A stretch of DNA of 56,035 bases from Alphaproteobacteria bacterium (GTDB lineage: Bacteria; Pseudomonadota; Alphaproteobacteria; Rhizobiales; Xanthobacteraceae): the NCBI GenBank assembly GCA_005885285.1, contig VAZG01000414.1:1-56035 (forward strand). The letters run 5' to 3'. Shown here piece by piece: positions 1 through 56,035 of the stretch. Below the pieces are notes generated by a model. That model was not told the DNA's origin and did not search any database. It saw only the letters and a list, made by a program, of their open reading frames with translations. The stretch's first letter is position 1; the number at the start of each line of letters is the position of its first letter. A program made the position numbers and the translations under genes.

Positions 1-1042
1 CCCGATAATCCCGCACGCGCTTGAGCATCCGCTCGACATGGACGATCGGGGTTTCCGGCAGGATGCCGTGGCCGAGATTGAAAATCAGCCGGCCGCTCGC
101 ATAATTCGCCAGCACGTCATCGATGGCACGATCGAGTGCCGCGCCGCCGGCGATCAGCGCCAGCGGATCGAGATTGCCTTGCACGGCCACTTTGGTTTGG
201 ACCCGCTCGCGGATCAAAGACGGCTCCGCGGCCCAGTCAATGCTGACGGCGTCGATGCCGGTCGTATCGACATAAGATGGCAGCAGCGCGCCGGCGCCGC
301 GGGGAAACCCGATGATCCTTGCGTCCGGAACTTTTTCGCGCACGCCTTCGACGATCCGCCTCGTCGGCTCGATCGACCAGCGCGCAAATTCCCGCGGCGG
401 CAGCACGCCGGCCCAGGTATCAAAAATCTGCAATGCGTCGGCGCCGGCCTGCAATTGGCCGAGCAGATGTCGAATCGAGTTTTCGACCAACGCGTCGATG
501 ATCTTGGCGAACGCCTCCGGGTAGGAGTAGGCCATCATCCGCGCCGGCGCCTGATCCGGCGTGCCTTGGCCTGCCACCATGTAGGTCGCGACCGTCCACG
601 GCGCGCCGCAGAAACCGATCAGCGCAATCCCGGGATCGAGCTCGCGACGCACGCGGCGCAGCGCCTCATAGACCGGTTCGAGTTTTGTGAAGTCGGCCTT
701 GGCTGCGAGGGAGGCGACCTTGTCCGGTGTATTCAAGGGATCGAGCCGCGGGCCTTCGCCGATCTCGAAGCGGACCGCGCGGCCGAGCGCGTGGGGGATG
801 ACGAGAATATCGGAGAAGATGATCGCGGCATCGAAACCGAAGCGGCGGATCGGCTGCAGCGTGACTTCGGCGGCGAATTCCGGCGTGAAGCACAAATCGA
901 GAAAGCCGCCGGCTTTCGCCCGCACGTCGCGGTACTCCGGCAGATAACGGCCGGCCTGCCGCATCATCCAAATCGGGGGCACCTTCTGCCGATGGCCGGA
1001 GAGCACTTCGAGAAATGGCTTGGCGGCGGATTTGCGGGTCAA
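1..1042 (-). CDS. hemE: Uroporphyrinogen decarboxylase, C-terminus truncated by window edge
   Basis: Reverse-strand translation reads [38 protein letters not shown]...[26 protein letters not shown], typical HemE; likely TTG start at 1042. Confidence 0.93.
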
Positions 1043-1115
1043 TCGAACTTCCTGCAATTCGGGCGGACTTCACCTCCTGTTACATGCCGGTGCCGTCAAG
1101 TCCAAGGCAAGATAA

Positions 1116-1140
1116 GGAACTCTCCGGAATCCCACGCGTT
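1116..1140 (+). promoter_or_regulatory. Candidate EcfG (general stress response sigma) promoter GGAAC-N16-CGTT
   Basis: ggaac tctccggaatcccacg cgtt, just upstream of the small ORF at 1166/1175. Confidence 0.6.
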
Positions 1141-1165
1141 ATCAATCAAGGAGGAGCCCATATGG

Positions 1166-1471
1166 TTGAGAAAAATGGCTGAGAGGAAGCTGGCTGAGAA
1201 GAAAGCGGCTGCGAGGAAGACGGCTGGGAAATTCAATCCTTCCGCGCCCGACAAGCATGCCGACGATCCCCGCGTGGCGGCGTTGGCCGATGCCGAAATG
1301 CACGCAAGGCTGGAGGCCGGCCTGATCGACAGTTTTCCGGCATCCGATCCCGCAAGCGCCGCCCAGCCGGCGCCGACCAGGCACGACCACCGCAAGCGTG
1401 CGCCGTCCAAGCGCGATGGCGAGCGGGAGGGCGAAACGCTTTGGCGCAAGGTCAAGGCCGTGTTCCGGTAG
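1166..1471 (+). CDS. Small hypothetical protein (Lys/Ala-rich N-terminus)
   Basis: LRKMAERKLAEKKAAARKTAGKF...LWRKVKAVFR; AAGGAGGAG Shine-Dalgarno at ~1148; EcfG-like promoter upstream; start 1166 (TTG) or 1175 (ATG). Confidence 0.65.
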   Translation: MRKMAERKLAEKKAAARKTAGKFNPSAPDKHADDPRVAALADAEMHARLEAGLIDSFPASDPASAAQPAPTRHDHRKRAPSKRDGEREGETLWRKVKAVFR

Positions 1472-1518
1472 ATCGTGGTGGCTGAGATCAACCAGGAATT
1501 CAACGAGACCGTGAACCT

Positions 1519-1734
1519 TCAATAATGCGGCGGCGGCTCGTTCGCCGGCCCCGGTGCGTTGGCTTCGGCCTCCCGCAGGCGATCGTTCAGATTGGCGAGT
1601 TGGCGGGTGAGCGCATCGATCTTATGCCACTGCGCGGTGATGGTCTGGTTCAGCGTTTCGATGGTGACGTCCTGAAACGTCAGTCGGGCTTCAAGCGCGT
1701 CGATGCGCTCGCTCAGTTCCTGCACCTCACTCAT
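1519..1734 (-). CDS. slyX: SlyX family protein
   Basis: MSEVQELSERIDALEARLTFQDVTIETLNQTITAQWHKIDALTRQLANLNDRL...EPPPHY; overlaps the trhO stop. Confidence 0.88.
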   Translation of the reverse strand: MSEVQELSERIDALEARLTFQDVTIETLNQTITAQWHKIDALTRQLANLNDRLREAEANAPGPANEPPPHY

Positions 1735-2479
1735 GGGATGGTCGCCCCATTGGGCGTTCGCGTAAGGCGTGACCAAGCGCGACGCGCGCGTCGAACACGA
1801 AACACTCACCGCGCCAGCGGCTTTCGGCTGCCGGCATCTGTTCCAGGTATTTAAGGATGCCGCCCTTGAGGTGATAGACCTCGGCAAAACCGCGCGCCAA
1901 AAGCAGCGCGCTGGCCTTCTCGCAGCGGATGCCGCCGGTGCAGAACATCGCGATCTTCCGGTGCCTCGCCGGATCAAGTGTTTGCGCGGCAAACTCCTTG
2001 AATTGCCCAAAGCGTTTGATGCCGGGATCGAGTGCGCCTTCGAAGGTGCCCATCGCCACTTCGAACGAATTACGTGTGTCGATCACGAGCGTATCCGGGG
2101 CTGCGATCAGCGTGTTCCATTGGGTCGGCTCCACATAGATCCCGACCTGCCGGATCGGATCGGCCGTGACATCGCCGAGGGTGACGATCTCATTCTTGAG
2201 CCGGACTTTCAGCCGTCCAAACGGCATCGCGACGGCCCACGAGAATTTCAACTCGAGATGGTCGAGCCTGCCGCCGAACAGGACGCCGCGCTGCAATTCC
2301 TCGACCAGCGCATCAATGGCGTCAGCTTGTCCGGCCAGCGTGCCGTTGATCCCCTCATGGGCCAACAGCACGCTGCCCTTCAGCTTCAGATCGGCGCAGA
2401 TCGCGCGCAGCGGCTCGCGCAAAGCGCGAAAATCCTGCAGCGCGGCGAATTGATAGAAAGCGGCGACCTTTAGGGACAT
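1727..2479 (-). CDS. trhO: tRNA uridine hydroxylase / rhodanese-related sulfurtransferase (UPF0176)
   Basis: MSLKVAAFYQFAALQDF...AHEGINGTLAG...IDTRNSFEVAMGTFEGA...MFCTGGIRCEKASALL. Confidence 0.9.
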   Translation of the reverse strand: MSLKVAAFYQFAALQDFRALREPLRAICADLKLKGSVLLAHEGINGTLAGQADAIDALVEELQRGVLFGGRLDHLELKFSWAVAMPFGRLKVRLKNEIVTLGDVTADPIRQVGIYVEPTQWNTLIAAPDTLVIDTRNSFEVAMGTFEGALDPGIKRFGQFKEFAAQTLDPARHRKIAMFCTGGIRCEKASALLLARGFAEVYHLKGGILKYLEQMPAAESRWRGECFVFDARVALGHALRERPMGRPSHE

Positions 2480-2640
2480 GGCGAGGGTTTATCAGGCAGA
2501 TGGAGGAGGAGGAAACCACCAATGGCGCCGGGGTTCGCTGGGGACGGCTTTTCTCTGGCATGCCAGCCATTGCCCTGCCCGGCATGAATGTGTCATGTAG
2601 CTCCGCTTTAGCAAAAACGACGATGAATGAGCAATTTGGA

Positions 2641-4227
2641 ATGAGGAATTTCCATTTCGCCGGCCGCTCCACGGTCCATGCAGAGAACGCCATGGTGGCG
2701 ACGTCGCACCCGCAGGCAGCTCTGACCGCGATCGAGGTGCTGCGCGCGGGCGGCACCGCCGCCGACGCCGCGGTCGCGGCCTGCGCGCTGCTCGGCGTCA
2801 TCGAGCCGCAATCGACCGGGATCGGCGGCGATTGCTTCGCGCTGATCCAACCCAAGGGCGAGGGCAAGATATCAGCCTATAATGGCTCAGGCCGCGCGCC
2901 GATGGCGGCAAAAGCGGAATGGTATCTCGAGCGCGACATCCACGCGATCCCGCTGACCTCGGCGCATGCGGTCTCTATTCCCGGCGCGATCGATGCCTGG
3001 CAAACGATTTTGCGAGACCATGGCAAGTTCGGGCTAGACACCTTGCTGCAGCCTGCGATCAAGGCCGCGGAAGAGGGCTACGTGGTGGCGCCGCGCATCG
3101 CTTTCGACTGGAAGAACCAGTTCGACAAGTTGAAAAAGGGCACCAACACCGAGCGCTATCTCCTGCCGCACGGCAGGCCCGCGGTCGCGGGCGACGTGAT
3201 CCACCAGCCGGAGCTCGGCAAGACGCTGCGCGCGATCGCCAAGGATGGCCGCGACGCGTTTTACACCGGCGCCATCGCCGAGGACATGGTCGAGACGCTG
3301 CGCGGCATCGGCGGATTGCACACGCTGGACGACTTCGCCGCACACAGCACCGAGACCACGTTGCCGATCGGCACCATGTATAAAGGGTTCGACGTCTGGC
3401 AGTGCCCGCCGAACGGACCTGGCATCACCATGCTGGTGATGCTCAACATCCTGTCGCGCTTCGATCTCACGAAGTTCGAAAGCCTCAGCGTCGAGCGGTT
3501 TCATCTCGAAGCCGAGGCGGCGCGTATCGCCTACATGATGCGCGAAGAGCATGTTGGCGATCCCGGTCACGTCGCGGTCGATGTCGCCAACATCCTGGCC
3601 AAGGAATTCGCCGACGAGCATATCGGCAAGATCCGGATGGACGGCCTGCTTGATCTGCCCAACGTTGCGCCGCCGATGCATCCGTCGACCGTATATGTCA
3701 GCGTCGTCGACAAGCATCGCAACGTCTGTTCGTTCATCAATTCGATCGCGCACTCGTTCGGCTCCGCGATCGTTTCCAACAAGACCGGCATCCTCTTGCA
3801 GAATCGCGCCGGCGGCTTCCGCATCCAGGCGGGCCATCCCAACTGCATCGCTCCCGGCAAGCGTCCGCTGCATACGATCATTCCCGCATTGGTCACTAAG
3901 GCTGGTCGCGCGGTGATGCCGTTCGGCGTCATGGGCGGTCAGTATCAGCCGGTCGGCCAGGTGCATGTGCTGACCAATATGCTCGACTACGGCTGCGACG
4001 TGCAGGAGGCGATCGACATGCCGCGCGGCCTGCATTACGAGGGCGTCTACCAGCTTGAAGACAGCGTGCCGGCCGATATCGTCGCTGGCCTGCAAAAGCT
4101 CGGGCATAAGACCACGCGCGTGATCTCCCCGCTCGGCGGCGCTCAGGCGATCTGGATCGACTGGGAGAAGGGCACGCTGACCGGCGGCTCCGATCCGCGC
4201 AAGGACGGCTGCGCGCTCGGCTATTGA
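2641..4227 (+). CDS. ggt: Gamma-glutamyltransferase family protein
   Basis: AGGTAADAAVAACALLGVIEPQSTGIGGDCFALIQ, GPGITMLVMLNIL, catalytic-Thr type region HPSTVYVSVVDKHRNVCSFINS. Confidence 0.88.
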   Translation: MRNFHFAGRSTVHAENAMVATSHPQAALTAIEVLRAGGTAADAAVAACALLGVIEPQSTGIGGDCFALIQPKGEGKISAYNGSGRAPMAAKAEWYLERDIHAIPLTSAHAVSIPGAIDAWQTILRDHGKFGLDTLLQPAIKAAEEGYVVAPRIAFDWKNQFDKLKKGTNTERYLLPHGRPAVAGDVIHQPELGKTLRAIAKDGRDAFYTGAIAEDMVETLRGIGGLHTLDDFAAHSTETTLPIGTMYKGFDVWQCPPNGPGITMLVMLNILSRFDLTKFESLSVERFHLEAEAARIAYMMREEHVGDPGHVAVDVANILAKEFADEHIGKIRMDGLLDLPNVAPPMHPSTVYVSVVDKHRNVCSFINSIAHSFGSAIVSNKTGILLQNRAGGFRIQAGHPNCIAPGKRPLHTIIPALVTKAGRAVMPFGVMGGQYQPVGQVHVLTNMLDYGCDVQEAIDMPRGLHYEGVYQLEDSVPADIVAGLQKLGHKTTRVISPLGGAQAIWIDWEKGTLTGGSDPRKDGCALGY

Positions 4228-4407
4228 CGAGGTCGCGCGGCGGAACCCCGGCCGCTCCTCTGTTCCATCAGCGAAAGTTTACAACAGAATCGGACGTGGT
4301 CCGCCGCATCGGATCGACCGGACCGGAACCTGACCCCATCGTTGTGGTTAGGACGGCGAGGGCGCGCGAGGTGTCGCGCCGCCTCGCTCCAGCGGCGGAG
4401 GCCGTTC

Positions 4408-4906
4408 ATGTCCGAAAAAACCAATTCCACCACACGATCTGGATTCGACCGCCGAATGTTCTTGGCGGGCGCTGCGGGAAGCGCGGTCGTCCCGTTGACG
4501 GCGCGCGCGGCCGGGCCGGCGCCGAACGCGGCGGCTGCGCCGGATCCTTCGCTGCCGGTCGATGTCACCCTGCGCGTCAATGGCGACAGCCGTTTGCTCA
4601 CGATCGATGCGCGCACGACCGTGCTGGATGCGCTGCGCGAACATATCGGCTTGACCGGAAGCAAGAAGGGCTGCGATCACGGCCAATGCGGCGCCTGCAC
4701 GGTTCTCATCGATGACCGGCGAGCTCCAATGCGGCTACTGCACGCCCGGGCAAATCATGTCGGCAATTGCCTGCGTGAAGGAGGGACACGCCAACAGCGA
4801 GGCGGACATTCGCGAGTACATGAGCGGCAACATCTGCCGCTGTGCCGCCTATCCGAACATCGTCGCGGCCGTGAAGCAGGCCGCGCCCGAAATCCTGAAA
4901 GGCTGA
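4408..4906 (+). pseudogene. Tat-exported xanthine dehydrogenase family [2Fe-2S] subunit (PaoA/YagT-like), internally deleted and frameshifted
   Basis: Frame 1 MSEKTNSTTRSGFDRRMFLAGAAG...CDHGQCGACTVLIDDRR, then frame 2 LQCGYCTPGQIMSAIACVKEGHANSEADIREYMSGNICRCAAYPNIV; linker with the fourth Cys of the first cluster absent. Confidence 0.8.
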
Positions 4907-4927
4907 AATCCTGAAAGGTTGCGCAGC

Positions 4928-5944
4928 ATGCGATCCTTTACCTATCAACGGGCAAGCGACCCTTCCGCCGCCATCCAGGCTTTGGCCATGGCAGTCGCGA
5001 GCAACGATCCGCCAACCGAGGCTGCCGCGCAGCCGCTCGCCGGCGGCACCACGCTGATCGATCTGATGAAGTTGGATGTGATGCGGCCGCGCACGGTCGT
5101 CGACATCAATCCGCTCGCAAGCACGTGGTCGGCGATCAATCTCGATGGCGGCAATTTGCGGCTTGGCGCGCTGGCGCGGATGTCGGACGTCGCAGCCAAT
5201 CCGGAAATCCAGCGCAACTATCCGGTGATTGCCGATTCGCTCCGGCTCGCTGCCAGCCCGCAGCTTCGAAACATGGCGACGTTGGGCGGCAATGTCCTGC
5301 AGCGCACGCGATGCACTTATTTTCGCGACATCAGCTACGCCAACTGCAACAAGCGCGATCCGGGTTCCGGCTGCGCCGCACTCGACGGATTTAACCGCAT
5401 GCACGCGGTGCTCGGAACCTCCGAGCAATGCATCGCCACCTATCCCGGCGATTTCGCGCAAGCCCTGATCGCGCTCGATGCTACCGTGGAGATCACCGGG
5501 AAATCGGGTGTCCGGAACATTGCTTTCGCGCAACTCCACAAGCCGCCCGGCGATACCCCGCAGATTGAGACGACGCTCGCCCCGGGCGAATTGATCTCAG
5601 CCTTCACCGTTTCCGGGCGCTGGCCACGCTCGGTCTATCTGAAGGCCCGCGACCGCCAGTCCTATGAATTCGCGCTGTCGTCGGCGGCGGTGGCGCTCGA
5701 CGTGCAGGATGGCGTTATCAGCGATGCCCGCGTCGCGCTCGGCGGCCTCGCCACCGTGCCGTGGCGGGCGCGTGCGGCGGAAGCGCTGATCAAGGGACAG
5801 AAATTCGACGCGGCGCTGGCGCTGCGCGTGGCAGACGCGGCGTTGGCAGGTGCGCAGGGGCGACGGCACAACGCCTTCAAAGTCGACCTCGGCAAGCGCG
5901 TGGTAGCTCGCGCGCTGCACCGGGCCGCAACGATGGAGATCTGA
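4928..5944 (+). CDS. Xanthine dehydrogenase family FAD-binding subunit (PaoB/YagS-like)
   Basis: MRSFTYQRASDPSAAIQAL...LAGGTTLIDLMKLDVMRP...TLGGNVLQRTRCTYFRD. Confidence 0.9.
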   Translation: MRSFTYQRASDPSAAIQALAMAVASNDPPTEAAAQPLAGGTTLIDLMKLDVMRPRTVVDINPLASTWSAINLDGGNLRLGALARMSDVAANPEIQRNYPVIADSLRLAASPQLRNMATLGGNVLQRTRCTYFRDISYANCNKRDPGSGCAALDGFNRMHAVLGTSEQCIATYPGDFAQALIALDATVEITGKSGVRNIAFAQLHKPPGDTPQIETTLAPGELISAFTVSGRWPRSVYLKARDRQSYEFALSSAAVALDVQDGVISDARVALGGLATVPWRARAAEALIKGQKFDAALALRVADAALAGAQGRRHNAFKVDLGKRVVARALHRAATMEI

Positions 5945-5946
5945 TC

Positions 5947-8238
5947 ATGTCGATTGCAGCTCCCGAGCCGAAGGCCAATATGGGCCAGCCGGTTCCGCGC
6001 TACGACGCCGTCGCCAAGGTGACCGGCATGGCCAAATATGCCGCGGACATGCCGCTTGCCAATCCCGCCTATGCCTACCTCGTGACTAGCGCGATCGCCA
6101 AAGGCCGCATTGACAGCTTCGAGCTGACGGAAGCCAAGAACATCCGCGGCGTGATCGACATCGTGACGCACGAAAACGCGGAGAAGCTGAAGGACGTAAA
6201 GCTCTTCAGTGAAGGCGGCTACATGTCCACCACGGTCCAGCCGCTGAAATCCTCCGACGTCGCGCATGACGGCCAGATCATCGCCGTGGTGCTGGCAGAT
6301 ACCTTCGAGGCCGCGCGCGAAGCCGCCCATCGCGTCAAGGTGAACTATCGGCCGGCCACGCCGAGCACAACGTTCGATTCGCCGGGAACGACCTCCGTCC
6401 CCGCCAAGGGACAGGCTTCCCGGTTCAAGGAAGACCCGAAGGTCGGCGATTTCGCGAAAGCCTTCGATGAGGCCGAGGTCAAAATCACCGCTTCCTATGA
6501 AACACCGACGCAACACCACAATCCGATGGAGCTGTTTGCCACCAGTTGCGTCTGGAATGGCGACAATCTGACGATCTACGAGCCGAGCCAATATGTTTAC
6601 GGCCTCAAGAATGGCGTCGCCCAGCAACTCGGCATCGATGCCGACAAGGTGCGGGTGATCAATTACTACGTCGGTGGTGCCTTCGGCTCGAAGGGCTCGG
6701 TGACGCCGCGCACCGCCATCATGGCGAGCCTCGCGCGGCGCCTGAACCGCCCGGTCAAGCTGGTCCCGACCCGCGACCAGGGCTTTACCATTGCAACCTA
6801 TCGCGCCGAGACCCGGCACCAGATCCAGATCGGCGCCAACCGCGACGGCAAGCTCGTCGCGCTCCGGCACGAGGGCGCCGAAGTTTCGTCACGGCCGGAT
6901 GCGTATGTGGTGGGCGGCACCAAGACCACGACACGGCTCTATGCCTGCCCCAATGTCGATAGCCTGGTGTCGATCGTGCACGCCGACCGCAACACGCCGG
7001 GCTTCATGCGTTCGCCGCCGGAAGTGCCGTATTTGTTCGCGCTCGAAAGCGCCATGGATGAACTGGCTGTCAAGCTGAACATGGACCCGATCGAGCTGCG
7101 CCGCGTCAACGACACGATGAAAGAGCCGATCGGCGGCAAGCCCTATACCTCGCGCTCGCTAATGGCCTGTTTCGACGAAGGCGCCAAGGCCTTCGGATGG
7201 TCGCAGCGATCGGCGGCGCCGCAATCGATGGCGGAGGGTGATTGGCTGATCGGTTATGGTTGTGCCACCACCTGCTATCCGACGCAGATGGCGCCGGCTG
7301 CGGCGCGGGTCCGCCTGCAGCGCGACGGGCGTGCCCGGGTCGAGATCGCAGGACACGAAATCGGCAACGGCGCCTATACCGTGATCGGCCAGGCTGCGGC
7401 CGAGAAGCTCGGCGTGCCCTTTGAGAACGTCTCCGTTCATATCGGCGACAGCGATCTGCCGCCGGCGCCAGTCGCCGGCGGCTCCAATTCCACCGCCAGC
7501 ACCTGCTCGGCGGTGATGATGGTCTGCGACCAGATCCGGCAGCGCCTATTCAGGGCGTTGATGCCGAATGAAAGCGTGATCGATAAGGCCAAGGAGACCG
7601 TCGGTATGGGCCAGACCCCTGTCACCGAGTCCGCCAACAGCGGCCGTCCGCTCGACCGCGAGAAGGCATTTGACGCGCTCGGCGTCAGCGTGGTCGAGGA
7701 ATATGGCGAGTGGAAGCCCGAAGATGCGCCGAAGGATTCCTTCCGCGCGATGCAACAGGGGCAGGTGCGTATAGTCGGCGGCAGCGCGATGAGCGACAAG
7801 ATCGCCTATGCCTTCGGCGCCGAATTCGTCGAAGTCCGGATCAACAAATGGACCCACGAAATCCGGATCCCGCGGCTGGTCGGCGCCTTCGCCGCGGGCC
7901 ACATCATGAACCCGCGGACCGCGCGCAGCCAGCTGATGGGCGGGCTGATCTGGGGCATGTCCTCGGCGCTGTTGGAGGCGACCGAACTCGACCCCCGCTA
8001 TGGGCGCTACGTCAATGACAATCTCGCCGACTATCTGCTGCCGGTAAATGCCGATGTGCAAGACGTCGAGGTGATCATGCTGTCCGAACAGGACGATCAT
8101 ATCAATCCGGCCGGCGTCAAGGGGTTGGGCGAACTCGCCAATGTCGGCACCAATGCCGCGGTCTGCAATGCCATCTTCCACGCCACCGGCCAGCGCATCC
8201 GCAAATTGCCGGTGCGGCTGGAGAACCTGGAAGTTTAA
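5947..8238 (+). CDS. Xanthine dehydrogenase family molybdopterin-binding subunit (PaoC/YagR-like)
   Basis: MSIAAPEPKANMGQPVPRYDAVAKVTGMAKYAADMP...GGAFGSKG...MNPRTARSQLMGGLIWGMSSALLE. Confidence 0.92.
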   Translation: MSIAAPEPKANMGQPVPRYDAVAKVTGMAKYAADMPLANPAYAYLVTSAIAKGRIDSFELTEAKNIRGVIDIVTHENAEKLKDVKLFSEGGYMSTTVQPLKSSDVAHDGQIIAVVLADTFEAAREAAHRVKVNYRPATPSTTFDSPGTTSVPAKGQASRFKEDPKVGDFAKAFDEAEVKITASYETPTQHHNPMELFATSCVWNGDNLTIYEPSQYVYGLKNGVAQQLGIDADKVRVINYYVGGAFGSKGSVTPRTAIMASLARRLNRPVKLVPTRDQGFTIATYRAETRHQIQIGANRDGKLVALRHEGAEVSSRPDAYVVGGTKTTTRLYACPNVDSLVSIVHADRNTPGFMRSPPEVPYLFALESAMDELAVKLNMDPIELRRVNDTMKEPIGGKPYTSRSLMACFDEGAKAFGWSQRSAAPQSMAEGDWLIGYGCATTCYPTQMAPAAARVRLQRDGRARVEIAGHEIGNGAYTVIGQAAAEKLGVPFENVSVHIGDSDLPPAPVAGGSNSTASTCSAVMMVCDQIRQRLFRALMPNESVIDKAKETVGMGQTPVTESANSGRPLDREKAFDALGVSVVEEYGEWKPEDAPKDSFRAMQQGQVRIVGGSAMSDKIAYAFGAEFVEVRINKWTHEIRIPRLVGAFAAGHIMNPRTARSQLMGGLIWGMSSALLEATELDPRYGRYVNDNLADYLLPVNADVQDVEVIMLSEQDDHINPAGVKGLGELANVGTNAAVCNAIFHATGQRIRKLPVRLENLEV

Positions 8239-8310
8239 CAGGTAGCAAGGTCGCGGGGTAGCAACGTCCGTCCTGTTGCGCTAAACACCCTTCCTCTTTT
8301 CAAGGGAAAG

Positions 8311-8784
8311 GTGCCTCGGATGCGATGTCTTCAGCGCGCAAAAATCTCTGTTCTCTTGGCCATTGTGATTGCGATGGCAGCCATAGCATCCGCGAATGTA
8401 CCTACCCCAGCAGCCGCGCAGCCGGCAGGAAAACCCATGACCACAGCTTCAGGACTGCAGATCATCGATACCAGGCCCGGCACCGGCGCGTCGCCGAAAC
8501 CCGGCCAGACCTGTGTGATGCATTATACGGGCTGGCTTTACGAGAACGGTCAGAAGGGCAAGAAATTCGACAGCTCGGTCGATCGCAACGAACCGTTCGA
8601 ATTTCCCATCGGGCAACACCGGGTGATCGCCGGCTGGGACGAAGGCGTTGCCTCCATGAAGGTCGGCGGCAAGCGCACGCTGATTATCCCACCCGCGCTG
8701 GGCTACGGCGCGCGCGGCGCCGGCGCCGCGATTCCGCCGAACGCGACGCTGATGTTCGATGTCGAACTATTGGCGGTGAAGTAG
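8311..8784 (+). CDS. FKBP-type peptidyl-prolyl cis-trans isomerase, exported
   Basis: Signal peptide; [32 protein letters not shown]...[29 protein letters not shown]. Confidence 0.93.
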
Positions 8785-8838
8785 GCCCCAAGAAAGTAGG
8801 TAAAGTAAGAAGGTCAAGCCGCGAGGAGGGGCGCATCA

Positions 8839-9848
8839 TGAAGGTTTCCATCCTCGACGATTATTTCGACACGCTGCGCACGCTTGAATGTTTCGGCAAG
8901 CTGGCCGGGTATGACGTCACGATCTGGAACGATCACGTTCAGGATGTCGATGTGCTGGCGGAGCGGCTGCGCGACACCGAAGCGCTGGTGCTGATCCGCG
9001 AGCGGACGCAAATCCGCACACCGCTGCTGGAGGCGTTGCCGAAACTGAGGCTGATCAGCCAGCGCAGCGTCTATCCGCACATCGATATCGATACCTGCAC
9101 CCGGCTCGGCATCATCGTCTCCTCGAGCCAGCATGCCGACACGCCGTCCTATGCCACCGCTGAATTCACCTGGGGCCTTATCCTGGCGGCGATGCGCGCG
9201 ATCCCGCAGCAGATGGCGGCACTGAAGGCCGGTCAATGGCAGATCGGCGTCGGCCACACGCTGCGTGGCAAGACGCTCGGCATTTACGGCTATGGCCGGA
9301 TCGGCGCCGTCGTCGCCGGCTACGGCAGGGCGTTCGGCATGAAGGTCGTGATATGGGCGCGCGAGGGGGCGCTCGCCAAGGCGCGTGCCGATGGCTACGA
9401 GACCGCCGCCAGCAAGGCTGATTTTTTCGAGATTTGCGACGTGCTGTCTCTTCACATCCGCCTGGTCGACGCGACACGCGGCATTGTCAAGGCGGATGAT
9501 CTCGCGCGCATGAAACCGTCGTCGCTATTGGTCAATACCAGCCGCGCGCCCTTGATCGAGCCGAACGCGCTGGTGAACGCGCTGCGCGCCGGGCGGCCCG
9601 GCATGGCGGCGGTCGACGTCTATGAGAAGGAACCGCTGCGCGATCCCGACGATCCGCTGCTGCGGATGAACAACGTGGTTTGCACACCGCATATCGGCTA
9701 TGTTTCGCGCGACGAATACGAAATCCAGTTCACTGATATTTTTGATCAGATTGTCGCCTACGCCGCCGGCACGCCGATCAATGTGGTTAATCCGGATGTG
9801 CTCGGCAGCGCGGCTTTAAGAAAACCACCGCCGAAAGCTGCACCATGA
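8839..9848 (+). CDS. D-2-hydroxyacid dehydrogenase family protein
   Basis: [19 protein letters not shown]...[27 protein letters not shown]...[15 protein letters not shown]. Confidence 0.9.
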
Positions 9849-10366
9849 CAGGTCACCACGATCACACCCATTCGCATCACGCGCACGATGACGACGAGAT
9901 GCAGCGCTGGAAGCACGATGGCGTCCGCGTCATTCCCGGCGATCAGCTCGATCCCAATGTGCCGTCGACGCCCGGCATGGACCGCAAGGCAGCGATCAAT
10001 TTCGCCCGGGCCGGCGCGCAGAAATTGTGGGCCGGCACCGTAACCATCAAGCCCGATGCCAAGACCGGCGCGCATCACCACGGCCATCTCGAAAGCATCA
10101 TCTATGTGGTGAAGGGAAGGGCGCGGATGCGCTGGGGCGAGCATCTGCAATTTACCGCTGAAGCCGGCCCCGGCGATTTCATCTTCGTTCCACCTTATGT
10201 GCCGCACCAGGAGATCAACGCCAGCCGCGACGAGGTGTTGGAATGCGTACTGGTACGCAGCGACGGCCAGGCGGTTGCGATCAATCTCGACATCGAGCCG
10301 GTGGAGAAGCCGGAGACCGTGCTATGGGTCGACCCGGTGCACCGCGATCCCGCAGAGCAAAAGTGA
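9845..10366 (+). CDS. Cupin domain protein
   Basis: His-rich N-terminus; [52 protein letters not shown]; 4-bp overlap with upstream CDS. Confidence 0.85.
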
Positions 10367-10487
10367 TTGCGACGGCAAAGCCGCGCCTCTGCAGCGCTAT
10401 TTGCTGCGGGTTGGGGTTATGCGAATACGCTAATGATCCATCGGCCCGTTCGGCACCACACAGCGGCAGCGCGTGTTGTCGCCTGGC

Positions 10488-11708
10488 TCAGTCCCTCTTT
10501 ATCGTGACCAATGTGACGTCATTCTTCAGACTGTTGGCCAGCAAGAAGTTGCCGTCGCGCGTGACTGACGTGTTGCGCACGATGTTGCCGCCGCCCGGGA
10601 TCGCCCAGCTCTGGAATTTTTCGGTCTTGGGATCGAACCGCACGACTGTGTTCGGCGTCGATCCGGATTCGCTGTACCAGATGATGTCGTTGATCGCCGA
10701 GATGCCGTAGGGCTCAGATTTCGGTCCGCTCGGTGACTGCCACTCCGTTACTTTGCCGCTCGAGGGATCGAGACGACCAAGATAACCGCGGGAGTAGTCC
10801 GAGTACCAGACGATGTCGTCGCTGGTGATCGCGATGCGCCGCGGCCGCGACGCCGCGTCAGGCAACGGGTATTCATGAAACTCCATGGTCTTCGGGTCGA
10901 TGCTGCCCACCTTGTTGGAGCCGAACTCGACAAAGAACACCGTACCTTTTGAATTCAATGCCATGCCGTAGGGGCGTGCACCCGCTGTTGGCGGTGTGAG
11001 CAATTTAATCTCGCCGGTCTTCGGGTCGAGACGACCGATCCGGTTGAGGTTCTGCATCGTGAACCAGAGGATCCCACTCTTATCGAAGATCAGCGTGTGC
11101 GGATCGCCCTGCTCTGGGGTCGGGTATTCGGTGACTGCCCCGGTCTTCGGGTCCAGCTTTCCGATCAACGACCCCGTGTTGCCGGTGTACCAGATATTGC
11201 CGTCATTATCCTCCTGCAGGCCGTGCGGTCCAGAGTGCGGTGTCTTGAGATGAAATTCGGTGAATTTGCCGCTTGCCGGATCGAGCCGGCCGAGCACGTT
11301 GGCCAATTGGCCAGTGTACCACAATGAGCCGTCCTTTGCCGCCAATGGGTCGTGCGGCCGAGATCCCGGTGTGGGGACCTGCCACTCTTTGAACGAAACT
11401 TCGGCAGGTCCCGGAATGACCACGCCGTCAGGCTTACCTTTTTCGGGGAAGCTCTTGATCAGGTATGCCTTCAGCGGCTCAATCTGATCCGCCGGCAGCG
11501 GCGCCCCTTGGTTGAGCATCATCCGCAGCACGGTGTTCCAGCCCTCTGCCGTGTAACCCGAGCCCACGCGGCTCAGCAAAGTATGACAGCTGTTGCAGTT
11601 GGCCTCGGCCAACGCCTTGCCGGGTCCGTCGGGCAACTGCTGGCCCATCGCCGGAACCGCGGAGCAGAGCAGCACAGCAGCCAAAATCACGGATGATTGT
11701 TTCGACAT
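10488..11708 (-). CDS. Cytochrome c domain fused to virginiamycin B lyase-like (Vgb/SMP-30) beta-propeller, exported
   Basis: Signal peptide, CNSCH haem c motif, then repeated IGRLDPKTGEI/GKLDPKTGAVTEYPTP blades. Confidence 0.87.
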   Translation of the reverse strand: MSKQSSVILAAVLLCSAVPAMGQQLPDGPGKALAEANCNSCHTLLSRVGSGYTAEGWNTVLRMMLNQGAPLPADQIEPLKAYLIKSFPEKGKPDGVVIPGPAEVSFKEWQVPTPGSRPHDPLAAKDGSLWYTGQLANVLGRLDPASGKFTEFHLKTPHSGPHGLQEDNDGNIWYTGNTGSLIGKLDPKTGAVTEYPTPEQGDPHTLIFDKSGILWFTMQNLNRIGRLDPKTGEIKLLTPPTAGARPYGMALNSKGTVFFVEFGSNKVGSIDPKTMEFHEYPLPDAASRPRRIAITSDDIVWYSDYSRGYLGRLDPSSGKVTEWQSPSGPKSEPYGISAINDIIWYSESGSTPNTVVRFDPKTEKFQSWAIPGGGNIVRNTSVTRDGNFLLANSLKNDVTLVTIKRD

Positions 11709-11942
11709 AATAACTCCCTGAATTTCGCGCTCTATGGTGTCCGTGGCGCAATTGTATTGGACTGGTCAACGTCATCCGCCCTGGGTTGGGCCGCCGAAAG
11801 ACTAGGCCTGCTTTCCTCGCGTGTCAGCCCCTGCCATCCGACATTGTGGGATGTGCAACGCACACTAACTTTCAAATGCTTGGGCGCGCTGCTAAACTTT
11901 ATTTATCGGTCGAAAACTAATGAAAACGCCGAGGGAAACAAC

Positions 11943-12986
11943 ATGACTCCACGCACTGTGACTCCATCGGGGAATCCGCGGGCGCGTCGCGCCGTCATCA
12001 AGGGCGCCGGCCTCGGCCTCGTTGCGGGAATGCTGGCCGGTGCGCTGCCCGCCCGATCGGCTGGCGCAGCGAACGCGGAGGGCGGCGAGATCTGGAGCCG
12101 CGAATACTGGGCCAAGAAGGGCGATGTGCCGTTGTGGATGTTCCGCAAGCGGGTAGGGGCCCCGAAGAAGGGCGAAGCGCCACGGCCGGTGTTGTTCTTC
12201 GTGCACGGCTCGTCCGTCACCTCGCGGGTGTTCGACCTCAACGTGCCGGGCAAGGGCGAATATTCCGTCATGAACGAATTCGCCCGCAACGGCTTCGATT
12301 GCTGGACCATGGATCACGAGAACTACGGCAAGTCGGGGCGCACCTCGGGCAATTCAGACATCGCCAGCGGTGTCGAGGATCTGAAGGCGGCGGTTAAAGT
12401 CGTCGCGCAAGAAACCGGGCGCGAAAAATTCCATTTCCTCGGCGAATCCTCTGGCGCTCTGCGCGCCGGCGCCTACGCCATGGTGGCGCCCGAGCGCATC
12501 GATCGATTGGTGTTCGCAGCCTTCACCTACAAGGGCGAGGGCTCGCCGACCCTGACCAAGCGCGCCGAGCAGCTCGACCATTATCGCTCGCACAACATGC
12601 GTAAACGCGACCGCGATATGATCCGATCGATCGCCACCCGCGACAAGCCGGGCACCAGCGACGTTGCCGCCATCGAGGCGCTGGCAGACGTCGAAATGCA
12701 GTTCGGCGACCAGATCCCGACCGGCACCTATCTCGACATGACCGCCAATCTGCCGGTGGTGCATCCCGACAAGGTGCTGGCGCCGGTGCTGCTGGTGCGC
12801 GGCGAATATGACGGGATCGCCACCGTTGCGGACCTTTGGGATTTTTATAATCAGCTCCCGAACGGCGATCGCCAGTTCGTGATCCTGCCGGGAACCGCAC
12901 ACTCGGTCACGCTCGCCATCAACCGCCAGCTGTTCTGGCACGTGACCCGGGCGTTCCTGACCATGCCGACGCCGATCGCGACGTGA
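11943..12986 (+). CDS. Tat-exported alpha/beta hydrolase
   Basis: RARRAVIKGAGLGLVAGM Tat-like signal; LFFVHGSSVTSRVFD, FHFLGESSGALRAG nucleophile elbow, LVRGEYDGIA, PGTAHSV. Confidence 0.85.
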   Translation: MTPRTVTPSGNPRARRAVIKGAGLGLVAGMLAGALPARSAGAANAEGGEIWSREYWAKKGDVPLWMFRKRVGAPKKGEAPRPVLFFVHGSSVTSRVFDLNVPGKGEYSVMNEFARNGFDCWTMDHENYGKSGRTSGNSDIASGVEDLKAAVKVVAQETGREKFHFLGESSGALRAGAYAMVAPERIDRLVFAAFTYKGEGSPTLTKRAEQLDHYRSHNMRKRDRDMIRSIATRDKPGTSDVAAIEALADVEMQFGDQIPTGTYLDMTANLPVVHPDKVLAPVLLVRGEYDGIATVADLWDFYNQLPNGDRQFVILPGTAHSVTLAINRQLFWHVTRAFLTMPTPIAT

Positions 12987-13081
12987 GAGGCAACGTCTGC
13001 TCGAAAACCTGCAATAGAGCCGGCGCCGATACCAAAGTAGACCATTGGAGGACTGGTTGATTTTGCAATTCGCCTTGGTCG

Positions 13082-13585
13082 TCAAAAATCAAGCTTGACT
13101 TGAACGGCTGCTATACCTGCCTTGGCGCAGGTTTCATCGGCATCGCCTCCCGGCGCACCCGACACTCCAATCGCACCGACCAGCAAGCCGCCTGACTCGA
13201 CGATCACTCCCCCAGCGATAATCACAGCGCCCGGAAGGTTGCGAATGCCCGCCTGCATCATGCCGGGCTGACTGATGGCAAACAGGCTACTCGTGCTGTT
13301 ACGGAAAGTCGCCGCGGTCCAGGCTTTGCCGGAAGCAGTTGGAGGCGTGTGAGGACCAGCGTAGCGATCACGCAGTACCACCTGAATCACGCCGGCGCGA
13401 TCGACAACCGCGACCGCGACCTGATAGCCGCGTTGCTGACAGTCAGCGAGCGCGGCTTCGGCAAGTTCCAGGGCAACCTTGGGAGCCAAGGATTTGTGAG
13501 TCACGAGCGATTCCTCCGCGCGCGTTTCAGCGGCACCGGCAAGAGCGTAGATTGACAACACCACGGCCAGAAATCGAGCGATCAT
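13082..13585 (-). CDS. GlcG/HbpS-family heme-binding-like protein, exported
   Basis: ALAEAALADCQQRGYQVAVAVVDRAGVIQVVLRDRYAGPHTPPTASGKAWTAATF...GGVIVESGGLLVGAIGVSGAPGGDADETCAKAG. Confidence 0.88.
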   Translation of the reverse strand: MIARFLAVVLSIYALAGAAETRAEESLVTHKSLAPKVALELAEAALADCQQRGYQVAVAVVDRAGVIQVVLRDRYAGPHTPPTASGKAWTAATFRNSTSSLFAISQPGMMQAGIRNLPGAVIIAGGVIVESGGLLVGAIGVSGAPGGDADETCAKAGIAAVQVKLDF

Positions 13586-13776
13586 AGCGGGGATTCCGTT
13601 TGACTGTGAGAATAGCGCCGATGCTAAGGTTTCTCGTGCAGACAACCAACCACTCGTTTTCCGAACACCTACGATTTCTGCCACCCGCGGTCCGATGGGA
13701 AAGACGGGATATGTCCCGTCCACTACGCCTCGAATCGCTTTTTTGTGAAGAATTGCCGACAGACGCTGGCGTTCTG

Positions 13777-14208
13777 TCACTTGTTCACGACGACCATCAG
13801 CGGCTTGTCTTTGGCGGCTCTGCTGTGCACCACCAGCGCCTTAGCCATTGTGCTGATACTCTCATTGCGCGCGAGGTGGACGAGATCGGCTGTAATAATC
13901 CTGGCTTCGCCGGCCTTCAACGACGCCTTCCCCGCTCCTTCGATTTCCACGACGAGGCTTCCCTCGATCACGTGGAGTAGTTCTTGCGCACCTGGATGCA
14001 TGTGCCATGGAGCGGCAGTGTTGGGCCCGAAGTCGACAACACTGCCGACGGTTTCCTGAACCGCCTGGCCTTGGCCTTCCAGATCTTTTCGCAGGATCTG
14101 GATCAGTTGCGGCCCTGCTTGGCCCTGTGCCCACGCGACCTTCGACATCAATGGGGCGGTTACAACGATTCCGGTGAGGTGAAGCAATTCACGGCGGATG
14201 AGTTCCAC
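13777..14208 (-). CDS. Cupin domain protein, exported
   Basis: GTG start after AGGAGGAA; TAAPWHMHPGAQELLHVIEGSLVVEIEGAGKASLKAGEA; alternative ATG at 14244. Confidence 0.78.
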   Translation of the reverse strand: MELIRRELLHLTGIVVTAPLMSKVAWAQGQAGPQLIQILRKDLEGQGQAVQETVGSVVDFGPNTAAPWHMHPGAQELLHVIEGSLVVEIEGAGKASLKAGEARIITADLVHLARNESISTMAKALVVHSRAAKDKPLMVVVNK

Positions 14209-14474
14209 ATCTTCCTCCTGAATTGGCGACTTTCGATCACGCATGTTTGTTTGTGTTTCGCATTCGAGGGTGAACCCCGTGCATGAGGGTAAACTCCCGG
14301 GAGCCGATACCGCCACGCGGCTATCGAAGAGCGAGAGGCTATCCTCGACACCAATTCTCATAAGATCAGCGGCGCCAAGGAGCCGCGACGGAGAAGTCTT
14401 GGTCTGGTCAATGATCGTGTCTCATGGTGGGTCTCGGTCCTTGCAGTCGAACAGATCAGGGAATATCTTTCGAT

Positions 14475-14552
14475 TGGGGTAATGCAGGCACCCCATCAGA
14501 CGCTCGCCGTCCAAGTTCTGCGCAATACTCGTTGTGTCGAGGAAATTGCGCA
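14475..14552 (+). promoter_or_regulatory. Candidate structured leader RNA, copy A (three hairpins, last one over SD/start codon)
   Basis: TGGGGT-AATGCAGGC-ACCCCA; GACG-CTCGC-CGTC; TGCGCAAT..CTCG..CGAG(GAA)..ATTGCGCA ending at the A of ATG; repeated at 17692. Confidence 0.7.
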
Positions 14553-16714
14553 TGGACCGAGCATTCCAATTGGTCCCTCCAGGTCCCCCAATCCAACGAA
14601 ATGCGCAGCTTCCGGCTGAGAGTGGGCGCGCCTCCGGACAAGCAGACGATCAAGTTCTGCTTCGAGTGGATTCGATCAACAAGCGATATGCTGATGAAGT
14701 GGTGCTCGCGGATGTCGCCTTCGACATCCAGGCAGGCGAGATCATCGGCATCATCGGTCCGAACGGCGCCGGCAAGACAACCCTGCTTGAGGTCCTCGCG
14801 GGCACTGTCCCTGCGGAATCGAGCGATGTTCAATGGCTCGGCAGACCGTTGCCGTCGTCGCGCCGACGAGAAGCCATCTTCTACCTGCCCGATGGCGTGC
14901 GGCCTTATCAGGACCAACTGGTTACTCGGGTTTTATCGTTCTTTGCCGATGTCTATCGAAGACCGGCCGACGAGGTTACGAGTACAATTGAAGCAGTAAG
15001 ATTGACGCCGGTTCTTAGCAAGCGCGTAAATTCGCTGTCGAAGGGCTACGGCCGAAGGCTGATGTTGGCGCTGGGACTGCTCGCGCCGCACCCGCTGCTT
15101 CTCATGGACGAACCGTTCGACGGTTTCGATCTTCGGCAGACCAGCGAGATCGTCGGCGTGCTGCGCAAAGAGGTCTCCAAGGGCCGGACGCTTGCCCTTG
15201 CAATCCATCAATTGCTGGATGCTGAGCGAGTCTGCGACCGCTTCATTCTTCTTGCCGACGGCCACGTTCGCGGTGTGGGAACGCTCAATGATCTTCGCGA
15301 AGGAACGGGGCTCACGAGTGGAAGCCTGGAGGATATCTTTCTTGCCCTACCTGAGACGTTCCAGATTCAAAAGGCTCGACTGCGGCCGCTGCTCGTCAAG
15401 GAGCTATGGGAGATCCTCGGTGGCCGGGCGCTGTGGACGATGCTGGTCCTGATGTGTCCTCTGGTCGGCTACAGCTTCTTCCAAGCTGTTTCGCTATATG
15501 GCGAGGCGAGCGCGGCCGGACTGCAATCGCCGGTCCTTGCCAGCAGTCTGTCGCCATTGGACGGCATTTTGGTGCCCACGCTTGGGGCTTCCTACGTTGC
15601 CGTCACGCTTTTATTTCCTTTTGTCGCAATTCGCGTGCTCGGCCAGGAAAAGGAATCGGGAGCACTGCGTCTTCTGGTCCAGATGCCTTATCGCTCCTCT
15701 ACCTTGATTGCAGCGAAGCTGGCGGCGGTTCTTGTAGCGTGGGTGTTTTCAAGCATCCCCGCATTTTCGGCGCTGGTTATCTGGCGACTGTTTGGTGGGC
15801 ACTTGTTTGCTCCGGAAACGCTGAACCTTCTTTTTGGACACCTGCTCTATGGTTTGCTTGTCGGAGCCATCGCATTGTTTGCTGCGTCGGTTTCCGAAAG
15901 TGCGGCGACGGCGGCTATCGTTACGCTTGCGTTCACGATCGGCTCGTGGGTGCTGGATTTTACCGTAGCCGGTCATCCCGGCCTTCTCGAATTGGTCGCA
16001 AATCTGTCGCTGACCCAGGTGTTGCATACCTTCGAGCAGGGTCAGTTGTCACTTGGTCTCGTCGCGGGAATTGGTACGGCCGCGTGCGGTTTCGCGGCGC
16101 TCGCGACCGTTTGGCTGCCGCCGGGCGTTCATGTCCGCAATAAGCTCGTTGGCTCAATAGCGTGCGTCCTTGCGGCGGCGATCGTTCTTGGCTTGGCGAC
16201 CCAGATCAGGTTCTCGATCGATGTCACCGAGGATCAGCGCAACTCGTTTCCAGTGGCCGACCAGCGCGTGCTCGCATCATTGGCGGGGCCGCTGGTCGTG
16301 ACGGTTCATCTGGCGCCGGAAGACCCCCGATACGCTGATCTGCAGCGCAACGTGCTCGCGAAACTGGAACGGGTGCTACCGAATATTTCCGTCGGTCTAG
16401 CGGGCGGACGGCAAAGTGTCGCGACCAATGCCGGCGACGACCGCTATGGCGAGGTCGAATACAATTACGACGGTCGATCAGACATCAGCCGCTCGACCAG
16501 TCCTCGCGAGATTCTCCCCCTGTTGTACGGTCTTGCGGACGTCAGTCGCCCTGCACCAGCCCCGGGTGGTGACTATCCGGGCTATCCGCTGGTTATCCGC
16601 GGAGAGGTCGCTCTTCTCTGGTTTTTTGGTGGGCTTCCGCTCTGTATCGCGCTCGGTTGGTGGTGGAGCCGCCGTCTCCCAATCGACTACCGTAAGCTCC
16701 AAAAGGAGGCATAG
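14552..16714 (+). CDS. ABC transporter: ATPase + permease + GldG-like auxiliary domain in one polypeptide
   Basis: IIGPNGAGKTTLL, LSKGYGRRLMLALGLL, LLLMDEPFDG; multi-TM segment; then IRFSIDVTEDQRNSFPVADQRVLASLAGPLVVTVHLAPEDPRY and a C-terminal TM. Confidence 0.85.
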   Translation: MDRAFQLVPPGPPIQRNAQLPAESGRASGQADDQVLLRVDSINKRYADEVVLADVAFDIQAGEIIGIIGPNGAGKTTLLEVLAGTVPAESSDVQWLGRPLPSSRRREAIFYLPDGVRPYQDQLVTRVLSFFADVYRRPADEVTSTIEAVRLTPVLSKRVNSLSKGYGRRLMLALGLLAPHPLLLMDEPFDGFDLRQTSEIVGVLRKEVSKGRTLALAIHQLLDAERVCDRFILLADGHVRGVGTLNDLREGTGLTSGSLEDIFLALPETFQIQKARLRPLLVKELWEILGGRALWTMLVLMCPLVGYSFFQAVSLYGEASAAGLQSPVLASSLSPLDGILVPTLGASYVAVTLLFPFVAIRVLGQEKESGALRLLVQMPYRSSTLIAAKLAAVLVAWVFSSIPAFSALVIWRLFGGHLFAPETLNLLFGHLLYGLLVGAIALFAASVSESAATAAIVTLAFTIGSWVLDFTVAGHPGLLELVANLSLTQVLHTFEQGQLSLGLVAGIGTAACGFAALATVWLPPGVHVRNKLVGSIACVLAAAIVLGLATQIRFSIDVTEDQRNSFPVADQRVLASLAGPLVVTVHLAPEDPRYADLQRNVLAKLERVLPNISVGLAGGRQSVATNAGDDRYGEVEYNYDGRSDISRSTSPREILPLLYGLADVSRPAPAPGGDYPGYPLVIRGEVALLWFFGGLPLCIALGWWWSRRLPIDYRKLQKEA

Positions 16715-16716
16715 CC

Positions 16717-17442
16717 ATGAACATCAGTAAAAGCATCAGAGCCGTTACTGTCTCGGCTCTTGGCTTCGCCCTGTTGGTACTACCCGCCGCTGCGCAGCAG
16801 CCGACTAGGATCGACCTTTCCAGCGAGACAGTTGGTGCGGATCCAAAGTCACTCGTAGCCGTCGTTGGCATTTGGCGGATCGAAAGCGAAGGCGGGAAAA
16901 ACGTCCTGGCCGTCGACGGCAGGCAATGGAAAGAGGGGCAATCCTCCGCCGGCATCGCCGACAAGGCAAGAGCGCTTTACGGCGAGCGCTATGCCGAGTT
17001 TCTCGATCGGGTTCAGGCCTATGCCTACTTCCCCTACACGGTCGCCAAAGACGTGCAGGATTTCCGAGGCGGTGAGATCACGGTGCGGTTCGAGGGATTG
17101 TCGGGCCGCATCGATCAGGGAGCCGGCATATTGTTCAATCTGAAGCCGAATGGCGACTACCTGGCACTTCGCGCGAACTGTCTCGAGAACAATCTTGTTC
17201 TCTGGAAATTCGAAAAAGGCAAAAGATCATCGGTAGCCTGGGTTCGGAATGTGCCGACCGCCAGCAAGCGATGGCATGACCTCAAAGTCCGGATAGCCGG
17301 CACCAAGGTTGAAGGTTATCTCGATGGCAAGCTCTATCTGGAGCACACACTTTCCGATGCCGTGTCCGGTCGGATTGGTCTTTGGTCAAAAGCGGACAGC
17401 TACATGCGCTTCTCTGACTACACGGCGACTTCAGCCAATTGA
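16717..17442 (+). CDS. Exported LamG/concanavalin-like (DUF1080-type) protein
   Basis: Signal peptide; VRFEGLSGRIDQGAGILFNLKPNGDYLALRANCLENNLVLWKFEKGKRSS...WHDLKVRIAGTKVEGYLDGKLYLEHTL. Confidence 0.72.
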   Translation: MNISKSIRAVTVSALGFALLVLPAAAQQPTRIDLSSETVGADPKSLVAVVGIWRIESEGGKNVLAVDGRQWKEGQSSAGIADKARALYGERYAEFLDRVQAYAYFPYTVAKDVQDFRGGEITVRFEGLSGRIDQGAGILFNLKPNGDYLALRANCLENNLVLWKFEKGKRSSVAWVRNVPTASKRWHDLKVRIAGTKVEGYLDGKLYLEHTLSDAVSGRIGLWSKADSYMRFSDYTATSAN

Positions 17443-17691
17443 CCTGCACAGCACTGGGTGAACGGGGAACCAGTCAAATCCAGCCGATGAACTAACGCCC
17501 GTACACCGCATAGCCGTGCCGGTTTCACCCTGACAAGGCGACTGGCTTTGTTCCCTCGACGATAAGGCCTTCGGCAGAGCAAGCCGCTCTAAATCCGCGG
17601 TTCAATCCAAAATCCGCACGAATTTGTGACTGCTGTACCGGACGATTTGTTCCCTCTTGCGTCCGAACCGGGGACTCACTAAAAACCCTGC

Positions 17692-17769
17692 CGGGGAAAT
17701 GCAGACTCCCCGTTAGACGGTTCGCGTCCAAGCTCTGCGCGTCACTCGATTAGTCGAGGAGATTGCGCA
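17692..17769 (+). promoter_or_regulatory. Candidate structured leader RNA, copy B
   Basis: CGGGGA-AATGCAGAC-TCCCCG; GACG-GTTCG-CGTC; TGCGC..CTCGA-TTAG-TCGAG(GAG)..GCGCA ending at the A of ATG. Confidence 0.7.
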
Positions 17770-18575
17770 TGGACGATCGTAACCGCTCGATTCCCGCAGA
17801 TGTCCTTTATGCACGGCTTGGCTCGGAAGCGGCGCCGATCATTGTCGACGTGCGACCGGACGCCGACTTTGTTGGCGCCGAGAGCCTTGTGACCGCAGCG
17901 TTTCATCGCTCGCCGGACGCCGTCGAACAGTGGCGATCGGAGTTGCCGAGCGGACGCCAGGTCGTCACCTACTGCAGCCACGGACGCGACGTCAGCCAAG
18001 GCGTCGCCGCCGCATTGCGCCTGATGGGAGTGGAGGCGAATTTTCTGGAAGGCGGCCTCGGCAATTGGATCGAGCAGGGACTGCCGACGCGCCGCAACAT
18101 CGGCGCCAGTCCCAGCAAGTGGGTGACGCGAGAACGCCCGAAGATCGACCGTATTGCCTGCCCCTGGCTGATCCGTCGCTTCATCGATCCCCGTGCAGAA
18201 TTCGTCTACGTCCCGAAGGATCAGGTTGTTGCCGTTGCGCTGCGGACGGGTGGGACGCCCTACGACATCGACGGGGTGGAATTCACGCACGAGGGTGAGC
18301 GTTGCTCGTTCGATACCATCCTGCGCATCTACGACATTAATGACGCGGCGCTCGATCATCTGGCGACGATCGTCCGGGGCGCCGATACCTCGCGGCACGA
18401 TCTAAGCCCTCAATGCGGTGGCCTGTTTGCGATCTCCCTCGGCCTCTCGGCGAACTTCCCGGATGACCATGAAATGCTCAAGCACGGCATGGTCATGTAC
18501 GACGCGCTCTACACGTGGTGCCGCTCTCTGCAAGCCGAGACGCATAATTGGCCCGCGCGCGCCGTCGGAGCTTGA
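17769..18575 (+). CDS. chrB: Rhodanese domain fused to ChrB-like chromate resistance domain
   Basis: IIVDVRPDADF...VVTYCSHGRDVSQGVAAALRLMG rhodanese, then ERPKIDRIACPWLIRRFIDPRAEFVYVPKDQV...ISLGLSANFPDDHEMLKHGMVMYDALYTWCR. Confidence 0.88.
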   Translation: MDDRNRSIPADVLYARLGSEAAPIIVDVRPDADFVGAESLVTAAFHRSPDAVEQWRSELPSGRQVVTYCSHGRDVSQGVAAALRLMGVEANFLEGGLGNWIEQGLPTRRNIGASPSKWVTRERPKIDRIACPWLIRRFIDPRAEFVYVPKDQVVAVALRTGGTPYDIDGVEFTHEGERCSFDTILRIYDINDAALDHLATIVRGADTSRHDLSPQCGGLFAISLGLSANFPDDHEMLKHGMVMYDALYTWCRSLQAETHNWPARAVGA

Positions 18576-18736
18576 TGATGCCGCAGCGAAGCTACTCGAC
18601 ATCGAGACGTCCAGGCATTTCTCGTGTGGTCCTGGTTGCCGCGTTCATCTTTCGGGCTGTCAACACAAGGAGGATCCCTCGAGATAAAGAGACAACAAGA
18701 ACCAAGGCTTAAACCCATCCAAAGGAGGACCGAACA

Positions 18737-19624
18737 ATGCGCAACTTGTATGGAATTGCGGCTTCGATGTTCCTGGCCGTGTTGGTCACATCCGCGCGTG
18801 CACAAGAAGTCGACTGGCAGAAGGTCGACGACGCATTCGGCAGAAAGCCGGCCGTGTCGGGTGATGTGCACCGCTATGGCTTTCCGCGTACCGATCTCAC
18901 CGTGACGCTCGACGGCGTCACCATCAAGCCGGCGCTGGCACTTGGCGGCTGGCTTGCGTTCAAGCCGATGCACGGGGAAGCCATGGTCATGGGCGACCTC
19001 GTGCTGCTCGAGACCGAGGTCAATCCCGTGATGCTCAAGCTGATCGAAAGCGGTCTTGAGGTCACCGCGGTCCACAATCACCTGCTGCGGGCGAACCCCG
19101 AGACCTTCTACCTGCATGTTGGCGGCCATGGCGACGCGGCGAAGATGGCAGCCGCGATTCGCGAGGCTCTCGCGGCAAGCAAGACGCCACCAGCGACGCC
19201 GGCCGCAACCCCACCACCGGCGGTCGATCTCGACACGGCGCAGCTCGATCAGATCATCGGGGTAAAGGGACAGCCGAACGGCGGAGTGTATCAATTTGCC
19301 GTGCCGCGCCGAGATCCGGTGACGGAAAATGGCATGCCGCTCAGTCCGGCCGGCCCCTTAGGCCTGGCAAACGGTTTCGGATTCCAGCCGACCGGCAACG
19401 GCAAGGCCGCGATTACCGGCGACCTGGTTTTGACCGGCGACGAAGTCAATCCGGTGGTCAAGGCGTTGCGGGAGAACGGAATAGACGTGACTGCGATCCA
19501 CAGCCACATGCTGGATGAGCAGCCGCGGCTGTTCTTCCTGCATTTCTGGGCCAACGACGACGCACTCAAACTCGCCAGGGGAATGCGCGCCGCGCTCGAC
19601 AAGACGGCAACCGCCAAGAGCTAA
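18737..19624 (+). CDS. Exported protein with two tandem DUF1259 (LppY/LpqO-like) domains
   Basis: Two homologous halves: VTAVHNHLLRANPETFYLHVGGHGDAAKMAAAIREAL and VTAIHSHMLDEQPRLFFLHFWANDDALKLARGMRAAL. Confidence 0.85.
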   Translation: MRNLYGIAASMFLAVLVTSARAQEVDWQKVDDAFGRKPAVSGDVHRYGFPRTDLTVTLDGVTIKPALALGGWLAFKPMHGEAMVMGDLVLLETEVNPVMLKLIESGLEVTAVHNHLLRANPETFYLHVGGHGDAAKMAAAIREALAASKTPPATPAATPPPAVDLDTAQLDQIIGVKGQPNGGVYQFAVPRRDPVTENGMPLSPAGPLGLANGFGFQPTGNGKAAITGDLVLTGDEVNPVVKALRENGIDVTAIHSHMLDEQPRLFFLHFWANDDALKLARGMRAALDKTATAKS

Positions 19625-19665
19625 CGTCTAGCTAAGGTCTGGCTCCAAACAGAGAGGATAGTTTC

Positions 19666-19851
19666 ATGAGAATCGTTGCAATCGCGCTGCTGCTGATGGC
19701 CGGCCTCTATGCGGCCAGCGACGCGGCACGGGCTCAGTCAAGCTGCAAGGTTTGCAGCGAACAGCCGCGCGCTTGCATGAAGAATTATGCCGGACCGACG
19801 TGCAAGACTGAATATCAGATGTGCATGAAATCCTGCGGGAAGAAATCGTAA
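19666..19851 (+). CDS. Small exported cysteine-rich protein
   Basis: MRIVAIALLLMAGLYAASDAARAQSSCKVCSEQPRACMKNYAGPTCKTEYQMCMKSCGKKS; GAGAGGA upstream. Confidence 0.7.
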   Translation: MRIVAIALLLMAGLYAASDAARAQSSCKVCSEQPRACMKNYAGPTCKTEYQMCMKSCGKKS

Positions 19852-19927
19852 AACGGCGGCCTTCTCCAATCATCGGCTCTGCGGCGGAGATTTTCTATAG
19901 ACTGTATTTTGATTTGTGGGGCACGAC

Positions 19928-21097
19928 ATGACGGAATCGACGGCACAAGGGCAGATTGGCGAGTTGGTACGTTACTTCCTGCGGCTCGGGTTTTTGGGCT
20001 TCGGCGGACCGGTGGCGCTGGTCGGCCAGATGGAGCGCGAACTCGTCGATGGCAAGAAGTGGCTCACCAAGGAGCAGATGCGCGAAGCCATCGCCATCTG
20101 CCAGTCGCTTCCCGGACCGCTTGCGATCCAGGTCGGCGTCTACGTCTCCTATCTGCGCTGCGGATTTTGGGGCGCCTGGGCCGGCGGGTGGGCTTTCATC
20201 CTTCCAAACTTCGTCATCGTGGCTGCGCTGGGCGCGCTCTACGTCTATCTCGGCGATCTGCAGCCGGTAACCGCTATCTTTTACGGCGTCAGCCCGGCTG
20301 TGATCGCGCTGATCCTGCATTCCTGCTATCGGCTGGCCAAGCTTGGCATGGAAGACGCCTTGCAATGGGCGATCGCCGCAGTCTGCCTCGTGGTCACCGT
20401 CGTTCTCCAGGCCGAAGTGGCGTTGCTGTTCATCGGCGCCGGCATCGTCGGCATTCTTTATTACGGCAGCCTGTTCAAGCGAACGCCGCCGGCGCTTTCG
20501 ATTACCATAGCGCCGGTTCTCGCACAGCTCGCGCCAAGTGCCTCAAGCTCGATCCTCGGCAAGCTCCTGCTGTTTTTCCTCAAGGCCGGCTCGCTCACCT
20601 TTGGGAGCGGTCTCGTCATCGTGCCGTTCCTCGAACAGGGGCTAGTCCAACAGTTCGGCTGGCTGGATCAGCGTCAGTTCCTGATCGCTGTCGCTATCGG
20701 CATGATCAGCCCGGGACCGGTCGTGATCACCGCAACCTTTGTCGGGTATCTCGTCGCCGGTTTTTGGGGCTCGCTGGTCTCGACCATCGGCATTTTCCTG
20801 CCCTCGTTCCTTCTGGTGCTGATCGCGGCGCCATTGCTGGCGCGCCATCGTGGCGATCCCAATGTGCAGGGATTTGTCAAGGGTGCCTATGCGGCGGCGA
20901 TCGGAACGATCCTGGGCGCCTGCATCCTGCTTGGGCGCATCGCGATCGGCGATTGGCTTACGGCGCTGATCGGGCTCGTCTCGCTCGCGGTGTTGTTTCG
21001 CTGGAAAGTCAGCAACCCGCTCCTGATCGCCGCGACCGCGGCCGTGGGCCTCATTGCATATCCGCTGCTGCAACCGACCTGGGTGATGGTCCACTAG
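19928..21097 (+). CDS. chrA: Chromate transporter
   Basis: LGFLGFGGPVALVGQMERELVDGKKWLTKEQMREAIAICQSLPGPLAIQVGVYVSYLR...LTFGSGLVIVPFLEQGLV. Confidence 0.94.
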   Translation: MTESTAQGQIGELVRYFLRLGFLGFGGPVALVGQMERELVDGKKWLTKEQMREAIAICQSLPGPLAIQVGVYVSYLRCGFWGAWAGGWAFILPNFVIVAALGALYVYLGDLQPVTAIFYGVSPAVIALILHSCYRLAKLGMEDALQWAIAAVCLVVTVVLQAEVALLFIGAGIVGILYYGSLFKRTPPALSITIAPVLAQLAPSASSSILGKLLLFFLKAGSLTFGSGLVIVPFLEQGLVQQFGWLDQRQFLIAVAIGMISPGPVVITATFVGYLVAGFWGSLVSTIGIFLPSFLLVLIAAPLLARHRGDPNVQGFVKGAYAAAIGTILGACILLGRIAIGDWLTALIGLVSLAVLFRWKVSNPLLIAATAAVGLIAYPLLQPTWVMVH

Positions 21098-21199
21098 TTG
21101 GGCGGCTCGCGGAACCATCTGAAAATAATTCATTCCCCTTGTCGGATCGCCCCACCTCCATCCGTCCTCGGGTCACTGCCCCTCGGAAAGGAACCCGCC

Positions 21200-21628
21200 A
21201 TGACCAAACTTATTTTCGTCAATCTGCCGGTTAGCGACCTTGCCAGTGCCACCGCCTTCTATCAGGCCGTCGGCGCCAGCAAGAACGAACAATTCAGCGA
21301 TGATACCGCATCCTGCATGGTGTTGTCGGACACCATTCACGTCATGCTGCTGACCCACGACAAGTTTCGCCAGTTCACGCCCAAGAAGATCGCCGATGCA
21401 AAGACCTCGAGCGAGGTTCTGATCTGCATCTCCGCCGACAACCGGAACGCCGTTGACGAGATCGTCGGCCAGGCGGAGGTGGCCGGCGGCCGTGTCGATC
21501 CCGGTCCGAAGCAGGATTACGGCTTCATGTACGGCCGCAGCTTCGAGGACCCGGACGGCCATATCTGGGAAGTGATGTGGATGGATGTCGCCGCCGCAAC
21601 CGCCGCACCGTCCCTGGCCAACGCCTGA
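21200..21628 (+). CDS. VOC family (glyoxalase/bleomycin resistance) protein
   Basis: MTKLIFVNLPVSDLASATAFYQAVGASKN...FEDPDGHIWEVMWMD. Confidence 0.9.
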   Translation: MTKLIFVNLPVSDLASATAFYQAVGASKNEQFSDDTASCMVLSDTIHVMLLTHDKFRQFTPKKIADAKTSSEVLICISADNRNAVDEIVGQAEVAGGRVDPGPKQDYGFMYGRSFEDPDGHIWEVMWMDVAAATAAPSLANA

Positions 21629-21660
21629 TTGATGTTCATCATCTCAAAGGAGCTCAATGG

Positions 21661-22149
21661 ATGTCCAAAGTGTCCCCCTGTCTGTGGTTCGACGGCGAGG
21701 CCGAGGAGGCCGCGAAATTCTACGTTTCGCTGCTGCCCAACTCCAAAATCGAAACGGTGCAGAAGAATCCGGTCGATGGTCCCGCCGGAAAGGCCGGCAC
21801 GGTGCTGGTCGTCGAGTTCACGGTGGCCGGCCAGCGCTTCATGGCGCTGAACGGCGGCATGCGGGTCGAATATACCCACGCGGTCTCCTTCAAGATTGAT
21901 TGCGCCGATCAGGCCGAGGTCGATCACCTCTGGGATGCGCTATCCGCAAACGGCGGCCAACCCGTGCGCTGCGGCTGGGTGAGGGACCGTTTTGGCGTGT
22001 CCTGGCAGATCGTGCCGTCAGCGCTGCCGAAATATCTCGGCGGTCCGGATGCCGCCGGCAGGCAGCGCGCGATGCAGGCCATGCTGGGCATGATCAAGCT
22101 CGATGTCGAAGGCCTGCGGCGCGCCTATGAGGGCCAATCGGCGGCGTGA
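21661..22149 (+). CDS. VOC family protein (PhnB/3-demethylubiquinone methyltransferase-like)
   Basis: MSKVSPCLWFDGEAEEAAKFYVSLLPNSKIETVQ...WVRDRFGVSWQIVPSALPKYLGG. Confidence 0.92.
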   Translation: MSKVSPCLWFDGEAEEAAKFYVSLLPNSKIETVQKNPVDGPAGKAGTVLVVEFTVAGQRFMALNGGMRVEYTHAVSFKIDCADQAEVDHLWDALSANGGQPVRCGWVRDRFGVSWQIVPSALPKYLGGPDAAGRQRAMQAMLGMIKLDVEGLRRAYEGQSAA

Positions 22150-22411
22150 TCAACGCCTTTGCCAAGAGCAATCTCGGCGGTTTCTGGGGCCCTGATGCGT
22201 TCGATCAGGAGCGGGATACGATCCCCGCCCCAGAACAGCTCGCCGTTGAAGACCATCGTCGGCACGCCGAACATTCCGCGATTCTCAAAGTATAGGGCGG
22301 CCATTCGAGCTCGACCCCTTCGCATTTCTCCAGATCGAAGAGCGCTGCATTGGCGACGAAGGCATAAGGGCTCTTGTAGTCGGTATAGACACGCACCCGC
22401 GGCTTTTCCAT
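22125..22411 (-). pseudogene. 2-hydroxychromene-2-carboxylate isomerase / DsbA-like remnant with large internal deletion
   Basis: MEKPRVRVYTDYKSPYAFVANAALFDLEKCEGVELEWPPYTL in one frame, then YFENRGMFGVPTMVFNGELFWGGDRIPLLIERI in another. Confidence 0.75.
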
Positions 22412-22461
22412 AGCGGACCTCCGTCGCGCTGCAAGGTAGAAGGTTTCGCCTGCCTGCGGCG

Positions 22462-23523
22462 CTAATAATTGGACCGCAATCCGACGCCGCCGTGTATCGT
22501 GTTGCCGACCGGCTGCGGGCCCAAGGTCCCGTTGACGAAGAGGTCGGCGACCCAGCCCTGGGCGATGCGGAATCCGAGCCGACCGCCATATTCGAGCCAG
22601 CCCTGGTTGCCGATCGTCGGCACCACGGTGCCGTCGCCGGTCACGGTCGCGACAATGCCGGAATGCGCGGCAAACGACTGCACATAGCCGCCGTTGATAT
22701 TGCCCTCGATGCTGGACGTCAAAAGATGGGTCCACTGCCCGCCGACCTTGACCAAATTGGTTCGATCGGCGCCGGTGGCGATGGTGGCGTCGAACGGATT
22801 GAACGCGACCATGGGGTCGGTATATCCGGCGACGCGCTGCCACAATTGCCAGACCTCGATGGATGCGGCGACTTCGTCGCGTGGCGACAGCCGGGCGATC
22901 CAGCCGGCCCGGCCGTAGACGCCGTAATCGGAGCTGTTGGTCGAGCTAGTGAGCGCGACCGGACCCAGGCTCGTCGTGTAGCTGCGGCTGTAGCGCACCT
23001 TCTCGAACGGCGTCAGGATGGCGCCGACATCGAAGAACGGCCGTGACGATCCCCAATCGACGAAATCATAACGCAGCGCGAACGCGCCGATCGGCGCGCT
23101 GGTGACGCTGTAGCCGCCCTCGCTGAACTGCGTATAGGCGATGCCGGCGAGCAGTGACAGGTTCGAGGTGATCTCCTTGCGGCCATGGATGCCGGCGGAG
23201 AACGAGCCTGCGGAGCCGAAGGCGCTGATGCAATCGCTGCAATTGACCTGTTCGTTGACGCCGAGCAGCACGGTGCCGAGCACGCGGTTGGTGATCATCT
23301 GGTTGAAGCGCTGGTTGGCGAGGCCACCGATCGATCCGCCGCTGTTATCGGCGCCGGTTACCGGCGGCGGACCCACCGCACGTTGCAACGGCGGCGGTGT
23401 GTTACAGTCGTCAATGCATTCGGCCTGCGCCAATGCGGTTGATGGTTGCAACTGCATCAGCACCAGCCAAGCCGCCGCGGCGAGGACGGCTGATGCGATC
23501 AAGCCGCGCGCGAGTCTGACCAT
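22462..23523 (-). CDS. Outer-membrane beta-barrel (autotransporter-like) protein
   Basis: Signal peptide; aromatic-alternating strands and C-terminal LGFRIAQGWVADLFVNGTLGPQPVGNTIHGGVGLRSNY. Confidence 0.7.
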   Translation of the reverse strand: MVRLARGLIASAVLAAAAWLVLMQLQPSTALAQAECIDDCNTPPPLQRAVGPPPVTGADNSGGSIGGLANQRFNQMITNRVLGTVLLGVNEQVNCSDCISAFGSAGSFSAGIHGRKEITSNLSLLAGIAYTQFSEGGYSVTSAPIGAFALRYDFVDWGSSRPFFDVGAILTPFEKVRYSRSYTTSLGPVALTSSTNSSDYGVYGRAGWIARLSPRDEVAASIEVWQLWQRVAGYTDPMVAFNPFDATIATGADRTNLVKVGGQWTHLLTSSIEGNINGGYVQSFAAHSGIVATVTGDGTVVPTIGNQGWLEYGGRLGFRIAQGWVADLFVNGTLGPQPVGNTIHGGVGLRSNY

Positions 23524-23525
23524 GA

Positions 23526-24239
23526 TCAGCGCCCACACAGCATGCCGGTGGGATCATCGACCGGCGGCGTTACAACAGGCGATGCATCCGCAAAATCGCT
23601 CACCGCGCAAAGCCCGGCCGCTGCCGCGCAGGTCGCTGCGAACGTCCATGGCGAGTTGTTGGTCTTGTGAATCGAGGTCTTGCCGCCGGTCGAGGTGATG
23701 ATGGCGGTGTCGCCGGGCTGCGTCAGCTGGATGCATTGGAAGCTGAGGGTGCAGACGCTCGATGCGCCCTCCTGCAGCACCACGGTGGTCTTGCCCCGCT
23801 GCGACAGGATGTCGAGAATGGTGCCGCGGACGCCGATCGAGGCGAGCGGGGTCGTGATCTTGTAGGCGGTCTTCTCGGAATTTCCAGTGACGAAGCGAAA
23901 CGCTCCCGTGGTCAACCGCACCGCGATGTCGCGATAAGTGTGCTCGTCGTTGAAGACGGTGCGGTCGAGCTTGACTGTCGCGCTCGGACCGAGCGACAGA
24001 TTGGTATTGTCGGCCATCACCAGCCGCGCCGCGCTGGCCAGACCCGTGCGCACGGTTTCATCGCGCAGCAAGCCGTCACCGACATTGATCTGTGTGCTCG
24101 CCGATGCCGCGACCCGGACGACTTCATTCTGGACGACGACGGCTTCGCCGACGCGCGTTTGCGCAGACGACGGGGTTATTCCAACTCCCGCCAACAGACC
24201 GATTGCGAGCAACAAAATAACGCAGTTACGCGAGACCAT
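23526..24239 (-). CDS. FecR domain-containing exported protein
   Basis: VGDGLLRDETVRTGLASAARLVMADNTNLSLGPSATVKLDR...YKITTPLASIGVRGTILDI. Confidence 0.85.
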   Translation of the reverse strand: MVSRNCVILLLAIGLLAGVGITPSSAQTRVGEAVVVQNEVVRVAASASTQINVGDGLLRDETVRTGLASAARLVMADNTNLSLGPSATVKLDRTVFNDEHTYRDIAVRLTTGAFRFVTGNSEKTAYKITTPLASIGVRGTILDILSQRGKTTVVLQEGASSVCTLSFQCIQLTQPGDTAIITSTGGKTSIHKTNNSPWTFAATCAAAAGLCAVSDFADASPVVTPPVDDPTGMLCGR

Positions 24240-24508
24240 ATCGCACCGTACAAATCGACGCCAGGATCGTAGCGGATCGTGCGGTCGAGCCATGTTGTAT
24301 ATCTGCCACTAAATCCCGTCATGTAGAGCCGTTCGATCAGTGATGCAAAATCGAAATGGGTTCATTCCAGTGGACTCAAGAGCAAGTACTGCCCGAACTC
24401 GGGCATTGGGGCGATCTGACCATCCGCCTGCCGTTCGGCTGGTCCGAAGCTGCAATGTTTTCGAAATCCGCCTGCCGGACGTCGGCGGGCGGACCCAATC
24501 TGGTAAGG

Positions 24509-25147
24509 TCACTTCGACGCGGTCTTGGTGTCCATGTTGACGACCTGGACGCGGCGGTTGATCGGGTCGGCGGGGTTGGCGGTATCCTTCAGTTTGGTCT
24601 TGCCGTAGCCGACGGTGACGAGATCGCTGCCGGTGATGCCGTATTTGTCGATCAGATAGCGCTTGATGGTGTCGGCGCGGCGCTCGGAGAGATCCTGGTT
24701 GAAGGCGTCGCCACCGATGGCGTCGGTGTGGCCGGCGACCACGAAGGTCGAACCCTTGAGGTTCGGATTCGAAAGCGCCTTGCCGAGCTCCTGCACGGCC
24801 TGCGTCGAGCTCTTGCTGATCTGAGCCGAGTTGAAGTCGAACTGAATCTCGAGATCGATGTTCGGCTTGGTGGCCGCGATCTCCGCGATCTGCTCACGCT
24901 CGCCCAGCGATAGCGACCTGGTGTTGCGGTTGCGCAGCGTCTTGACGAAGCCGATCTCGTTTGCCTTGATGGCCGGATCGACTTGCGGTCCACTCGAAAG
25001 GCCGCGCGTCAAGGGCTTCGGTTGTAATGCGTTGACAATCCTGTCTGCGGAAACGGTGCCGTCGGCCGCAAGCGCCAGCCCTGCCGTCATCGACAGTGCG
25101 GCGCTGATGGTAATCGCCTTGCCAAACAACTTCTGAAAGCCGGTCAT
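24509..25147 (-). CDS. OmpA family protein
   Basis: IDLEIQFDFNSAQISKSSTQAVQELGKALSNP...VVAGHTDAIGGDAFNQDLSERRADTIKRYL. Confidence 0.93.
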   Translation of the reverse strand: MTGFQKLFGKAITISAALSMTAGLALAADGTVSADRIVNALQPKPLTRGLSSGPQVDPAIKANEIGFVKTLRNRNTRSLSLGEREQIAEIAATKPNIDLEIQFDFNSAQISKSSTQAVQELGKALSNPNLKGSTFVVAGHTDAIGGDAFNQDLSERRADTIKRYLIDKYGITGSDLVTVGYGKTKLKDTANPADPINRRVQVVNMDTKTASK

Positions 25148-25230
25148 TGTCGTATCCTCGTGGGTTCACGCCTGCAAATACGTCGGCATAGCGTTTGATG
25201 GCGGGAGGATAGGGCGGGTTCAAAGCCAAG

Positions 25231-25250
25231 AATGTGACCTGCGTCACATT
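25231..25250. promoter_or_regulatory. CRP-like perfect dyad AATGTGAC-CTGC-GTCACATT
   Basis: Contains TGTGA-N6-TCACA; lies ~85 bp upstream of the ompA-like start. Confidence 0.6.
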
Positions 25251-25348
25251 GAAGAACGGCAGCCCGCCTCGTCCGTATTTGCGCCCCCCGCAAAGGCCAG
25301 CCCCCAGCGCGGTGTCCCGCGAACGGTTTCGACGCCTCGGCAGCTTGA

Positions 25349-25362
25349 GTGAGCTAGATCAC
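25349..25362. promoter_or_regulatory. Second CRP-like core GTGA-N6-TCAC
   Basis: gtgagctagatcac, ~100 bp upstream of the caspase-domain gene. Confidence 0.4.
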
Positions 25363-25464
25363 GGTTCATCCCCCTAAACCGGATCACATTGTCCTCATCA
25401 GATCGGCCCTGGATGAACCTGACGGGCCCACGATGGACGGATTTAGATTAGGGGAGAATGGACC

Positions 25465-26850
25465 ATGCGCTTCTTGATCGCAGCAATGACAGCCGCAGCA
25501 TTCCTCGTCAGCACTGATGCGGCCCTCGCTGACAAGCGTGTCGCCTTCGTGGTCGGCAACGGCGCCTATAAGAATGTCGCGCCACTGCCGAACCCGGCGG
25601 TCGACGCCAAATCGATGGCCAAGGTCTTGCGCAATGTCGGTTTCGACGTCGTCGAAGGCACGAACCTCACCCGCGACCAGATGACGGAAAAACTGCTCGA
25701 CTTCGGCAAGAAGGCCGAGGGCGCCGACGTCGCGGTGTTCTTCTATGCCGGCCACGGCATCGCCGTTAACGGCACCAACTACCTGTTGCCGGTCGATGCC
25801 GACCTCAAATCCGAAATGGACGTCAAGCTGGGCGCCGCCATCAATGTCGATCTCACGCTCGAACAGACCATGAGCGATGCCAAGGTGAAATTGGTGTTTC
25901 TTGATGCCTGCCGCGACAACCCGTTCGCCGCCAAGATCCGCTCCGCCAAGGCGACCCGCAGCGTTGCCGTAGGGTCAGGCCTCGCCGAGATGAAATCCGG
26001 CGAAGGCACGCTGATCGCATTCGCGACCGGTCCGGGACAGACCGCGCTCGACGGCGAAGCCGGCACCAACAGCCCGTTCACCCGCGCGCTGATGGCCAAC
26101 ATCGCCGCCCCCGGCGTCGAGATTCAGCAGGCGATGACCAAGGTCCGCGCCCAGGTCAATGAAGAGACCGGCAAGAACCAGCTTCCCTGGGGCCACACCA
26201 ATTTGATCGGCACCGTCTATCTCAACCCGGTCGGCGCTCCCGCAGCGGAGGCGTTGAGCACGCCCACCGTCCCCAGCGGCCCGGTCTCGGAAGTCGAGCT
26301 CGAATTCTGGCGCTCGATCAAGGACTCCAACAAGGTGGAAGAGCTCAACGCCTACCTGACCAGCTATCCCAACGGCCAGTTCAAGTCGCTGGCGCTGACC
26401 CGAATCGCCTCGCTGCAGGATGGTCCCACCAACGTCACCCGCAACCTGACCACTGGCATCGACCCCGCGACCTTCACAGAGGAAGCCGATCAGGTTTCGG
26501 AAGGCCAGATCGGTCTCGACAAAGGCCAGCGCCGCGACGTGCAGCGCCGCCTCAACGGCCTCGGCTTCGACACCAGGATCAACGGCAGGTTCGATGAAGC
26601 AACCCGTGGCGTGCTCAAGCGCTGGCAGGCCGCGCGCAACTATCCCGCCACCGGCTATCTGAACCAGCTCCAGCACAAGGCGCTGCTCTCGGAGATCGTC
26701 TCGGCCCGCGTCGTTCCCTCCGACGATTCCGACGACGAGAGCGTGCATCATTCCCGCCGCTCGAGCGGCGGCGGCGGCCGCCACTACCGTGGCGGTGGCG
26801 GCCCTGGCGGCCTCTTCGGCGGCATGATGGGCGGATTGTTCCGCCGCTAA
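25465..26850 (+). CDS. Caspase-domain (peptidase C14) protein with C-terminal peptidoglycan-binding-like domain and Gly-rich tail
   Basis: RVAFVVGNGAYKNVAPLPNPAVDA, His motif FYAGHGIA, Cys motif FLDACRDNPF; RRDVQRRLNGLGFDTRINGRFDEATRGVLKRWQ. Confidence 0.92.
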   Translation: MRFLIAAMTAAAFLVSTDAALADKRVAFVVGNGAYKNVAPLPNPAVDAKSMAKVLRNVGFDVVEGTNLTRDQMTEKLLDFGKKAEGADVAVFFYAGHGIAVNGTNYLLPVDADLKSEMDVKLGAAINVDLTLEQTMSDAKVKLVFLDACRDNPFAAKIRSAKATRSVAVGSGLAEMKSGEGTLIAFATGPGQTALDGEAGTNSPFTRALMANIAAPGVEIQQAMTKVRAQVNEETGKNQLPWGHTNLIGTVYLNPVGAPAAEALSTPTVPSGPVSEVELEFWRSIKDSNKVEELNAYLTSYPNGQFKSLALTRIASLQDGPTNVTRNLTTGIDPATFTEEADQVSEGQIGLDKGQRRDVQRRLNGLGFDTRINGRFDEATRGVLKRWQAARNYPATGYLNQLQHKALLSEIVSARVVPSDDSDDESVHHSRRSSGGGGRHYRGGGGPGGLFGGMMGGLFRR

Positions 26851-26875
26851 TGGGTTCGGTCACGAACACCATCAA

Positions 26876-26904
26876 GGAAAAGGCGGCCTTGGGCCGCCTT
26901 TTCC
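26876..26904 (+). terminator. Rho-independent-like terminator hairpin
   Basis: GGAAAAGGCGGCC-TTG-GGCCGCCTTTTCC, 13-bp perfect stem just after the caspase CDS. Confidence 0.8.
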
Positions 26905-26934
26905 GCGGCTCCGCGGTGCCGCTCGCTACGAGCG

Positions 26935-26963
26935 TTGACATGCGATGCACATGTGTTTATGTT
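26935..26963 (+). promoter_or_regulatory. Sigma70-like promoter TTGACA-N17-TATGTT of vapBC
   Basis: Exact -35, 17-bp spacer, -10 ends 6 nt before the vapB ATG; CACATGTG palindrome inside the spacer. Confidence 0.6.
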
Positions 26964-26969
26964 TTGTAC

Positions 26970-27197
26970 ATGACGATGATACAAATTCGAAACGTGCCCG
27001 ATGCGCTGCATCGGCGGCTCAAGTCGCGTGCGGCGCTGGCGGGTATGTCGCTCTCCGACTACCTGCTCAGCGAGATTCGTCAGGTGGCCGAGCGACCGAC
27101 GCTCGAGGAATTGCGAGCCCGTCTGGAGCGGCGCCCGGCAATGACCCCTTCGGTGGCGCCGGCGCAGGCAGTCCGCGCCGAACGGGATCGCCAATGA
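26970..27197 (+). CDS. vapB: VapB/FitA-like ribbon-helix-helix antitoxin
   Basis: MTMIQIRNVPDALHRRLKSRAALAGMSLSDYLLSEIRQVAERPTLEEL. Confidence 0.88.
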   Translation: MTMIQIRNVPDALHRRLKSRAALAGMSLSDYLLSEIRQVAERPTLEELRARLERRPAMTPSVAPAQAVRAERDRQ

Positions 27198-27586
27198 TCG
27201 TTGTCGATGCTTCGGCGGTGCTCGAAGCGCTGCTTCGCACGCGGGCCGCCGCTGTGGTGGAGAGGTGGCTGTTCGACCCGTCGCACACGTTGCACGCGCC
27301 TCATTTGCTCGATGTCGAAGTGGCCCAAGTGGTTCGCCGGTATGCAGCGCACCGCGAGATCGACGGTGAGCGCGGCCGAATGGCTCTCGCCGACCTCGCC
27401 GACCTTCCCTTGCACCGGTATCCACACGATTTCCTTTTGTTGCGCGCCTGGGATTTGCGGAACAACCTTACTGCCTATGACGCCATGTACGTCGCCCTTG
27501 CGGAAGCGCTCGACGCGCCGCTACTCACCCGCGACAAACGTCTCGCCGCCTCGGCCGGCCATCATGCGCGGATCGAACTTGTGTGA
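27194..27586 (+). CDS. vapC: VapC PIN-domain toxin
   Basis: MIVVDASAVLEALL...LDVEVAQVVRRY...YDAMYVALAEALDAPLLTRDKRLA; 4-bp overlap with vapB. Confidence 0.92.
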   Translation: MIVVDASAVLEALLRTRAAAVVERWLFDPSHTLHAPHLLDVEVAQVVRRYAAHREIDGERGRMALADLADLPLHRYPHDFLLLRAWDLRNNLTAYDAMYVALAEALDAPLLTRDKRLAASAGHHARIELV

Positions 27587-27866
27587 AAGCACGGCATCGG
27601 CGTGGCGCCGGCGCCGTTTTTGTGGTGACTTGGCAGACGAAAAGTTTCAACGGGGCGATCTGGTCCTAAAGCGGTCGCGAGAGCGCCGGGCTGCGAACAA
27701 CAAATCGGCCAGATGCGCGCTCAAGAACACAGTTCGCCAAGAAAAAAAGAAGCAAAAACAGAAAAAGCAACCGAGCTTAGCAGGGTACGTGTTTCATCCA
27801 GTAAGAAAACAGAACGAGTATTTGGGGTATCGAGCGGGCGTGCCGGGGATAGGTTCCACAAGCTCA

Positions 27867-28100
27867 ATGCCGATCCTGATCGGCGCAGCCATGATCGCGG
27901 TGGCGATCCTGTTGTCCACGTTCGTCACTGCGCTGGGGACCCGTTACGTCGGGATCGAAGGTCCGAGCGACGAAACCGCGTGGCTGATCGACCGGCTCAC
28001 CGGCAACGTCTACCGGTGTCAGGCCCAGGGACGCGGCAAGGCGTCGTGCGACCCGGAAATCGCAACCGGCAGCATCGCCGCGCGGCCGAAACCGCAATAG
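27867..28100 (+). CDS. Small membrane protein, unknown function
   Basis: MPILIGAAMIAVAILLSTFVTALGTRYVGIEGPSDETAWLIDRLTGNVYRCQAQG; one TM. Confidence 0.55.
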   Translation: MPILIGAAMIAVAILLSTFVTALGTRYVGIEGPSDETAWLIDRLTGNVYRCQAQGRGKASCDPEIATGSIAARPKPQ

Positions 28101-28271
28101 TGGGGATGCTCTAAAGTGGCGATGCTGTAATCGGCGATCGGGCCAGACCGCGCAGGGCTAGTGCGCTGCAGCGCAGCACACAAAAATGTCTTCTTCCGGA
28201 AACGTACGGGGTAGAGAATACGTATCCCGATAGCCAGCACTTCGCTGGTTTTTTCCCAAGGGAGGTCCGAG

Positions 28272-28520
28272 ATGAGGATACTGATCGCTGCCGCCATGCT
28301 TTCGACGTTCGCCTTCACTCCTGCTTCCGCCGCAATGATGAAGTGTAGCTCGGAGAACTTGGCCAAATCCTCAGCCATGATGATGACCATGCCAGACACG
28401 CCGGCCAAGCGCGCCGCCGACAAGGAAATGGGCATGGCCAACACGGACATGAGCAAGGGCAATATGCGCGGCGGTTGCATGCACTATATGAAGGCGCAGC
28501 AGAGCGCGTCGGCGAAGTAA
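28272..28520 (+). CDS. Small exported Met-rich hypothetical protein
   Basis: Signal peptide; AMMKCSSENLAKSSAMMMTMPDTPAKRAADKEMGMANTDMSKGNMRGGCMHYM; AAGGGAGG SD. Confidence 0.7.
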   Translation: MRILIAAAMLSTFAFTPASAAMMKCSSENLAKSSAMMMTMPDTPAKRAADKEMGMANTDMSKGNMRGGCMHYMKAQQSASAK

Positions 28521-28547
28521 GGCCGCCACGACATTCTCATGACGCAG

Positions 28548-28575
28548 GCCGCGCTGCCCAGCAGCGCGGCATTTT
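28548..28575 (+). terminator. Rho-independent-like terminator
   Basis: GCCGCGCTG-CCCAG-CAGCGCGGC followed by ATTTTC. Confidence 0.7.
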
Positions 28576-28624
28576 CTTGGTGCGCCTCTCCTCTGTTGGG
28601 CGAATCCCGCTACATTAGCGAGCG

Positions 28625-29803
28625 ATGTCCCGCGACGGCAAATCTCATCTCCTGACCAAGGCCGAGGCCCGGCGGATCTGGTTACGCGCGCAGCGGCTCG
28701 ACACCTTGGTTCCGTTCGGCGAGGGCCCGGGCGCGACCGCTGCCGCGGTCGAACATCTCGGCTATGTGCAGATCGACACCATCAACGTCATCGAGCGCTG
28801 TCACCACCATATTCTCTACACCCGCATTCCGGCCTACCGGCGCGCCGATCTGCGTCAGGCCCAGAGCATCGACAAGAGCGTGTTCGAATACTGGACGCAC
28901 GCTCTGTCTTACGTGCCGGCCAAGGACTTTCGCTTCTTCCTGCCGGCCATGAAGCTGCACAAGCGAGAAGGCCATCGGTGGGTCCGTTCGGTCAGCCCGG
29001 CAGACATGCGCAAGGTGATGCGGCTGATCAGGCGCGACGGCGCGCTGACCATCCGTGATATCGAAGACGACGTGTTGACGGAGAAGCAACATCTGTGGGC
29101 GAGCCGCAAGCCGTCGAAACGCGCGTTGCAGCTCGCCTTCTATACCGGCGTGCTTACGATCTCGGAGCGCAACGGCATGCTCAAGACCTATGAATTGATT
29201 GAGCGCCATTTCGGCTGGGACAAGCCGCCAAAGCCGGCCTTGGCGACCGAGGCCACCGCCTACCTGCTCGACCGCGCCTTGCGCGCGCAGGGGGTCGTGA
29301 GCCTGGACTCGGTCTGTCACCTCGATGCGCCGAGCAAGAAGGCGGTCCGTCGCCTGATCGAGCAAAGGGTTCGCCGCAACGAGCTGGTGCCGGTCGCGGT
29401 CGAAGGCGCGGGCAAGCAAGAGCATTGGGCGTGTCCGGAGATATTGCAGGAAGAGCAACAAGAACCGCGCGAAGGCGCCTCCGGGCTGGTGCACATTCTG
29501 TCGCCGTTCGATCCCCTGATCATCCAGCGCAAGCGCACCCATCTGTTCTTCGATTACGAGCACCGTTTTGAGGCCTATGTGCCGAAGGACAAGCGCCTGT
29601 TCGGCTATTTCGCGCTACCGGTGTTGGTTGGGGACGAGATTGTCGCGGCGATCGATCTGAAGACTGATCGTCAAAAGCGAAAATTGCTGATGCAGAAATG
29701 GAGTTGGGTCGGCAAGGGTGCCGGGCGTGGTGGACGGAAGGACCTGAAGCGCCGCATCGAGGAGGAGCTCGATCGCTTCGAGCGCTTCCAGCTCGCGGAT
29801 TGA
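28625..29803 (+). CDS. YcaQ-like winged-helix DNA glycosylase family protein
   Basis: LTKAEARRIWLRAQRL...LGYVQIDTINVIERCHHHILYTRIPAY...EYWTHALSYVP...LSPFDPLIIQRKR. Confidence 0.9.
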   Translation: MSRDGKSHLLTKAEARRIWLRAQRLDTLVPFGEGPGATAAAVEHLGYVQIDTINVIERCHHHILYTRIPAYRRADLRQAQSIDKSVFEYWTHALSYVPAKDFRFFLPAMKLHKREGHRWVRSVSPADMRKVMRLIRRDGALTIRDIEDDVLTEKQHLWASRKPSKRALQLAFYTGVLTISERNGMLKTYELIERHFGWDKPPKPALATEATAYLLDRALRAQGVVSLDSVCHLDAPSKKAVRRLIEQRVRRNELVPVAVEGAGKQEHWACPEILQEEQQEPREGASGLVHILSPFDPLIIQRKRTHLFFDYEHRFEAYVPKDKRLFGYFALPVLVGDEIVAAIDLKTDRQKRKLLMQKWSWVGKGAGRGGRKDLKRRIEEELDRFERFQLAD

Positions 29804-29829
29804 GGTAGTTTTCATCTCAAAGCAGCGGG

Positions 29830-29854
29830 GAACCCTCGGCTTCCGCCCTGGTTG
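29830..29854 (+). promoter_or_regulatory. Candidate EcfG promoter GGAAC-N16-GGTT
   Basis: ggaac cctcggcttccgccct ggtt, 30 bp before the ATG of the Lys-rich protein. Confidence 0.45.
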
Positions 29855-29883
29855 GTCCGGATAAACATTTCCTGGGAAGCAGC

Positions 29884-30288
29884 ATGGCCAAGGACAAATC
29901 GGTTTTGGAGAAAATCTCCGACAAGATGAAGGACATCGCCGACACGGCTTCCAAAGCTGCCAAGGACGCATTGAAGCCGGAACAGCCGGGGAAGGTGGAG
30001 GAACGAATGGCAGCCTATGTGCCGCTCGCGGCCGATGGCCTGGTTTCCGATCCCATGATGGTGCCGCCGGTTACCGATACGCCCGCGAGGAAGAAGCGAG
30101 CGCCGAAACGCGCCGCGAACAGGGCGAGCAGGAAGAAGGTGGCGAAAGCTCCCGCAGGCAGAGCAAAACCAGCGGCGAAAAAAACGAGCGGCAAAGTCGC
30201 AAGCAACACCACGAGCACAGGTACAAAGGCGGTTGCGCGGACGGGCAATAAAGCAACGACGAAATCGCGCCGGCGCGTGCGTCGATAG
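29884..30288 (+). CDS. Small Lys/Arg/Ala-rich protein with histone H1-like tail
   Basis: MAKDKSVLEKISDKMKDIADTASKAAKDAL...PAGRAKPAAKKTSGKVASNTTSTGTKAVARTGNKATTKSRRRVRR. Confidence 0.65.
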   Translation: MAKDKSVLEKISDKMKDIADTASKAAKDALKPEQPGKVEERMAAYVPLAADGLVSDPMMVPPVTDTPARKKRAPKRAANRASRKKVAKAPAGRAKPAAKKTSGKVASNTTSTGTKAVARTGNKATTKSRRRVRR

Positions 30289-30301
30289 ACGCAATCCGGT
30301 C

Positions 30302-30322
30302 CTGGTCTCCAGTGGAGACCAG
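30302..30322. terminator. Perfect hairpin between convergent genes, likely bidirectional terminator
   Basis: CTGGTCTCC-AGT-GGAGACCAG; no T-tract. Confidence 0.5.
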
Positions 30323-30323
30323 A

Positions 30324-30962
30324 CTATCTGATCCCCTTGATCAGCATTCGGCAGATGTCGGTGACGAACGATTTTGCCTTGGCCGGCGCCACATGCAGCC
30401 GCCGGTGCAGGATTTGCGTGACGACGCCCTGAAGGGCTGCCACGAATATCGCGGTGCGCTCGATCACAATATCGGGCGCCATCCCGGTGCCTGCAAAACC
30501 CACTGCGAAGACCTGCAGCGCGTCGATGATGGCGGCTTCAAGATCGGGAAATCCGCCTTCGGTATTGATGCGCGCGCCGCCCATCAAATGAAACAGATTC
30601 GCGTGATCGCGCGCGAACAGGAAAAACTCGACGCTGGCGGCGACCAGCGCCGGCTCGCCGGGCGCCTTGCGGGCGGCTGATCTCTTCAGCCGCTGCGCAA
30701 GCTGCTGCCAGCCTCGCTCGGCAACGCGCGCCAGCAGCGACAGCTTGTCCGGAAAATGCCGATAGACCGCGCGGTGATTGACGCCGGCATCGCTCGCAAG
30801 CTCGCGCAGGCTGATCGACTCCGCACCATCGGCTTCCAGCCGCACCAGCGCCGCATCGAGCAGCGCTTCCGGCAAATTACCATGCCGGAACGTGTCGCGT
30901 TGGCGCGGCGGCCTTGCGTATTGCCTCTCGCTGCCGGGCGAAGCGGTCCTGGCGGCGCTCAA
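30324..30962 (-). CDS. TetR/AcrR family transcriptional regulator
   Basis: LPEALLDAALVRLEADGAESISLRELASDAGVNHRAVYRHFPDKLSLLARVAERG; probable TTG start at 30962. Confidence 0.85.
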   Translation of the reverse strand: MSAARTASPGSERQYARPPRQRDTFRHGNLPEALLDAALVRLEADGAESISLRELASDAGVNHRAVYRHFPDKLSLLARVAERGWQQLAQRLKRSAARKAPGEPALVAASVEFFLFARDHANLFHLMGGARINTEGGFPDLEAAIIDALQVFAVGFAGTGMAPDIVIERTAIFVAALQGVVTQILHRRLHVAPAKAKSFVTDICRMLIKGIR

Positions 30963-30992
30963 TGGCTCTCTTTCTGAAATACAGGAGCAATC

Positions 30993-31481
30993 ATGACGAA
31001 CGCTGCTCTCGATCGCGCCAAGTTCATTATCTTCCCGCCCGTGATACCGTATTCGGCGCTTGCGATCGCCTGCATATTGCAGTGGCTGGTGCCCCTTGGC
31101 GTCGTAGAAAATATCGATCTCGACTGGCGGATCGGGGTTGGCGCGACGATCGTTGTCGCGGGCCTGGCGGTCATGGCTGCCGGTCATCGCGCGCTGGTGC
31201 GGCATGGCACCAACGTCAATCCGTTGCGGCCGACGACCGCGCTGGTCACCGACGGCGTATTTCGGCGCACCCGTAATCCGCTCTATGTCGGCGTGTCGGT
31301 CGCGTTGTGCGGGATCGCATTGATATTTGCGCTGGACTGGATGCTGATCCCGATCGTTCCGGCTTGCGTGATCCTGCGCTTCGCGGTCGTCAGGCGCGAG
31401 GAACTCTACCTCGAGCAAAAATTCGGCGATGCCTATCGTCGCTACAGGGAGCGCGTGCCGCGCTACTTCGCGGGCAATTGA
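30993..31481 (+). CDS. Isoprenylcysteine carboxylmethyltransferase-like membrane protein
   Basis: LVTDGVFRRTRNPLYVGVSVALCGIALIF...REELYLEQKFGDAYRRYRERVPRYF. Confidence 0.9.
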   Translation: MTNAALDRAKFIIFPPVIPYSALAIACILQWLVPLGVVENIDLDWRIGVGATIVVAGLAVMAAGHRALVRHGTNVNPLRPTTALVTDGVFRRTRNPLYVGVSVALCGIALIFALDWMLIPIVPACVILRFAVVRREELYLEQKFGDAYRRYRERVPRYFAGN

Positions 31482-31570
31482 GCATTGGCCGCTTTCGTCA
31501 GCAGTGAAACGCGGGCCGCACGCGCGGCACGACCGGCGTTGCCAAAAATTATTTCTCGGAAGGAAAAATC

Positions 31571-31956
31571 ATGGTCAAATCGCTTTTTCGCATCAGCGTT
31601 TCCCTGGGACTGGCCGGCATGGGGCTCGGCATTTTCATGGGGATCGGCAGGATTTCACGTTGATGCCCGCGCACGCGCATCTGAATTTGCTTGGCTTCGT
31701 CGTCACGTTTTTGTCGGCGCTGTACTACCGCGCCTTTCCCGAAGCCGGCGCGAGCCGGCTCGCGCCGTACCAAGCCATCGTCAGCGTGGTCGGCGCGATG
31801 GCATTTCCAACCGGCATCGCCTGCGTGATTCTCGGTGGACACCAACGCTTCGGATCCGTGGTGGTGGCCGGCGCGCTCGCGGTGCTGCTCGGCATGGCGT
31901 TGTTTGCGGTAATCGTGTTCCGCACTGCGGGATCCGGCTGCGCGGTCGGGTCGTAA
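31571..31956 (+). pseudogene. Small membrane protein (HAHLNLLGF-type) split by a 1-nt frameshift
   Basis: MVKSLFRISVSLGLAGMGLGIFMGI in one frame and QDFTLMPAHAHLNLLGFVVTFLSALYYRAFPEAG in the next. Confidence 0.7.
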
Positions 31957-31977
31957 CGTTCACGAAATCATGATTGA

Positions 31978-31999
31978 TGATGAATATTGACATTCATCA
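31978..31999. promoter_or_regulatory. Perfect dyad TGATGAAT-N6-ATTCATCA, candidate TetR operator upstream of the RND operon
   Basis: tgatgaatattgacattcatca overlapping TTGACA (31987-31992). Confidence 0.6.
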
Positions 32000-32043
32000 G
32001 TGAACATTCAACACTCATCTAGGTTCAGCCGAGGGAGTGTCCG

Positions 32044-33150
32044 ATGTTGGTGCGGTCTATTTTAGCGAGCTATTCCAAGCCTGTAGTTGGCATATTGCTA
32101 GCGTTCTCGGCGATTGCCTTGGCTGGATGCAACGACTCTGTGGCCCAGAAAGCCGAGCCGATGCGCCCGGTCCTGGTGGCGACGGCCCATTATGAGGCGG
32201 AATCGCCGGAGCGCAGCTTCGTCGGAACCATCCGCCCGCGGATTGAGGCCGACATGGGCTTTCGAGTACCCGGCAAGGTGGCAAGACGCCTGGTCGAGGT
32301 CGGCGAGAGCGTCGATGTGGGCCAGCCGCTCGCGACACTCGACGAAGTCGATCTGAAGCTGCAGGCCGAGCAGGCCGATGCGGAACTCCATGCCGCAACC
32401 GGCGTGCTGGCCCAGGCCGCCGCCGCCGAAACCCGCGCCAAGGATCTGCGGGTCAAGGGCTGGACCACGGACGCGCAACTGGATCAGGCCAAGGCCGCGG
32501 CCGATGAGGCGCGAGCCCGGCTCAATCGCGCCGAGCGTTCGGTCGATCTCACCAAGAACTCTCTGTCTTACGCAACGCTCGTCGCCGACAGCCGTGGCGT
32601 CGTCACCGCTACCCTGGTCGAGCCCGGCCAGGTGGTGGCCGCCGGGCAGACCGCGATCCGTGTCGCGCGCTTTGGCGAAAAGGAAGCTGTGGTCGCGATC
32701 CCGGAAACGTTGCTCGGGCGCGCCAAAGAGGGCACCGCAAGCGTGACGCTGTGGTCGGAGCCCAACAAGAAATATGCAGCGAAGCTGCGCGAGATCGCGC
32801 CAACAGCGGATCCCGCAACCCGAACCTATCTCGCAAAATTCTCGCTGCCCGGCGCCGACGATCGGGTGTCGCTCGGCATGACCGCGACGCTAACGCTTGC
32901 CGATCCCGCCACGCAGCGCGTTGCGCGGCTGCCGTTGTCGGCGCTGTTCAACGAAGGCGGTGCTCCGTCGTTCTACGTCGTCGATGACAAGGGCGATGTG
33001 ACGCTGAAGTCGGTTACCATCAAGGCTTACGAAAGCAACGACGTCGTGATCACAGGCGGCGTCGACGAAGGCGACAAGGTTGTCGCGCTCGGCGTGCAGA
33101 AGCTCGACCCGACCCAGAAGGTCCGGGTGGTCTCGTCACTGTCCTTTTAA
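32044..33150 (+). CDS. RND efflux periplasmic adaptor subunit
   Basis: Lipoprotein-like LAGCNDS; MGFRVPGKVARRLVEVGESVDVGQPLATLDEVDLKLQ. Confidence 0.93.
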   Translation: MLVRSILASYSKPVVGILLAFSAIALAGCNDSVAQKAEPMRPVLVATAHYEAESPERSFVGTIRPRIEADMGFRVPGKVARRLVEVGESVDVGQPLATLDEVDLKLQAEQADAELHAATGVLAQAAAAETRAKDLRVKGWTTDAQLDQAKAAADEARARLNRAERSVDLTKNSLSYATLVADSRGVVTATLVEPGQVVAAGQTAIRVARFGEKEAVVAIPETLLGRAKEGTASVTLWSEPNKKYAAKLREIAPTADPATRTYLAKFSLPGADDRVSLGMTATLTLADPATQRVARLPLSALFNEGGAPSFYVVDDKGDVTLKSVTIKAYESNDVVITGGVDEGDKVVALGVQKLDPTQKVRVVSSLSF

Positions 33151-33189
33151 CAGCATCGCCAGGAAAAGCAGACATTGTCGGAGGGTTCG

Positions 33190-36100
33190 ATGAAGCGCTT
33201 CAATCTCTCGGGCTGGGCGGTCAGCCATCCCACGCTCATTCTATTCCTGATGATCGCGCTCGGCGTCGCAGGCTTCTTCTCCTACCAGAAGCTTGGCCGC
33301 GCCGAAGATCCCTTCTTCACGGTCAAAGTGGTCAATGTCTCGGCGATGTGGCCGGGCGCGACCGCGGCCGAAATGCAGATGCAGGTCGCCGACCCCCTTG
33401 AGAAGAAGCTGCAGGAGCTTCCCTATTTCGAGAAGGTGCAGACCTATTCCAAGCCGGGTTTCACGGCGATGCAGGTCACGTTCCGCGATTCGACGCCGCC
33501 GAAGGAGGTGCCCTATCTGTTTTACCTGTTGCGCAAGAAGCTGGCCGACGCGCAGGGCCAGCTGCCGGCGGGGCTGCTCGGTCCGATCGTCAACGATGAA
33601 TTCTCCGACGTCGATTCGATCCTTTATATGATGACCGGCGACGGCGCCGACTATGCGCAGCTGAAGAAGGCCGCCGAAGGTCTGCGCCAGCGGCTGTTGA
33701 AGGTGCCCGGCGTCACCAAGGTCGATCTCTACGGCACCCAGGACGAACGCATCTACGTCGAATTCTCGCATGCCAAGCTCGCAACGCTCGGCATCACGCC
33801 GCAGGCCTTGTTCGACTCGCTCGCCAAGCAGAATAACGTCGTGCCGGCCGGCACGGTCGAGACCTCCTCGCAGCGCGTGCCGCTGCGCGTCACCGGCGCG
33901 CTCGACGGCGTCAAGGCGGTGGCGGAGACCCCCGTTGAAAGCAACGGCCGGGTGTTCCGGCTCGGCGATATCGCGAGCATCACCCACGGCTTCGTCGATC
34001 CGCCCAGTTTTGTGGTGCGTCAGGAAGGCAAGCCCGCGCTCGGCATCGGCGTCGTCACCGCCAAGGGTGCCAATATCCTCGAACTCGGCAAGGACGTCGC
34101 GAACGCGACTGCCGAATTCATGAAGGCGGTGCCGCAGGGCGTCAATGTCGATCTGATCGCCGATCAGCCGAAGGTCGTCGAGCACGCCGTCGGCGAGTTC
34201 GTGCATTCCTTCATCGAGGCGCTTGCGATCGTGCTGTTCGTCTCGTTCGTCGCGCTGGGCTGGCGCACCGGCATCGTGGTGGCGGCCTCGGTGCCGTTGG
34301 TGCTCGCGATCGTGTTCATCGTCATGAAAACGATGTCGCTCGACCTGCACCGCATCACGCTGGGCGCGCTGATCATCGCGCTGGGTCTGTTGGTCGATGA
34401 CGCCATCATCGCGGTCGAGATGATGGTGGTGAAGATGGAGCAGGGCTGGGACCGCGTCCGCGCGGCGTCCTTTGCCTGGGAATCCACAGCGTTCCCGATG
34501 CTGACGGGAACGCTGGTCACGGCCGCCGGCTTCTTGCCGATCGGCTTCGCCAATTCCGCGGTCGGCGAATATGCCGGCGGCATTTTCTGGATCGTGGCGA
34601 TCGCGCTGGTCGCATCCTGGTTCGTCGCGGTGATCTTCACGCCCTATATCGGCGTCAAGTTGTTGCCGAACATCAAGGTCAGCCACAACCATGATCCGCA
34701 CGCGGTCTACGAGACGCGCGTCTATCGCACGCTGCGGGCCATGATCCGGTGGTGCGTCGACCACCGCGTCAAGGTCGTGCTGGCGACGGTTGGTGTTTTC
34801 ATTGCCTCGATCGTGGCGTTCGGCCACGTGCAGCAGCAGTTCTTCCCGCTGTCGGAGCGGCCCGAACTGTTCCTGCAGCTGCGGCTGCCCGAAGGCACCG
34901 CCTTCAACGTCACCGAGAAATCCGTGAAGAAGGCGGAAGAGCTCTTGAAGGGCGACAAGGATATTGCGACCTACACGGCCTATGTCGGGCAGGGCTCGCC
35001 GCGCTTCTGGCTCGGACTCAGCCCGCAACTGCCGAATGAGGCTTTCGCCGAGATCGTGATCGTCGCCAAGGACGTCGAAGCGCGCGAGCGGATCAAGTCT
35101 AAAATCGAGAATGCGGCGGCTAGTGGCACGCTGAGCGAAGCCCGCGTGCGCGTCGACCGCTTCAACTTCGGCCCGCCGGTCGGCTTCCCCGTGCAGTTCC
35201 GCGTCATCGGCCCCGATCCCAAGACGGTGCGCGAGATCGCCTACAAGGTGCGCGACGTGGTCAAAGAGAACCCGAACGTCAAGGATCCGCAGCTCGACTG
35301 GAACGAGCAGTCGCCCTATCTCAAGCTCGTGGTCGATCAGGATCGTGCGCGGGCGCTCGGCTTGACCCCGCAGGACGTCTCGCAGGCGCTCTCGATGCTG
35401 ATCTCCGGTGCGCCGGTGACGACGATCCGCGACGGTATCGAGAAGGTCGGCGTGGTCGCCCGCGCGGTGCCGTCCGAGCGGCTCGATCTCGCCCGGGTCG
35501 GCGATCTTACCATCACGTCCCGCAACGGCGTCGCGGTGCCGCTGCAGCAGATCGCCAAGATCGAATACTCCCATGAGGAGCCGATCATCTGGCGGCGCAA
35601 CCGCGACATGGCGATCACGGTGCGTGGCGACGTCGTCGACGGCGTGCAGGCGCCCGACGTCACCAACCAGATCTGGCCCAAGCTGCAGGAGATCCGCAAT
35701 CACCTCGAGCCGGCCTACCGGATCGAGGCGGGCGGCGCGTTCGAGGAATCCGCCAAGGGCAATGCCTCGATCTTCGTGCTGTTTCCGCTGATGGTCATCG
35801 TGATGCTGACGCTGTTGATGATCCAGTTGCAGAGCTTCTCGCGGCTGTTCCTGGTGTTCCTGACGGCGCCGCTCGGCATTGTTGGGGCCTCGCTCGGTCT
35901 CAACGTCGCGAGCCAGCCGTTCGGCTTCGTGGCGCTGTTAGGACTGATCGCGCTCGCCGGGATGATCATGCGCAACGCGGTGATTTTGGTGGACCAGATC
36001 GAGAGCGACGTCTCCCATGGCTTGACCCGCAAGGAGGCGATCGTGGAGGCCACCGTGCGGCGCGCCCGCCCGGTGGTGCTGACGGCGCTTGCGGCTATCC

Positions 36101-36321
36101 TTGCGATGATCCCGCTGTCGCGCTCGGCGTTCTGGGGGCCGATGGCGATCACCATCATGGGCGGTTTGTTTGTTGCAACCTTCCTGACCTTGCTGTACCT
36201 GCCGGGCCTCTACGCCCTCTGGTTCCGCAAGAGCCTCGAGGAAAGCGGCGCGAGCCAACAGGCCGTTTCGGCGCCGCAACATCAAGAGCCGGCATTTCCG
36301 CTTGCTGAAGCTGCGGAATAA
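33190..36321 (+). CDS. RND efflux transporter permease
   Basis: PTLILFLMIALGVAGFFSYQKLGRAEDPFFTVKVVNVSAMWPGATAAEM...GLLVDDAIIAVEMM. Confidence 0.95.
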   Translation: MKRFNLSGWAVSHPTLILFLMIALGVAGFFSYQKLGRAEDPFFTVKVVNVSAMWPGATAAEMQMQVADPLEKKLQELPYFEKVQTYSKPGFTAMQVTFRDSTPPKEVPYLFYLLRKKLADAQGQLPAGLLGPIVNDEFSDVDSILYMMTGDGADYAQLKKAAEGLRQRLLKVPGVTKVDLYGTQDERIYVEFSHAKLATLGITPQALFDSLAKQNNVVPAGTVETSSQRVPLRVTGALDGVKAVAETPVESNGRVFRLGDIASITHGFVDPPSFVVRQEGKPALGIGVVTAKGANILELGKDVANATAEFMKAVPQGVNVDLIADQPKVVEHAVGEFVHSFIEALAIVLFVSFVALGWRTGIVVAASVPLVLAIVFIVMKTMSLDLHRITLGALIIALGLLVDDAIIAVEMMVVKMEQGWDRVRAASFAWESTAFPMLTGTLVTAAGFLPIGFANSAVGEYAGGIFWIVAIALVASWFVAVIFTPYIGVKLLPNIKVSHNHDPHAVYETRVYRTLRAMIRWCVDHRVKVVLATVGVFIASIVAFGHVQQQFFPLSERPELFLQLRLPEGTAFNVTEKSVKKAEELLKGDKDIATYTAYVGQGSPRFWLGLSPQLPNEAFAEIVIVAKDVEARERIKSKIENAAASGTLSEARVRVDRFNFGPPVGFPVQFRVIGPDPKTVREIAYKVRDVVKENPNVKDPQLDWNEQSPYLKLVVDQDRARALGLTPQDVSQALSMLISGAPVTTIRDGIEKVGVVARAVPSERLDLARVGDLTITSRNGVAVPLQQIAKIEYSHEEPIIWRRNRDMAITVRGDVVDGVQAPDVTNQIWPKLQEIRNHLEPAYRIEAGGAFEESAKGNASIFVLFPLMVIVMLTLLMIQLQSFSRLFLVFLTAPLGIVGASLGLNVASQPFGFVALLGLIALAGMIMRNAVILVDQIESDVSHGLTRKEAIVEATVRRARPVVLTALAAILAMIPLSRSAFWGPMAITIMGGLFVATFLTLLYLPGLYALWFRKSLEESGASQQAVSAPQHQEPAFPLAEAAE

Positions 36322-36339
36322 TTGAACATTGAGTAGGTC

Positions 36340-36960
36340 ATGACGCTGATTTCGGAACATGTCGAAACGGACACGCGGGAGCGGATCCTGGTGGTAGCGG
36401 AGCGTCTGTTTCGGCAGATCGGCTACCAAAAGACCACGGTCGCCGACATCGCCAAAGAGCTGCGCATGAGCCCAGCCAACGTGTATCGCTTTTTCGATTC
36501 GAAAAAGGCGATCAACGAGGGCGTCGCACGCGTCCTGATGGGCGGGGTCGAGGAGGTGGCGCATGATATCGCCGTCAAACCCGGCCCGGCGGCGGCCCGC
36601 CTGCGCGAGCTCATCACCACCATCAATCGCATGAATTCGGAGCGCTATGTCGGCGATTCCAAGCTGCACGAAATGGTCGAGATCGCGATGCAGCAGAGCT
36701 GGGAAGTATGCGCCGCCCACATGCAGACCATCACCGAGACCATTGCCGGCGTCATCGGGCAGGGCGTCGCCTCGGGCGAATTCGAGGCGCCCGACGTGCC
36801 GCTGGCGGCAATGTGCGTCTGCACCGGGATGATGCGGTTCTTCCACCCGCAAATGATCGCCCAATGCGCCAACAAGCCGGGACCGGCGCTCGATCAGATG
36901 ATCGATTTTGTGCTCGCGGGGCTTGCGCCGCGTGCTGGCGCGACAAGCAAGGCAAACTGA
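36340..36960 (+). CDS. TetR/AcrR family regulator of the adjacent RND pump
   Basis: TRERILVVAERLFRQIGYQKTTVADIAKELRMSPANVYRFFDSKKAINEGVARVLM. Confidence 0.92.
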   Translation: MTLISEHVETDTRERILVVAERLFRQIGYQKTTVADIAKELRMSPANVYRFFDSKKAINEGVARVLMGGVEEVAHDIAVKPGPAAARLRELITTINRMNSERYVGDSKLHEMVEIAMQQSWEVCAAHMQTITETIAGVIGQGVASGEFEAPDVPLAAMCVCTGMMRFFHPQMIAQCANKPGPALDQMIDFVLAGLAPRAGATSKAN

Positions 36961-36966
36961 GCTATT

Positions 36967-37081
36967 CGTCATTTGCGAGGAGCCAACGGGTCGCGAATGC
37001 GCGCCCGATGACAGGCTCCGCCACGAAGCAATCCAGCCTTCCTTCGTGGCTCTGGATTGGTTCGCCGCGCTCGCAATGACG
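36967..37081. repeat. Bradyrhizobium-type intergenic palindromic repeat
   Basis: CGTCATTTGCGAGGAGCC...CACGAAGCAATCCAG...TGGATTGGTTCGCCGCGCTCGCAATGACG. Confidence 0.8.
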
Positions 37082-37098
37082 AAATAGGAAGAACCATA

Positions 37099-37731
37099 AT
37101 GGACGTCAAAAGCTCAAAAGACCTGCATTATTACGAACCGAAGAACGGCCACGGCCTCAAGCACGATCCGTTCAACGCCATCGTCGCGCCGCGCCCGATC
37201 GGCTGGATTTCGTCACGCGGCGCCAACGGCAACGTCAACCTCGCGCCCTATAGTTTCTTCAACGGCTTCTGCTACGTGCCGCCGATCATCGGCTTCTCCT
37301 CGACTTCCTGGAAAGACAGCGTCGCCAACATCCAGGAGACGAAAGAGTTCGTGTGGAACCTCGCGACCATGGATCTCGCCCGGCAGATGAACGCGACCGC
37401 GGCGCACGCTGCGCGCGACGTCAGCGAATTCCAGCTCGCGGGACTGACCCCGCTCCCGGGCAGGCTCGTCAATGTGCCCAGGGTCGCGGAAAGCCCGGTG
37501 TCCTTCGAATGCAGGCTGACGCAGATCATTCAGTTGCAGGGCGCCGATGGTGCAAAGGCGCAGGCCTGGCTCACGCTGGGCGAGGTGGTCGCCGTCCATA
37601 TCGACAAGGCCATGATCAGGGACGGTGTGTACCAGACCGGACTCGCGCACCCGATCGTGCGAGCGGGGCGCAAGGGCGATTATTTCGAAATTAGACCCGA
37701 AAACATGTTCGAGATGGTGCGGCCGGATTGA
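37099..37731 (+). CDS. Flavin reductase-like family protein
   Basis: HDPFNAIVAPRPIGWISSRGANGNVNLAPYSFFNGFCYVPPIIGFSST. Confidence 0.9.
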   Translation: MDVKSSKDLHYYEPKNGHGLKHDPFNAIVAPRPIGWISSRGANGNVNLAPYSFFNGFCYVPPIIGFSSTSWKDSVANIQETKEFVWNLATMDLARQMNATAAHAARDVSEFQLAGLTPLPGRLVNVPRVAESPVSFECRLTQIIQLQGADGAKAQAWLTLGEVVAVHIDKAMIRDGVYQTGLAHPIVRAGRKGDYFEIRPENMFEMVRPD

Positions 37732-37738
37732 TTTAATC

Positions 37739-37822
37739 GTAGCCCGGACGGAGCGAAGCGAAATCCGGGGCCATCTCACAGGCGGCGTGTCCCGGATTGC
37801 GCTTCGCTCCATCCGGGCTACA
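37739..37822. repeat. Intergenic inverted repeat (GTAGCCCGGA..ATCCGGGCTAC type)
   Basis: GTAGCCCGGACGGAGCGAAGCGAAATCCGGG...CCCGGATTGCGCTTCGCTCCATCCGGGCTAC. Confidence 0.85.
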
Positions 37823-38002
37823 GGATTGACGTTTTCGGAACCGCCGCGGCATTTTGCCGTTACCGGTCACCGATCAATTTCGCTTTATTTTCACTGCGAA
37901 TTGCCGCCTGAATCTTTACGCTTTCCGCTAAAGTGGGTCGTCTTTTGGCATAACGAACGCCGGTATCGCGCTAGTTGCCTCCCAACTAAAGAGGACATCG
38001 CC

Positions 38003-40273
38003 ATGAGCTCCTTCCGCCGCGACTTCATCACCAAGCCGATCTTTTCCTGGGCACGCGGCGTATTGCCGCCGATGTCGGATACCGAGCGCGAGGCACTGGA
38101 GGCCGGCGACGTCTGGTGGGATGCCGATCTCTTTACCGGCAATCCCGACTGGTCGAAATTGCTCAGCTATGCACCGGCGACGCTGACGGCAGAAGAAAAC
38201 GCCTTCCTCAGCGGCCCGGTTGACGAGCTCTGCGCGATGCTCGACGACTGGAAGATCAATTGGGAATGGCGCGACCTGCCCCCCGAGGCCTGGGACTTCA
38301 TCAAGCGCCAAAAATTCTTCGGCATGATCATCCCCAAGGAATATGGCGGGCTCGGCTTCTCGCCGTATGCGCATTCCGAAGTGGTGCGCAAGCTTTCCAC
38401 GCGCTCGCTCACGGCCGCCGTCACGGTCATGGTGCCGAATTCGCTCGGGCCCGGCGAGTTGTTGATGCGGTTCGGCACCAGCGAGCAGCAACAGCGCTGG
38501 CTACCGCGCTTGGCTTCCGGCCAAGACATCCCCTGCTTCGGCCTCACCAGCCCCGAAGCCGGCTCCGATGCCGCCTCGATGATCGATACTGGCGTCATCT
38601 GCAAAGGCAATTTTGAAGGACGCGAGGTGCTCGGGCTCAAGCTGAACTGGCACAAGCGCTACATCACGCTCGGACCCGTCGCGACGCTGTTGGGCCTGGC
38701 CTTCAAGGCCTACGATCCGGATCATCTGGTCGGCCAACAGGAAGACCTCGGCATCACGGTGGCGCTGATTCCGACCCATCTTCCCGGCGTCCAGATCGGC
38801 CACCGCCATCTGCCGGCGATGCAGGTGTTCCAGAATGGCCCGAACTGGGGCCACGACGTGTTCATTCCGCTGGACTACATCATCGGCGGGCAAGCGCGGC
38901 TCGGTGAGGGCTGGAAAATGCTGATGACGGCGCTCGCCGCCGGTCGCGGCATTTCGCTGCCCTCGCTGTCGGCCGCGGGCGCCGCCTTCGCCGCACGCAC
39001 CACCGGTGCCTATGCCCGCATCCGCGAACAATTCGGCATCTCCATCGGCAAATTCGAGGGCATCGAGGAGCCGCTCGCGCGCATCGCGGCGACAGCCTAT
39101 CTGCTCGACGCGGCGCGGCGATTGACCTGCGCCGCGCTCAATCAGGGGCATCATCCGGCCGTCATCTCGGGCATCATGAAATTGCAGGCAACCGAGCGGA
39201 TGCGGACCGCGATCGACGATGCGATGGATATCCACGGCGGTAAGGCCGTGATCGACGGCCCGCAGAACTATATGGGCAGCCTTTATCGCTCGGTGCCGGT
39301 CGGCATCACAGTGGAAGGCGCCAACATCCTGACCCGCAATCTGATCGTGTTCGGGCAGGGCGCGATCCGCGCGCATCCTTATCTGCTGGAAGAGATGAAC
39401 GCGCTCGGCGACGATGACCAGGCGCGCGGCCTCGATGCCTTCGACACGGCATTCTGGAAACATGTCGTCCATAGCATCACCACGCTGTTCCGCGCCTGGG
39501 GTCGGAGCTGGACCGGCGGGATGTTTGCGCCCGCGCCCGACGCGGGAGACGCGACCAAATTCTATCGCCAGCTCTCACGTTACTCTTCTGCCTTCGCGCT
39601 GTGCGCCGACATGGCGCTGCTCACACTGGGCGGCGCGCTGAAGCGCAAGGAAATGCTGTCGGCACGGTTCGGCGACATCCTCTCCGAACTCTATCTGCTT
39701 TCCGCGGCGCTGAAACGCTGGCAGGACGAGGGCCGGCAGCAGAGCGACTTGGCCGCGCTCGAATGGTGCATGGCGCAGGGCTTCAAGACCATCGAGAACC
39801 GCTTTGCGGAAATATTGGCGAACCTGCCGAACCGGGTTGTCGCGGTGGTGCTGAAATTCCTGATCCAGCCGTTCGGTGCGCGACGCCTCGGTCCGTCCGA
39901 CCTTATCGTGCATCAATGCGCTCAGCTCGTGCTGGAGCCGGGGGCGGCACGCGACCGCCTGACACCGGATCTGTCGCATGTCGACGACGATCGCGGCCTC
40001 GCGCGGCTGGAAAAGGCATTTTTGCTGGTGGCCGGCAGTGAAGATACCGCAAAGAGAATGCGCGCCGCCCACATCCACGATGCGCAGGAGGCCGTGAAGA
40101 AAGGCGTCATAACTTCGGCCGAGGGCGATCAGCTTGCGGCGGCGCACGCGGCGGTCGCCAAGGTGATCGAGGTCGATGATTTCGCGCCGGAGGCGCTGTC
40201 GCCGATTTACAAGAAGCCGGACACCGTGCATCAGTTCTTCCAGGAGATTGGTGAGCAGAGGGCTGCGAGCTGA
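38003..40273 (+). CDS. fadE: Acyl-CoA dehydrogenase, long FadE type
   Basis: FFGMIIPKEYGGLGFSPYAHSEVVRKLSTRS...CFGLTSPEAGSDAASMIDTGVI. Confidence 0.92.
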   Translation: MSSFRRDFITKPIFSWARGVLPPMSDTEREALEAGDVWWDADLFTGNPDWSKLLSYAPATLTAEENAFLSGPVDELCAMLDDWKINWEWRDLPPEAWDFIKRQKFFGMIIPKEYGGLGFSPYAHSEVVRKLSTRSLTAAVTVMVPNSLGPGELLMRFGTSEQQQRWLPRLASGQDIPCFGLTSPEAGSDAASMIDTGVICKGNFEGREVLGLKLNWHKRYITLGPVATLLGLAFKAYDPDHLVGQQEDLGITVALIPTHLPGVQIGHRHLPAMQVFQNGPNWGHDVFIPLDYIIGGQARLGEGWKMLMTALAAGRGISLPSLSAAGAAFAARTTGAYARIREQFGISIGKFEGIEEPLARIAATAYLLDAARRLTCAALNQGHHPAVISGIMKLQATERMRTAIDDAMDIHGGKAVIDGPQNYMGSLYRSVPVGITVEGANILTRNLIVFGQGAIRAHPYLLEEMNALGDDDQARGLDAFDTAFWKHVVHSITTLFRAWGRSWTGGMFAPAPDAGDATKFYRQLSRYSSAFALCADMALLTLGGALKRKEMLSARFGDILSELYLLSAALKRWQDEGRQQSDLAALEWCMAQGFKTIENRFAEILANLPNRVVAVVLKFLIQPFGARRLGPSDLIVHQCAQLVLEPGAARDRLTPDLSHVDDDRGLARLEKAFLLVAGSEDTAKRMRAAHIHDAQEAVKKGVITSAEGDQLAAAHAAVAKVIEVDDFAPEALSPIYKKPDTVHQFFQEIGEQRAAS

Positions 40274-41556
40274 TGGCGCGACCGGTTTTCATTGTCGACG
40301 GCAGCCGGACGCCGTTCCTGAAAGCGCGTTCGGGTCCCGGACCATTCACCCCGGTCGACCTTGCCGTGCAATGCGGCCGGCCGCTCTTGGCGCGGCAGCC
40401 CTTCGCGCCCACCGCGTTCGACCAGGTGATCCTCGGCTGCGTCAACGTCATCGCGGACGAGATGAATCCGGCGCGCGTCGCGGCGCTGCGGCTCGGCATG
40501 GGCGAGGCGATGGTCGCTTTCACGATGCAGATCAATTGCGGCTCGGGCATGCAATCGATTGATACCGGCTATCGCTATATCCGCGAGGGCGTCTCCGACC
40601 TGATCCTAGCGGGCGGAGCGGAAGCTTTAAGTTACGCGCCGCTGGTCTGGCCCGCGCGCGGCGTGCGCTGGTTTGCGGGACTCGCCGGCGCCAAAGGTAT
40701 CGGCGCCAAGATCATGGCGGCGCTGAAAGCGCGCCCGGCCTACTTCAAGCCGATCATCGGGCTTGAGCGCGGGCTGACTGATCCGATCACTGAATTGAAC
40801 ATGGGTCAGACCGCCGAAGTGGTCGGGCACCTGTTCGGCATCACGCGCACACAATCGGACGCCTATGCGGCCGAAAGCCACAAGCGGCTCGCAAACGCGC
40901 AGTCGCAAGGTTTCCTCAAGGGCGAGGTCGAGACCGCGTTTTCGCGCGATGGTAATTTCTTTGATCACGACGACGGCGTGCGGCCGGACTCGACGCCGGA
41001 GACGCTGGCAAAACTGAAGCCGGTGTTCGAGCGTCCGTGGGGACAGGTCACGGCCGGCAATTCCTCGCAGATTACCGACGGCGCCTCCTGGGTGATCCTT
41101 GCGTCGGAAGATGCGATGGCGAAACATGGATTGAAGCCAAAGGCTGTCATCCTCGACAGCCAATGGTCGGCGCTCGATCCTTCCATCATGGGGCTCGGTC
41201 CGGTATTGTCGGCGACCGCGCTTCTCAAGCGCAATAGTCTCACGTTGCAGGACGTCGAGACCTGGGAATTGAACGAGGCCTTTGCGACGCAGGTGCTCGG
41301 TTGTCTCGCCGCCTGGAATGACGAAAAATTCTGCCGCGAAATTTTGGGCCTCGACGGCGCCGCCGGGCAAATCGACCACGCGAAACTCAACGTCGACGGC
41401 GGCGCGATCAGCCTCGGCCATCCCGTCGGCACCTCCGGCAATCGGATCGTGCTGCATCTTGTCAATGCGATGAAGCGGCTCGGCGCCAGGCGCGGCGTCG
41501 CCACCGAATGTATCGGCGGCGGGCTGGGCGGCGCGATGTTGATAGAGACGGTGTGA
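40273..41556 (+). CDS. Acetyl-CoA C-acyltransferase (thiolase)
   Basis: VFIVDGSRTPFLKARSGPGPFTPVDLAVQC...INCGSGMQSID...LNVDGGAISLGHPVGTSGNRI. Confidence 0.94.
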   Translation: MARPVFIVDGSRTPFLKARSGPGPFTPVDLAVQCGRPLLARQPFAPTAFDQVILGCVNVIADEMNPARVAALRLGMGEAMVAFTMQINCGSGMQSIDTGYRYIREGVSDLILAGGAEALSYAPLVWPARGVRWFAGLAGAKGIGAKIMAALKARPAYFKPIIGLERGLTDPITELNMGQTAEVVGHLFGITRTQSDAYAAESHKRLANAQSQGFLKGEVETAFSRDGNFFDHDDGVRPDSTPETLAKLKPVFERPWGQVTAGNSSQITDGASWVILASEDAMAKHGLKPKAVILDSQWSALDPSIMGLGPVLSATALLKRNSLTLQDVETWELNEAFATQVLGCLAAWNDEKFCREILGLDGAAGQIDHAKLNVDGGAISLGHPVGTSGNRIVLHLVNAMKRLGARRGVATECIGGGLGGAMLIETV

Positions 41557-41558
41557 TC

Positions 41559-43652
41559 ATGGATTCGAGGATCATGGACGTTCTCGCCGACCGCGTGCTC
41601 AGGCTTGGCCCGAAGCCTGAGCCGGGTGGGCCCTATCGCCATTTCAAGCTCACGCGTGATGCCGATGGCGTCGCCTGGCTGTTGTTCGATCGCGACGGCG
41701 CCAGCGCCAACACGCTGTCCGCCGAAGTGATCGAGGAACTCGACAAGGTCCTGGCCGCGCTCGAAACCGAGCGGCCGGCAGGCCTGGTGATCCGTTCCGC
41801 GAAAAAATCCGGATTCATCGCCGGTGCCGACGTCAACGAATTCCGCGGCGCCAGCGATTCCGGCCCGGCCGAGACGGCGATCGGCCGCGCGCATGCGGTG
41901 ATCGATCGGCTCGAGGCGTTGCGCGTTCCGAGCGTCGCGGTAATCCACGGCTTCTGCCTCGGCGGCGGCCTTGAAGTCGCGCTCGCCTGCCAGTCGCGCA
42001 TAGCGATCGACGGTGCGCGCTTCGGTTTCCCGGAAGTGATGCTCGGCCTGCATCCGGGCCTCGGCGGCACCGCGCGCTTCACGCAACTGATCAATCCGAT
42101 GCAGGCGATGACGTTGATGCTGACGGGGCGGACCATCGACGCGCGGCGAGCCAAGACGCTCGGGCTGGTCGATGCCGTGACCCAGGAGCGCCATGTCCTC
42201 AACGCCGCAAAGGACGCGATCTTCGGCCGGCTCGCGCGCGCACGCCCAGGGCTCGTGAACAACATCCTCAATTCCGGCCCGGTGCGGGGATTTCTGGCGT
42301 CGCGGATGCGCCGCGAGGCGGACAAAGCCGCGCCGCATGAACATTACCCGGCGCCTTTCGCGCTGATCGACCTCTGGGAAAAGCACGGCGGCGACAAGCC
42401 TGCGATGCTGAGGGCCGAAAAAGTCTCGTTCGGAAAACTAGTGGTGACGCCGACGGCGCAGAACCTGATCCGCGTGTTCTTCCTGCGCGAGCAGATGAAG
42501 AAGCTCGCTGGCGGCGGCAACAGGGTCGGGCATGTGCACGTCATCGGCGCCGGCGCCATGGGCGGCGACATCGCCGCCTGGTGCGCCAATCAGGGCATGC
42601 GCGTCACGCTTGCCGACATGAAGGCGGAGCCGATCGCCGGCGCGATGAAGCGCGCCGCTGAGCTGTTCGGCAAGATCATCCGCAAGCCGACCGAGGTCCG
42701 CGACGCGCTGGACCGGCTGATCCCGGACATGGAAGGCGAGGGCGTGCGCAACGCCGATCTGATCATCGAGGCGGTGCCGGAAAAGCTGGAATTGAAGCAG
42801 AAGGTCTATGCCTCGCTCGAGCCGAAGATGAAATCCGGCGCGATCCTCGCCACCAATACGTCGAGCATTCCGTTGCAGGATTTGCGCACCAGCGTGCAAA
42901 AGCCGGAGCGGCTGTTGGGCTTGCATTTCTTCAATCCGGTATCGCGATTGCAGCTGGTCGAGGTGGTCAGTCACGATGGCAGCGATCCGCAACTGTTGAA
43001 GGAGGCGCTCGCCTTTGTCGGCGCCATCGACCGATTGCCGTTGCCGGTCAAGAGTTCGCCGGGCTTTCTCGTCAACCGCGCGCTGACGCCTTACATGCTC
43101 GAAGCGATGGTGCTGCTCGACGAGAAGATCGACAAACGCGTCATCGACGCGGCGGCGGAAAATTTCGGCATGCCGATGGGCCCCATTGAGCTTGCAGACC
43201 AGGTCGGCCTCGATATCTGCCTCGACGTCGGTGACATGCTGCGCTCGAAATTCGGCGATGCTCTCCCGCCAACGCCCGCCTGGTTGCGCGAAAAAGTTGC
43301 GAACGGCGAGCTCGGCCGCAAGACCGGCAAGGGGTTTTACGCGTGGCGCGACGGCAAGGCGGACAAGACGCCGGGCCCGGCTTCGGCGCCGCCATCGCCG
43401 GAAATGACCGACCGGCTGATCCTGCCGATGTCGAATGTCTGTGTCGCGTGCTTGCGCGAAGGCATCGTCGACAACGCCGATGTGGTCGACGGCGCCATGA
43501 TCTTCGGCACCGGTTACGCGCCGTTTCGCGGCGGCCCGCTGAATTACGCGCGCACCCGCGGGGCTGACAATGTGGTGTCGGCGCTGCGGGCGCTGGCGGC
43601 CAAATTCGGCGGCCGGTTCACGCCCGATGCCGGCTGGGAGAATTTCAAGTGA
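41559..43652 (+). CDS. fadJ: 3-hydroxyacyl-CoA dehydrogenase / enoyl-CoA hydratase (FadJ-like)
   Basis: SGFIAGADVNEF, GFCLGGGLEVALAC, HVIGAGAMGGDIAAW, NTSSIPLQDL, GLHFFNPV. Confidence 0.95.
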   Translation: MDSRIMDVLADRVLRLGPKPEPGGPYRHFKLTRDADGVAWLLFDRDGASANTLSAEVIEELDKVLAALETERPAGLVIRSAKKSGFIAGADVNEFRGASDSGPAETAIGRAHAVIDRLEALRVPSVAVIHGFCLGGGLEVALACQSRIAIDGARFGFPEVMLGLHPGLGGTARFTQLINPMQAMTLMLTGRTIDARRAKTLGLVDAVTQERHVLNAAKDAIFGRLARARPGLVNNILNSGPVRGFLASRMRREADKAAPHEHYPAPFALIDLWEKHGGDKPAMLRAEKVSFGKLVVTPTAQNLIRVFFLREQMKKLAGGGNRVGHVHVIGAGAMGGDIAAWCANQGMRVTLADMKAEPIAGAMKRAAELFGKIIRKPTEVRDALDRLIPDMEGEGVRNADLIIEAVPEKLELKQKVYASLEPKMKSGAILATNTSSIPLQDLRTSVQKPERLLGLHFFNPVSRLQLVEVVSHDGSDPQLLKEALAFVGAIDRLPLPVKSSPGFLVNRALTPYMLEAMVLLDEKIDKRVIDAAAENFGMPMGPIELADQVGLDICLDVGDMLRSKFGDALPPTPAWLREKVANGELGRKTGKGFYAWRDGKADKTPGPASAPPSPEMTDRLILPMSNVCVACLREGIVDNADVVDGAMIFGTGYAPFRGGPLNYARTRGADNVVSALRALAAKFGGRFTPDAGWENFK

Positions 43653-44089
43653 CAGACACGACCGATGCGCATGTGCACGCCCCGCTGAATACCGAGACCG
43701 AGCCGTGCGGCGATCTCTGCATCCGCACCCTGGCGATGCCGGCCGACACCAACGCCAACGGCGACATTTTCGGCGGCTGGCTATTGAGCCAGATGGATAT
43801 CGGCGGCGGCGTGTTCGCCTCCAAGATCGCGAAATCACGCACGGTGACGGTGGCGATCGAGGCGATGAATTTCAGGAAGCCCGTGTTCGTCGGCGATCTG
43901 GTTTCCGTGCATGCCACCCTGGTGCGGATCGGGAAGACCTCGATCACCGTCCACCTCGAAGCCTGGGTGCTGCGGCGCAAGGAGATGCGGTCGATCCTGG
44001 TGACCGACGGCAATTTCACCTATGTCTCGATCGACGATCGGGGCCGCCCGCAGGCGATCACGCAGGATCAGCCGCCGATGACGGCGTGA
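43649..44089 (+). CDS. Acyl-CoA thioesterase (YciA-like hotdog)
   Basis: LCIRTLAMPADTNANGDIFGGWLLSQMDIGGGVFASKIAKSRTVTVAIEAMNFRKPVFVGDLVSVHA. Confidence 0.93.
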   Translation: MTDTTDAHVHAPLNTETEPCGDLCIRTLAMPADTNANGDIFGGWLLSQMDIGGGVFASKIAKSRTVTVAIEAMNFRKPVFVGDLVSVHATLVRIGKTSITVHLEAWVLRRKEMRSILVTDGNFTYVSIDDRGRPQAITQDQPPMTA

Positions 44090-44102
44090 GCGTAACCGAA
44101 TT

Positions 44103-44501
44103 TCATGGCGCCACCCGCTCAAGGCTTACGTTGCACATGCCGTCGCAGCCGATCGCTTTTGATGTGGGCGGGGTCAGATCAATCTCGCGTCGCGGCCAAA
44201 ATCGGCGGTTCGGTCCCTTGTCTGCCACGGTACAGATCACGGATTTGCCGTTGGCAACATTGGTGACGCGAAGCCGCTGGCCAAGCGGTTCAAGCATGTG
44301 GGCGCAGACCAGGTCGCGATAGGGATGCAGCCGCTTGCCGTCGGACGCGATGGTGTCATCGAACTCCGAGGCGAGCCCGCTATAGGGCGGCGGCTTGATG
44401 CGCGTGAGCCAGAGGTCCTCGAATGTACCCGCAGCGAAGGCGCCGTGGCTGGCTGCAAACAGCGGCAACGCCGAAAGCGTGAATACAACACGGATACTCA
44501 T
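44103..44501 (-). CDS. RlpA-like double-psi beta-barrel exported protein
   Basis: YSGLASEFDDTIASDGKRLHPYRDLVCAHMLEPLGQRLRVTNVANGKSVICTVADKGP. Confidence 0.82.
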   Translation of the reverse strand: MSIRVVFTLSALPLFAASHGAFAAGTFEDLWLTRIKPPPYSGLASEFDDTIASDGKRLHPYRDLVCAHMLEPLGQRLRVTNVANGKSVICTVADKGPNRRFWPRREIDLTPPTSKAIGCDGMCNVSLERVAP

Positions 44502-44680
44502 GCCGGCGATTGTGAGTTCCGCTTATTGGCGAGATCGTGGCCGCTCGATGCCCATTTTCCGGCTGCCGCGAGGAGATCCGCGGCGCAATCGCGGTCAGCA
44601 AATGCGCGCGGCGGAGCGCCGGCAGCCGGCCGCCGTCTGAGATTCCCTGCGCACGTTTTCGCCGATACCGCAGCGCAAAA

Positions 44681-44705
44681 TGAACTTTGTGGTCCAAGCG
44701 CCGTT
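44681..44705 (+). promoter_or_regulatory. Candidate EcfG promoter TGAAC-N16-CGTT
   Basis: tgaac tttgtggtccaagcgc cgttatc, upstream of the 45-aa ORF. Confidence 0.45.
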
Positions 44706-44738
44706 ATCGATGCCTCCTTCTTCACCAAGAGAAACCAC

Positions 44739-44876
44739 ATGAACTGGATCTATTGGGACACGGCGTGGTCGCTGTTCTTCAGCCTCGTTTGGTTCATGAC
44801 CATCACGCACTTTCCCGACGCGCAGATTGCGGATGCGCACTCGCGCGATGAAGGCTTCGGCGGCCGGAGCACCTGA
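44739..44876 (+). CDS. Small hypothetical membrane-associated protein
   Basis: MNWIYWDTAWSLFFSLVWFMTITHFPDAQIADAHSRDEGFGGRST. Confidence 0.45.
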   Translation: MNWIYWDTAWSLFFSLVWFMTITHFPDAQIADAHSRDEGFGGRST

Positions 44877-44880
44877 TCGA

Positions 44881-45030
44881 CTATCGCGCGGCCCAATGCA
44901 AGAAGCGGCGCTCGATCACAGGGAACAAGAGGTTGAGCGTGTAGCCGAGCGCGCCCGCTGCAAAGATCGCCGCATACATGCCCGGCATATCGAACAGCTG
45001 CTGGGCCTCGAACACGCGCTGGCCTAGCCC
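44881..45030 (-). pseudogene. C-terminal fragment of an ABC permease (NitT/TauT/SsuC-like)
   Basis: GLGQRVFEAQQLFDMPGMYAAIFAAGALGYTLNLLFPVIERRFLHWAAR*; no N-terminal domain upstream. Confidence 0.7.
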
Positions 45031-45159
45031 AGGAGCAAGAAATGTGCCGCGAGGTGGCTGGCTCGTGGCGCCATCGCCTTAACGAGGATTCCTCTTCCGG
45101 CGCGATGCGGCCCTTGCAGCCGATCTGCCGCGTTGACCGGATCGGTGAACCGCCGCACC

Positions 45160-46032
45160 ATGGATGGCTCTCTGATCCGAGGTGCTCCCGTGGCCGGACT
45201 ATCCAACCGCCAGACCGAAATCCTCAACATCGCGCGCGCCTCCGGGCGGGTGATGGTCGAGGACCTTGCCCGGCGCTTCGAGGTCTCGGCGCAGACCATC
45301 CGCAAGGACCTCAACGATCTCTGCGAGCAGCGCTCGCTGACGCGGATCCATGGCGGCGCCATCATCGCCTCCGGCGTGGAGAATCTCGCCTATGAAGCAC
45401 GACGGTTTGTCGCGGCCGAAGAGAAAAAGGCGATCGGCGCTGCGGCGGCGGCGCTGATCCCCAACGGCTGCTCGCTGTTCATCAACATCGGCACCACCAC
45501 GGAAGAAGTCGCAAGCGCGCTGACGTCGCATCAGGACCTGCTCGTCATCACCAACAACCTCAATGTCGCGATGCTGCTTTACAGGCATCCGCGCATCGAG
45601 GTGGTCGTGGCGGGCGGCACGGTGCGCCGTGCCGACGGCGCGGTGGTCGGCTCGACTGCTACCCATTTGATCGGTCAGTTCAAGGTCGATTACGCCATCA
45701 TTGGCGCGTCCGCGATCGACGAGGAGGGCGCGCTCTTGGATTTCGACTATCGCGAAGTGCAGGCGGCGCAAGCCATCATCGCCAATGCCCGCAGCGTGAT
45801 GCTGGTCGCCGACTCGACCAAGATGCGCCGCAGCGCGCCGGTTCGCATCGCCCATATCAGCCAGATCCAGACGTTTGTGACCGACGCTGCGCTGCCGGCA
45901 GGGCTCGCCAACATCTGCCACACCCGCGGCATCGAGGTGATCGAGGCGATGCCGAAACCGTCGGCCGATATCGACGAGCCGGCCGCGGAGCCGGCTTCCG
46001 AACCGGCGCCGAATGTCACCCGGCTGCGCTAA
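45160..46032 (+). CDS. glpR: DeoR/GlpR family transcriptional regulator
   Basis: LSNRQTEILNIARASGRVMVEDLARRFEVSAQTIRKDLNDLCEQRSLTRIHGGA; near glpD. Confidence 0.9.
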   Translation: MDGSLIRGAPVAGLSNRQTEILNIARASGRVMVEDLARRFEVSAQTIRKDLNDLCEQRSLTRIHGGAIIASGVENLAYEARRFVAAEEKKAIGAAAAALIPNGCSLFINIGTTTEEVASALTSHQDLLVITNNLNVAMLLYRHPRIEVVVAGGTVRRADGAVVGSTATHLIGQFKVDYAIIGASAIDEEGALLDFDYREVQAAQAIIANARSVMLVADSTKMRRSAPVRIAHISQIQTFVTDAALPAGLANICHTRGIEVIEAMPKPSADIDEPAAEPASEPAPNVTRLR

Positions 46033-46200
46033 AGCCCGTCATTACGCGCAACGACAGCTTCGTGATTTCCCTTGTTGAAGCTATGACCGATTGGTGACCG
46101 GGCGTTCTCCAACTGCTGCCAAGCGGCGGCGCGGAATAAAGCAGCCGTTGCACGGGTCTCCCCAGAGCGAACTTCGTACCGCGGCTCTGGAGCAGATTGG

Positions 46201-46792
46201 CATGACTAAAAATTTAGGTCCCGTGACGGGAATAGCCATAAGGCCCGCGGCCGAAAGCGGGCGTTTCGATCAAATAAGCATCTCCCTGCATTGGCTAACA
46301 GTGCTCCTGATCGTCGGTCAGTTTACCAGCGCATGGTTACGCGAAGCCGTCGGTCACGAGAGCAGTCATGCGGTTGCTATTCTGGCCACCCACCGAGCGA
46401 TGGGCCTGTTGACATGGATCATCGGGTTGCTGCGTCTGGTTTGGCGGCACAATTTCGCCTATTTGCCGCCGTTCCCGGAGAGCATGCCGAAACTGCAACA
46501 GTCGATCGCAAAGGCCAATGAATACGGCCTTTATGCCCTGATTTTCCTGCAGCCGATCACCGGTCTCGCCGGGGTCCTATTTCACGGCATGTCCTTTGAA
46601 TTATTCATCTGGCAAGTGCCAGCGCTGTTAGAGCCGAACCCGGCGATCCGCGGCCTGTTCGTGGCGGCTCACGGGTTCGGCGCCAAGGCGCTGCTCGCCC
46701 TGATCAGCCTGCACGCGGGCGCTGCGCTTTTCCACCGTCTGGTTTTGCGCGACGGCGTGCTGCAACGGATGTTGCCGTGGACGTCGCGGTAA
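46201..46792 (+). CDS. Cytochrome b561-like membrane protein
   Basis: FDQISISLHWLTVLLIVGQFTSAWLREAVG...RAMGLLTWIIGLLRLVWR...KALLALISLHAGAALFHRLVLRDGVLQRML. Confidence 0.9.
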
Positions 46793-46859
46793 GTAGTGAT
46801 TCAATTGGTCACGGCCTGGAATAGAACCGCCCCTCTCACTGTCTTAAAGCGTGATGAAG

Positions 46860-47051
46860 TTAGGTTGCTCCATATCCTGAGTTTGCCAAGTAGCTTGCGC
46901 ATTCTTCGGGCTTGAAGAGCTGGAGAACTTCGCCGATGGCGAGGCAAACAGTTTCGACCGTTCGGGCGGCAAGTTTTCGCAGGAAGTGCTTGAGCTTGGC
47001 GAAGACCTGCTCGATGGGGTTCAGGTCGGGCGAGTATTTGGGCGTCGGCAA
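46860..47051 (-). mobile_element. IS630-family transposase C-terminal remnant
   Basis: PKYSPDLNPIEQVFAKLKHFLRKLAARTVETVCLAIGEVLQLFKPEECASYLANSGYGAT*. Confidence 0.85.
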
Positions 47052-47397
47052 GGTCTACACCAGCAAATACAACCGGGCCTATGAAACCGCCGTGATCGCC
47101 GGTTTCAAGGACATCGAGAAGACGACAGATCTGACCGAGGGGGGCCTGATCGTGTCGCCGAACGAGAACAACCGGCGCGCCGAGGCCTTTCGAAAGATGC
47201 TTGCCACCGCGCCGAAACCCCACACCGACACGATACTCATCACGCATCAGCCGAACATTGCCGCTGCGCTCGGCAAGGATTGGTTCGACGTGAAAGAAGG
47301 TGAAGCCTCGATCTTCCGGCCGGCGGATGGCAGCTATAAGCTCCTCGCTCGCGTGCAGATGGACGAGTGGCCGCGTATCGCAGCATCGGCGAAGTAA
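47052..47397 (+). pseudogene. Histidine phosphatase (phosphoglycerate mutase-like) C-terminal fragment
   Basis: KVYTSKYNRAYETAVIAGFKDIEK...TILITHQPNIAAALGKDWFDVKEGEASIFRP; N-terminal RHG motif missing, abuts IS630 remnant. Confidence 0.75.
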
Positions 47398-47437
47398 ACC
47401 TGCGCGATGGCTGCCGGCTGGTTCAGCACCATCGTGC

Positions 47438-48094
47438 TCATTCCAGCCGGTTAAGCCGAGTGAGCGAACGCCCGCCTGAGCGTCGGCGCCGCTGTTTTTC
47501 GCGATTGCCGCACCCCGTCATGCTGCACCACTGGCGGCGCCGGCCCTTGCTGGTGTCGAGATAGTAGGCGTCGCAGTCGGAGGCTTCGCACTTTCGAATT
47601 CTGTTGCGCTCCTCCTCGACCAACAGGCGTTCGATCGCGAGCGCACAGGCATGCAACGGAATTTCGGCTGACGGCGAGGGCGACCAACGGCGGCTGGCCA
47701 GTCCGGGCGAAGCTGATGCCACCAATAGTTGGGCGGCATGTGCCGCCTGAATCGCGGCAGATAGAGCATCCAGATCGGACTGCCGCGCCCGCCGTCCTGA
47801 ATTTGCAGCTGCCAGGATGTCGTGAAGATGCTCGCGAAGCTTGCGTACGCGCTTCGCGATTTGCGAGCCAGAGCGGGCACCGAGCCGCAGCAGGCGGCCG
47901 GCAGTCCGGCGCTCGATCAAGCCCGCCAGCACGGCGAACTGCACCAGATCGCGGTATGTCGGCAACCTCTCAATCGGCGTGTCCGAGGGCCGCTCATCCA
48001 AAGTGTTCACTAGATCCAAGGCCGGATGGCTACCGTTCCATTCGAATTGATCGACGTCGTCATTCATTCGGCCTTGCATTCGTCCTTGCCTCAT
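47438..48094 (-). CDS. ABATE / CGNR zinc-finger domain protein (putative regulator)
   Basis: GSHPALDLVNTLDERPS...IRKCEASDCDAYYLDTSKGRRRQWCSMTGCGNREKQRRRR. Confidence 0.88.
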   Translation of the reverse strand: MRQGRMQGRMNDDVDQFEWNGSHPALDLVNTLDERPSDTPIERLPTYRDLVQFAVLAGLIERRTAGRLLRLGARSGSQIAKRVRKLREHLHDILAAANSGRRARQSDLDALSAAIQAAHAAQLLVASASPGLASRRWSPSPSAEIPLHACALAIERLLVEEERNRIRKCEASDCDAYYLDTSKGRRRQWCSMTGCGNREKQRRRRSGGRSLTRLNRLE

Positions 48095-48163
48095 GTCGCG
48101 TTATTGCATAACCTCTAAAATAGCATAAAGGGGTTACATATTCCATTGCATTTCTGAAAGCGG

Positions 48164-49087
48164 ATGATGACCGGTTTGACTGTCGGCGACCGTACTTCCG
48201 CAGATTACGTTCGTGGTGCTCTCTATGGCCTTGCGGCCGTCAGCATCTGGTCCGGATGGATTGTCGTGGCGCGGCTTGGACTGCGGACAAGCCTCACGCC
48301 GTGGGACATCGCCGCACTCCGCTTCGGCGTGGCCGGTTTGCTGTTGCTGCCATACCTTCTGAGTAATGGTCTCGTGCTCAAACGCCTCGGCTGGATCGGA
48401 CTGGCAGCGATCGTTTTGGGTGGTGGCGCTCCCGTCCTGCTCGCGAATGCCGGCCTGCAGTTCGCTCCTGCGGCACATGCCGGAGCCCTCTTTCCCGGGG
48501 TGATGCCCCTTGCGGTCGCTATCCTCGCCGCTTTCGTCCTGCGCGAGGCGTTCTCCGGCGTGAAAAGGATTGGCTTCGTCCTGATTCTGCTCGGCGTCCT
48601 TGGCATCGCTTGGGAAGCGGTCGACGCAACGAGTATCGTGCCGACGATCGGACACGCATTGTTTCTGGGTTCAGCCCTGGCCTGGGCCTGTTACACGGTC
48701 GCGATGCGTCGCGCACGATTAGATGGTCTGCACGCCGCGGCCATTGCCGCCGTCGGGGCATTGATCTTGTACATGCCCCTCTATCTGTTGGCGGCGGGTG
48801 TGACTTTGATCAAAGCCCCATGGGGCGATCTGGCGCTTCAAGCATTCGTCCAGGGACTTCTGACCGCAATCGTGTCGCTTGTCCTCTATGGGCGAGCGGT
48901 CAGCTTGCTCGGCGCTTCAAGCGGTGCTGCCTTCGCCGCCCTGTCCCCGGCGATGACGGCTATCATGGCGATCCCGATCCTCGGTGAATGGCCAACGCCG
49001 ATGGATTGGATCGCAATCGTCGCGATCTCGCTGGGCGTCTACATTGTAAGCGGCGGACCCGGCCCCCGGCCGCGGTGGCGAAATTGA
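48164..49087 (+). CDS. EamA/DMT family transporter
   Basis: ALYGLAAVSIWSGWIVVARLGLRTSLTPWDIAALRFGVAGLLLLP...; ~10 TM; divergent from the CGNR gene. Confidence 0.9.
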   Translation: MMTGLTVGDRTSADYVRGALYGLAAVSIWSGWIVVARLGLRTSLTPWDIAALRFGVAGLLLLPYLLSNGLVLKRLGWIGLAAIVLGGGAPVLLANAGLQFAPAAHAGALFPGVMPLAVAILAAFVLREAFSGVKRIGFVLILLGVLGIAWEAVDATSIVPTIGHALFLGSALAWACYTVAMRRARLDGLHAAAIAAVGALILYMPLYLLAAGVTLIKAPWGDLALQAFVQGLLTAIVSLVLYGRAVSLLGASSGAAFAALSPAMTAIMAIPILGEWPTPMDWIAIVAISLGVYIVSGGPGPRPRWRN

Positions 49088-49208
49088 CTTGAACCGGTCT
49101 ATGACGAAGGTTGTCTGCATTCCCCATTGCTTTCGTTTTCGATTGTGATTTACTCCAAATCGAAAGCCAAATCGCCAAAGTGAACGGGCGAACGCCGGGG
49201 AAGCGTCT

Positions 49209-50753
49209 TTGGATCGGATTTTCGACCTCGCGATTATCGGGGGCGGCATCAACGGCTGCGGCATCGCGCGCGACGCGGCGGGCCGGGGCAATTCTGTTTT
49301 CCTCTGTGAAATGAATGATTTAGCGAGCGGGACGTCGTCCTGGTCGACCAAGCTCGTGCATGGCGGCTTGCGCTATCTCGAATATTACGAATTCCGCCTG
49401 GTGCGCGAGGCGCTGATCGAGCGCGAAATCCTCTGGCAGATCGCGCCCCATATCATTCGCCCGCTGCGGTTCGTATTGCCGCATCACGCCGGCCTGCGCC
49501 CGGCCTGGCTGTTGCGGCTCGGGCTGTTTCTTTACGACCATATCGGCGGCCGCCATCTGCTGGCGCCGACGCGATCGGTCGACCTTTCGCGCGACGAGGT
49601 CGGCAAGCCGCTGGTGGCGAATCGCTACACCAAGGGGTTTGAATATTCCGACTGCTTCGTCGATGACGCCCGGCTGGTGGTGCTGACCGCGCGCGACGCC
49701 GCCGATCGCGGCGCCGAAATCCGCACGCGGACACGCGCGGGCGAGATCCGGCAGAAGGACGGCATCTGGCAGCTCACGGTCGAGGACATGGTCAGCGGCG
49801 TGCGCTCGACCATCCAGGCCCGCGCGCTCGTCAACGCCGGTGGACCATGGGTCGAAAAAGTGCTGTCGGCAGGCTCGGGCGTCAACGCGCGCGCCAAGGT
49901 GCGGCTCGTGCAGGGTTCGCACATCGTGGTGCGTAAGCTCTATGACCACGACCGCGCCTACATGTTCCAGAACTCTGACGGCCGCATCGTGTTCGTGATT
50001 CCCTACCAGGACGATTTTACGCTGATCGGCACCACCGACCGCGACTACCATGGCGACCCCTCGAAGGTGAACGCCACCAGCGAGGAGATCAAATATCTCT
50101 GCGAATCCGTGAGTGAGTACCTTGCCAAACCGGTGCGTCCGCAGGACGTGGTCTGGACCTATGCCGGCGTTCGCCCGCTCTATGACGACGGCGCCAGCGA
50201 AGCCAAGGCCGCGACCCGCGATTACGTGTTCGAGCTCGATACGCCCGGCGGCGCGCCGCTATTGTCGATCTATGGCGGCAAGATCACGACCTACCGCCGG
50301 CTCGCCGAAGAGGCGCTGGAACGGCTGTCGCCTTATCTGCGCAGCGCGATAGCGCGCGAGGGCTGGACCGGAAAATCGCCACTGCCAGGCGGCGACATGG
50401 ACGTCTCGGCGGTTGCGGCCCTATCAGCGGAACTCACGCGCAGCTATCCGTTCCTGACACCGGCGCATGCCAACCGCCTGGCGCATGCCTACGGCACCCG
50501 CGCCACAAAATGGCTCGGCAACGCCAAGTCAATCGCCGATCTCGGCCAGTCGTTTGGCGCCACCTTGACGGCGAACGAAGTCTCCTACCTGATGGCGTCG
50601 GAGTGGGCGTTGACCGCCGAGGACATCGTGTGGCGGCGGTCCAAACTGGGTCTGCGGATGTCGGCCACTGAAATCGCCGCGCTCGACGACTGGATCGCCG
50701 CGCACAAATTGCCGCTTGAAGGTCCCCTGCTGGAAGCGGGAGGGCGGACATGA
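49209..50753 (+). CDS. glpD: Glycerol-3-phosphate dehydrogenase
   Basis: FDLAIIGGGINGCGIARDAAGRGNSVFLCEMNDLASGTSSWSTKLVHGGLRYLEYYEFRLV; TTG start. Confidence 0.95.
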   Translation: MDRIFDLAIIGGGINGCGIARDAAGRGNSVFLCEMNDLASGTSSWSTKLVHGGLRYLEYYEFRLVREALIEREILWQIAPHIIRPLRFVLPHHAGLRPAWLLRLGLFLYDHIGGRHLLAPTRSVDLSRDEVGKPLVANRYTKGFEYSDCFVDDARLVVLTARDAADRGAEIRTRTRAGEIRQKDGIWQLTVEDMVSGVRSTIQARALVNAGGPWVEKVLSAGSGVNARAKVRLVQGSHIVVRKLYDHDRAYMFQNSDGRIVFVIPYQDDFTLIGTTDRDYHGDPSKVNATSEEIKYLCESVSEYLAKPVRPQDVVWTYAGVRPLYDDGASEAKAATRDYVFELDTPGGAPLLSIYGGKITTYRRLAEEALERLSPYLRSAIAREGWTGKSPLPGGDMDVSAVAALSAELTRSYPFLTPAHANRLAHAYGTRATKWLGNAKSIADLGQSFGATLTANEVSYLMASEWALTAEDIVWRRSKLGLRMSATEIAALDDWIAAHKLPLEGPLLEAGGRT

Positions 50754-51889
50754 CCGTTACGCTCGAACACGTCACGCGATCGGTCGACGGCATTCCGGCG
50801 ATCCGCGATGTCTCGTTGACGCTGCAGGGCGGCACGCTGAACGTGCTGCTCGGCCCGACGCTATCGGGCAAGACCTCAATCATGCGGCTGTTCGCCGGCC
50901 TCGACAAGCCGACGACAGGCCGCGTGCTGGTCGACGGCAAGGACGTCACCGGCGTCGACGTGCGGCGGCGATCGGTCGCGATGGTCTATCAGCAGTTCAT
51001 CAACTATCCCTCGCTGTCGGTCTACGAGAACATCGCCTCGCCGTTGCGGGTGCAGGGCAAGCCGCGCGCGGAAATCGAAAGGCGCGTCGGCGAGGCGGCA
51101 AGGCTGCTGCGGCTTGAGCCGTATCTCGAACGCACGCCATTGCAGTTGTCCGGCGGCCAGCAGCAGCGGACCGCGATCGCGCGTGCGTTGGTGAAAGGTG
51201 CGGACCTCGTGCTGCTCGACGAGCCGCTTGCCAATCTCGATTACAAATTGCGCGAGGAATTGCGCGCCGAACTGCCCCGCATCTTCGAGGCTTCCGGGGC
51301 GATCTTCGTCTATGCGACCACGGAGCCGTCCGAAGCGCTGTTGCTGGGCGGGCGAACCGTCTGCATGTGGGAGGGCGAGATCCTGCAGGCCGGCGAAACT
51401 TCAAAAGTCTATCGCCACCCCAACACGTTGCGCGTAGCGCAGGTGTTTTCTGATCCGCCGCTCAACGTCGTCGGAATCGAGAAGAGGAACGGCTCGGTCC
51501 AATATGCCGGCGGCGTCGAGGCGCCGGCCTCGGGACTCTATGCCGGCTTGAGCGATGGCCGTTATCGTGTCGGTTTTCGCGCGCACCAGCTGGAGCTCGC
51601 CAATGGCGTCGCCGGCCGCCACGCCTTTGCCGCCACGGTGACGGTGACCGAGATCACCGGCTCGGAGAGTTTCGTGCATCTCAACCGTGATGCGTCCAAC
51701 TGGGTGGCCGTGCTGCATGGCGTGCACGAATTTCCGCCCGGACACGTACTCGATGCGGTGCTCGACCCCAATAATGTCTTCGTGTTCGATGCGGCCGGCC
51801 GCGTGGTCGCCGCACCGGGCAAGGCGTTTTCGAGCGAAGTGCGTAGCGGCTCGCGCGAAGAAAACGCGTCAACAAGCTCGAGCACATGA
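50750..51889 (+). CDS. glpS: Glycerol ABC importer ATPase 1
   Basis: LLGPTLSGKTSIMRL, LSGGQQQRTAIARAL, LVLLDEPLANLD; H-loop reads VYATTEPSEA. Confidence 0.87.
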   Translation: MTVTLEHVTRSVDGIPAIRDVSLTLQGGTLNVLLGPTLSGKTSIMRLFAGLDKPTTGRVLVDGKDVTGVDVRRRSVAMVYQQFINYPSLSVYENIASPLRVQGKPRAEIERRVGEAARLLRLEPYLERTPLQLSGGQQQRTAIARALVKGADLVLLDEPLANLDYKLREELRAELPRIFEASGAIFVYATTEPSEALLLGGRTVCMWEGEILQAGETSKVYRHPNTLRVAQVFSDPPLNVVGIEKRNGSVQYAGGVEAPASGLYAGLSDGRYRVGFRAHQLELANGVAGRHAFAATVTVTEITGSESFVHLNRDASNWVAVLHGVHEFPPGHVLDAVLDPNNVFVFDAAGRVVAAPGKAFSSEVRSGSREENASTSSST

Positions 51890-51901
51890 GGGACATCCAG
51901 C

Positions 51902-52986
51902 ATGGCCCGCATTGATCTCGTCGATCTCGCACATTCCTACAGCGGCAACGCCGCCGCGCCGGAATCGTTTGCGCTCAAGCCGGTTACGATGACCTGGCGG
52001 CAAGGCGGCGCCTATGCGCTGCTCGGGCCGTCCGGCTGCGGCAAGACCACGCTGCTCAATCTGATCTCCGGCATCGTCACGCCCTCGCGCGGAAAAATCC
52101 TGTTCGACGGCGTCGATATCACGCCGCTGTCAACCCAGAAGCGCAACATCGCGCAAGTATTCCAGTTCCCGGTGATCTACGACACCATGACGGTCGGGCA
52201 GAACCTGGCATTTCCGCTGAAAAATCGCGGCGTGCCCAAGGGCGAGATCGACGCGCGGGTTGCACAGATCGCGCGATTGCTTGACCTTGCGCCCGATCTC
52301 AACCGCAAGGCGACGCGGCTGACGGCGGACGCCAAGCAGAAGATATCGCTTGGCCGCGGGCTGGTGCGCTCCGATGTTGCCGCGGTGCTGTTCGACGAGC
52401 CGCTGACTGTGATCGATCCCGAACTGAAATGGCAATTGCGCTCCAAACTGAAAGCGCTGCATCGCGACCTTGATCTGACGATGATCTATGTCACTCACGA
52501 CCAGACCGAGGCTTTGACGTTTGCCGACACGGTGGTGGTGATGCATGACGGCCGCGTCGTGCAGAGCGGAACGCCGGCCGAATTGTTCGAAAAGCCGGCG
52601 CATACGTTTGTCGGCTATTTCATCGGTTCGCCCGGCATGAACATCGTGCCTGCGCAGGTGAGGGGCCGTGAGGCGCGGATCGACGGTCATACGATTGCGC
52701 TGACACGGAGCTACGACGCGCTTCCGCCCGGCGCCAGGATCGAAGTCGGCGTCCGCCCGGAATTCGTCGATGTCGCGCTGCCGGCACCCGATTTGCTGTC
52801 GGCCAATATCGAGCGAATCGACGACCTCGGCCGCATCCGCTTTGCCCGCGTCCGCGTTGGCGACGCGAAGTTTTCGGCGCGCGTGCCGCCGGGATTTTCG
52901 GTTCAGGGCGAGAGCGCCGGACTGAAGTTCGATCCGTCGCATGTTCATGTCTACGCCGACAGTCTCCTGGTCGAGGGAGCGGCGTA

Positions 52987-52987
<1 letters not shown>
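51902..52987 (+). CDS. glpT: Glycerol ABC importer ATPase 2
   Basis: LLGPSGCGKTTLLNL, LFDEPLTVIDPEL, IYVTHDQTEA; signature position reads LTADAKQK. Confidence 0.87.
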
Positions 52988-53897
<910 letters not shown>

Positions 53898-53898
<1 letters not shown>

Positions 53899-54704
53899 TG
53901 CATTCGATTCCCGGCCATCGCGTCATCCTCATCCTGTTCCTGATCTTCCTGCTGCTGCCGATCTACTGGCTCGTCAACATGAGCTTCAAGACCAATGGCG
54001 AGATCGTCTCGACCATGACGCTGTGGCCGCACCAGCCGACGATCGCCAATTACATGCGCATCTTCACCGACGAGAGCTGGTATTCCGGCTACATCAATTC
54101 GCTGAAATATGTCGTCATCAACACCATCATCTCGATTTCGGTGGCGCTGCCGGCGGCTTATGCGTTCTCGCGCTATCGCTTCCTCGGCGACAAGCATCTG
54201 TTCTTCTGGCTGTTGTCGAACCGGATGGCGCCGGCGGCGGTGTATGCGCTGCCGTTCTTCAATCTCTATTCGGCGATCAACCTGTTCGATACGCCCTGGG
54301 CGGTGGCGCTGGCGCATTGCATCTTCAATGTGCCGTTGGCGGTATGGATCCTCGAAGGTTTTGTATCCGGCGTGCCGCGCGAGATCGACGAGACCGCGTT
54401 TCTCGACGGCTATTCGTTCCCGCGCTTCTTCATCAGGATCCTGGTGCCCTTGATCGCAAGCGGCATCGGGGTTGCCGCGTTCTTCTGTTTCATGTTCTCC
54501 TGGGTCGAACTGCTATTGGCGCGGACACTTACCTCGGTCGATGCCAAGCCGATTTCGGCCGTCATGACCCGCACGGTCTCCGCGGCCGGAATGGATTGGG
54601 GGCTGCTGGCGGCAGCCGGCGTCCTGACCATCATTCCCGGCGCGCTGGTGATCTGGTTTGTCCGCAACTACATCGCGCGCGGCTTCGCGCTGGGCAGGGT
54701 GTGA
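53898..54704 (+). CDS. glpQ: Glycerol ABC importer permease
   Basis: MalG-like permease; EIDETAFLDGYSFPRFFIRILVPLIASG; overlaps glpP stop. Confidence 0.87.
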
Positions 54705-54744
54705 TCAGATGGCTGCCGGATTCAATAAAATGGGTGTCGCTTGT

Positions 54745-54885
54745 TTCACCTCTCCCATAGGGAGAGGTCGGATTTGTCGCGAAGCGAGAAATCCGGGTGA
54801 GGGGTTATGCCTCACCGATCGACCGTACCCCCTCACCCCAGCCCCCTCCCCATGGGAGAGGCGGCGCTCCTCGTCGCGCGGTGGG
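54745..54885. repeat. Intergenic repeat with CCTCTCCC/GGGAGAGG inverted repeats inside the glp operon
   Basis: CCTCTCCC-ATA-GGGAGAGG (54749-54767), then ...GAAATCCGGGTGAGGGG...CCCCTCACCCCAGCCCCCTCCCCATGGGAGAGGCG. Confidence 0.75.
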
Positions 54886-54894
54886 AGCTGAGTC

Positions 54895-55224
54895 ATGGAA
54901 AACATCGCATGGATGGCCTGGACGCTGCCAACCGCGATCTTTTTCGTGCTGCTGGCCATGACCCTCGCGGTCATGACCTTGCTTGCGATTTATTATCCGG
55001 AAGCCGAGCGGGTCGGGGTCTTGCGCATTCCGACGACGCGCGGCGACCGATTGTTCCTCTCGCTGATCATGACTGCCGCGATTCATCTGTTGTGGATCGG
55101 CCTTGTCGGCACCGACACGATCGCGACGCTGCCGATCGGGGAAGAAGGTTTTGAGATTTCGAGCCTATGGCTCGCTACCGTGATTTCGCTTGTTTCGGCC
55201 GTCGTCATTTTTCGCAACGTCTGA
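54895..55224 (+). CDS. glpU: DUF2160-type small membrane protein of the glycerol transporter
   Basis: MENIAWMAWTLPTAIFFVLLAMTLAVMTLLAIYYPEAERVGVLRIPTTRGDRLFLSLI. Confidence 0.85.
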   Translation: MENIAWMAWTLPTAIFFVLLAMTLAVMTLLAIYYPEAERVGVLRIPTTRGDRLFLSLIMTAAIHLLWIGLVGTDTIATLPIGEEGFEISSLWLATVISLVSAVVIFRNV

Positions 55225-55299
55225 GCTAAGCGAAAACGAGCAGATCCGGGATCAACCCGGGCCTGGGTATGTTTTGTCGCTGCAACGGAGGAAACCAAC

Positions 55300-56035
55300 A
55301 TGCGACACTTGGAGAGAAGCAAACGGCCCTTGAGCGGGACCCGCATTCTGATGATGACAAGCGCTGTCGCGCTGATGGCGGCCTCGGCCGCGATCACTGC
55401 CCCGGCATTTGCCGATGAAGCTGCCGCGAAAAAGTGGATCGACAGCGAATTTCAACCCTCGACGCTGTCCAAAGACGACCAGATGAAGGAAATGCAGTGG
55501 TTCATCAAGGCCGCTGCACCCTTCAAGGGGATGGAAATCAATGCCGTCTCCGAAACCTTGACCGTGCACGAATATGAATCCCGGACGCTGGCCAAGGCCT
55601 TCGAGGAGATCACCGGCATCAAGGTCAAGCACGACATCATCCAGGAAGGCGATGTCGTCGAGAAGATTCAGACCCAGATGCAGTCCGGCAAGAACGTGTA
55701 TGACGGCTGGATCAACGACTCTGACTTCATCGGAACGCATTTCCGTTACGGTCAGGCCGTCGACCTGACCGACTACATGGCCGGCGAGGGCAAGGACGTC
55801 ACCGATCCCCAGCTCGACGTCAACGACTTCATCGGCAAGTCGTTCACCACGGCGCCGAACGGCCACCTCTACCAGTTGCCCGACCAGCAGTTCGCGAACC
55901 TCTATTGGTTCCGCTACGACTGGTTCTCCAATCCCGAGTACAAGACGAAGTTCAAGGCCAAATACGGCTACGACCTCGGCGTTCCCGTGAATTGGTCGGC
56001 CTATGAGGATATCGCTGATTTCTTCACCAACGACG
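55300..56035 (+). CDS. glpV: Glycerol ABC importer substrate-binding protein, truncated by window end
   Basis: Signal peptide; AAKKWIDSEFQPSTLSKDDQMKEMQWFIKAAAPFKGMEINAVSETLTVHEYESRTLAKAFEEITGIKVKHDII; GGAGG SD. Confidence 0.88.
   Translation, partial: MRHLERSKRPLSGTRILMMTSAVALMAASAAITAPAFADEAAAKKWIDSEFQPSTLSKDDQMKEMQWFIKAAAPFKGMEINAVSETLTVHEYESRTLAKAFEEITGIKVKHDIIQEGDVVEKIQTQMQSGKNVYDGWINDSDFIGTHFRYGQAVDLTDYMAGEGKDVTDPQLDVNDFIGKSFTTAPNGHLYQLPDQQFANLYWFRYDWFSNPEYKTKFKAKYGYDLGVPVNWSAYEDIADFFTND

Follow-up and report, generated by a model that had tools for sequence, protein, structure and literature searches.

Two chrB-b leader RNAs in a chromate-resistance locus, and a probable translational switch built on each gene's first codons

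Results

A chromate-resistance locus with two chrB-b leaders

The window analysed here is a stretch of 56,035 nucleotides from an alphaproteobacterial genome (contig VAZG01000414.1); all features described lie on its forward strand. It contains a Bradyrhizobium-type chromate-resistance cluster in which two genes open with a chrB-b leader. Gene 1 (14552–16714) encodes a 720-aa protein in which an ABC ATPase is fused to an ABC-2 permease (PF00005, 2.4e-21; PF12679, 2e-8). Gene 2 (16717–17442), which judging from the spacing is cotranscribed with gene 1, encodes a small laminin-G/concanavalin-like secreted protein (weak PF02210 match) whose relatives were found repeatedly next to chrB-b elements. 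These are followed by genes for a rhodanese-ChrB_C protein of 268 aa (gene 3, 17769–18575; PF09828, 2.4e-50; PF00581, 2.6e-9), a DUF1259 protein (gene 4, 18737–19624; PF07485, 5.9e-91) and the chromate transporter ChrA (gene 5, 19916–21097; PF02417, 6.5e-82). As the initial annotation had proposed, the RNA heads both parts of the locus: one copy precedes the ABC gene and the other the chrB operon, in the chromate-resistance context of rhodanese-ChrB_C, DUF1259 and ChrA. Elsewhere, too, it precedes chr-type genes.

Gapless alignment of 14481–14557 with 17698–17774 gave 61 of 77 identical positions, the figure counted in the initial annotation; when the two surrounding kilobases were shuffled 20 times, the best 77-nt match was 36–41. 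The homology starts further 5′, with hairpin 1 at 14475 and 17692, and covers 65 identities in 83 positions. Past ATGGAC, the ABC fusion and the rhodanese-ChrB_C gene are unrelated, so the leader pair did not arise by gene duplication, in line with the earlier claim. The same annotation had named a chrB-type RNA as a candidate, correctly, since cmscan assigned both copies to RF03086 (chrB-b; 49 model positions), far over its curated gathering cut-off of 36.5 bits. Copy 1 (14475–14521) scored 53.9 bits (E = 2.3e-8) and copy 2 (17692–17738) 57.6 bits (E = 2.8e-9), each over the full model length (1–49). By sequence, then, both are bona fide members of RF03086, an already known, orphan cis-regulatory candidate. 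The cmscan alignments and covariation reveal the two consensus hairpins and the conserved CCAAGCUCUGC tail in each. Besides these two copies within 3.3 kb, the same genome has two more. Neither 14475–14580 nor 17692–17797 contains an intrinsic terminator (hairpin plus U-run). RF03087, considered as chrB-a, turned out to be ROOL. The chrB motif was reportedly described in a 2017 NAR paper. Among the papers covered by our literature search, none names RF03086, RF03078 or chrB-b, and we found no mechanism or ligand assigned to chrB-b.

Hairpins, pseudoknot and Shine-Dalgarno hairpin covary

The compensated stem of hairpin 1 (14475–14480/14490–14495 and 17692–17697/17707–17712) and the GACG/CGTC stem of hairpin 2 (14499–14502/14508–14511 and 17716–17719/17725–17728) are present in both copies, as originally described. 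The initial annotation had missed the pseudoknot that the tail forms with the conserved loop of hairpin 1: GCAGG (14484–14488) with UCUGC (14517–14521) in copy 1, and GCAGA (17701–17705) with UCUGC (17734–17738) in copy 2. Both hairpins and this pseudoknot are backed by compensatory changes across about 150 homologues. The alignment was seeded with elements having equal hairpin-1 loops because MAFFT mis-registered hairpin 1 when loop lengths were mixed. Cells were paired in 94.1% and 92.9% of cases for the hairpins and in 97.1% for the pseudoknot. We counted 230 double-changed cells over hairpins and pseudoknot versus 66 in shuffles, a signal that disappeared when the pairing was slid by 1–3 columns. 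The pseudoknot, a pairing absent from the model used, alone contributed 74 double changes versus 26 in shuffles, and its covariation score was 0.352 versus 0.135 shuffled. Together with the RF03086 match, this strong covariation supports the earlier reading of a cis-regulatory RNA.

The CTCG/CGAG hairpin that had been placed over the Shine-Dalgarno sequence also occurs in both copies; what had been overlooked is that it lengthens as UGCGC.../...GCGCA until it reaches the AUG. In copy 1 (14519–14552) the outer arms UGCGCAAU (14519–14526) and AUUGCGCA (14545–14552) enclose the inner arms CUCG (14528–14531) and CGAG (14538–14541), with the Shine-Dalgarno at about 14539–14543. In copy 2 (17736–17769) 17736–17743 pairs with 17761–17769 and, inside, 17745–17749 with 17754–17758, the Shine-Dalgarno lying at about 17756–17761. 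Both hairpins are part of the minimum-energy fold and their arms covary in homologues. Own arms paired at −11.7 kcal/mol versus −8.4 for permuted ones (best of 5000 permutations, −9.3), and the pairing was significant within gene families too. The hairpin sits directly 3′ of the end of the Rfam model and has only 2–3 nt in common with the pseudoknot, so the two might partly coexist.

The first codons are complementary to hairpin 2

We found complementarity between codons 1–5 and hairpin 2, compensated gene by gene. The shared ATGGAC can therefore be counted as part of the RNA, a role that the initial annotation had not recognised. In both window copies the locked state is the minimum-energy fold. 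Copy 1 pairs 14502–14513 (GCUCG, 14502–14506; GUCCA, 14509–14513) with 14553–14562, within a 3′ strand (14552–14562) that comprises the AUG at 14552 and codons 2–4 (UGGAC CGAGC); the duplex has −14.7 kcal/mol, and covariation supports it. Copy 2 uses all of hairpin 2 plus CCA (17716–17730), paired with 17770–17788 in a fold of −41.7 kcal/mol; its 3′ strand (17769–17788) holds the start codon and codons 2–7, and the duplex calculation agrees.

Across homologues the lock duplex averaged −12.0 kcal/mol, versus −6.1 to −9.9 in 14 downstream windows. In permutation tests, which remove shared ancestry only partly, the own value was −11.9 and the best of 5000 was −10.5 (−11.2 within gene families). 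A two-base codon table (Asp GAC/GAT against hairpin-2 G/A) was striking but was rejected as evidence because it is confounded with gene family, and we therefore turned to tests within families, on thinned data and on holdout families. With the data thinned to about 39 divergent pairs, p did not exceed 0.0045 in any of 20 thinnings, the highest value reached. Holdout families gave p = 0.0018 overall, with the lock clear in only one of the two and weak in family f130. Sequence and statistics thus place lock complementarity in most elements, and it is not universal: duplexes of −12 kcal/mol or better occurred in 58% of elements versus 22% of control windows, and the 63 elements whose starts do not begin AUGGA had no lock on average (−9.65 versus −9.68). 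The AUG was mostly paired in 82% of elements versus 56% of control starts. Comparing the stems of individual leaders with shuffles seldom gave significance by itself, and the claim rests on the permutation tests.

The alternative fold costs about 3–8 kcal/mol with the pseudoknot credited at about −5, in energies that refer to isolated strands without pseudoknot thermodynamics. Both predicted folds have covariation support and compatible energies.

The elements precede many gene families

Homologous elements lie mostly 17–48 nt ahead of the starts of many unrelated gene families. The first genes include ChrB, the commonest (37 of about 140 elements), ChrA, TauE/SafE, MFS, MATE, ABC and others; a few starts remain mis-called in the underlying gene clustering (e.g. 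L079_a). Several members (TauE, MATE, OCD-like) are not chromate-specific.

Discussion

We consider it likely that the two chrB-b leaders control translation in cis by switching between a locked and a pseudoknot state. The leader is probably an on/off switch for translation, because its sequence points to pairing of the first codons with one of its own hairpins, which would bury the start codon and the ribosome-binding site. In the proposed default, hairpin 1 would stand alone and the 3′ side of hairpin 2 would hold the first codons (CGUCCA with UGGACG), the helix extending into the loop of hairpin 2 and its 5′ strand. Within it the tail would pair, as UGCGC...GCGCA, with bases up to the AUG, hiding Shine-Dalgarno and start. 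In the alternative state the tail would move onto the loop of hairpin 1, forming the GCAGR/UCUGC pseudoknot, and hairpin 2 would close on itself. With that, the lock helix would dissolve together with the base of the Shine-Dalgarno hairpin, leaving ribosomes free to start. We infer that the folds interconvert in the cell and that a signal (small ligand, ion or other factor) stabilising hairpin 1, hairpin 2 and pseudoknot would mean ON; ABC export and ChrB/ChrA synthesis would then be turned on together.

A static damper, setting a low and perhaps temperature-sensitive initiation rate without sensing, would explain why the locked fold is the minimum-energy fold in both copies. We think it improbable, since the pseudoknot and the invariant CAAG linker would be needless for damping and yet are strongly selected, though unpaired or absent when locked. 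About equally improbable is autogenous repression by a protein that binds the leader, most obviously ChrB, with no sensor in the RNA itself. ChrB is the most frequent first gene and is enriched where the RNA is present (37 of 43 genomes versus 47 of 107 in the own-family sample). Against this, complete genomes that lack a ChrB_C domain also carry the RNA: nine genomes of family f14, in five of which the match exceeds the gathering score, as well as G863 (48.0 bits), G320 (53.7 bits) and G702. By this distribution ChrB is not an obligate partner of chrB-b RNA, and the role given for it in the text on ChrB in PMC3817168 is that of a chromate-responsive transcription regulator. A different RNA-binding protein could act on the leader instead.

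The hairpins are also inverted repeats in the DNA, as a transcription-factor operator would be, but such an operator is very unlikely to account for a crossing loop-tail pairing, a pairing with the coding region, a position tied to Shine-Dalgarno and start codon, and sense-strand G-U tolerated in the pseudoknot (35 G-U cells versus 16 non-pairs of every kind). Chance likeness or a functionless mobile repeat, which the four copies in one genome might bring to mind, is refuted by the RF03086 match, the placement at gene starts across families and the compensatory change.

The switch reading defines a missing 3′ part, the Shine-Dalgarno hairpin and start-codon lock, so that the Rfam consensus alone would lack the switch; a useful construct would be the leader of about 106 nt with at least codons 1–7. 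The range of signals that the RNA could sense is narrowed by the set of genes under its control and by the genomes that lack ChrB.

Comparison with known RNAs

Both copies share hairpins, tail and gene association with RF03086, whose model ends at the tail, whereas in the window, as in homologues, the Shine-Dalgarno hairpin and lock follow 3′ of that end. The passage on chrB RNA in the CaCoFold paper (PMC7657543) lists covarying pairs that reveal a new pseudoknot helix, presumably the one counted here; that passage does not describe a mechanism, a Shine-Dalgarno hairpin or pairing with the coding region.

RF03078 (chrB-a) shares hairpin 1, a pseudoknot-capable loop and tail, and a Shine-Dalgarno hairpin before the AUG; the copy 1 hairpin corresponds to one in the chrB-a model that the chrB-b model lacks. 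Copy 1 scored 19.4 bits against chrB-a, under the gathering score of 43.9, and a chrB-a search of its own genome gave no match. In 24 chrB-a elements the start region is complementary to hairpin 2 (own −13.5 versus permuted −12.3, p = 0.002), pairing with the other side than in chrB-b. Some chrB-b matches look intermediate to chrB-a (e.g. L120, L121 and L106:1280-1323), so the two families probably form one clan. That they are one riboswitch class, sensing an oxyanion such as chromate directly or a stress metabolite and switching translation by freeing the first codons of each controlled gene from their helix with hairpin 2, is a tentative idea that we regard as rather less probable than its opposite; if true, it would coordinate at least 10 alphaproteobacterial gene families independently of ChrB.

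Pseudoknotted translational riboswitches place a small pseudoknotted domain just 5′ of a sequestered Shine-Dalgarno, before exporters of toxic compounds. The chrB-b leaders have the same layout and differ in that their sequestering helix would use the gene's own first codons, with codon choice tracking hairpin 2 as an unusual constraint at the coding level.

Two chrB-b leaders precede unrelated genes

The initial annotation had reported two similar blocks upstream of the ABC fusion gene and the rhodanese-chrB gene, and we recovered both, identical at 61 of 77 positions compared with at best 36–41 in ungapped alignments of shuffled flanking kilobases. The conserved unit begins six bases before these blocks, at 14475 (copy 1) and 17692 (copy 2). 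The chrB motif that it named as a candidate also proved correct: cmscan against all of Rfam placed both copies in RF03086 (chrB-b; 53.9 and 57.6 bits), and nothing else in the 56-kb window reached a gathering threshold. Copy 1 scored only 19.4 bits against the sister family chrB-a, under its cut-off. The window element is a further member of a known, uncharacterised family.

In our genome samples, chrB-b was present in 119/149 genomes at genus level, 43/150 at family level, 34/386 at class level and 21/399 at phylum level, with few matches outside the class. The genus is most likely Bradyrhizobium, judging by gene content and by the named records in which the 16-mer core also occurs. On a different contig, the window's own genome has two additional copies (C247:13573–13623, plus strand, and 16406–16453, minus strand; loci L004 and L001), which point towards one another across 2.8 kb. 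One precedes a TauE/SafE gene and the other a laminin-G-like gene, and an MFS gene lies between these genes. Eight matches, the most in one genome, were found in G1084, of the same genus.

As the initial annotation had noted, the downstream genes are unrelated while the leaders are related: copy 1 is followed by an ABC ATPase–ABC-2 permease fusion, and copy 2 by a rhodanese-ChrB_C protein, a DUF1259 protein and then ChrA. A relative of the ABC fusion gene (L101:2678–3208) lies directly 3′ of a chrB-b-controlled Cj0069-family gene, so the ABC gene is part of the chr neighbourhood elsewhere too. Across ~140 elements, the first gene encoded ChrB (37), TauE/SafE (27), ChrA (19), Cj0069/DUF6815 (12), MFS (11), laminin-G-like (6), ornithine-cyclodeaminase-like (4), MATE (4), beta-propeller (2) or ABC fusion (1) proteins; these families also recur as chrB-b neighbours in shuffled order. 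Laminin-G/concanavalin-like secreted proteins, with no assigned function or clear Pfam assignment, recur in chrB-b loci (window 16717–17442; L001:773–1471).

The association with ChrB is real: in the own-family sample, 37/43 RNA-positive genomes had ChrB_C versus 47/107 RNA-negative ones. ChrB is no obligate partner, since ChrB_C was absent from complete RNA-positive genomes (family f14, G863, G320 and G702).

Hairpins 1 and 2 and a pseudoknot covary

We gathered 148 distinct elements, aligned them with a structure-aware model containing hairpins 1 and 2 only, and counted pairs. Paired cells made up 94.1% of hairpin 1 and 92.9% of hairpin 2; the pseudoknot between the hairpin-1 loop and the UCUGC tail was left out of the model, yet its pairing was recovered at 97.1% of cells. 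Double changes in these three pairings numbered 230 versus 66 in shuffles, and sliding by 1–3 columns abolished the signal. Pseudoknot pairings varied (GCAGA/UCUGC, GCAGC/GCUGC, GCAGU/ACUGC, GCGGU/ACCGC, GCGAU/AUCGC, GCAAC/GUUGC and GCCGU/ACGGC). According to the CaCoFold report (PMC7657543), a pseudoknot had already been detected in chrB RNA.

The start codon is complementary to hairpin 2

Hairpin 2, chiefly its 3′ half together with CCA, is complementary to the start codon and the codons after it. Complementarity averaged 15.1 at the start versus 9.4–11.4 in 14 downstream windows, and duplex energy was −12.0 versus −6.1 to −9.9 kcal/mol. Compensation in this lock is gene-specific: GGUAUCCA/UGGAUACC (locus L023), GUUUCCA/UGGAAAC (L033), AGGUGUCCA/UGGACACCU (L028), ACCGCGUUCA/UGGACGCGGU (L078), GGGCCCAAG/CUUGGGCUU (L122) and, in a shifted register, GUGAUCCC/GGGAUCAC (L125). 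When partners were permuted, a procedure that only partly removes shared ancestry, none of the 5000 trials reached the own value, whether partners were exchanged across all elements or only inside gene families; after thinning to ~39 divergent pairs, the largest p over 20 thinnings was 0.0045. For 42 unique holdout elements, drawn from two other families, p was 0.0018; the lock was strong in f62, where it reached −25.2 kcal/mol, and weak in f130. Duplexes of −12 kcal/mol or below occurred in 58% of elements versus 22% of controls, and genes with starts other than AUGGA showed no excess; the lock is a majority feature, not a universal one.

A third hairpin directly 3′ of the tail reaches the AUG and holds the Shine-Dalgarno sequence. 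Its arms covary (own −11.7 versus permuted −8.4 kcal/mol; best of 5000 permutations −9.3, or −10.4 when permuted within gene families). In most elements its 5′ arm starts 2–3 nt inside the tail, so that it competes with the pseudoknot end.

Tandem elements ~90–200 nt apart were seen in three loci (L105:1499–1552 and 1642–1690; L096:4412–4465 and 4172–4221; L108:2525–2578 and 2283–2331), the second in L105 with pseudoknot ACAAC/GUUGU. After the first element comes a start-like TTGGCGAAATG, which pairs with that element's hairpin 2 (11 bp in L108) and perhaps opens a short leader ORF.

A probable translational ON-switch

The minimum free energy fold of both 106-nt window leaders is the locked state, hairpin 1 followed by a long helix enclosing the Shine-Dalgarno hairpin. 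This helix comprises GUCCA/UGGAC extended by GCUCG/CGAGC in copy 1 (leader −37.7 kcal/mol, z −2.2), and CGUCCA/UGGACG plus CG/CG and CGGUU/AACCG in copy 2 (−41.7 kcal/mol, z −2.3). Imposing hairpins 1 and 2 while keeping the pseudoknot bases unpaired cost ~8 and ~13 kcal/mol, respectively, of which the pseudoknot would give back ~5 kcal/mol. Neither leader contains a terminator-like site, which favours translational control.

The chrB-b leader is most likely a translational ON-switch, locked by default, in which a signal would stabilise the hairpin 1–pseudoknot–hairpin 2 arrangement and thereby open the lock. The predominance of ChrB and ChrA in the regulon, together with the description of ChrB as a chromate-responsive regulator (PMC3817168), makes chromate a plausible signal. 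The breadth of transporters would also fit a different toxic anion or a stress metabolite.

Comparison with the Rfam chrB models

The Rfam chrB-b model lacks the extended expression platform and coding-region lock described here. The chrB-a model already has a hairpin matching the Shine-Dalgarno hairpin of chrB-b, and so the same plan is common to both. Starts of 24 chrB-a elements (L145–L168) are likewise complementary to hairpin 2 (p 0.002), mainly to the 5′ side and the loop. Intermediates between the families (L120:2500–2544, L121:1584–1629, L106:1280–1323 and L090:1411–1456) have a short hairpin 2, AGGC..GCC, and pseudoknots such as GCGAU/AUCGC. chrB-a and chrB-b, which share no Rfam clan, look like one.
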